From the NCBI GenBank assembly GCA_009703455.1, contig WLGB01000008.1, positions 1 to 41,960 on the forward strand: a DNA stretch of 41,960 bases, in the 5' to 3' direction. Below, one piece after another: positions 1-41,960 of the stretch. The number at the start of each line of letters is the position of its first letter. Within the stretch, counting starts at the first letter, position 1. The translations under genes and the position numbers were made by a program. The stretch comes from Actinomycetota bacterium (lineage in GTDB: Bacteria > Actinomycetota > Actinomycetes > Actinomycetales > Microbacteriaceae). The notes under the pieces are model-generated. The model was not told the DNA's origin and did no database searches. It saw only the letters and a list, made by a program, of their open reading frames with translations.

Positions 1-1224
1 GTGCAGCGCTACATCCATAAGTACTTGATCAAAGGCTCGGTTCATAAAGGTTGCATAAACTGCAACAACCGGGTGCAGTCCCCCGAAAGCCATTCCCGCT
101 GCAGATGTCACAGCATGTTGCTCGGCAATTCCCACATCAAACACTCGATCTGGATACCTGGCTGCGAACTTGTGCATGCCAACAGGAATTAGCATTGCGG
201 CGGTTATTCCAACCACGGACTTGTCGCGACCTGCTATCTCAACAATTTCATCGGCGAAAACAGCGGTCCAAGATCGCTTGCCTGAAGAGCCAACAGCCTT
301 ACCAGTGCCAGGGTCGATTTGGCCCACGGCGTGGAATTGATCTGCTTCGTCACTTACGGCTGGATCATATCCCTTACCTTTTTGAGTGATGGCATGCACG
401 AGCACGGGGTTGGCGTACTTCTTTGCTTGGCGAAGAGCAGCCTCCATTGCATGGAGGTCATGACCGTCTACTGGTCCAATGTATTTCAAGTCCAGGTTTG
501 GAAACATGCCCTTTGGTGCAAATGACCCCAGCAAGCCCTTTCCGGCGCCACGAAGGGTTGAGTAAGCCATACGGCCGACAGTTCCAAACTTGAAAAATAC
601 TTTCTTGCTGAATCGATACATCCTGCGATAAAACTTTTCCGTTCGGATGCCATTTAGGTATCTTGCGAGACCTCCAATAGTAGGGGCGTAGGATCGTCCA
701 TTGTCATTCACTACAATCACGAGTTTGCGGTCGTTGTCGTCAGAGATGTTATTCAATGCTTCCCATGTCATCCCACCAGTTAAAGCCCCGTCTCCAACCA
801 CTGCAATTACATATCGGTCGTTTTGCTCGGTTAGCTTATAGGCCTTTGCGATTCCATCCGCCCAAGATAAAGATGACGAAGCGTGAGAGCTTTCAACAAT
901 GTCGTGCTTGGACTCCGACCGTTGCGGATATCCTGCAAGGCCGTCCTTTTGACGAAGGGAATCAAAATCTTTTCTACCAGTTAGAATTTTGTGAACGTAG
1001 GACTGATGACCTGTGTCAAAGACGATGCTGTCTCTTGGGGAGTCAAAGACTTTGTGTATAGCAATTGTGGTTTCAACCACACCCAAGTTAGGTCCCAGAT
1101 GACCACCGGTCTTAGCTACCTTGGCAATCAAGAAATCCCTCACATCTTGGGCAAGCGCGACTAACTGCTTATGAGACAGTTGCTTTAGATCCGCAGGACC
1201 ATTGATCGAATCTAGAACAGCCAT
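1..1224 (-). CDS. dxs: 1-deoxy-D-xylulose-5-phosphate synthase, partial (C-terminus beyond window start)
   Basis: Minus-strand reading frame open to the window edge (absent from ORF track because it has no stop). Begins [21 protein letters not shown] and contains [64 protein letters not shown], typical of DXS. Confidence 0.95.
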
Positions 1225-1258
1225 TTCAATTCCAACTTCTCTGTAGCTTCAAGTATTC

Positions 1259-3940
1259 CTACGCTGACACCAAAGACCTGAGGACGTACTGCAAAATGCC
1301 GCCGTGCCTGAAATAATCAGCCTCTCCCGGGGTGTCAATTCTTAGAACCGCGTCAAAAATTATCGTCGATTTCCCAGATGCTGAGTGTTCGGATGGGGCG
1401 GCGGTGACCTTGAGGGTTTTAGGAGTCTTGCCTTGATTTAGCTGCTCGACTCCTTCAATTTCGAAGATCTCAGTTCCATCTAGCCCGAGACTGTCAGCTG
1501 ATGCACCGACAGGGAATTCCAACGGAAGAACTCCCATGCCAATCAGGTTGCTTCGGTGAATTCGCTCAAAGCTTTCGGTTATGACTGCTCGAACCCCAAG
1601 CAGGCTTGTTCCCTTTGCTGCCCAGTCCCTTGAGGACCCTGAGCCATATTCTTTCCCAGCCAGAATCACAAGTGCAGTGCCAAGAGACTGGTAGTTCTGA
1701 CTTGCACCATAAATTGATGATTGGGCACCATCACTTGTAGTGAAATCCCGAGTGAATCCACCCTCAACGTTTTCAAGCAACTGGTTCCTAAGTCGGATGT
1801 TTGCAAAAGTTCCACGGATCATAACCTCGTGGTTCCCACGTCTTGATCCGTAGCTATTAAAGTCCACTCTCGAAACACCATGGTCGGTTAGATACTGCCC
1901 GGCAGGTGAGTCCGCCTTAATCGATCCAGCGGGGCTTATGTGATCGGTAGTCACAGAATCCCCTAGCTTCGCTAAGACTCTTGCACCCGAGATACTTTTT
2001 ACGGGAGTTGGGTCCATTGTCATTCCCTCAAAATAGGGAGGCTTCCTGACGTAAGTGGACTTGGCGTCCCAAGCGAAAGTGTCTCCCGTTGGTGTCTCCA
2101 AGGACTGCCATCGCTGGTCACCTTCGAACACTCCTGCGTATTGCTTGGTAAACATTCCGGAATTGATGGAAGAGTCCATGGTCTCCTGGACTTCGGCTGG
2201 CGTCGGCCATATATCCTTCAAGAAAACTTCCGACCCGTCAGTACCTGTGCCGAGGGAGTCCTTCTCAAAGTCGAAATCCATGGTTCCTGCAAGTGCGTAA
2301 GCAATAACCAGAGGAGGGGAGGCTAAGTAATTCATCTTCACGTCAGGGTTGATACGACCCTCGAAGTTTCGGTTTCCCGACAGAACCGCTGTAACCGCTA
2401 AGTCGTTGGCATTCACGGCGTCAGAGATCTCCTGATCTAATGGGCCAGAATTTCCAATGCAGGTGGTGCAGCCGTAACCCACTAGCTGAAATCCGAGTGC
2501 GTTAAGGTCTGTGGTAAGCCCAGACTTGTCGTAGTAGTCGGTAACAACTTTTGATCCTGGAGCCAGTGAGGTTTTAACCCACGGCTTTGACTTGAGGCCG
2601 CGAGCCACTGCCTTTCTTGCCAAAAGCCCAGCGGCTAACATCACCGAAGGGTTCGAGGTGTTGGTGCATGAAGTAATTGAGGCGATGCTCACGTGTCCGT
2701 GGTCCATCTGGAACTGTTTACCTTTTACCTGGGCTGGATTCGAGGACACGGACGCGTAAGCCTTTATGTCTTCGGAGAACTTGCGTTTGGAAGCTGAAAG
2801 CTCGATGCGGTCTTGGGGACGCTTTGGTCCGGCTATCGATGGAACGACAGACGACAGATCTAGTGAGATGTATTCGCTATAGCGAGGCTCGATAGCTGGA
2901 TCATGCCAGAAGCCCTGTGCCTTGCTATAAGCCTCAACAAGTGCAATCTCCTGTTCTGGTCTACCTGTGAAGCGCAGGTAGTCCAGGGTCACAGCATCAA
3001 TAGGGAAAATAGCCACAGTCGATCCAAACTCTGGACTCATGTTGCCAATGGTTGCGCGGTTTGCTAGCGGTACCGACGAAACTCCAGCACCATAAAACTC
3101 GACGAATTTGCCGACCACCCCATGCTTGCGAAGCATCTCGGTGATGGTTAGGACAACGTCGGTGGCTGTGGCCCCCATTGGGATTTGGCCAGTCAGCTTG
3201 AATCCCACGACTTTTGGAATCAGCATAGAAACTGGTTGCCCGAGCATTGCGGCCTCGGCTTCAATGCCACCAACCCCCCAACCAAGTACACCGAGACCAT
3301 TAATCATTGTGGTGTGAGAGTCGGTTCCGACGCAGGAGTCGGGATAGGCCTGGAGGACGCCGTCGACTGTTCGAGTCATAACTGTTCTGGCCAGGTACTC
3401 AATGTTTACCTGGTGGACAATTCCTGTGCCCGGTGGAACTACCTTGAAGTCATCAAAGGCCATCTGGCCCCAGCGTAGAAACTGATAGCGTTCAGCGTTT
3501 CGTTGGTATTCGTATTCCACATTTCGTTCAAACGCGTCCGCGGACCCAGCCACGTCTATTACCACCGAGTGGTCAATTACAAGTTCAGCGGGTGCCAGTG
3601 GGTTAATCTTCTTTGGATCTCCACCTAGATCAACCATTGCTTCACGCATGGTGGCAAGGTCGACCACACAAGGCACTCCAGTAAAGTCCTGCATGATTAC
3701 CCTGGCTGGAGTGAATTGTATTTCGGTGTCCGGCTCGGCCTTTGGGTCCCAGTCCACAATGGACTGAATGTGTGCGGCAGTAACGTTGGCTCCGTCTTCG
3801 GTGCGGAGAAGGTTCTCAAGCAAAATTTTCAGGCTGTAAGGAAGGGACTTGGAATCGAGCCTGCTTATGTCGAAGATGCGGTAATTCTTGTCCGCCACCT
3901 TGAGCTCACGACTGACGCCGAAACTGTCTACCTTTGACAT
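1259..3940 (-). CDS. acnA: aconitate hydratase A
   Basis: 893 aa; [79 protein letters not shown] are aconitase signatures. Confidence 0.97.
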
Positions 3941-3998
3941 TGACTACTCCCTAGATCCGCAGGGTTCTTCGAACTCCGCTCCAACCAAAATACCATCC

Positions 3999-4670
3999 CT
4001 ATCGGGGCTTCAAAACTGTGGCACGAAGCATAAGCCAGGTGCTTAAAATCACTAATGCATAGAGCGGAGGACCCATTGCCACCCTGGCGGTGGCTAGCAG
4101 TTCAGTGTTATGCGAAAAATAAAGAGGTAACTGAACAACTAACCTTAAACTGAAAAAACCTACCCAGAATGCAGTTATTGCCGAATAGATTGTCAAAACC
4201 CTTCGATTTTTCCGCCAGCTCATGTCGTGCCCACGAAGCAACTCAACCAAAACCCCAATAACTGGCCAGCGCACCAGAATCGAGATGAGAAGGACAGTTC
4301 CATATGCGGCATTAGTGATAAAGCCCGGAATAAAGTAGTCCACCGCTTGGCCGCCCTCGCGAAGTGCTAACCATGCTGCGAAACCCACGGCAAATGCTCC
4401 TATCAAAGCACTTGAAGCAGACTTTCGGGTGACTAATCGATAGAGAATAAATATCGCCGAGGTGCCTCCCGCCATGATTACGGATGTAAGTGCCTGGCCG
4501 CTGATTGCAAAGCTTGTTCCAAAAAGCACACTCGGCAGGATTGTTTCTATAACCCCAAGCCAACCGCCCATGCCAGCAAGTAGTGACTTGCGATCAAACT
4601 TAAGATTGCCGTTATCGGACGATATACCAAGCCTTTTTGCAGCTGAATCGCGAAGCTCCTCGTTCGACAT
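3999..4670 (-). CDS. DUF3159 family membrane protein
   Basis: 223 aa multi-pass hydrophobic protein; position next to DUF3710 and dut is the usual actinobacterial neighbourhood. Confidence 0.75.
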   Translation of the reverse strand: MSNEELRDSAAKRLGISSDNGNLKFDRKSLLAGMGGWLGVIETILPSVLFGTSFAISGQALTSVIMAGGTSAIFILYRLVTRKSASSALIGAFAVGFAAWLALREGGQAVDYFIPGFITNAAYGTVLLISILVRWPVIGVLVELLRGHDMSWRKNRRVLTIYSAITAFWVGFFSLRLVVQLPLYFSHNTELLATARVAMGPPLYALVILSTWLMLRATVLKPR

Positions 4671-5248
4671 TAGGGATTGACCTGCTTCGAACCAGCTGGA
4701 GCCGTCAACTGAAGTAATTCTTTTGGTGGCATCGGCGAATTGCCACGCATCACAACAACAGACCGAAAGATGTCAACCATGTAAGTCATGGCGAGAGGGT
4801 CTGAGAGTGCAAGCCCTGAAATTACTCCGCGCAGAAACCACTTCGGTCCGTCAACTCCAATGAACTTGGCTAATCGAAAACCACCACCGCGGTTTGGTAT
4901 CTGAGCGTTCAGCTCTGGCCCTAACGGACCAACCACAGTTTCAGTTTTTCCGTTTTGGGATTGAATGGACTGCTCGAGAGTTTGCCGAATCTCGTGCCAA
5001 ATTCCCTCACTGCCTGGCGCGCTGAAGGCCTGCAACTGAAGCGTCGATCCTTGGTGATCAACAGTCAGAGCGACGATGCGACTGGAAGCTTCGGCAACCT
5101 CAAGTTTTAGGCTGACGTCCTCGCGAATCGGTAGCTGTAAAGCTCCAAAATCAATTGATGGACGCAATTGTATAACTTCGCTGGAATCAAATGGCCCGGC
5201 TGTCGTTCGATCTACTGGCGCCGACTTGAAATTTCCGTATTCGACCAT
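4670..5248 (-). CDS. DUF3710 family protein
   Basis: 192 aa; GPFDSSEV, IDFGALQLP, EVAEASSRIVALTVDHQGSTLQLQAFSAP, GVDGPKWFLRGVISG are DUF3710-like; abuts dut. Confidence 0.8.
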   Translation of the reverse strand: MVEYGNFKSAPVDRTTAGPFDSSEVIQLRPSIDFGALQLPIREDVSLKLEVAEASSRIVALTVDHQGSTLQLQAFSAPGSEGIWHEIRQTLEQSIQSQNGKTETVVGPLGPELNAQIPNRGGGFRLAKFIGVDGPKWFLRGVISGLALSDPLAMTYMVDIFRSVVVMRGNSPMPPKELLQLTAPAGSKQVNP

Positions 5249-5683
5249 TTAGGCTCGACCACTCGAACCGAATCCGGTTTCGCCTCGCTCGCTCGCAGGT
5301 AGATTCTCAACCGCAATAAACTTTGCTGTCTCTACTGACTGAATAAGTAGTTGTGCGATTCGGTCCCCAGCGGCCACTTCGAAATCCACTTCGGAGCTGT
5401 TAAACAAAATCACCATTATCTCGCCTCGATATCCGGCATCAATAGTTCCTGGGGTATTCAAAACCGTGATTCCGTGTTTTATTGCAAGTCCTGACCGAGG
5501 ATGGACAAGTCCAACATAACCTGCAGGTAGAGCAATCGACACTCCGGTAGGCACAAGAGCTCTTGAACGAGCCGGCAGGGTGACTGCAATCGTTGATTTA
5601 AGATCGGCTCCAGCATCGCCAGGCTTAGCATAGAGCGGCTCAAAGCCCGCAGGAGCTGTTATTAGAACTGGAACTTCATTCAT
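5249..5683 (-). CDS. dut: dUTP diphosphatase
   Basis: Internal ATG at 5683 (MNEVPVLITAPAGFEPLYAKPGDAGADL). Motifs PGDAGADL, PRSGLAIKHGI, NTPGTIDAGYRGEI, GDRIAQLLIQ, ERGETGFGSSGR. The longer ORF start overlaps the divergent gene. Confidence 0.95.
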   Translation of the reverse strand: MNEVPVLITAPAGFEPLYAKPGDAGADLKSTIAVTLPARSRALVPTGVSIALPAGYVGLVHPRSGLAIKHGITVLNTPGTIDAGYRGEIMVILFNSSEVDFEVAAGDRIAQLLIQSVETAKFIAVENLPASERGETGFGSSGRA

Positions 5684-5708
5684 CACAACACAGCGTAATC
5701 TAGAAACC

Positions 5709-6170
5709 GTGTCCGACCTAAATCCGATGGAGCCTGTCATATACCGAGAACGGGTTAGGCCAAACTTCGGAACTTTTGCTGCCACCACAGCTCTACTGCC
5801 CGCCATAACTTTAGTTTCAGAACCATTTGACTTTCGTATTGGACTGGTACTTGGAGCGGTTCTTGTGTTCGGGATTTGGCTAGCCTTGTTCTTTTTCGCT
5901 CCCGTCATTCAAGTCAGTGGCACACATCTTGCAGCCGGGCGGGCTAGGATTCCACGGTCACTACTGGGCAAAATTCGTGAAGTACCAAAAGAGGAAATAT
6001 TTTATGAACGTGGGCCAGGTCTGAATCCAGCTTCCTACAAAGTTTTTCAGGGCACTGTAAAAACGGCTGTCAAAATTGACATTGACGACCCACAAGACCC
6101 AACACCGTATTGGATTATCTCAACAAGAAAACCAGCTCAGTTGGTTATCGTTTTAAACTCGAGGACCTAA
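5709..6170 (+). CDS. DUF3093 family membrane protein
   Basis: 153 aa, GTG start; YRERVRP N-terminus, two TM segments, C-terminal DDPTPYWIISTRKPAQLVIVL typical of DUF3093; divergent to dut. Confidence 0.8.
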   Translation: MSDLNPMEPVIYRERVRPNFGTFAATTALLPAITLVSEPFDFRIGLVLGAVLVFGIWLALFFFAPVIQVSGTHLAAGRARIPRSLLGKIREVPKEEIFYERGPGLNPASYKVFQGTVKTAVKIDIDDPQDPTPYWIISTRKPAQLVIVLNSRT

Positions 6171-6451
6171 ACGTCACATTCTGAACAGATTGGTCCGTTC
6201 TTGGTCTTTCTGGAAACCAAAGATCTGTGCTTCACAATAAAACAACTAGAGCAAGTGAACTCGTCATCCTGCGGCGGCAAAACCACCACCTCTAGGTCTT
6301 CCGAAACTACATCGGGTATTGAAAACGAGTCGCCAGAGTCGTCTACCTCAGTGTCCGAGGCGCCGGTCTTAGCTGGGCCACGCTCTTTAATTGCCTCGAT
6401 GGACTCAGTGTCATCGTCAGCTTTTCTAGGTGCGTCGTAATCGGTTGCCAT
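6167..6451 (-). CDS. DUF4193 family zinc-ribbon-like protein
   Basis: Start at MATDYDAPRKADDDTESIEAIKERG (94 aa); ends FTCSSCFIVKHRSLVSRKTKNGPICSECDV, the conserved DUF4193 C-terminus. Confidence 0.88.
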   Translation of the reverse strand: MATDYDAPRKADDDTESIEAIKERGPAKTGASDTEVDDSGDSFSIPDVVSEDLEVVVLPPQDDEFTCSSCFIVKHRSLVSRKTKNGPICSECDV

Positions 6452-6500
6452 CGTTGGACCCTTCGGTTGTACTGTAAGCGCTAGTAGTGTCCAACAAAAT

Positions 6501-6560
6501 CCCGTCAATAGCAAACCGACACAGCGGGAATTTCCTGTAAAACCCCCGTGTATTGACGGG
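6501..6560. repeat. Perfect 10-bp inverted repeat in the DUF4193/sepH divergent promoter region
   Basis: CCCGTCAATA (6501-6510) and TATTGACGGG (6551-6560); each arm carries an outward-facing TTGACG -35-like hexamer. Confidence 0.8.
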
Positions 6561-6608
6561 TTTGGCTGGTCTCATACTGGCACACTTGGAAACTAGGAGA
6601 TAAAGGCC

Positions 6609-7637
6609 ATGAAAGACATAAAGTTTTTGGGTTCGGAGGGCGATTTCCTATTGCTTGAGGATTCCGAGGGGCAGCGATATAGGCTGCTTGTGGACGAGGC
6701 TGTAAGGCGAGCCAGCAAGGGCGATTCCACAGACCGGCTAGACGCTCCAACCATCACTCCTAGACAGATTCAAGAAGAAATCAGGGTAGGGCGTTCTATA
6801 GAGGATGTAATTGCCGCCAGTGGCGCCCCCGAAGAGTACGTCCGTAAGTTCGCACAACCTGTTCTTGACGAGCTAACGCACGCGGTACTCAACGCCCTAA
6901 CCGTGAGGCTAGAAATTGCGGGAGATCGATTTAATGAACCTGCCGCCCGGGAATTTGGGGACATTATTAAATCCAGGCTTGTCGCCAGCGGAGCCGGCAT
7001 CGAACGATGGTCGGCTATGAAGGCCCCTGAGCACGGCTTTTACATTTACTGTGCATTTGAAATCAATGGCGAAACTAAAAAGGCAACCTGGACCTACGAT
7101 CCGAAAAGGCTTGCTCTTGCGCCTGAAAACGACGTCGCAATCGCATTGTCTTCGAACGATAGATTGACCACGCAAGCCCCAAGACTTCGAAAAGTAGCAA
7201 CCGAGCCAACTGGTCTAACTCAAAGCCTTGAAGAGACTGTGGATTTGGCTGCAACCATGCCAACGGCCTTTAAGCCTTTGATTGTCACGGCTGGAGATCA
7301 AGATGAACCCGCGATGTCGGACACCGCTGATCTTTTAGAAGCTCTGCGGAAAAAAAGGAGCTCGAGGGAGTCTGTTGAAACTCTTGACCCTCACCCACCC
7401 ACCGAGGGGCTTCGAATTGTGGAGCTGCCAGATGAGAGCTTCTACGAAACCGACTTCAACCCTGTCCCAACTCCTATTCAAGATCTCGAACCCGAGGCTC
7501 GGACCGAGATTCAAATCGAACCAGAGCCAACACCTGCGCCGGTTGTGAGCCCGCAGCAAGCTTCCCCGAAACGAGGACGAGCATCAATTCCTAGTTGGGA
7601 TCAGATTGTTTTCGGTACCAAGACCGAGGACTCGTAG
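6609..7637 (+). CDS. sepH: SepH-like septation protein (DUF3071)
   Basis: 342 aa; MKDIKFLGSEGDFLLLEDSEGQRYRLLVDEAVRRA and RPRQIQEEIRVGRSIEDVIAASGAPEEYVRKFAQPV-type HTH region; SD AGGAG upstream. Confidence 0.88.
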   Translation: MKDIKFLGSEGDFLLLEDSEGQRYRLLVDEAVRRASKGDSTDRLDAPTITPRQIQEEIRVGRSIEDVIAASGAPEEYVRKFAQPVLDELTHAVLNALTVRLEIAGDRFNEPAAREFGDIIKSRLVASGAGIERWSAMKAPEHGFYIYCAFEINGETKKATWTYDPKRLALAPENDVAIALSSNDRLTTQAPRLRKVATEPTGLTQSLEETVDLAATMPTAFKPLIVTAGDQDEPAMSDTADLLEALRKKRSSRESVETLDPHPPTEGLRIVELPDESFYETDFNPVPTPIQDLEPEARTEIQIEPEPTPAPVVSPQQASPKRGRASIPSWDQIVFGTKTEDS

Positions 7638-7648
7638 AACTCAGTTCG

Positions 7649-8755
7649 CTAAAAAACAAGTAGGGGAATTTCCCACTCAGCTTTACTCATGCCGCCGTGC
7701 TGTCCAATCATTTCCAGCGATTTGGTTTTTGCAAATCCTCGGTGGTAAATCACTCGTTCGCCTTTTGGAAGCAGCACTAGATCCGGCGCCACCCGACTTG
7801 CAGCTTCTGAGAGCGGGTCTAGCCAGCCAGCACTAACTAATTCCTCGACCGTCACAACATCCACTAATCCAATGAGTTGTGTGGCTAATGAATCTCTTTT
7901 GTTTTGGAGATCAACATTTTCATTGAAATAAAGGTAACCAGCCCTAGGGTCCCCTCCGATCATCAGTAGATCCTCAAAAGCTGAGTACTGCTCCAAAAAG
8001 ACGTGGCTTGATTTGGGGACATCAATTACGCCGTGGTCTGCTGTAAGAATTGCCCCTGCGCCTTTGGGGAGAGCCTTGGTGAATTTCGAAACTATGGAAT
8101 CCAATTCTTCAATGGTCCCAAGCCACTTAGTTGAATTTGACCCAAACCTATGAGCTAGTTGATCTAGTTCGGGAACATACAAATAGATTAATGATCTTGG
8201 AGTCGACAGCTCGCGCTTGGCCAGCTCAAAACGTTGCTCTATTGTTTTACCCGCAATGTACTTTGCAGTCGGAGTGGTGGCTTTGGTAAAACCACTTTCA
8301 GCGTACTCAGCTGGCCCAACGGTTATCACGTTTAGGCCCTTTGTGGATGCTTGCTCGGATATGGTTTCTAGGTCTTGGTAAAGCCTTGGGGGAAACTCGT
8401 CGCCCAAATCATTCAATAGGTTTATGGCGCGGGCTTTAGAACGGTCGAACACGCGATAACCGATGAATCCATGTGTGCCGTTATTTTTTCCGGTGGCAAG
8501 ACTGGCAAGACTTGAGGCGGTAGTGGTAGGAAAGCCAGAGAAGAGTGTCTTCGATTCCGAAAGCTTCCTATTCAAGAAAGCCGCGTGAGCCCCTGCCGCT
8601 TTTATGTTGGCTACCCCAAGGCCATCAATGAGAATCACAACGTAGCTTTGCCGCGTTGGTAACCCAAGCGGATTGTTATGGCCGTCGAGCGCTAGGAATG
8701 CGCTGAGATTAGCTTCGGAAAGCCTCCCAAATGATTTTGGTACAGAAGGTAGCAT
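7649..8755 (-). CDS. alkaline phosphatase / nucleotide pyrophosphatase family protein
   Basis: VVILIDGLGVANIK, GFPTTTASSLASLATGKNNGTHGFIGY, ILTADHGVIDVP motifs. Internal start MLPSVPKSF (8755) preferred because the longer ORF (8803) overlaps the divergent topoisomerase start. Confidence 0.85.
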   Translation of the reverse strand: MLPSVPKSFGRLSEANLSAFLALDGHNNPLGLPTRQSYVVILIDGLGVANIKAAGAHAAFLNRKLSESKTLFSGFPTTTASSLASLATGKNNGTHGFIGYRVFDRSKARAINLLNDLGDEFPPRLYQDLETISEQASTKGLNVITVGPAEYAESGFTKATTPTAKYIAGKTIEQRFELAKRELSTPRSLIYLYVPELDQLAHRFGSNSTKWLGTIEELDSIVSKFTKALPKGAGAILTADHGVIDVPKSSHVFLEQYSAFEDLLMIGGDPRAGYLYFNENVDLQNKRDSLATQLIGLVDVVTVEELVSAGWLDPLSEAASRVAPDLVLLPKGERVIYHRGFAKTKSLEMIGQHGGMSKAEWEIPLLVF

Positions 8756-8788
8756 CGAATCTAAGTTTGCCACAGCAACAGGAAGACC

Positions 8789-11185
8789 ATGGCCAAAGAA
8801 CAAATCGATAAAGTTCCTGAGCGAATCTTTGACATCGACCTTTCCAAGGAGATGGAGGATTCGTTCCTTGAGTACTCTTACTCCGTTATTTACTCCAGGG
8901 CTTTGCCTGACGCCAGAGATGGGCTAAAGCCAGTCCATAGGCGCATCGTTTACCAAATGGGTGAGATGGGGCTTCGTCCCGACCGTGGGCATGTAAAGTC
9001 TGCTCGTGTCACCGGTGAGGTTATGGGAAAGCTTCACCCTCACGGCGATAGTGCAATCTACGATGCTCTGGTTCGCATGGCCCAACCATTTTCATTACGC
9101 GTTCCTCTTATAGACGGACATGGAAACTTCGGCTCCCTAGACGACGGCCCAGCCGCAGCTCGCTACACAGAGGTTCGGTTATCGGCGGCTGCCCTTGTCA
9201 TGAACGAAGGCTTGAGTGAGGACGTCGTTGACTTCAAACCCAACTATGACGCTCAGCTATCCGAACCCGAGGTGTTACCGGCTGCTTTTCCTAATCTGCT
9301 AGTAAATGGGGCTTCCGGTATCGCCGTAGGCATGGCAACCAATATGCCGCCGCATAACATGAGAGAAGTCGTCAAGGCCGCCGTTTACCTTCTCAGAACA
9401 CCAAAGGCCACGCTCGATGACTTAATGGCAATCGTCCCGGCACCTGATTTTCCAAACGGTGGAATCATCATGGTTGGAGAGGGCATTAAGGAAGCTTACG
9501 AAACTGGCCGAGGATCTTTCAAGACCAGGGCGCGAGTAAGCGTTGAGTCCGTTGCCCCAAGGAAGCTTGGATTGGTGGTGACTGAACTTCCCTACCTAGT
9601 AGGGCCAGAGAAAGTTATCGAAAAGATTAAGGAGGGCGTTAACTCCAAGAAGCTGCAGGGTATTTCTGACGTTATTGATCTAACCGACCGCACCAATGGT
9701 CTCAAGTTGATTATTGAGTTAAAAACTGGATTTGACCCTCAAGTGGTGCTCGATCTGTTGTATCGCTATACGCCAATGGAAGATAGCTTCGGCATCAACA
9801 ACGTTGCCTTGGTTGACGGACAGCCTCAAACTCTTGGGCTAAGAGACTTACTGGGCGTGTACTTAGCTCACCGAATTATCGTTATTAGACGTCGAAGTGA
9901 GAATCGTTTAGGTAAAAGGCAAGCAAGGCTTCATTTGGTTGAAGGAATGCTCCTTGCGATTGTTGGCATTGACGAGGTTATCCAGATAATCCGTAGCTCG
10001 GAGGAAGTCCAAGAAGCTAAAACCAAACTAATGGTCAAATTCAAATTGAGTGACATTCAGGCTGAATACATCCTTGAGCTTCGCCTGCGAAGACTCACAA
10101 AGTTTTCCAAGCTAGAGCTTGAAAATGAGAAGAAGCAGCTTTTGGTCGAAATTGCTGAGCTTGAAAAGATTCTAAAGAGCGACAAGATACTAAAGGATCT
10201 TGTCGCTACCGAGCTCGAAGAGGTAGCAAAAAACTACGGAGATGACCGAAGAACTTCTCTTCAGGCCGAAGGTGAGCAAGCCATTGTCCCGGCGTCTACC
10301 AAGAAACTAGTTAATGCTGAGCTCACCGACTCCCCCTCGGCAATAACTCTAACCCCAGCGGGCAGAGTGTTTAGGTCTGAAGACAGCAAGGAGCCAGCGT
10401 CTAGGAAAGACGGGTACCGAAATTGGTTTGCCACGACAACTAGAAGTGATGTTGTGTTTGTGACAGATTTGGGAAGAATGCTCCGCACTCACGTTGGTGA
10501 CATCCCAGTCGGTGGCTACGCAATGCATAACTCTGGAACGGCATCAGCGGAATTTCTAGGACTGGGAAAGAAGGAGCGGGTGCTTGGCGTGTTCCCAGTT
10601 GACGAAAAAGTTGTTGTCGCACTTGGGACAACCTCCGGAATCGTAAAGCGAGTTTCTCTCGACTTGCCGCAGAAGCCTGATTTTTCATGCATAAATTTGA
10701 AAGATGGAGACAAGCTTGTCGGTGCAGCTATTGCTTCAGATACCGATGAGCTGGTTTTCATCACCAGCGACGCCCAGCTACTTCGCTTTGACGCCAAGGC
10801 TGTTAGGCCACAAGGCATAAACGGAGCGGGGATAGCGGGAATCAAAACCGAGGGTGAAGTTATCTACTTCGGAGTTATAAAGCCCAAGGAGAAGAACGTA
10901 GTCCTTACTATCGCCAATAGCTCCGCATCTTTGCCGGGAACAGACGGTGGTGGGATGAAAGTTTCGAAGCTTGCCGAGTTCCCAAAAAAGGGCCGAGCAA
11001 CCGGCGGCGTGAGATGCCAAAAGTTTATTAGAGGACAAAATCAAATTGTTTTGGGCTATGTAGGACCTGAAAGTTTCCAGCTTTTGGACTCCAAAGGAAA
11101 GGTAATCGCCATGGACTATGAACTTCAAAAACGTGATGCCTCAGGAGCTGTTGCTCCAGCCATTAGCTACATCGGCCGAAGTTAG
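8789..11185 (+). CDS. parC: type IIA DNA topoisomerase subunit A (topoisomerase IV/gyrase A-like)
   Basis: 798 aa; [63 protein letters not shown] (catalytic Tyr), [20 protein letters not shown]. ParC versus GyrA assignment rests on context. Confidence 0.9.
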
Positions 11186-13263
11186 GCGTCAATTCTCTCG
11201 CGCTCAAGGATGTCAGCCGAATCTATGATGAAATCGCGGCGCGGGCCTACTTCATTACCCATAAGAAGCTCAAAGACTTTCTCGGCAGCCTCAGCGTCTT
11301 TTACTGTCACTCTTCTAAGGGCTCGTTTTGATCGGTCCATGGTTGTTTCAGCTAACTGTTCGGCATCCATCTCACCAAGACCCTTATATCGCTGAATTGG
11401 CTCTTGGTAGCTCTTTTTGGCTGTCTTTAGCTTTGACAATAATTTTTCTAGCTCGGCCTGCGAATAGGTGTAGATGTGCTCATTTGACTTCGACCCTGGA
11501 TTGATTACTGTCACCCGGTGCAGCGGAGGAACGGCAGCGTAGACACGACCAGCTTCAACCAACGGTCTCATATATCGGAAAAACAAGGTAAGCAACAATG
11601 TTCGAATGTGAGCGCCATCAACGTCAGCATCCGACATCAGGATTATTTTGCCGTAGCGTGCGGCTTCTAACTCAAAGCTCCTACCAGAACCTGCTCCGAT
11701 CACCTGAATAATCGATGCGCACTCGGTGTTAGAAAGCATGTCAGCCACCGATGCCTTTTGAACATTCAGAATCTTTCCACGAATTGGAAGTAGGGCTTGA
11801 TACTCGCTGTTTCGAGCAAGCTTGGCGGTACCAAGCGCGGAGTCACCCTCGACGATAAAAAGTTCAGAAACTTCGGTCTCCGAAGTTCTACAGTCAACCA
11901 ACTTGCTGGGTAGCGAAGAGCTCTCTAGGGCATTCTTGCGACGCTGAGTTTCCTTGTGGCTGCGAGCAGACACCCTTGCTTTCGTTTCGGCAACGATTTT
12001 TTCCAGAACCAGTGCGGACTGCGTCTTATCGTCACGTTTGGTGGATTTCAGTCGTTCGTTCAAGCGCTTGGCGACAATTGCCGAGACGATGTTTTTTACA
12101 GCTGGTGTTCCTAAGATTTCTTTGGTTTGACCTTCAAACTGTGGCTCCGCAAGTCTGACTGCAACAACAGCCGTGAGACCGGCAAGAATGTCCTCCTTCT
12201 CCACTTTGTCATTTCCGAGTTTAAGTTTTCTGGAGTTGGCATCAATCTCAGCGCGAATTGCCTTGACCGCACCTTGTTCAAAACCGGAGACGTGTGTTCC
12301 GCCTTTGGGGGTAGAAATTACGTTCACGAAAGACCTGAAGTTGGTCTCGTAGCCAGTCCCCCAGCGAAGCGCGATGTCGACCTCGCAGTTTCTGGTGACC
12401 TCGGTTGAAACCATGTTGCCTTTTTTATCTAGGACGGGGACTGTCTCAGTGAACTCGGCATCACCGCGCAGTCGCCAGACGGACGTGACTGCCGTGTCTG
12501 GAGCCAAAAAGCTAACAAACTCTGAGATGCCCCCTTCGAATTTAAATTCCTGTTTCGACGCCTTAGCGCCGCGCTTGTCGCTGACGCTAATCAAAAATCC
12601 GGGTACCAGGAAAGCTGTTTGCCTCGCTCTATCCTCAAGCTCCTTAAGGTCAAAGGATGTTTCCTTTACGAAAATCTGTGGGTCTGGCCAGTATCGAACT
12701 CGAGTTCCAGTCTTGTTCTTGGCAACTTTTCCCAGGACCTGGAGTTCACTCTTTTTTAGGAAGGGCTTAAAGCTGCTGGCTGGCCCAATTTCCTTTTTGT
12801 CATCAAAAATCCCGGGCTCCCCGCGCCGAAATGACATCGCGTAAGTTTGACCATTTCGGTCTACTTCGACGTCAAGCCTCTCCGAAAGAGCGTTTACAAC
12901 CGACGCGCCAACACCGTGCAAACCGCCGGAAGCTGCATATGATCCGGATCCGAACTTTCCACCGGCATGGAGTTTTGTGAAAACCACCTCGACGCCAGAC
13001 AGTCCCGTTTTGGGTTCAATATCAACTGGGACACCTCGGCCATCGTCCTCCACAGTAACGCTGCCGTCTTTGTGGAGCTCGATGGAGACTTTTTTACCAT
13101 GCCCGGCAAGAGCTTCATCCACGCTGTTGTCGATGATTTCCCATAGGCAGTGCATGAGACCTCGACCATCTGTCGAACCGATGTACATGCCCGGACGCTT
13201 ACGAACAGCCTCTAAGCCCTCTAGGACCGATAGGTGCCTTGCCGAATAGTCTTCATTTGCCAC
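11182..13263 (-). CDS. parE: type IIA DNA topoisomerase subunit B (topoisomerase IV/gyrase B-like)
   Basis: 693 aa; [98 protein letters not shown]. Confidence 0.95.
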
Positions 13264-13326
13264 CTTGAAATCGTAAGCTCACCCGAGCTTTTCCCTTACT
13301 CCAACACTCTAGGCATGTGAAAATAC

Positions 13327-13341
13327 TTCGCTTTTAGCGAA
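13327..13341. repeat. Short perfect inverted repeat TTCGCT-TTT-AGCGAA upstream of DUF7455 gene
   Basis: Read directly in the parE/DUF7455 divergent intergenic region. Confidence 0.7.
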
Positions 13342-13407
13342 AACAGGTGCTAAATGGACTAAATAGTCTTCGGTGTGTGTTGAGATTACTTCAGAAGGGA
13401 ATCACAC

Positions 13408-13620
13408 ATGCAACCAGTTGAAGCAACCGAGCAGAATCCAGGCGGCACCTTGAAAGCGGCAGACCGCTGCGATGTTTGTGGAGCCCAGGCTTACATTCGG
13501 GTCTCCCTTGCCACCGGAGAGTTGTTGTTTTGTGCCCACCACGGCAAGGCCAACAAGGAAAAACTAGAACCTATTGCAAAGGGTTGGTTAGACGAAACAG
13601 ACAAGCTTCTAGCGCGCTAG
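13408..13620 (+). CDS. small zinc-binding-like protein (DUF7455 family)
   Basis: 70 aa; DRCDVCGAQAYIRVSLATGELLFCAHHG, conserved actinobacterial small protein near parE and sigA. Confidence 0.8.
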   Translation: MQPVEATEQNPGGTLKAADRCDVCGAQAYIRVSLATGELLFCAHHGKANKEKLEPIAKGWLDETDKLLAR

Positions 13621-14352
13621 GCGCTGGCTTAGTTCAATTCGTGCCCTTGTGGCATAACTATCTGCCTTCTCGGCTTCTTTACTTTCCTGGCGATAGCTAA
13701 ACCGGGACTTCTTGCTAACTAAATCAAGGAATTGATCTGCCAGGTGTGGGTTAAGTGGCAGCAGCGGACCATTCAACCTCGAAGCCATTAGATTGCCCGC
13801 AATCAGTCCTTCACTGGGCCTTAGTCCTGCAAAAGACATAGAACTATTACCGAAACCCGCTTTTAGTTGAATCAGCGGATGTACTCCCTCGAAAAGCTCA
13901 ATCTCAGCCGAGTGGTTTGCGTAACCAGTCGTGAGATTATCGAAGTCGTCAAAACCAAAGCATTCCGCAGAAGCGCGTTCTTTTGTTCTGACACTTCTGG
14001 ATGGGAAAATTCCCGATCCTGTAATCAGCTTTCCGTCCAAAAGCTGAATACTCTCCCCGAGAATTTCCCAACCCAACCCAAGGGCAAAAAACGGTACACC
14101 TTCTGAAGCCAACTCGCGTAAACGACCCTGTTGGTCCCCTAGACGCTCAAGAGCCTCCAAGGCACCGGCTAAGGTTCCAGAACCGATAAAAACTGCATCT
14201 ATGTTTTCTGGGATAGAGGAAGAACCGTCAAAGACCACTACCCTAGCCTCAATGCCAGACCATTGAAGACGCTTCACTAGGCAGTCAAGGTTCCCTGTCT
14301 CGCCATTTAGTCCAAGCTGTTGTGGAAAAAGATGCAAAAAGGTGACTGTCAT
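13609..14352 (-). CDS. gatD: GatD-like class-I glutamine amidotransferase homologue, apparently lacking catalytic Cys and His
   Basis: 247 aa; GatD scaffold (HLFPQQLGLNGETGNLDCLVKRLQWSGIEARVV, GYANHSAEIELFEG, AGFGNS, NGPLLPLNPHLADQFL); ATGA overlap with murT. Active-site positions differ (see findings). Confidence 0.8.
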   Translation of the reverse strand: MTVTFLHLFPQQLGLNGETGNLDCLVKRLQWSGIEARVVVFDGSSSIPENIDAVFIGSGTLAGALEALERLGDQQGRLRELASEGVPFFALGLGWEILGESIQLLDGKLITGSGIFPSRSVRTKERASAECFGFDDFDNLTTGYANHSAEIELFEGVHPLIQLKAGFGNSSMSFAGLRPSEGLIAGNLMASRLNGPLLPLNPHLADQFLDLVSKKSRFSYRQESKEAEKADSYATRARIELSQRLAR

Positions 14353-15614
14353 TTTCCACTTTCCAAATCCAGATAACCCATCAGTTTTCTAATAGCCATC
14401 ATCTGCTCGTAGTTGGTGAGCAAAGTTCCGCGCTTACCGTTCTCTTTTAGGAAGCGTACGTATTCGCTCAATGCCTTTTTACTGTCGGGCTGGACATTGG
14501 AAACTGGAATTCCTGCATAGCTAAGTCTTGTGGCCCAGTGCCAGGCACGTGAGCCGGAAATAGTGCGCACGGCAGAAATTCGCGACAAATCAATATCATA
14601 AATCCATGAAGGGTCGGGGGTTCCTTCGTCCATGGCAATCCAGATTTCAGTCTCGGGATTCTCCATGGCAACTAAAGTCGCCCGCAGGCTGGCCGGGTTT
14701 TTCATCATAAGGATCTGAATTTCCACCCCGAGATACTTTGCAATTTCACCGCGGCCATAAACAGTTTCTTGGCCTGCGATAGCGCTGCTAGCAGCGGACA
14801 CATCGAATGATTCATCAAGAATTTGCTTGGCGACTGCAAACGCTAAAGCGGTGTCAATTGCGAAGTGCAGGCCCTTGCCAGGTAGCTGAACCTGGAACGT
14901 GTCATCTCCAAGGGCTAGCAGGGCAACCCCATCGACTTCGTCCAGAACTTGAACAGCAACGGGAATCGAATTTACCGCTTCGCCCTTTCCGAATCTTGGA
15001 GCCGCCAAAGCCCCAACTGGCCACTTAGATAGGGCTTTTTCGGAGACTGAAACTTGCACCACCTGCTTATCGACTAGTTCAAGTGCCAGGTCCACAAGAT
15101 TTGCATCCGAGCCGTTAATAACCACGCCATGCGTTGCGGCTGCAGCAGCCGAATGCAACATTGAGTAAACACGATCTGGTTCGAAAAAACGATTTAGCTG
15201 GTCAATTTGAATATTTGTCAGTACTACCCAGCTAGGGGCTATAAAGGGAGAAAGAACTTGGCCATAGGCTTCATCTACTTCCAGGACCGCAACATCGGCA
15301 CTTAGATTCCCGCGCCACGAAACTTGTCCAATCACTGCCGAGCCGATGCCCTGTGGCATGTTTCCACCAGAAGGGTTGCTGAACACCTCTAACCCCTGAG
15401 AGGCCAAGGTGCCGGTGATCAAAGCAGTTGTAGTGCTTTTGCCATTGGATCCAGAAACAAAAATTGCTCCGTGGGCGAGTGAGCCAAGAGTCTTTTGTAT
15501 TAGTTTTGGCTCAATCATCAGTGCAATTCGCCCTGGCAGTGCTGAACCACCGCCTCGCAGTTTGGCCACAACACGAATTGCTTTGCCAATTAGAACTGCA
15601 AGAAAGAGCCTCAC
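14349..15614 (-). CDS. murT: MurT-like Mur ligase family protein without zinc ribbon
   Basis: 421 aa; FVSGSNGKSTTTALITG P-loop, NPSGGNMPQGI, LEVDEAYGQ, VVLTNIQIDQLNRF, ILMMKNPASLRATL, and C-terminal DUF1727-like PDPSWIYDIDLSRI. Confidence 0.85.
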   Translation of the reverse strand: MRLFLAVLIGKAIRVVAKLRGGGSALPGRIALMIEPKLIQKTLGSLAHGAIFVSGSNGKSTTTALITGTLASQGLEVFSNPSGGNMPQGIGSAVIGQVSWRGNLSADVAVLEVDEAYGQVLSPFIAPSWVVLTNIQIDQLNRFFEPDRVYSMLHSAAAAATHGVVINGSDANLVDLALELVDKQVVQVSVSEKALSKWPVGALAAPRFGKGEAVNSIPVAVQVLDEVDGVALLALGDDTFQVQLPGKGLHFAIDTALAFAVAKQILDESFDVSAASSAIAGQETVYGRGEIAKYLGVEIQILMMKNPASLRATLVAMENPETEIWIAMDEGTPDPSWIYDIDLSRISAVRTISGSRAWHWATRLSYAGIPVSNVQPDSKKALSEYVRFLKENGKRGTLLTNYEQMMAIRKLMGYLDLESGK

Positions 15615-15620
15615 GAGTAG

Positions 15621-17078
15621 CTACTGGTCTAGATAGTCACGCAGCATTTGGGAGCGTGACGGGTGCCTCAGTTTAGACATGGTCTTGGACTCTATCTGCC
15701 TGATTCGCTCACGAGTGACACCAAACTCTTCACCGATTTGGTCTAGGGTCTTCTGAACGCCGTCGCCAAGGCCAAAGCGGGATTTAATAACGCCGGCTTC
15801 CCTAGGGTGGAGCGACTGAAGAATGCGCTCTAGTTCCCGCTGCAACATGGTGAAACCCACTGCATCAGCAGGAACTACAGCCTCGGTATCTTCGATTAGA
15901 TCTCCGAACTCGCTGTCACCGTCCTCGCCAAGCGGTGTTGAAAGTGAAATCGGTTCGCGTCCGTACTTCTGAACCTCAACAACTTTCTCTGGAGTCATGT
16001 CGAGTTCGCGGGCTAATTCTTCTGGTGTGGGCTCGCGACCCAGATCCTGAAGCAACTGGCGTTGAACACGCGCAAGTTTGTTGATTACCTCGACCATGTG
16101 AACTGGAATACGAATTGTTCGAGCCTGGTCGGCCATTGCACGAGTAATAGCCTGTCTAATCCACCAGGTTGCGTAGGTGGAGAACTTGTAGCCCTTGGTG
16201 TAGTCAAACTTTTCAACCGCACGGATCAGGCCTAGGTTACCTTCCTGGATTAAGTCAAGAAATTGCATTCCTCTGCCTGTGTAGCGCTTGGCAAGAGACA
16301 CCACTAGACGAAGGTTTGCTTCCAGAAGGTGGCTCTTAGCTTTCTGCCCGTCCTTGACCACCCAACGAAGATCTCTTTCCATGTCCTTGGCAAGTTTTCT
16401 TTTCCCGGCGAGTTTTTCCTCTGCGAACAAACCAGCTTCAATGCGCTTTGCTAACTCAACTTCAAGCTCGGCGTTTAGCAACGCAACTTTTCCGATTTGC
16501 TTAAGGTAGTCCTTTACAGGATCAGCTGTTGCTCCTGTGATGGTTGTGCTCTGGGTAGGGATGTCGTCTTCGTCGCTGTTTGAAAGCACAAAACCGCCAC
16601 CGGGAACTACTACTTCTTCAACTTCTTCGGCAGCAGGAGTTTCGACTTCAACGGAAGTAATGTCAACTGACTCCGCAACATCGGCAACGATGTCTTCTAC
16701 AGACTCCAACTCATCAACATCGTCTAAATCTTCTTCATCATCGTCTAGAGCTTTTCCATTTGCGCTGCCCTTGGTGCCTTTACCTTTTGGTTCTTTCTTG
16801 GAAACCTTGGATGCCGGTCCAGTAGAGCCCTTCGAGGACTTGATGTTTTTCGCACTAGCGCTTAACTTTGCAGCTTTGGATGCAGGGGTGGCCTTTGCGG
16901 ATTTTGCAGTCGGCTTTGCCGAAGGCTTTGCGGAGGCTTTTGATTTTGCGGACACCTTAGACGTTGTCTTAGTGGTCTTAGCAACAGGCTTGGCAACGGA
17001 ATTCTTCTTGGTTTTGGGCTGGCTTTTACCACCCGCGACGCGGGATTCCTTCTTTGCAGCTGCCGGTGCTTTTGCCAC
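15621..17078 (-). CDS. sigA: primary sigma factor RpoD/SigA/HrdB
   Basis: 485 aa; [107 protein letters not shown]-terminal [28 protein letters not shown] start preceded by GAGAGGA. Confidence 0.97.
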
Positions 17079-17115
17079 TTCATCCTCTCGCTGGAACTAG
17101 ATTCCAGGCATTACT

Positions 17116-17157
17116 AAGACCCATGTCAAGTCGGAAAAAACCGTCTGACTGGGTCTT
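17116..17157 (-). promoter_or_regulatory. Stem-loop in predicted sigA 5' leader
   Basis: Minus strand AAGACCCA GTCAGACGG TTTTTT CCGACTTGAC A TGGGTCTT; 8-bp outer stem plus imperfect inner stem; extended -10 TGGCATAAT immediately upstream (hexamer 17163-17168). Confidence 0.6.
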
Positions 17158-17259
17158 TTATCATTATGCCACGGTTTTCCAGAAAGGCTTTACCTGAACA
17201 TCCGCGCCTTAGGTTCAACAATGGGATCGCCACTTGTATTCCTGACCTAACCTTGAACC

Positions 17260-18099
17260 ATGCCGTTAGCCATCGTTACTGGAGCAAACACCGGTCTAGG
17301 GTTTGAAACGGCCCGAGGGCTACTATCTCAAGGCTTTGATGTGGTCATCACAAGCCGCGACCAAGCTAGAGGCCAACTAGCAGTTGAGCTACTAGCGCAA
17401 GAGTTTCCCTCCAGGTCGTTATCCACCCTGTCGCTTGACTTAGCGCAAATTTCCAGCGTTGACAATTTTGCCAAGACATTCTCCTCGCGTTTTGGAAATT
17501 GGGACGTGCTAGTAAACAATGCTGGTGCTAAGGTCCTTGCAAACTACTCAGAGACAGACTCGGGAGTTGAATACCACTTTGGCGCAAATGCCGTTGGTCA
17601 TTTTGCCATAACTGCCGATTTATTGCCTTTTAGAGCGGACACTGCTCGGGTTGTTTCGGTTGCCTCGATAGTCGCAAGGTTTGCTCCTTCTGAAATGGGG
17701 CCTTCAGGTTCGAGAGGCTCATATTCACCAGGAGCAAGCTATGCCGCAAGTAAACTTTCGAATTTGCTTTTCGCGTTAGAGCTTGAAAACCGTATGGGCT
17801 CAGATAGATTCAGTTCTCTTGCTGCCCACCCGGGTTTTGCAAGAGCGCAGCCCTACGGTCCTAAGAGTACGAAGTTTTTTGAATCGTTCCTGGCTCAATC
17901 AGCGGCTAGTGGTGCGTTACCAATTATTGCAGCGGCGGCTAACGCTGATCTTTCTGGGGGCTGCTACCTGGTTCCAAAGGTTCTAGAGCTTTGGGGAAAG
18001 CCAAAGGAAGCAAGGATCCCAGACGTCTGCACAGACAAAAACCTGCTCGAAAATTGGATTACTCTGGAAAAACTGTCTGGAAGAGATCTAACTGTCTGA
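17260..18099 (+). CDS. short-chain dehydrogenase/reductase
   Basis: 279 aa; VTGANTGLGFETARGL, LVNNAGAK, YAASK motif. Confidence 0.9.
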   Translation: MPLAIVTGANTGLGFETARGLLSQGFDVVITSRDQARGQLAVELLAQEFPSRSLSTLSLDLAQISSVDNFAKTFSSRFGNWDVLVNNAGAKVLANYSETDSGVEYHFGANAVGHFAITADLLPFRADTARVVSVASIVARFAPSEMGPSGSRGSYSPGASYAASKLSNLLFALELENRMGSDRFSSLAAHPGFARAQPYGPKSTKFFESFLAQSAASGALPIIAAAANADLSGGCYLVPKVLELWGKPKEARIPDVCTDKNLLENWITLEKLSGRDLTV

Positions 18100-19008
18100 T
18101 TCTTCCGGATTGTTCCTTTGCCTTGATGCCAGATAGCTTTCTAACTCGGCCGCAATCTCTTCGGCATTTGGAAGCTTTACGACTGGTTTTCTAATTGGAG
18201 CGCGTGAGGGTCCAGTAACTTCGTTTTGGTACCCCTGCTCAAGAGTTGAAATCATCTTTTGGAGTTCAGTATTTTCATTGATCTGCTCTGAAAGCTTCGT
18301 GAGAAATTGAGATCCGTCATCTCGCAGGTCATCGGTTGGAAACACTAAACCGGTTGACGAGGAAACTAGCTCAAATGCGCTGACCGCCGCTTGTGGGAAG
18401 TCATTATCAGCTAGGTAGTGAGGGCAAAGAAGCACGTAGCCCACGATAGGTAAATCCGTTTGGGCAACTTTGTATTCAAGCAGGTGCAGCACGTTTCCTG
18501 GTACCTGGGTCTGGGGCTTCCATTCGGACAACTCGCTGACGATGTCCTTCCGATTCCCTGATACGGTGACACCAATTTCTCTGGTGTGAGGGATTGGAAA
18601 CGGAATTGCGTGAAGCCATGTCACATCTTTGACTGCCAGGCGTTTGATCAGTCGCAAAATTGCGTCGGTGAAAGCTTCCCACCGAAAATCAGGTTCGTAG
18701 CCGTGTAAAAACAAAAACGGCTGGTTGGCCTCGTCGTGGACCAAGTACAGACCTAGACTGGCCGGCTCGTAATCTTCGATGTGGTCCTTCTCGAAATACA
18801 TAACTGGTCTTCTGGACCTATAGTCCAGAAGCTCGTCGTTGTTGAAAGTCAAAACTGTTGAAGTAGATAGATTGGCAAAGATGTTCTCTGAGAACTGATT
18901 CAACACTCCTCCGGCATCTGTGAACCCGGTAAGTCCAGCAATCAGGTGAAGCCCAGCTGGTACTTCGACTTGGTCAATTTCAAACTCGTAGAGCGGCTCA
19001 TTCGACAT
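18088..19008 (-). CDS. PAC2 family protein
   Basis: 306 aa; LIAGLTGFTDAGGVLNQFSENIF, LTFNNDELLDYRSRRPVMYFEKDH, FLHGYEPDFRWEAF are PAC2-family signatures. Confidence 0.85.
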   Translation of the reverse strand: MSNEPLYEFEIDQVEVPAGLHLIAGLTGFTDAGGVLNQFSENIFANLSTSTVLTFNNDELLDYRSRRPVMYFEKDHIEDYEPASLGLYLVHDEANQPFLFLHGYEPDFRWEAFTDAILRLIKRLAVKDVTWLHAIPFPIPHTREIGVTVSGNRKDIVSELSEWKPQTQVPGNVLHLLEYKVAQTDLPIVGYVLLCPHYLADNDFPQAAVSAFELVSSSTGLVFPTDDLRDDGSQFLTKLSEQINENTELQKMISTLEQGYQNEVTGPSRAPIRKPVVKLPNAEEIAAELESYLASRQRNNPEESDS

Positions 19009-19047
19009 GATTCAATTCTAAGCACTAGCTGGAATAGCATGGTGGCT

Positions 19048-20514
19048 ATGACAAAGCTGAAGATATCTCTCACTCAAACAATTCCGGCCCATTCCCGCCT
19101 AAGCGCCACGGTTATTGGAGTTGAGGGCAAGGCAAAAAGTCTTAAGCTCTCGAAGAACAACGTCGATGAGAGGCTTCTGTCTTTGTTCAACCTGGACTCA
19201 CTAGGTGTGTCGGCAGAGGTGGGTGCAGTAAAAAAACTAGCAGGGCCAAGCTCGTCATTGATTACCCTCGTAGGTTTAGGTAAAGACACCGAGCTCGATT
19301 CAATTCGCCAAGCAATGGGCTCAGTAGCCAGGGAGCTTGGCAACGTTGAGCACGTGATCATCGACCTGCCTTTCAAATCGAAGCAAGAGCTGCTCGCGGC
19401 AATTGAGGGCTTTCATCTTGGCAACTACGACTACCTGGCCTATAAGCCCAAAGCCGACAAGAGAAAACTCTCGAAGCTGACCGTGATTACCGAGCTTAAA
19501 ACGACCGCTTTAGAGCTAACAGAACTTGAGATATTGACTTCAGCGGTGCATCGCACGCGAGACCTTGTGAATGCGCCGGCAAACGATCTCTATCCAGAGG
19601 TTATGGTGCTTGCGGCAAAAAAACTTGCCAAGACTCTGCCGATCAAGATAAAGGTGTGGGAAGAAAAGGAGCTAATTTCAGAAGGGCTCGGCGGAATCCA
19701 CGCCGTTGGTAAAGGTTCTAACCGTCCACCGCGCCTGGTCAAAATGGAATACAAGCCCACAGGAGCCAAGCGATCCATTGCTCTGGTAGGAAAAGGTATA
19801 ACCTTCGACACCGGTGGTCTTTCAATCAAGCCTGCCGAGTCAATGGTGGGTATGAAATACGACATGACTGGAGCAGCTTCATGTCTACAGGCAGTTATTG
19901 CCATCGCCGAGCTGAAGCTACCCATAAAGGTAACTGCCTGGTTATGCTTGGCCGAAAACATGCCCTCTGGCACTGCCACTCGACCAAACGACGTAATCAA
20001 GATTCGAAATGGCAAAACAGTTGAGGTCCTAAACACCGACGCCGAAGGTCGCCTGGTACTAGCCGACGGGTTGTCCATGGCTTCAGAGGAGAATCCTGAT
20101 TATTTGGTAGATGTTGCAACTTTGACGGGAGCCGCAACTATTGCACTAGGTAATAGGTATGCCGGACTAATGGGTGATGACTTGGCTATAACGAAGGTGC
20201 AGGAAGCCGCCAAAACTACCGGTGAATTAGTTTGGCACATGCCGCTACCGGAAGAGCTTCGACCCCTCCTAAACTCTGACATTGCTGACATAGCGAACGT
20301 CAAAATTGGCAACCGTGCCGGCGGCATGCTTATTGGCGGATTGTTTTTGAGAGAGTTTGTCGGCATCGAAGGTCGCACCAAGCCCGCCTGGGCCCATCTC
20401 GACATTGCGGGGCCTGCCAATAACGACTCCTCGGCCTACGGACACACCCCCAAGGGCGCTACCGGGGCCACGGTTCGCACTTTGGTGCAGCTCGCCCGCG
20501 ACCTTTCCAGCTAA
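19048..20514 (+). CDS. pepA: leucyl aminopeptidase (M17)
   Basis: NTDAEGRLVLADGL M17 signature, VGKGITFDTGGLSIKPAESMVGMKYDMTGAA. Start chosen at 19048 because a TAGCAT hexamer sits 7 nt upstream; 19039 is an alternative. Confidence 0.92.
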   Translation: MTKLKISLTQTIPAHSRLSATVIGVEGKAKSLKLSKNNVDERLLSLFNLDSLGVSAEVGAVKKLAGPSSSLITLVGLGKDTELDSIRQAMGSVARELGNVEHVIIDLPFKSKQELLAAIEGFHLGNYDYLAYKPKADKRKLSKLTVITELKTTALELTELEILTSAVHRTRDLVNAPANDLYPEVMVLAAKKLAKTLPIKIKVWEEKELISEGLGGIHAVGKGSNRPPRLVKMEYKPTGAKRSIALVGKGITFDTGGLSIKPAESMVGMKYDMTGAASCLQAVIAIAELKLPIKVTAWLCLAENMPSGTATRPNDVIKIRNGKTVEVLNTDAEGRLVLADGLSMASEENPDYLVDVATLTGAATIALGNRYAGLMGDDLAITKVQEAAKTTGELVWHMPLPEELRPLLNSDIADIANVKIGNRAGGMLIGGLFLREFVGIEGRTKPAWAHLDIAGPANNDSSAYGHTPKGATGATVRTLVQLARDLSS

Positions 20515-20567
20515 CGGTAGTAAACTCTTGAGCGTCCTTTAAAACCCCGCTCTAAGGAGAAAAATTC

Positions 20568-21944
20568 GTGGCTGATCACTCATTTGACGTTGTAATTCTC
20601 GGCGGCGGAAGTGGTGGTTACGCAGCTGCCCTTCGTTCAGCGCAGCTTGGAAAAACCGTTGCACTGGTCGAAAAGGACAAGCTAGGCGGGACTTGCCTGC
20701 ACCGTGGCTGCATCCCAACTAAGGCTCTTTTACATTCTGCAGAAATTGCCGACAACACCCGCGAGGCGGAAAACTTTGGAATAAACGCAAGCTTCCATTC
20801 CGTCGATATGCCAAAGGTCAACACTTACCGAGACGGTATCGTGGACAAACTATTCAAAGGTCTTACTGGCTTAGTCAACTCGAAGGACATAACTGTTGTT
20901 CCGGGTGAAGGGCGCCTAACTGGCCCAAAAACCATCACCGTCAACGGTGATAACTACACCGGAACCAACTTGGTTCTTGCAACCGGCTCCTACTCCAAGT
21001 CACTTCCTGGACTAGAAATTAGCGGCAGAGTAATAACTTCGGACCACGCCCTGAAACTTGAATTCGTGCCAAAGAGCGTCATCGTTTTGGGTGGCGGAGT
21101 AATCGGAGTTGAGTTCGCATCTATTTGGCGCTCATTCGGTGCCGAGGTGACAATCATTGAGGGACTTCCTCACTTGGTTCCAAACGAGGAAGAAGTTATC
21201 TCCAAGGCACTTGAACGTGCTTACCGCAAGCGCGGAATCGACTTCAAACTAGGAGTTCGATTCAGCTCAGTAGAGCAGACCGAATCCTCTGTGACTGCAG
21301 TTCTTGAAGATGGAACTCGCGTTGAAGCTGAGCTGATGCTCGTTGCAGTTGGCCGCGGACCAAACACCGTAGGCTTTGGCTATGAAGAGCAGGGACTTCA
21401 GATGGATCGTGGTTGGGTTCTAACCAACGATCGCCTGGAAACTAATTTGCCTGGAGTTTACGCAGCTGGTGACATAGTTCCTGGAGTCCAGCTTGCTCAC
21501 CGAGGTTTCCAGCAAGGAATTTTTATTGCTGAAGACATCGCAGGTTTGAAGCCAGCCGTAATTGATGAGGATGGAATTCCAAAGGTCACCTACTGTGAAC
21601 CTGAGATTGCCTCCGTTGGATTATCTGAAGCAAAAGCCAAAGAGAAGTATGGAGCTGAAAATGTTTCGAGCTACGAATACAACCTTGCTGGTAATGGAAA
21701 ATCTCAGATTTTAGGAACTGCCGGCTTTATTAAGCTAGTTCGCAAAGTGGACGGCCCTGTAGTTGGAGTTCACATGATTGGATCACGCGTCGGCGAACAA
21801 ATAGGTGAAGCTCAGCTAATTGTGAATTGGGAAGCCTACCCAGAAGATGTCGCCGCCCTGGTTCACGCTCACCCAACCATGAACGAAGCTATCGGCGAAG
21901 CACACCTTGCTCTGGCCGGTAAGCCTCTTCACGCCCACGCCTAG
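20568..21944 (+). CDS. lpd: dihydrolipoyl dehydrogenase
   Basis: 458 aa, GTG start with AGGAG SD; GGGSGGYAAALRSAQLGKTVALVEKDKLGGTCLHRGCIPTKALLHSAE, VYAAGDI, HAHPTMNEAIGEAHLA. Confidence 0.96.
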   Translation: MADHSFDVVILGGGSGGYAAALRSAQLGKTVALVEKDKLGGTCLHRGCIPTKALLHSAEIADNTREAENFGINASFHSVDMPKVNTYRDGIVDKLFKGLTGLVNSKDITVVPGEGRLTGPKTITVNGDNYTGTNLVLATGSYSKSLPGLEISGRVITSDHALKLEFVPKSVIVLGGGVIGVEFASIWRSFGAEVTIIEGLPHLVPNEEEVISKALERAYRKRGIDFKLGVRFSSVEQTESSVTAVLEDGTRVEAELMLVAVGRGPNTVGFGYEEQGLQMDRGWVLTNDRLETNLPGVYAAGDIVPGVQLAHRGFQQGIFIAEDIAGLKPAVIDEDGIPKVTYCEPEIASVGLSEAKAKEKYGAENVSSYEYNLAGNGKSQILGTAGFIKLVRKVDGPVVGVHMIGSRVGEQIGEAQLIVNWEAYPEDVAALVHAHPTMNEAIGEAHLALAGKPLHAHA

Positions 21945-21975
21945 ACTTTAGACTTAACAACAAGGAGTTCACAAA

Positions 21976-23367
21976 ATGAGCGAATCAGTAGTCCTTCCAG
22001 CCCTAGGCGAATCGGTAACCGAAGGCACGGTAACCCGTTGGCTCAAAAAGGTAGGCGACTCTGTAAACGTCGATGAGCCACTAGTAGAAGTTTCAACCGA
22101 CAAAGTCGACACTGAGATTCCCTCTCCAGTTGCTGGAGTAATCGAACAAATCTTGGTTCAAGAAGACGAGACGGTTCAAGTGGGAGCTGTACTGGTAATT
22201 ATCGGTTCCGGATCGGAATCAGCAGCCGAGGCTGCAGCCCCGGTGGAAGCTGCTTCAGTTGTGGCTCCGCCTGCTCCAGCCCCACCAGTTGTGGCTCCCG
22301 TTGCAGCACCAGTAGCTGCTCCAGTAGCACCAGTAGCTGCTCCTGTAGCGCCAGTTGCGCCTCCGATGGCCGCACCAGCAGTCCCGATTGCTCAAGCTTC
22401 ACCAGTTACACCTCCGGTGGCCGCACCAGTAGCAGCACCAGCTGTCCCAGCGTCTTCATCAACTGATGCAGGCTATGTGACTCCGCTGGTTAGAAAATTT
22501 GCTCAGGACTCGGGTATCGACCTATCACGCGTTGTAGGAACAGGCGTTGGCGGGAGAATCCGCAAGGAAGATGTCTTGGCGGCTAACTCCGGTGTTAGCT
22601 CATCAGGTTCAACGCCTTCAGCAGCTCATGTTCCATTTCCAGTGAGCGCGCAACGTGGCACCAGCGAACCAATGTCTAGACTCCGTAAAGTGCTAGCCGA
22701 GCGAGCGGTTGCATCCATGGTGTCATCCGCTCAACTAACTACCGTTGTTGAAGTTGACGTGACTCGAATTGCAGAAATGCGCAAGAGTGTTCAGGCTCGC
22801 TTCACCGCTGCCAACGGGACCAAGTTGAACTTCATGCCGTTTTTCTTCTTAGCTAGCGCCGAAGCGCTGCGCTCACACCCCAAGCTAAACGCGTCCATCG
22901 AGGGCGACACGATTAATTTTCACCCGAGTGAAAACATCAGCTTTGCGGTGGATACCGACCGAGGTCTATTGACTCCAGTAATACGAGACGCAGCGAGCCT
23001 TAACCTTTCGCAAATAGCTGTCCAGATCGCCGACCTTGCAGCCCGCACCAGAGAGAACAAATTAAAACCCGACGAAATGATGGGTGGGACTTTTACCCTC
23101 ACCAACACCGGAAGTCGAGGGGCTTTATTCGATACTCCAGTGGTTTTCTTGCCGCAGGTTGCAATTCTCGGCACCGGGGTTGTTCAAAAGCGGCCTGTCG
23201 TAATTACGGGCAACGACGGTCAGGAATCAATTGCAATTCGCTCGATGGTTTATTTAGCCCTTAGCTATGATCACCGGCTCATCGATGGCGCCGATGCCTC
23301 TAGGTACCTAGTAGACGTAAAAGCTCGCCTCGAGGAAGCAAACTTCCAGGCCAATCTAGGGATTTAA
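21976..23367 (+). CDS. sucB: 2-oxo acid dehydrogenase E2 (dihydrolipoamide acyl/succinyltransferase)
   Basis: 463 aa; one lipoyl domain (EVSTDKVDTEIPSP), Ala/Pro/Val linker, E3-binding domain (VTPLVRKFAQDSGIDLSRVVGTGVGGRIRKEDVL), catalytic LSYDHRLIDGADA. Confidence 0.92.
   Translation: MSESVVLPALGESVTEGTVTRWLKKVGDSVNVDEPLVEVSTDKVDTEIPSPVAGVIEQILVQEDETVQVGAVLVIIGSGSESAAEAAAPVEAASVVAPPAPAPPVVAPVAAPVAAPVAPVAAPVAPVAPPMAAPAVPIAQASPVTPPVAAPVAAPAVPASSSTDAGYVTPLVRKFAQDSGIDLSRVVGTGVGGRIRKEDVLAANSGVSSSGSTPSAAHVPFPVSAQRGTSEPMSRLRKVLAERAVASMVSSAQLTTVVEVDVTRIAEMRKSVQARFTAANGTKLNFMPFFFLASAEALRSHPKLNASIEGDTINFHPSENISFAVDTDRGLLTPVIRDAASLNLSQIAVQIADLAARTRENKLKPDEMMGGTFTLTNTGSRGALFDTPVVFLPQVAILGTGVVQKRPVVITGNDGQESIAIRSMVYLALSYDHRLIDGADASRYLVDVKARLEEANFQANLGI
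22250..22456 (+). repeat. Low-complexity imperfect tandem repeat encoding Ala/Pro/Val linker of the E2 subunit
   Basis: Repeated gca/gct-cca-gta-type codons encoding APVVAPVAAPVAAPVAPVAAPVAPVAPPMAAPAVP. Confidence 0.85.
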
Positions 23368-24090
23368 TTTAGTTCCTAGTTCAACCAGAGTTCCATCTGC
23401 CGAATCGTCTGCTCTAAATTGAAGTCCCTTTGATCTGCCGTCACTGCACTCAAGAGAGCCCGAGACTAGAATCGTCGAACCCAGGGCTTGATCAACTTTT
23501 AGATTCAAAGAGCCAAGCTCGGTCTGGACGACAATCACATCCAAGTCTTTTCCCTTCGAGCCCGAAACAGTTGCTCGGAACCACTCCTGGAATTCAGGCT
23601 CTGGAAGATCTAGAGCGCAAGTAAGACTTGCAGTTGGTTCAACCTTCTGGACTGGCGCATCGGGTCTAATTGACAGAGCCCCGGCGACTGTAAGAGTCAG
23701 ACCAAGAATGACAACGGGCATAACTAGCAATCTGAAATCGAATTTTCTTGGCATTCCGCTGGAGACAAAACCTACATCCGGTATTAGTACATCGTCGCGA
23801 AAGCATTGTCTTGAATTTGATTGCGCCTCATCAAGCACCCGATGCACTAGCTCGTCATCATTGCAAAGTAGCCAAGCGGCTCCTGCATGGACGGTTGTGC
23901 AATCTATTTCGAATAGGTCTAATAGGTGCTTGAGGCTCGGCCAGGTCGGACCGAGTAAATTCCCTCTGAAAAGAAGCTGGGCTGTTCCTTGCTGATTTAT
24001 CGCCTCGTAAAGCCTTAGTCCAACTTTTTTCAGAGGACTTCCTACCGTTAGTCCAAGGGCCGTGAGTTTTCGAAGGTGATGTTGCCTCAT
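23356..24090 (-). CDS. uncharacterised single-TM protein with N-terminal cytosolic and C-terminal extracytoplasmic parts
   Basis: 244 aa; one clear TM (FRLLVMPVVILGLTLTVAGAL) near residue 120; no family recognised. Clean ORF between sucB and lipB. Confidence 0.6.
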   Translation of the reverse strand: MRQHHLRKLTALGLTVGSPLKKVGLRLYEAINQQGTAQLLFRGNLLGPTWPSLKHLLDLFEIDCTTVHAGAAWLLCNDDELVHRVLDEAQSNSRQCFRDDVLIPDVGFVSSGMPRKFDFRLLVMPVVILGLTLTVAGALSIRPDAPVQKVEPTASLTCALDLPEPEFQEWFRATVSGSKGKDLDVIVVQTELGSLNLKVDQALGSTILVSGSLECSDGRSKGLQFRADDSADGTLVELGTKLNP

Positions 24091-24167
24091 GGGTTTGAAA
24101 ATACCTAGAACCCGCAGCTATAAGGGTTGGAAGAATCATTCTCTGGATAACTCTTAGACTTGGAAAT

Positions 24168-24803
24168 GTGCCAGAATTCCTTACTGCCGGACTAGATCCC
24201 GAGTTTGTGCCATACCTTGAAGGGCTAGCTCTCCAAAGGCAAATACATAAAGAGGTAGTTTCCGGGTCAAAACCAGACACGGTCATACTGCTGGAGCATG
24301 AGAGCACCTACACCGCCGGCAAAAGAACTGAAGATTCCGAGCGACCGACAGACGGAACTGCCGTCATTGACGTCGATCGAGGCGGCAAGTTAACTTGGCA
24401 CGGACCTGGACAACTAGTTGGCTACCCAATCATGAGACTTCCTGATCCGATCGACGTAGTTGGCTACGTTCGGTATCTCGAGCAAGTCCTAATTGATGTC
24501 TGTAGCGATTTTGGCCTAGCTACCGAGCGAGTAGCTGGCCGCTCTGGTGTTTGGGCCCCCCTTGCAGACACCCACGTCAAAGTAGCAGCGATAGGAATTC
24601 GGGTAGCCGAACACACCACAATGCATGGCTTTGCCCTAAATTGCTCTAACTCTCTGACTCCTTACGAAACTATCGTCGCCTGTGGGATTGCCGACGCCGG
24701 AACCAGCACAATCTCAGCCCTCACCGGTCAATTGGTAACCCCAGCGATGGCAGCTGAGCGGGTCAAACTTCGCCTTCGAGACATTGGTAAAGTTGAGGCA
24801 TGA
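24168..24803 (+). CDS. lipB: lipoyl(octanoyl) transferase
   Basis: 211 aa, GTG start; [58 protein letters not shown]. Confidence 0.95.
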
Positions 24804-25807
24804 CCCAGACAGATCCTGGAACCAAACCCGCCAAGAAGATGCTTCGCATTGAGGCTCGAAACTCTGCGGTTCCAATAGAGCGAAAGCCCGAATGGATCAG
24901 AACCGTTGCAAAGATGGGCCCGGAATACCAGGCCATGCAAAAACTCGTTAAGTCTGAAAACCTTCACACCGTCTGCCAGGAGGCAGGATGCCCCAACATT
25001 TATGAGTGCTGGGAAGACCGAGAGGCGACCTTCCTGATTGGTGGATCTCAGTGCACCCGAAGATGCGATTTCTGCCAAATCGATACCGGAAAGCCAGTTG
25101 CCTTTGATCCCGATGAGCCAAGGCGCGTTGCCGTTTCTGTTCGACAGATGGAGCTGCGCTACGCAACTGTCACTGGTGTTGCCAGAGATGATCTTCCTGA
25201 CGAAGGTGCCTGGCTGTATGCCGAGACCATCAAGCAAATCCACAAAAAATCCCCTGGAACTGGAGTGGAAATTCTCGTTCCTGACTTTTCCGGTAAACCA
25301 GAACTTCTGAAGAAAGTATTTGATGCAAGGCCTGAAGTATTTGCCCACAACGTAGAAACAGTCCCTAGAATCTTCAAAGAAATTCGCCCGGCTTTTAGCT
25401 ACGACCGCTCTCTTGACGTGATCACTCAGGCCCGTGACTACGGACTAGTCACTAAGTCAAACTTAATTCTTGGAATGGGTGAAACCCGAGAAGAGATTTC
25501 GCAGGCAATGGTTGATCTGTTTGAGGCAGGCACAGATATTTTGACGATTACTCAGTATCTTCGCCCCACTCCTAAGCATCACCCGGTAAACCGCTGGGTA
25601 AAGCCGCAGGAATTTGTTGAGCTAAGTCAAGAGGCAGAATCTCTCGGCTACCTCGGTGTTCTAAGTGGTCCACTAGTTAGATCTTCGTATCGAGCAGGAA
25701 GACTCTGGGCACAGTCCATGAACAAGAAGGGCCTGCCGGTCCCCCCAAACCTCCAGCACCTAGCCGATGCCGCGGCAAAAGATGGCTTCGCTCAGGCCGT
25801 TGCATAA
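24800..25807 (+). CDS. lipA: lipoyl synthase
   Basis: 335 aa; [41 protein letters not shown] radical-SAM and auxiliary cluster motifs; RSSYRAG. Confidence 0.97.
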
Positions 25808-25821
25808 ACCAGAAGGAAATC

Positions 25822-26523
25822 ATGGCAGAGAAAAAAACCAAGGTTGAAAAAGAACCAGGAAGAATCAAGCAGCTGTGGCAGGTCTACAAACTAACTGCTA
25901 AATCCGACAAGAACTTCGTTCTTTCTGGTGTGTTGGCCTTTGTTGGCCCTCTGGCCGTTGGTGTTCTGGCAATTGTGTTGTTCTTTAGAGACTCTCCACT
26001 AACTATTTTTCTGTGGTCAATCACAACACTTCTTTTCTCACTATTGAGCGCCTTAGCAATACTGTCCCGCCGAGCCGAAAGGGCAGCCTTTATGCGTATC
26101 TCGGGCCAACCCGGAGCTGTGGCTGCAGTCATGAGTTCAACCCTCAAGCGTGGATACTCAACGAGCGATATGCCGGTGGCGGTAGATCCAAAGTCTCGAG
26201 ACGCGGTTTACCGGGCGGTAGGTAAGGCAGGGGTTGTGCTAGTTGCCGAGGGAAGCTCCGCCCGAGTCAAACAGCTAATTGAGGATGAGAAAAGAAAAGT
26301 CTCAAGAGCTATCCCTGGAGTGACGATTCCAGTGGTTTGGGTAAACTCTGACCCAGCCTCGACTCAGCTGCACGCCCTCACTAAAACCATCTACAAGCTC
26401 AAAAGAACCCTAAATAGAGCCGAGATATCAGTTGTGAATAAGCGCCTTGGGGGGCTTGGCCTGAATATTCCAATCCCTAAGGGAATCGACCCAAACCGGA
26501 TGCGCCCCGGCCGCCGGATGTAA
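25822..26523 (+). CDS. DUF4191 family membrane protein
   Basis: 233 aa; two TMs, RISGQPGAVAAVMSSTLKRGYSTSDMPVAVDPKSRDAVYRAVGKAGVVLVAEG; usual position between lipA and glnA. Confidence 0.85.
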   Translation: MAEKKTKVEKEPGRIKQLWQVYKLTAKSDKNFVLSGVLAFVGPLAVGVLAIVLFFRDSPLTIFLWSITTLLFSLLSALAILSRRAERAAFMRISGQPGAVAAVMSSTLKRGYSTSDMPVAVDPKSRDAVYRAVGKAGVVLVAEGSSARVKQLIEDEKRKVSRAIPGVTIPVVWVNSDPASTQLHALTKTIYKLKRTLNRAEISVVNKRLGGLGLNIPIPKGIDPNRMRPGRRM

Positions 26524-26525
26524 GT

Positions 26526-26579
26526 TTTACATTCCCGAAACATTTCACGCACCTGCTGAAACATCTCCCTAGCTAGACT
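26526..26579 (+). promoter_or_regulatory. Probable GlnR-like operator plus -10 (TAGACT) upstream of glnA
   Basis: TTTAC-ATTCCC-GAAAC-ATTTCA-CGCAC-CTGCT-GAAAC (26526-26562) resembles gTnAC-n6-GaAAC repeats; TAGACT at 26574-26579. Confidence 0.5.
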
Positions 26580-26630
26580 TTGGGCTAATCGGAGCTTTTG
26601 GCCCGGATAGTCAACCGAAGGGAACCCACC

Positions 26631-28055
26631 ATGTTTAAAACTGCCTCAGAAGTTGTGAAGTTCATCAAGGATAACGACGTCAAATTTCTAGACGTGCGTT
26701 TCACTGACCTTCCTGGAGTCCAACAACACTTCAACTTGCCAGCCGCAATGATTGACGAACAGTTTTTCATCGATGGCCAACTTTTTGACGGTTCTTCCAT
26801 TCGTGGTTTTGCTTCAATTCACGAATCTGACATGCAGCTGATCCCTGATGTGACAACCGCGTACTTAGACGCTTTCCGAGTCGAGAAAACTCTGATTATG
26901 GTTTTTGATATCTACAACCCAAGAAATGGTGAGATCTACGCGCGCGACCCACGCCAGGTTGCTAAAAAAGCTCAGGCCTACCTCAATACAACTGGTCTAG
27001 CAGACACTGCTTTTTTTGCTCCAGAAGCTGAGTTTTTCATATTCGACGACGTGCGATATGAGAACAAGCAGAACACTGCATATCATTTCATCGACAGCTC
27101 AGAAGCCGCTTGGAATTCAGGGCGCCAGGAAGAAGGGGGAAACCTAGCTAACAAGACTCCGTACAAAGGCGGCTACTTCCCAGTTTCACCAGTTGATCAG
27201 CATGTAGACATGCGAGACCAGATTGTTTTGGAGCTAGAAGCTGCTGGCCTGTCTGTTGAAAGAAGCCACCATGAGGTCGGAACTGCAGGTCAAGGAGAAA
27301 TCAACTACCGCTTTGACACCTTGCTACACGCAGCCGATGACATCTTGAAGTTCAAGTACATCGTCAAGAACGTAGCGCACTCTTTCGGTAAGACCGCAAC
27401 CTTTATGCCAAAGCCGCTATTTGGAGACAACGGCTCCGGTATGCATGTTCACCAGTCACTCTGGAAAGACGGCAAGCCATTGTTTTATGACGAATCTGGT
27501 TACGGAGGGCTCAGTGATCTGGCACGCTGGTACATCGGTGGAATCTTGAAACACGCACCAAGCTTGCTGGCTTTCACTAACCCAAGCGTTAACTCTTACC
27601 ACCGTCTAGTGCCAGGCTTCGAAGCTCCAGTGAACTTGGTTTACTCTGCTGGAAACCGATCAGCAGCGATTCGCATCCCAATGACAGGCACAAACCCCAA
27701 GGCTAAGAGAATCGAGTTCCGTGCACCGGATGCCTCCTCAAACCCTTACTTAGCCTTCGCTGCAATGCTGATGGCAGGACTTGATGGAATTAAGAACCGC
27801 ATCGAGCCACACGAGCCAGTGGATAAGGACCTTTATGAACTTCCACCTGAAGAAGCAAATCTAATCCCACAGGTTCCTGGAACTCTTGAAGAAGTGCTTC
27901 AGGCCCTTGAAGCCGACCATGACTACCTACTAGCTGGAGACGTATTCACCAAGGATCTAATCGAGACCTGGATTGACTACAAGCGTGAGAAAGAAATTGC
28001 GCCGCTTGCAATGAGGCCTCACCCTTACGAATTCGAGCTCTACTACGGCGTCTAG
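26631..28055 (+). CDS. glnA: glutamine synthetase, type I
   Basis: Start [29 protein letters not shown]; adenylylation-site region [32 protein letters not shown]. Confidence 0.97.
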
Positions 28056-31000
28056 TCAAAGAACAGCTTTTCAAAAACCATGCGTCCGCGTCGGGTGGCA
28101 GCAAGATAGTCTTGCTCAAGACTGCTAGCTCCCCCACGCGGATAGCCAATTAATCGCGCGATTCCCTCAAGCTGGTGTCTATCAGTGGGAAGAACATCGG
28201 TTCGCTTGTTCAGATATAGCATTGCAGCTGAGCGAATCTTTGAAGAGATTATCCAAGCTTCCTTCAGCACCCTGGCATCAGAGTTGTTCATTAGACCAAT
28301 AGCTTCCATCTGCTCAAGAGCCAAAAGGGTGTGCGGGGTTTGTATCTCGGGGAATGCATCCGCCTTTTTTAACTGAAACAATTGCACCAGCCATTCAACA
28401 TCGCTGATGGAACCTCGCCCAAGTTTTAGGTGACGCTTGGGGTCGGCACCTTGCGGAAGTCGTTCCACTTCGACTCTTGCCTTGATTCTACGAATCTCGG
28501 TAAGAGCGCTTGGCTCAATTTCTTTTGGGTACCGATACTGGTCAATCAATTCGACAAACGACGCCTTAATGCCAGACTCCCCTGAAATCAACCTGGCACG
28601 AAGCAGAGCTTGAGACTCCCAGGTCCCTGCCCAGCGCTTGTAATAGGCGGCATAAGATTCAATCGATCGAACAATCGGACCGTTTTTACCTTCTGGCCGA
28701 AGATCAAGATCTAGCTCGAACTCGAGTGATTGATCGGCCGACAGTGACCGAATCTCGGAAACCAGAAACTCAGCCTCTGCCTGAGCCTTGTTTACGTCTT
28801 CAGACAGTGAACGATACACGAACATGACATCGGCGTCGGAACCAAATCCCAACTCCGCTCCCCCAAATCTTCCCATTGAAACGATGGCAAGCTCGTGGGT
28901 AAGTGGGCCTTGTTTAGCGATTAGAAACTTAGTTGCGATTTCCTGTATAGCCACTAAATAGCTCTCTGTCAGATCAGAAAGTCCTTTTGCGGTGCTTTCA
29001 AGATCCAAAATACCCAGGGCAGAACCCATTGCAATCCGAAGAGTCTCTTTTCTTCTGATTGCCCGAACGCTCGCCGCAGCTAACTCCGGGTCACCGTGCC
29101 TGGAGATTATGGCATCAAACTGCGCGGTCAATCCTTCAAGCGAATCGGGCTGGAGCTCCTCGGCGCGATCAAACCAGGCCGCCGCCTCAGGACTTTTCTC
29201 AAACAAGTTGGTTGCAAGTCGACTAGTGGAGAAAACCTGAGTCATTCGCTTGGCGGCCCCTGACGAATCGCGGAGCATCCGAAGGTACCAATGCGAATCA
29301 CCTAGGTCTTCACTGAGTCTTCGAAATGCTAAAAGAGCTGCGTCCGGGTCGGTCCCTTCGGCAAACCATTGGAGTAGGACAGGTAGCAACTGTCTCTGGA
29401 TTGCAGCGCGTCTTGAAAGGCCAGAAGTAAGTGCCCCAATGTGTGCGAGTGCGCTTTTAGAGTCCTCAAAACCAATTGCGGAAAGTCTTTCTTGAGCCTG
29501 AGTACTACTGAGCTCAAGGTCTTCTTGACTGAGCCCGGAGACGGCACTTAAGAGGGGGCGATAGAAGAGCTGCTGATGTAAGTCCCTTACTTCAAGCTTG
29601 ACCTTTTCCCATCTCTCTATCAGTTGCTCAGCGGTCATCTGAATCGACACGGCACGGGCAATTGATCTCCTGGCACCGTCACTTTCTGGCATGAGGTGCG
29701 TTCGTCTCATGCCAGAAAGTTGTATGCGGTGCTCAAGCAGGCGGAGAAAGCGGTAGTGAGAACTGAAGCGATCAGCGTCCTGGCGCCCGATGTATCCGGC
29801 CTTAGACAGCGCAGCAAGGGCTCCCAGAGTGTCCCTGACTCTGATTGAGTCATCGGCTCTGCCATGGACCAACTGGAGCAGCTGAACGGTAAATTCGATA
29901 TCTCTTAGTCCGCCAGGGCCAAGCTTGATCTGGGAATCAATCTCATTTGCTGGAATGAAGTCGGTGACTCGCTGGCGCATTTTCTGAACCGAATCAACAA
30001 AGTTTTCACGGACGGTGCTCCCCCAGACCTTTGGCCAAATCCGGTCGATGTAGTCTTTTCCAAGGTCTGCGTCTCCGGCTATTGGACGAGCCTTCAGTAA
30101 TGCCTGAAACTCCCAGCTTTCCGACCATCGCTCGTAATAACTCTGATGCGAATCAAGAGACCGAACTAGCGCGCCGGCTTTACCTTCTGGTCGCAAATTC
30201 GCATCTACTTGCCAAAGGGCTGGTTCAGTTGCCAGTTCATCCATGATTCGCATCATCCGAGATACAACTTTTGTCGCAATTTCTAGTGCCCGATTACCAT
30301 CTAGAGAACCCGATGGTTCGGCCACAAAAATTACATCAACGTCTGAAATGTAATTGAGCTCCCTCGCCCCACACTTACCCATCCCAATTACTGAGATTCT
30401 TGTAGCGTCGACCTCGTTTGCTGGATAGGAGACTGCGTTTCCAGTGTCCTTGATTTCAGATCTCGACAGGCTGAGTCCAGCGTCAATTGTGGCTCCTGCC
30501 AAATCCGCTAATGACGCTGAAACAACGTCGACTCCACTGGTCGCATCAATCTGTTCGAGATCAAAGATTGTTATGGAAAGAAGTTGTTTTCGGTATGCGA
30601 TTCGGATATCTTGAACTGAACTCGCACTAGCCGAAAGAACATTTGCATGATCCAAAAGCGAGGGTAATTTGGATTTGCCACCGAGTTGTCCAAGTTGATT
30701 TATGTGCCTATCGAGAAATTCAAACAGGGCCGTCGAAGCACCAAGGACCAGGCAAAGCCTTCCGAGTGCTTCTGCGTTTACGCAAAATTGCTTGAGCTCT
30801 TCAGTGTGATTTCGAGTAAGCGCCAGAAGCAACCCAAGCGCCTGGTCAGGATTTTGTGTCTTGGATACGCAATCTAGTGCCGTATTTCCCGGCTGACCGA
30901 TTAGGTCAACTAGTTCCTCAAGGTTTTTTAGCGCAAGTTCAAGGTCAATGAATCCATAACTTGCAAGCTCATATAGCCCCTTGTTGCGCTCGAGAGCCAT
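28052..31000 (-). CDS. glnE: bifunctional glutamine synthetase adenylyltransferase/deadenylase
   Basis: 982 aa; two nucleotidyltransferase domains ([43 protein letters not shown]). Confidence 0.96.
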
Positions 31001-31006
31001 GAATAA

Positions 31007-32344
31007 CTAGAGTGTCTCGAAATTCTGTTTCAGCTCAAACGGAGTCACTTGAGAGCGGTACGCGGACCATTCCGCCTGCTTGTTAGCAAGCACATAGCTA
31101 AACACTTGTTCACCCAAAGTCTCGGCTGCTAGCTCTGATTCCTCAAGAAGCCTAATTGCGTGATCTAAAGACTGTGGTAGCGGCTGGATTCCTAGCGCGC
31201 GACGTTCAGAGTCAGTCAGGTCCCACACGTTATCTTCGGTCTCGGCGGGAAGTTCGTACTCGTTTTCTATACCCTTTAGCCCAGCAGCTAGAAGCAGTGC
31301 GTATGCCAAGTATGGATTTGCTGCAGAGTCAATTGCCCGGTATTCCACTCTCGAGGACTGGCCCTTGTCAGGTTTGTAAAGTGGAACTCGGATTAGGGCT
31401 GATCGATTGTTGTGACCCCAACACACAAAGCTTGGAGCTTCCCCTCCACCCCACAGGCGCTTATAAGAGTTCACATACTGATTAGTGACGGCGGTAATCT
31501 CTGGAGCGTGACGCAATAGCCCAGCTATGAAGTGCCTACCAACTTTTGAAAGGTGATACTGACCGCTGGCGTCGTAAAAAGCATTGGTGTCACCTTCAAA
31601 AAGTGACATGTGAGTATGCATGCCTGAGCCGGGGTGCTCGGTGAAAGGCTTTGGCATGAAAGTAGCGTAGACTCCCTGCTCGATAGCAACTTCCTTGATT
31701 ACTGTTCTAAAAGTCATGATGTTGTCAGCCATTGTTAGCGCATCGGCATAACGAAGATCGATTTCGTTTTGGCCTGGACCGCCCTCGTGATGACTGAATT
31801 CAACAGAGATGCCAAGTTGCTCAAGCATCGATACCGCTCGACGTCTAAAGTCATGAGCAGTTCCGCCCGGTACGTTGTCGAAGTAGCCAGCTTTATCCAC
31901 TGGAATCGGACCCTCAGGACCAATCTCAGAAGACTTCAGAAGATAAAACTCGATTTCTGGATGTATGTAAAAAGAAAAACCCAAATCGCTTGCTTTGGCA
32001 AGCGCACGTCTAAGAACATGCCTGGGGTCAGCGGCCGCCGGCTGTCCGTCCGGAGTCAGTATGTCGCAAAATATTCTGGCCGTTGGGTTGATTTCTCCGC
32101 GCCAGGGCAGAATTTGGAAGGTTGAAGGATCGGGTTGGGCTAGCATGTCAGCCTCGTAGGTACGAGCAAGTCCCTCAATTGCCGAGCCATCGAATCCAAG
32201 ACCTTCGGCAAAGGCTCCTTCAACCTCGGCAGGAGCAATTGCGACAGACTTTAGGGTTCCTGCCACGTCTGTGAACCAAAGACGCACGAACTTTACGCCG
32301 CGCTCCTCGATGGTGCGAAGCACGAAATCGCGCTGCTTGTCCAT
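31007..32344 (-). CDS. glnA2: glutamine synthetase (GlnA2-like)
   Basis: 445 aa; VRLWFTDVAGTLKSVAIAP, GLGFDGSAIEGLARTYEADM; DNVWDLTDSERR replaces the adenylylated-Tyr loop. Confidence 0.9.
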   Translation of the reverse strand: MDKQRDFVLRTIEERGVKFVRLWFTDVAGTLKSVAIAPAEVEGAFAEGLGFDGSAIEGLARTYEADMLAQPDPSTFQILPWRGEINPTARIFCDILTPDGQPAAADPRHVLRRALAKASDLGFSFYIHPEIEFYLLKSSEIGPEGPIPVDKAGYFDNVPGGTAHDFRRRAVSMLEQLGISVEFSHHEGGPGQNEIDLRYADALTMADNIMTFRTVIKEVAIEQGVYATFMPKPFTEHPGSGMHTHMSLFEGDTNAFYDASGQYHLSKVGRHFIAGLLRHAPEITAVTNQYVNSYKRLWGGGEAPSFVCWGHNNRSALIRVPLYKPDKGQSSRVEYRAIDSAANPYLAYALLLAAGLKGIENEYELPAETEDNVWDLTDSERRALGIQPLPQSLDHAIRLLEESELAAETLGEQVFSYVLANKQAEWSAYRSQVTPFELKQNFETL

Positions 32345-32382
32345 GAAAAACCTCTCCCTTGCCTGCTACTAGGCTAATGCTT

Positions 32383-34026
32383 ATGCCCGCAATTCGCGTA
32401 GCCATGGCCCAGATAAACCCTACAGTTGGGGACCTTGCCGGAAACAGCGAGAAAGTTCTAGAGTTTGCCAAGCGCGCAGGCGCTGCCGGCGCCACTGTTG
32501 TGCTCTTTCCTGAACTTGCTCTAAGCGGCTACCCAATCGAGGATTTAGCCTTGAGTCGAGACTTTATATCTTCAAGTGAGACAAGCATAAAGACCCTCGC
32601 TTTGGACCTTGCTGCGGCGGGATTGGCTGATATCACGGTGGTTATTGGATACCCAGGTTTTGCACTCACGCCTTCTAGTTGGGCCATCGGACAGAACAAA
32701 GCTGCCGTCATCAGGTCCGGCAAGGTTCTCGATAGCTACGCTAAGCACCACCTACCTAACTATTCTGTTTTCGATGAGTTCCGAGTTTTTGTTCCGGGTG
32801 AGGAACTTCTAACTTTCGAACTAGAAGGACTAAAACTTGCAATCGTTATCTGTGAGGATATTTGGCAATCGGGTGGGCCAGTTGGTCAAATAGCCAAATC
32901 CAAAGTTGATTTGACTTTGGTTCTCAATGGCTCTCCGTTTGAAGTTAGTAAAACAGATACCAGATTGGAGTTAGTCAAATCCCTCGCCGACACCCAATCC
33001 ACGGCTGTCGCGTACGTGAACCTTGTCGGAGGTCAGGATGACTTGGTATTTGATGGAAACAGTTTCGCGGTGGATGCTGGGGGTAATGAAATAGTTAGAG
33101 CCAAACAGTTTGTAGAAGATCTGATTTACTTCGACATCGAATCCAAAAAATCATTGACTACATCTCTAGAGGTCAAAGCCAAAGCGCCCGCAATTGAACA
33201 AATCTGGAATGCTCTAGTTCTTGGTTTGGGTGACTACGTGAGAAAAAACGGATTCAAGTCAGTTGTTCTTGGGCTCTCCGGCGGAATTGATTCAGCCGTT
33301 TGTGCGAGCATCGCAGTTGATGCACTTGGGTCACAAAATGTTTTCGGCATTGGTATGCCGAGCAAATATTCCTCTGACCATTCCCTATTAGACGCCAAAA
33401 CACTTGCCGAGAACACGGGATTGAACTATTCAGTCGAACCAATTCAGACCCTGGTTCAGCCTGTAATGGGGCAACTAAAACTTGAAGGGCTAGCGGCTGA
33501 AAATCTTCAGGCCAGAGTTCGAGCACTTATCCTGATGGGAACCTCGAACCAAGACGGGCACCTTGTGCTAACAACTGGCAACAAGACTGAGCTTGCAGTT
33601 GGATACTCCACTATCTATGGAGACTCGGTTGGCGGTTTCGCTCCAATAAAGGACGTTGAGAAAACCTTGGTCTGGGAGCTAGCAAAGTACCGAAATCAGC
33701 TGGCTGTCCAAAGGGATGAGGTTCCGCCGATACCTGAGTCCTCCATCACAAAACCTCCGTCTGCCGAGCTTCGTCCGGGCCAGCTAGATCAAGACTCGTT
33801 GCCTGACTATGCAGTTCTGGATAAAGTTCTTGAACTACACATTGAGCAGAAGCTCTCGGCTTCGGAAATCGTCACTCATGGTTTCTCAGCAGAACTAGTT
33901 GAATCTATTTTGAAGCTGGTGCGAAACTCCGAGTGGAAAAGGCGTCAAGGAGCTATTGGACCAAGGATTACTAAACTAGCCTTTGGTCGAGAGCGACGCA
34001 TGCCAATCACAAACACTTCCAACTAG
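32383..34026 (+). CDS. nadE: glutamine-dependent NAD+ synthetase
   Basis: Nitrilase domain (VVLFPELALSGYPIEDL, CEDIW) plus synthetase domain (LGLSGGIDSAVCASIAVDALG). Start placed at 32383 (TAGGCT 7 nt upstream); ORF extends to 32359. Confidence 0.93.
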   Translation: MPAIRVAMAQINPTVGDLAGNSEKVLEFAKRAGAAGATVVLFPELALSGYPIEDLALSRDFISSSETSIKTLALDLAAAGLADITVVIGYPGFALTPSSWAIGQNKAAVIRSGKVLDSYAKHHLPNYSVFDEFRVFVPGEELLTFELEGLKLAIVICEDIWQSGGPVGQIAKSKVDLTLVLNGSPFEVSKTDTRLELVKSLADTQSTAVAYVNLVGGQDDLVFDGNSFAVDAGGNEIVRAKQFVEDLIYFDIESKKSLTTSLEVKAKAPAIEQIWNALVLGLGDYVRKNGFKSVVLGLSGGIDSAVCASIAVDALGSQNVFGIGMPSKYSSDHSLLDAKTLAENTGLNYSVEPIQTLVQPVMGQLKLEGLAAENLQARVRALILMGTSNQDGHLVLTTGNKTELAVGYSTIYGDSVGGFAPIKDVEKTLVWELAKYRNQLAVQRDEVPPIPESSITKPPSAELRPGQLDQDSLPDYAVLDKVLELHIEQKLSASEIVTHGFSAELVESILKLVRNSEWKRRQGAIGPRITKLAFGRERRMPITNTSN

Positions 34027-34032
34027 GAGATC

Positions 34033-34842
34033 ATGAGTAGTCCATCAAGAAAGATTCGTACCAGTACGCTTTCTGAGCTGAAGAAGTCCGGGACTTCATT
34101 TGCGTGTTTGACTAGCTATGACTTCCTAACCGCCCAGATTTTTGACGAGGCCGGCATCGAGGTAATACTTGTTGGGGATTCGGCGGGGAACACTGTCCTT
34201 GGCCACGAAAACACCTTGGAAGTTTCACTCGATGAAATGGTGAGCTTTGGAAAAGCTGTGGCAACGGCGGCTAAGCAATCCTTGGTGGTTATCGACATGC
34301 CTTTTGGCTCCTACGAAATAAGTGCCGAGCAAGCTACTCAAAGCGCCATCAAGCTCATGAAGGAATCCGGCGCGGGTGCTATAAAACTCGAAGGCGGTAG
34401 CAACCGTGTCGAGCAGATCAAGGCAATAGTTTCTGCCGGAATCCCGGTGATGGGGCATCTGGGATTTACCCCGCAATCAGTTCACGCTCTCGGTGGTTTT
34501 AAAGTTCAAGGTCGAGGAGAATCAGGTGCTGAACTTATTCATGAAGCATCGGCCCTTCAAGAAGCAGGTGTGTTTGCCATAGTGCTCGAAATGGTCCCAG
34601 CAAATCTGGCTCAAACCATCACGGCGACCCTTCGAGTACCCACGATTGGAATTGGGGCTGGAAACGCGACCGATGGGCAGATTCTAGTCTGGCAAGACTT
34701 TGCCGGCCTATCAACTGGTTCGAGAAAATTTGTAAAGCAGTACGCCAATCTTAGAAAAGAACTGTCACAGGCCGCCGTGTCATTTAGAAGTGATGTCCAG
34801 GCCAGAGCGTTCCCTGGACCTGAGAATTCTTTCGAGGATTAA
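34033..34842 (+). CDS. panB: 3-methyl-2-oxobutanoate hydroxymethyltransferase
   Basis: 269 aa; LTSYDFLTAQIFDEAGIEVILVGDSAGNTVLGHENTL, GHLGFTPQSVHALGGFKVQGR, IGIGAGNATDGQILVWQDF. Confidence 0.95.
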   Translation: MSSPSRKIRTSTLSELKKSGTSFACLTSYDFLTAQIFDEAGIEVILVGDSAGNTVLGHENTLEVSLDEMVSFGKAVATAAKQSLVVIDMPFGSYEISAEQATQSAIKLMKESGAGAIKLEGGSNRVEQIKAIVSAGIPVMGHLGFTPQSVHALGGFKVQGRGESGAELIHEASALQEAGVFAIVLEMVPANLAQTITATLRVPTIGIGAGNATDGQILVWQDFAGLSTGSRKFVKQYANLRKELSQAAVSFRSDVQARAFPGPENSFED

Positions 34843-35018
34843 TCATCGTCAATCTCCTGTTGTTTCCAGTCCTGCGACCGCGCCTTGATTATTTCCTCTG
34901 CATTTTGCGCCTCTTGTTCAGAGTCAAAGGGGCCAACTCGATCTAGAGAGGAACTTTTAAGTCCCAACTCGACCTGCTTAGTTCTGATGTTGAACCAGTA
35001 CTGCGGCTTATCTGACAA
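34839..35018 (-). CDS. small SPOR-domain-like protein
   Basis: SDKPQYWFNIRTKQVELGLKSSSLDRVGPFDSEQEAQNAEEIIKARSQDW, typical of small actinobacterial proteins next to panB/map. TTG start with GGAGGAAG SD inferred; ORF could start at 35039. Confidence 0.65.
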   Translation of the reverse strand: MSDKPQYWFNIRTKQVELGLKSSSLDRVGPFDSEQEAQNAEEIIKARSQDWKQQEIDDD

Positions 35019-35077
35019 CGTCTTCCTCCCACTCTTCAAGGTTTAGCCTAACTGCTTGAACAAATTAGACTGGAGCA

Positions 35078-35947
35078 ATGCCTCGGGATAGCCAAACTGG
35101 ATACTTAACGCCCGGCAAAATCTCAAAACCTCTAGAAGTTCCAGCTGGGATTGTTCGGCCTGAATATGTTGGAAAGCCTGCACCAGCCGAATGGGCTGGC
35201 GGGCACACCAAAAACTCAGAACAAATTGAAAAGATTCGAGCAGCTGGAACTATTGCCGCCCGAGCTATCGCCTTGGTCGGTGAGAATGCTAAGCCCGGGG
35301 TCACGACCGACGAACTAGACAAGATTGCCCACGACTACATAGTTTCGCAAGGCGCCTACCCATCAACACTTGGGTACCGGGGCTTTCCCAAGTCAAGTTG
35401 CACTTCTCTGAACGAAGTTATCTGTCACGGTATTCCTGACAACACTGAACTTCAGGAAGGTGACATCCTGAACGTCGACATCACCGCCTACAAAGATGGC
35501 TTCCACGGTGACAGTAACGTGACATTCTTGATTGGCGACGTACCCACGGAGGTTGCAGATCTTGTTGCAAGAACAAAAGAATCCCTAGATAGGGCAATCG
35601 GTGTTGTTATGCCAGGGCGCCCGATCAATGTAATTGGAAGAACTATCGAGTCTTTTGCGAAGCGATTCAACTACGGAGTGGTGAGAGATTTTACTGGGCA
35701 CGGTATTGGAGAAGCCTTCCACTCGGGCCTTGTCATTCCACACTTTGATGCGGCACCAAACTTTTCAAACACCATGGAAGTTGGGATGGTTTTTACCATT
35801 GAACCCATGCTCACTTTGGGAACTCACGAATGGGACATCTGGGCAGACAACTGGACAGTCACCACAAAAGACAAGTCAATCACCGCACAATTTGAGCACA
35901 CACTGGTGGTGACTGAGTCGGGGGCTGAAATTCTAACCCTGCCCTAG
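35078..35947 (+). CDS. map: type I methionyl aminopeptidase
   Basis: 289 aa; [73 protein letters not shown]. Confidence 0.96.
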
Positions 35948-35959
35948 ACTGAAGTTTCT

Positions 35960-36715
35960 ATGAGCACAGCAATCGGAATAGACATTGGTGGAACTGGCAT
36001 CAAAGGTGCTCTTGTAAACACCAAAAAAGGCACGCTAATAAGCGACCGTATCCGATTCGACACACCAAAAGGTGCCCCTCCTCAGGAAGTAGCCAAAAAA
36101 GTTGCCGAAATTGTTTCTGAACTTGATGCTCCGGCGGATACACCTGTTGGTATTTGTTTCCCAGCTCTAATCAAAAATGGTGTGACCCTATCGGCCGCTA
36201 ACGTTTCCGATCAATGGGTTGGCCTGAAAGCACAAAAACTTTTTGCTGAGGCTCTGGATCGAAAAGTTGTTTTGCTGAATGACGCCGACGCCGCGGGGGT
36301 TGCTGAAATCAAGTACGGTGCCGGTCAAGAACGCAGAGGTTTGGTTTTGATGGTGACTTTGGGAACTGGAATCGGAACCGCAATGTTTATGAACGGAAAA
36401 CTTATCCCCAACACCGAACTTGGGCACTTGGAAATTGACGGTGTTGACTACGAAACCAAGGCTTCAGTGTCTGCTAAGGAAAGAGACAACCTTTCCTTCG
36501 CCCAATGGGCAGAACGCCTAGCCAAGTACTTCAACCAGTTGGATAAATTGCTAAGCCCTGACTTGATAATTGTGGGGGGTGGAATTTCAAAACAGCAAGA
36601 GGAGTTTTTACCCCTAATTCAAACCAATCTGCAGTTAGTTCCTGCCCAAGCTAGGAACAACGCTGGAATTATTGGGGCGGCTTTCATCGCAAGGAAGCAG
36701 CTGAAGCCGGACTAA
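35960..36715 (+). CDS. ppgK: polyphosphate glucokinase (ROK family)
   Basis: 251 aa; GIDIGGTGIKGALVNTKKGTL, LNDADAAGVAEIKYGAG, VTLGTGIGTAMFMNGKLIPNTELGHLEIDG, IIVGGGISKQQEEFLPLI. Confidence 0.93.
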   Translation: MSTAIGIDIGGTGIKGALVNTKKGTLISDRIRFDTPKGAPPQEVAKKVAEIVSELDAPADTPVGICFPALIKNGVTLSAANVSDQWVGLKAQKLFAEALDRKVVLLNDADAAGVAEIKYGAGQERRGLVLMVTLGTGIGTAMFMNGKLIPNTELGHLEIDGVDYETKASVSAKERDNLSFAQWAERLAKYFNQLDKLLSPDLIIVGGGISKQQEEFLPLIQTNLQLVPAQARNNAGIIGAAFIARKQLKPD

Positions 36716-36717
36716 GT

Positions 36718-37068
36718 GGATGGGCCGGCTGGTACGCCGGGTTTTGTCCTTCTTGCGAAGTGACGGTCATCTATCTAGGGCACAAGTTGCCTAGTGCCTC
36801 GAGCGACCTACCCGTGAGCTCGAGCGAGCAGCCCTCAAGCGCCCACTGTTTGGTCTTGCTCCAAATGAGGTTTACCTAGCCGATCTGATCACTCAGTTCG
36901 CTGGTGGTCTCTTACACCACCGTTTCACCCTTACCGATTGCTCGGCGGTTTGCTTTCTGTTGCACTGTCTCTCGGGTTACCCCGGGTGGGCGTTACCCAC
37001 CATTTTGCTCTTTGGAGCCCGGACGTTCCTCGTCAGTAAACTGCCGCGACCGCCTTGCCGACCCATCC
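36718..37068 (-). ncRNA. rnpB: RNase P RNA (bacterial type A)
   Basis: Minus-strand GGATGGGTCGGC...GAGGAACGTCCGGGCTCC...GGTAAGGGTGAAACGGTG...GACAAAACCCGGCGTACCAGCCGGCCCATCC. P1 5' GGATGGGTCGGC pairs with 3' GCCGGCCCATCC over 12 bp with one G-U. Confidence 0.95.
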
Positions 37069-37075
37069 AGACACC

Positions 37076-37081
37076 AGTCTA
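37076..37081 (-). promoter_or_regulatory. -10 element of rnpB (TAGACT)
   Basis: Minus strand TAGACT followed by 7 nt and then the first G of helix P1 (37068). Confidence 0.55.
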
Positions 37082-37091
37082 GCCGTGGCTG

Positions 37092-38216
37092 TTAGGAAGA
37101 TAAATGGCCCGTGGAATTCATACAGACAACTTCTGCTGCTTCGTCACCGAAATATCGAGCAATTGAAATTGATGCCGGTGAGATGTTGGGTCGCCAAAAA
37201 CCTGCAATAGATGCGTCGTTGGCAATTCGAAGTAGCGCCCGTATTGGCATCACGTGAGCGACAACTACCACCGTTTGACCTTGGTATTGCTGCATTATCA
37301 AATCAAATGCCACTCGGATTCGAGCGTCAAAATCCTTCAGAGACTCTCCATTTGGAGGAGCAACTTCATAAGACCCCCGCCAAGACGAGTACTCTTCCTC
37401 GAAACCGCTAAAGAGTTCTTCGTTGGTTAGGCCATCCCAATCTCCAAAGCCGATCTCGGCAAGATTTGGATTTTCAACCATCGGCAATGAACTGCGCTTT
37501 GCAATAGCAGAAGCTGTTTGCTGCGCCCTGGCGATTGGCGAATGAACTACCACCACCGGTTTGGGCAAGAATCCAAAGTTTCCGGAGTGTCCCAGCCGAG
37601 CAAGTTCATCAGCTACTTGCCTAGCGTCTTTTAGTCCGGCTTCGGATAGGTCAGGGTTCTCGCCTGTGCCGCCTGAAATCTTGCGAGATTCGGTCAGTGC
37701 GGTGCGCCCGTGACGAACCAAAATCAAAGTGGTAGCGGTCGTAGCCTCAGGTCTCGGTGCCCGGATTGACGACGGCTCTAAGACATTGAACTCAACTGCT
37801 GAAGCAATAGGTTCCGGAGTAAAATCCATCGCCCTGTTTGCAAGGGCGTCGGCCAAAACGTTTTGTTCCCTTGGAATCCAAATAAACTCCACATTTTTGC
37901 CAGCAATAATTTTTTGAACTTTGGAACCAAGTGCAATCATGTCCGGGTGCTTAATCTTCCATCTGCCCGACATTTGCTCGACAACCAATTTTGAATCCAT
38001 GCGCACCAGTACGGCGGCTGAAGGATTAATTTCAAACGCTGCTTGGAGACCGAGCAAAAGAGCGGTGTACTCAGCTACGTTGTTTGTAGCGATGCCTACC
38101 GCCTCAGAAATTTCTTGCAGGACATTCCCGCTGTCAGCGTCGATGACTACCGCGCCAGCGCCAGAGATTCCAGGATTACCGCGGGATCCACCATCGGCTT
38201 CAACAATTAGCTTCAT
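37092..38216 (-). CDS. bifunctional RNase HI / histidine phosphatase family protein
   Basis: Start MKLIVEADGGSRGNPGISGAGAVV (38216); RNase HI domain, then LILVRHGRTALTESRKISGG phosphoglycerate-mutase-like domain. Confidence 0.93.
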   Translation of the reverse strand: MKLIVEADGGSRGNPGISGAGAVVIDADSGNVLQEISEAVGIATNNVAEYTALLLGLQAAFEINPSAAVLVRMDSKLVVEQMSGRWKIKHPDMIALGSKVQKIIAGKNVEFIWIPREQNVLADALANRAMDFTPEPIASAVEFNVLEPSSIRAPRPEATTATTLILVRHGRTALTESRKISGGTGENPDLSEAGLKDARQVADELARLGHSGNFGFLPKPVVVVHSPIARAQQTASAIAKRSSLPMVENPNLAEIGFGDWDGLTNEELFSGFEEEYSSWRGSYEVAPPNGESLKDFDARIRVAFDLIMQQYQGQTVVVVAHVMPIRALLRIANDASIAGFWRPNISPASISIARYFGDEAAEVVCMNSTGHLSS

Positions 38217-38929
38217 AGTCGGACCAGATACGCCTGACAGTTTGGGCACTCGGCAATTTCGTCAGCCGGAAGAGCCGAAATCTCCTCAAGATTTGTAGCC
38301 GTTATCGACAGACGACATGCGCCACACTCTCTGCCGGAAAGACTCCCAACGGCAACTCCGCGCTCAGCCTTTCGCTGATAGGCAGTTGCCAAGTCAGCAT
38401 CGATGATAGCGATTATTCTCTGGCGAGCTTCTGAAAGCTCAAAATTTATCGTCTCTAGAGCAGATGCGTCCTTGCTTAGCTGTTCCCGTAATTTTGTGAG
38501 CATAGAATCTGCGGCCAACTTTGCCTCTGTGACGGCGGATAAGTCTTTGCGGACAGCATCTAGTTCTTCCATGATGCCAAGCTCAGCGTCTTCCAGCTCA
38601 CTTTTTCGCTTGGCCAACGATGTCAATTCGTGCTCAATTCCTTGAGCGTCTTTTGGCGACGAGGTGGTAGCCAGTCGCTCTTTGTCCTTTGCTATCCGGT
38701 TCTCCACTAGCTCAAGGTCACTTTCTGATCTCTTAAGGTCAAGTTCTAAGTCACCAACTCTGTTGCGAGCATCAATTAACTGGTCGGATAACAAAAGTGC
38801 TGCAGCACTCGAGGTCTCGATTTCTGTGGCCGCCATTAGTCTTGCTTTATCGGTTGCATTGCGAACTAGTCCCAGGTCAAGCTGAACCAACTCAAGCAGG
38901 CTTTTTTGATCCTGCAGGTTAGCCTTCAT
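38213..38929 (-). CDS. coiled-coil zinc-ribbon protein (CT398/YbgI-neighbour type, C4 zinc ribbon)
   Basis: 238 aa; long coiled coil and C-terminal ECGACRLSIT...AECPNCQAYLVRL; ATGA overlap with the downstream RNase HI gene. Confidence 0.85.
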   Translation of the reverse strand: MKANLQDQKSLLELVQLDLGLVRNATDKARLMAATEIETSSAAALLLSDQLIDARNRVGDLELDLKRSESDLELVENRIAKDKERLATTSSPKDAQGIEHELTSLAKRKSELEDAELGIMEELDAVRKDLSAVTEAKLAADSMLTKLREQLSKDASALETINFELSEARQRIIAIIDADLATAYQRKAERGVAVGSLSGRECGACRLSITATNLEEISALPADEIAECPNCQAYLVRL

Positions 38930-39746
38930 GGTTGCTCTTTCCCAAAATTGTCATGGACCACGGATCGGTGACTATCTTGCTTATCAAGAATTCAACCGAG
39001 GGTAAAGCTTGTTTGAGCTGCTCTGACGCGGGCCCTAGCCAAAGCGATTCTGCAGCGTAGTGGGAAATATCCACCAAGCTAAGAGAATTTGTAGGGTCAG
39101 TGGATGCATCTACACTAACGTGGTGGCGCAAGTCACTCGTGACAAGACATTGCGCACCCTGAGCCTGTGCTTGGGAAATGAAGCTGTCCCCCGCTCCGCC
39201 AACCACGGCAACTTTCTCAATCAGGCGAGTTAGATCTCCTGACACTCGAACTGGAGCGTTCGATCTGGGCAGAATAGCGGCAACTTGATTTGCAAATTCC
39301 AAAAGCGAAATTGGTTTGTCTAATTTGCCAATCCGCCCGTGTCCAACACCAGCGCTGGTGCTCACCAGCGGTGCTGCACCCCGAAGACCAATGGCATTTG
39401 CCAAAACGTCCGACACGCCGCCAACAACAACGTCAGCATTGGTATGAGCCGAATATAAAGCGATTGAGTTCCTAATTGCAAAAGACACCAACTCACCCTT
39501 TAGTTGGTCCTCAGCCAGAAAATTTGCGCCCTTGAGAAGAAGAGGGTGGTGGGAAACAATAAGGTTACAGTCCAAAGCAACAGCCTCAGCCATCACCGCC
39601 ATAGTCACATCCACAGCTAACAAAACATTCTGGACTGGCTGATCCAGACGTCCAGTAGTTAGACCAGGTCTATCCCATTCCTCTGCACCTGAAACCGGCC
39701 AGAGTGATTCGAAGACTTGAACAAGATTAGAAAGAGGCAGCGACAT
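38919..39746 (-). CDS. Nif3-like dinuclear metal centre hexameric protein
   Basis: Start MSLPLSNLVQVFESLWPVSGAEEWDRPGLTTG; CNLIVSHHPLLLKG, YSAHTNADVVVGGVSDVLA, VVGGAGDSFISQAQAQGAQCLVTSDLRHHV. Confidence 0.9.
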   Translation of the reverse strand: MSLPLSNLVQVFESLWPVSGAEEWDRPGLTTGRLDQPVQNVLLAVDVTMAVMAEAVALDCNLIVSHHPLLLKGANFLAEDQLKGELVSFAIRNSIALYSAHTNADVVVGGVSDVLANAIGLRGAAPLVSTSAGVGHGRIGKLDKPISLLEFANQVAAILPRSNAPVRVSGDLTRLIEKVAVVGGAGDSFISQAQAQGAQCLVTSDLRHHVSVDASTDPTNSLSLVDISHYAAESLWLGPASEQLKQALPSVEFLISKIVTDPWSMTILGKSNHEG

Positions 39747-39750
39747 CGAT

Positions 39751-41826
39751 CTACTGGGCAGCGTCAAGGAACTCCTTGAGCTCCTGGCGTCGTTCATCAA
39801 GTTCGGCAAGGCTTTTCTCTTGTTTCCTAATTCTCGGAATACCGAAAACAATCGGAAACAGCACAGCCAGACCAAAGGCCATGGCTAGTCCTATGTTTGA
39901 TCCGACTAACTCAAAAATCTCAGGGGTGAGATTTCCAAGATATCCAGTCCAGGAAGATAGCTGCGGGCCGCCATTTATGTAACCTAGACCAAGTCCAACC
40001 GACAGCAAGAAACCAATGACATTTGCAAAGTTTAGTTTTCCGTAGAACCCATACTCACGTGTGAGGGAGACTTCATGATAGCCGCGAGTTCTGGCCAAGG
40101 CGTCTGATACGAAAACCCCGGCCCAAGCCGCTGCAACAACCCCTCCAATTAGCATCAACTCAATTACCGCCTCTTGAAGGGTAGACACTGCAACAAGATA
40201 GCTAGGAACCAACACTGTGGCCAACACCAATAGAACAATTAGAAGCTGAGAAACCCAGCCATTGATTTTTACGAGACCGAATATGTTTCCCGACAAAGAG
40301 TACAAAGAACTGGCCATTAGGTGCAGAGCAGACATGCCAACTGCGACCACAAATGGGACGAATACCCAAATGGGAGCTGAGCTAGCTACCGTTGCCAAAA
40401 GCTCATCCGACAACGAGGAGCCGAGAGTATCGCCGGCCATGTAAAGCCACAGTAGACCGATTACTCCGGAAGCTAATGGGATAAACGATGTTGAAACAAA
40501 ACTTAAGAAAAACACCTTCGAACCGGGAGTCTCGGACGGAAGCTTCCTGGCGAAGTCGCCACTCAATGAAAAAACAGTAAAGCTCAAAAGGGCAACCACA
40601 AGCAGGCCAAGATCTACAAAAGAGGAGCCGGGGATGGCCACACCACTTTCCAGATCCTGAAGAGAATAGTTTCTGATCACAAAGTAGCCAATAACTCCAA
40701 GTCCAACAACAGCCACGATTGCAGTTAGCTGCTGAAGTCGCAGCATTACTGACCCGCCAAACCCTGCCAGCACCGACGAAATAACTACTAGTGGGATAAC
40801 TACAATCATCGTTGCTGTAAATTCGGGGGGCAAGGCTAGAGCTGTGACTATGTTTGTAAACCATGACTGATTGGATACCAATGGCGAAATAACACGTGTG
40901 GCAAAAAGAACCAGCGATGCACTCCAGAAAATCCTTACCAGAAGCATTAAGGTTCCTGGAAGAGCATTTCCCCAAACCCCAAAAGAGGCCCTGGAGACAA
41001 GTGTCATTGAACTAGAGCCCCTAACCGCTGCCATTGCTCCAATAGAAGCCAAAATGGAGGTCCCAAGGACAACTGCTCCGAGCAAAATCAGAGCCTGAGA
41101 AAAAGATATCCCTGCCTCTTTCAAAACTGCAGCCAGTACCAAAGTCAAAGGAGTCGAAGCAATGGCTAACCATGACCAACTAAGCGCAGCCGAAGTCCCA
41201 GTTGGCCCAGTATCTTCAAGAACCGTCAACTCACCGGTTGACCGGTCACGTTCTTCAGAAATATCTGTTTTTTGATCGCCAAAAACATGACTCTCGAGAG
41301 GTTCTGGAACCTCTGCGGTGGTTTCATACGAGGAAGGTTGCGAATCCTGCGCCCCAGCGACCGACTGTGGCAGTGCAGATTTTGGTTTTTCTGGCTCAGT
41401 TGCGACTTGGACGTAAGCTGCGTTGAGTGCGGTCACAATGTCGTCGATTGCTTCGGCAGCAGCTATCGGTTGGACTGGAGCCACGGGCGCTGGCGTACTC
41501 ACCATCTCGATTTTTGGCTCGGCAGGAACTTCGCTCCGTGGCTGAGTGGCGGCCGGTTCTGGCAATGTCGGTGTCCGCGTGAATGCCGGATCTTGGAGTT
41601 CAGAAATTGCGGGCTCAGCTGTGGCAGTTGCTGCAAGCATTTGAGCTTGGAGTTGCCATTTCGAAAGCTCTAGGGAATCTTCTTGACGAAGCCTGGATTG
41701 CTCCTCGATGAGAGCCATCGCAGCCACCAGGCCACCGGGTTGACTCTGTAGCTGGGCAATTTTCGCGTTTAGCTCAGCGTCAGGTAATGACCTTGGCTCA
41801 GGAGGGTTCGGTTGAAACATAGCCAA
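39751..41826 (-). CDS. multi-pass membrane protein, purine/cytosine-permease-like (NCS1 fold), with about 215-aa disordered N-terminal extension
   Basis: 691 aa; about 12 TM segments, MTLVSRASFGVWGNALPGTLMLLVRIFWSASLVLFATRV resembles NCS1 permeases; N-terminus is Pro/Ala/Glu-rich. Confidence 0.6.
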   Translation of the reverse strand: MAMFQPNPPEPRSLPDAELNAKIAQLQSQPGGLVAAMALIEEQSRLRQEDSLELSKWQLQAQMLAATATAEPAISELQDPAFTRTPTLPEPAATQPRSEVPAEPKIEMVSTPAPVAPVQPIAAAEAIDDIVTALNAAYVQVATEPEKPKSALPQSVAGAQDSQPSSYETTAEVPEPLESHVFGDQKTDISEERDRSTGELTVLEDTGPTGTSAALSWSWLAIASTPLTLVLAAVLKEAGISFSQALILLGAVVLGTSILASIGAMAAVRGSSSMTLVSRASFGVWGNALPGTLMLLVRIFWSASLVLFATRVISPLVSNQSWFTNIVTALALPPEFTATMIVVIPLVVISSVLAGFGGSVMLRLQQLTAIVAVVGLGVIGYFVIRNYSLQDLESGVAIPGSSFVDLGLLVVALLSFTVFSLSGDFARKLPSETPGSKVFFLSFVSTSFIPLASGVIGLLWLYMAGDTLGSSLSDELLATVASSAPIWVFVPFVVAVGMSALHLMASSLYSLSGNIFGLVKINGWVSQLLIVLLVLATVLVPSYLVAVSTLQEAVIELMLIGGVVAAAWAGVFVSDALARTRGYHEVSLTREYGFYGKLNFANVIGFLLSVGLGLGYINGGPQLSSWTGYLGNLTPEIFELVGSNIGLAMAFGLAVLFPIVFGIPRIRKQEKSLAELDERRQELKEFLDAAQ

Positions 41827-41862
41827 ATCCTATCGCCGCTAAGGTCCAATGGTCGCTATCTG

Positions 41863-41935
41863 TGGGCCCTACCGGGCTCGAACCGATGACATCCACGGTG
41901 TAAACGTGGCGCTCTACCAACTGAGCTAAAGGCCC
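41863..41935 (-). tRNA. tRNA-Val (anticodon TAC)
   Basis: GGGCCTTTAGCTCAGTTGGTAGAGCGCCACGTTTACACCGTGGATGTCATCGGTTCGAGCCCGGTAGGGCCCA folds as a full cloverleaf; anticodon loop TTTACAC. CCA not encoded. Confidence 0.95.
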
Positions 41936-41960
41936 TCAAACATGCGCCGTAAGGCAACTA

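Follow-up and report, generated by a model that had tools for sequence, protein, structure and literature searches.

A MurT/GatD-like gene pair lies between sigA and gyrB

The window, which is the whole stretch of 41,960 nucleotides analyzed here, comes from the genome of a Rhodoluna, a bacterium of fresh water (G000; 1.17 Mb, 85% complete). On its minus strand, a slot bordered upstream by sigA (15621..17078) and downstream by a gyrB/parE-like gene (11182..13263) holds two adjacent genes, also on the minus strand. The first (14349..15614) has a GTG start and encodes a MurT-like Mur ligase of 421 aa with the Pfam domains PF08353 (MurT_C) and PF08245 (Mur_ligase_M); the second (13609..14352) has an ATG start and encodes a GatD-like protein of 247 aa with the class I glutaminase fold (PF07685, GATase_3). 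The murT stop and the gatD start overlap in an ATGA on the minus strand (14349..14352), an arrangement of translational coupling. The Pfam matches of both proteins are above the curated cut-offs and, having the MurT_C and Mur ligase middle domains, a GATase_3 partner and adjacent genes, the pair belongs by homology to the MurT/GatD family; the NCBIfam models were matched far under their equivalog cut-offs (57 of 450 bits for GatD and 115 of 800 for MurT). The nearest solved structures are the GatD/MurT of S. aureus and S. pneumoniae (PDB relatives of MurT: 6fqb, 6gs2). The AlphaFold model of the window GatD had a pLDDT of 95.5 and matched S. aureus GatD (6gs2) in Foldseek with a TM of 0.87, and that of the window MurT had a pLDDT of 90.8.

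The catalytic core of the window MurT is intact. It retains the VDEA motif, the P-loop GSNGKSTT (15429..15452, minus strand), with a clade-typical GKS instead of GKT, and the Asp of the DPSW motif, found here as DPSWIYD (14595..14615, minus strand) and kept by every MurT of the dead pairs (65/65) and of the canonical pairs (43/43); in the segment NPSGGNMPQG (15348..15377, minus strand) a Gln typical of the clade takes the place of the Arg of canonical actinobacterial MurT. As for GatD, alignment to the S. aureus protein places Gly92 (codon GGG, 14077..14079, minus strand) at the position of the catalytic Cys94 and Asn194 (codon AAT, 13771..13773, minus strand) at that of the catalytic His189, both residues needed for glutaminase function thus being replaced. 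Since Gly at Cys94 is the same change as in the C94G mutant of S. aureus, in which Muench et al. 2012 (PMC3266927) found lipid II amidation abolished, we call the window GatD dead, judging by its sequence, and the two genes a dead pair. A first-pass annotation had already described a dead GatD beside an intact MurT at this place, and both open reading frames as well as both substitutions agree with that description. It had also taken a "ribbon-less" MurT as a marker, a point that had to be given up: the Cys4 zinc-ribbon insertion is missing from the window MurT and also from almost every canonical actinobacterial MurT in the comparison, and its absence in part of the Actinobacteria was already noted by Morlot et al. 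2018 (PMC6085368). Ribbon absence is not diagnostic because it is ordinary among canonical actinobacterial MurTs, and we dropped it as part of the anomaly.

Loss of the glutaminase active site is shared by a clade of Microbacteriaceae

Gene pairs were found by profile search in a sample of 120 Microbacteriaceae genomes, the window genome included. As Pfam PF08353 by itself does not detect every member of the dead clade (it was unmatched in 36/120 genomes), it was replaced by an in-house profile, A1, which leaves 23/120 without MurT. The census gave 77 genomes with dead pairs, 7 with pairs of another kind (type C, described below), 11 with a canonical pair alone, 2 with odd pairs and 23 with no pair; dead and canonical pairs occur together in two genomes. 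Among the named genera with dead pairs are Clavibacter, Rathayibacter, Plantibacter, Cryobacterium, Leifsonia, Subtercola, Agromyces and Okibacterium, and Rhodoluna lacicola (G010, L025), of the same genus as the window genome, also has a dead pair, with Ala at the Cys position. No dead-type MurT was found outside Microbacteriaceae (family f1) in a 248-genome sample of the order. As for gene position, 75/78 dead pairs lie directly behind sigA, as do all type C pairs (7/7) but none of the canonical ones (0/13), and gyrB forms the other border of the dead-pair slot. A 0.93 Mb genome (L076/L301), presumably that of Tropheryma whipplei, has its dead pair directly behind sigA as well, and its wall type could be read from that pair.

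In the tree, Cys94 is absent from all 65 GatDs of one fully supported Microbacteriaceae clade, of which 41 keep the catalytic His, and in 65/65 of the partner MurTs the P-loop Lys and the E, DE, R and D349-equivalent residues are conserved; in canonical pairs Cys and His are both present in 43/43, 30 of them from other families. Among 15 close dead pairs dN/dS was 0.11-0.31 for GatD and 0.04-0.18 for MurT; being well under 1 in 15/15 comparisons, it indicates that the dead active site is under purifying selection. Clade-wide conservation and these values led us to reject chance or decay as the cause of the Cys loss. They support the view, on sequence grounds, that the loss of glutaminase was ancestral and has been selectively maintained next to an intact ligase. 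A decaying pseudogene product in a relic operon would go along with the further pocket residues or segments missing from several dead-clade GatDs, and we consider it very unlikely in view of the dN/dS values, of a reading frame that stays open throughout in streamlined genomes of 0.9-1.4 Mb which have retained the pair, and of a loss that runs through the family and has the active site as its focus.

A CofE-like ligase occupies the same slot in genomes lacking the pair

We considered whether a divergent MurT had gone undetected in the slot of the pair-less genomes; profile searches of the slot ORFs were negative, and a CofE-like ligase of 230 aa (PF01996) was found there instead, the slot being empty in others (CofE-slot loci: L118-L139, L176, L180, L185, L197, L214, L215, L217, L218 and L234). 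Often an ATP-grasp protein (PF14397) is encoded in the CofE slot as well, and several genomes have there a gene for a diaminobutyrate transaminase or for an alanine-racemase-like protein. CofE-like proteins occur in 17/120 genomes of the family, 16 of the 17 lacking MurT, so that overlap is limited to one genome in 120 (Fisher p=1e-13), namely G053, where an odd MurT/GatD pair adjoins the CofE-like gene (38% identity). For 50 named genomes the counts were 41 with MurT, 9 with CofE, none with both and none with neither (p=4e-10), the CofE genera including Microbacterium, Humibacter and Rhodoglobus, to which Agromyces seonyuensis is added. CofE thus accounts for 16/23 pair-less family genomes, and 7/120 have neither system. 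Moreover, five genera hold the MurT and the CofE solution in different species and never in one genome (g7, g9 and g12 in the family sample, g78, taken to be Agromyces from an identical CofE position, and g84 in the order sample); genera with both states were counted rather than events because the species tree built from sigA-region proteins is poorly resolved.

Like the dead pair, this protein, related to F420-0:glutamyl ligase, would be an amide ligase without glutaminase; it sits in the same slot and replaces the pair between congeners. Unlike the pair, it has an unrelated fold and no partner subunit and often stands beside the ATP-grasp protein. Replacement in the same slot marks a shared position in a pathway more surely than an identical reaction, and the mutual exclusivity could also arise from functional complementarity within one pathway; the argument from CofE reaches the pair at two removes and takes replacement in one slot as a sign of one reaction.

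CofE-AsnB fusions in other families of the order

Beyond Microbacteriaceae, the CofE domain (36-48% identical) forms the C-terminus of an AsnB/LtsA-like protein of ~900 aa with GATase_6/7 and Asn_synthase domains, encoded at loci L288-L295, L312-L341 and L344-L355. In the order sample MurT was present in 0/21 genomes carrying the fusion against 77/229 (p=1.5e-4). Renibacterium salmoninarum is presumably among the carriers, and locus L342 is one that we take to be from Micrococcus luteus NCTC 2665. Both organisms have a modified D-Glu alpha-carboxyl: M. luteus bears glycine there, as known since the biochemistry of the 1960s, and Renibacterium bears D-Ala-amide. In the protein of the probable M. 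luteus (L342:6942-8633) the CofE domain is intact and the AsnB part is degenerate, with no Pfam match, a congener (L343) being alike, and in the probable Renibacterium protein both parts are intact. These sequences fit a division of labor in which the CofE domain would add an amino acid and the AsnB part would then amidate it, and the decayed AsnB of the probable M. luteus agrees with its non-amidated alpha-glycine. A further carrier of the fusion is Intrasporangium calvum (G320), a group-A organism whose D-Glu alpha-carboxyl bears Gly as a side substituent (PMC3035309). Three AsnB-CofE fusions lack the SGGLDS motif of Asn synthase (L282 of G130, L279 of G203 and L283 of G308), their congeners keeping it, and loss of this motif may separate glycine species from glycine-amide species.

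Peptidoglycan type and proposed function

In group-B peptidoglycan the interpeptide bridge starts at D-Glu. This wall type defines a large family, to which belong plant pathogens, Clavibacter among them, and many bacteria of plants, soil and fresh water. Besides Rhodoluna and Subtercola, the other named Microbacteriaceae genera are likewise known for B-type peptidoglycan. The first-pass annotation had presumed a group-B wall for the window organism, which holds at the level of the genus: the peptidoglycan of R. lacicola MWH-Ta8 is of group B, type B2beta, and yields D-Ala-D-Dab and Gly-D-Glu peptides (PMC4156110). That of Subtercola is of type B2gamma (PMC5945732).

MurT and CofE are both ligases that activate an acceptor carboxyl, and in Microbacteriaceae both are found without an ammonia supply, GatD being dead and CofE free of AsnB; as both lack it, ligation of an amino acid to the D-Glu alpha-carboxyl is their simplest common reading. 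We propose, with a probability of about 0.6, that the dead pair is a repurposed MurT/GatD ligating an amino acid of the group-B bridge to the D-Glu alpha-carboxyl, with GatD in a structural role. MurT would use ATP to activate the D-Glu alpha-carboxyl of the peptidoglycan precursor as an acyl phosphate; GatD, no longer a maker of ammonia, would be an obligatory structural subunit that possibly gates the substrate; and the nucleophile would be an amino acid that opens the interpeptide bridge or makes up the whole of it; in Rhodoluna and the B2gamma genera the donor would be D-2,4-diaminobutyrate (D-Dab). We infer the ligation of an amino acid to the D-Glu alpha-carboxyl from the replacement in the slot and from the chemotypes associated with CofE; which donor is used and what GatD does are likewise inferred. 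To a wider scheme we would give even odds: MurT/dead-GatD and the CofE-like protein may be interchangeable amino-acid ligases acting on the D-Glu alpha-carboxyl, the sigA-gyrB slot a site where genes for the group-B bridge are swapped, and CofE-AsnB the maker of the alpha-glycine or alpha-amino-acid-amide of Micrococcus, Renibacterium and Intrasporangium.

Alternatively, the pair may still amidate D-Glu to D-isoglutamine, MurT taking free ammonium and GatD acting only as a stabilising scaffold, which would be in line with the intact active-site residues of MurT and with the many amidotransferases that accept ammonia in place of glutamine. It would likewise be compatible with Leucobacter, whose cross-link is of type B with Dab (PMC4804768) and whose genomes (17 named ones) carry their canonical pairs, intact, outside the slot, which is empty, and contain neither a dead pair nor CofE; the neighbours of the canonical pairs in Leucobacter and in G024 were unremarkable. 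Amidation by free ammonium leaves unexplained, however, both the restriction of the dead pair to a group-B family and its exclusivity with a glutaminase-less CofE whose relatives occur where the D-Glu alpha-carboxyl carries an amino acid, and we regard it as improbable.

The Leucobacter genomes also bear on what had been claimed before. The argument that an amidating pair would block group-B cross-linking fails on them, since a type B wall and an intact canonical pair go together there (PMC4804768). The suggested correlation of the dead pair with the group-B chemotype stands insofar as the pair was confined to Microbacteriaceae among 248 genomes of the order, and breaks down at Leucobacter, which has type B without it. 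A universal group-B enzyme was rejected in the light of the CofE genomes, Leucobacter and the 7/120 family genomes with neither system: presence in all group-B organisms, save where an equivalent takes its place, does not extend to Leucobacter and these seven, which leaves the dead pair, at most, as one group-B solution among several. The reinterpretation of the pair as an amino-acid ligase, put forward in the first-pass annotation, gains from the maintained loss of glutaminase, the group-B genus and the replacement by CofE in the slot; as the sole route to group B it is contradicted by Leucobacter, the CofE genomes and the seven genomes just mentioned.

The existence of group-B walls without the dead pair, in Leucobacter and in those seven genomes, also favors a different acceptor or product, in which the pair would ligate an amino acid other than the bridge residue, as a side substituent of D-Glu or on another carboxyl (e.g., on the bridge acid), another enzyme building the bridge; the alpha-Gly that is a side substituent in a group-A organism bearing a CofE domain (PMC3035309) would point in the same direction. 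On the other hand, the D-Glu alpha-carboxyl is the very attachment site of the bridge in group B, which leaves little room for a separate substituent, and genes for the bridge acid (racemase-like, Dab transaminase) share the slot in some genomes. We think such a reaction unlikely, and prefer ligation of the bridge amino acid.

Relation to known ligases

The lipid II isoglutaminyl synthase MurT/GatD of S. aureus and S. pneumoniae shares with the dead pair the fold, the murT-gatD gene order, the catalytic residues of MurT and the class I glutaminase fold; the dead pair differs in that its GatD is without Cys94 and His189, its genes lie beside sigA and use of glutamine is not expected. Compared with canonical MurT, that of the dead clade has GKS for GKT, NPSGANLPQ for NPTGSNxxR and KNPxS for KNPxG. 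The proposed reaction would follow the logic of MurC-MurF and Mpl, in which an ATP-activated precursor carboxyl is joined to an amino acid, whereas enzymes of the MurT branch, which are two-subunit complexes without the N-terminal UDP-binding domain, normally add ammonia. The AsnB/LtsA-CofE fusions of Micrococcaceae and relatives resemble the dead pair in being exclusive with MurT in the sampled order and in having hosts with a modified D-Glu alpha-carboxyl; they differ in being a single chain that retains class II glutaminase and Asn synthase domains, probably to amidate the added residue.

In the literature searched we found no enzyme described as forming the bond from D-Glu to the bridge in group B, likewise none for the alpha-glycine of M. 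luteus, and no prior description of CofE or AsnB in peptidoglycan together with F420. The dead-GatD MurT pair and the CofE-like ligase are concrete candidates for the group-B bridge bond and for the M. luteus alpha-glycine; if this is true, enzymes would be assigned to a wall modification known chemically for more than half a century, and the pair would show clearly how loss of the ammonia supply can make an amino-acid ligase out of a glutamine amidotransferase.

Other MurT/GatD pairs in the family

In the type C pairs (L015-L020, L063 and L231:13968-16039) MurT often has the Cys4 ribbon and the catalytic Asp is changed to Asn or Met, GatD reading THNALE at the Cys site; the ATP-grasp protein is also present in 4/7 type C genomes. 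Two highly divergent MurT/GatD pairs are located away from sigA (L308 of G053 and L309 of G005). A second, canonical-type MurT elsewhere in the genome accompanies the dead pair of the slot in L304 (Leifsonia virtsii), G054 and L305 (G408/G065), genomes that lend themselves to telling the two functions apart. Finally, a MAG titled "Acidobacteria bacterium G2_35" (L232) contains a Microbacteriaceae sigA with murT and gatD in the slot; it is probably mislabelled, its contig being equal in length to one of the family genome G065.
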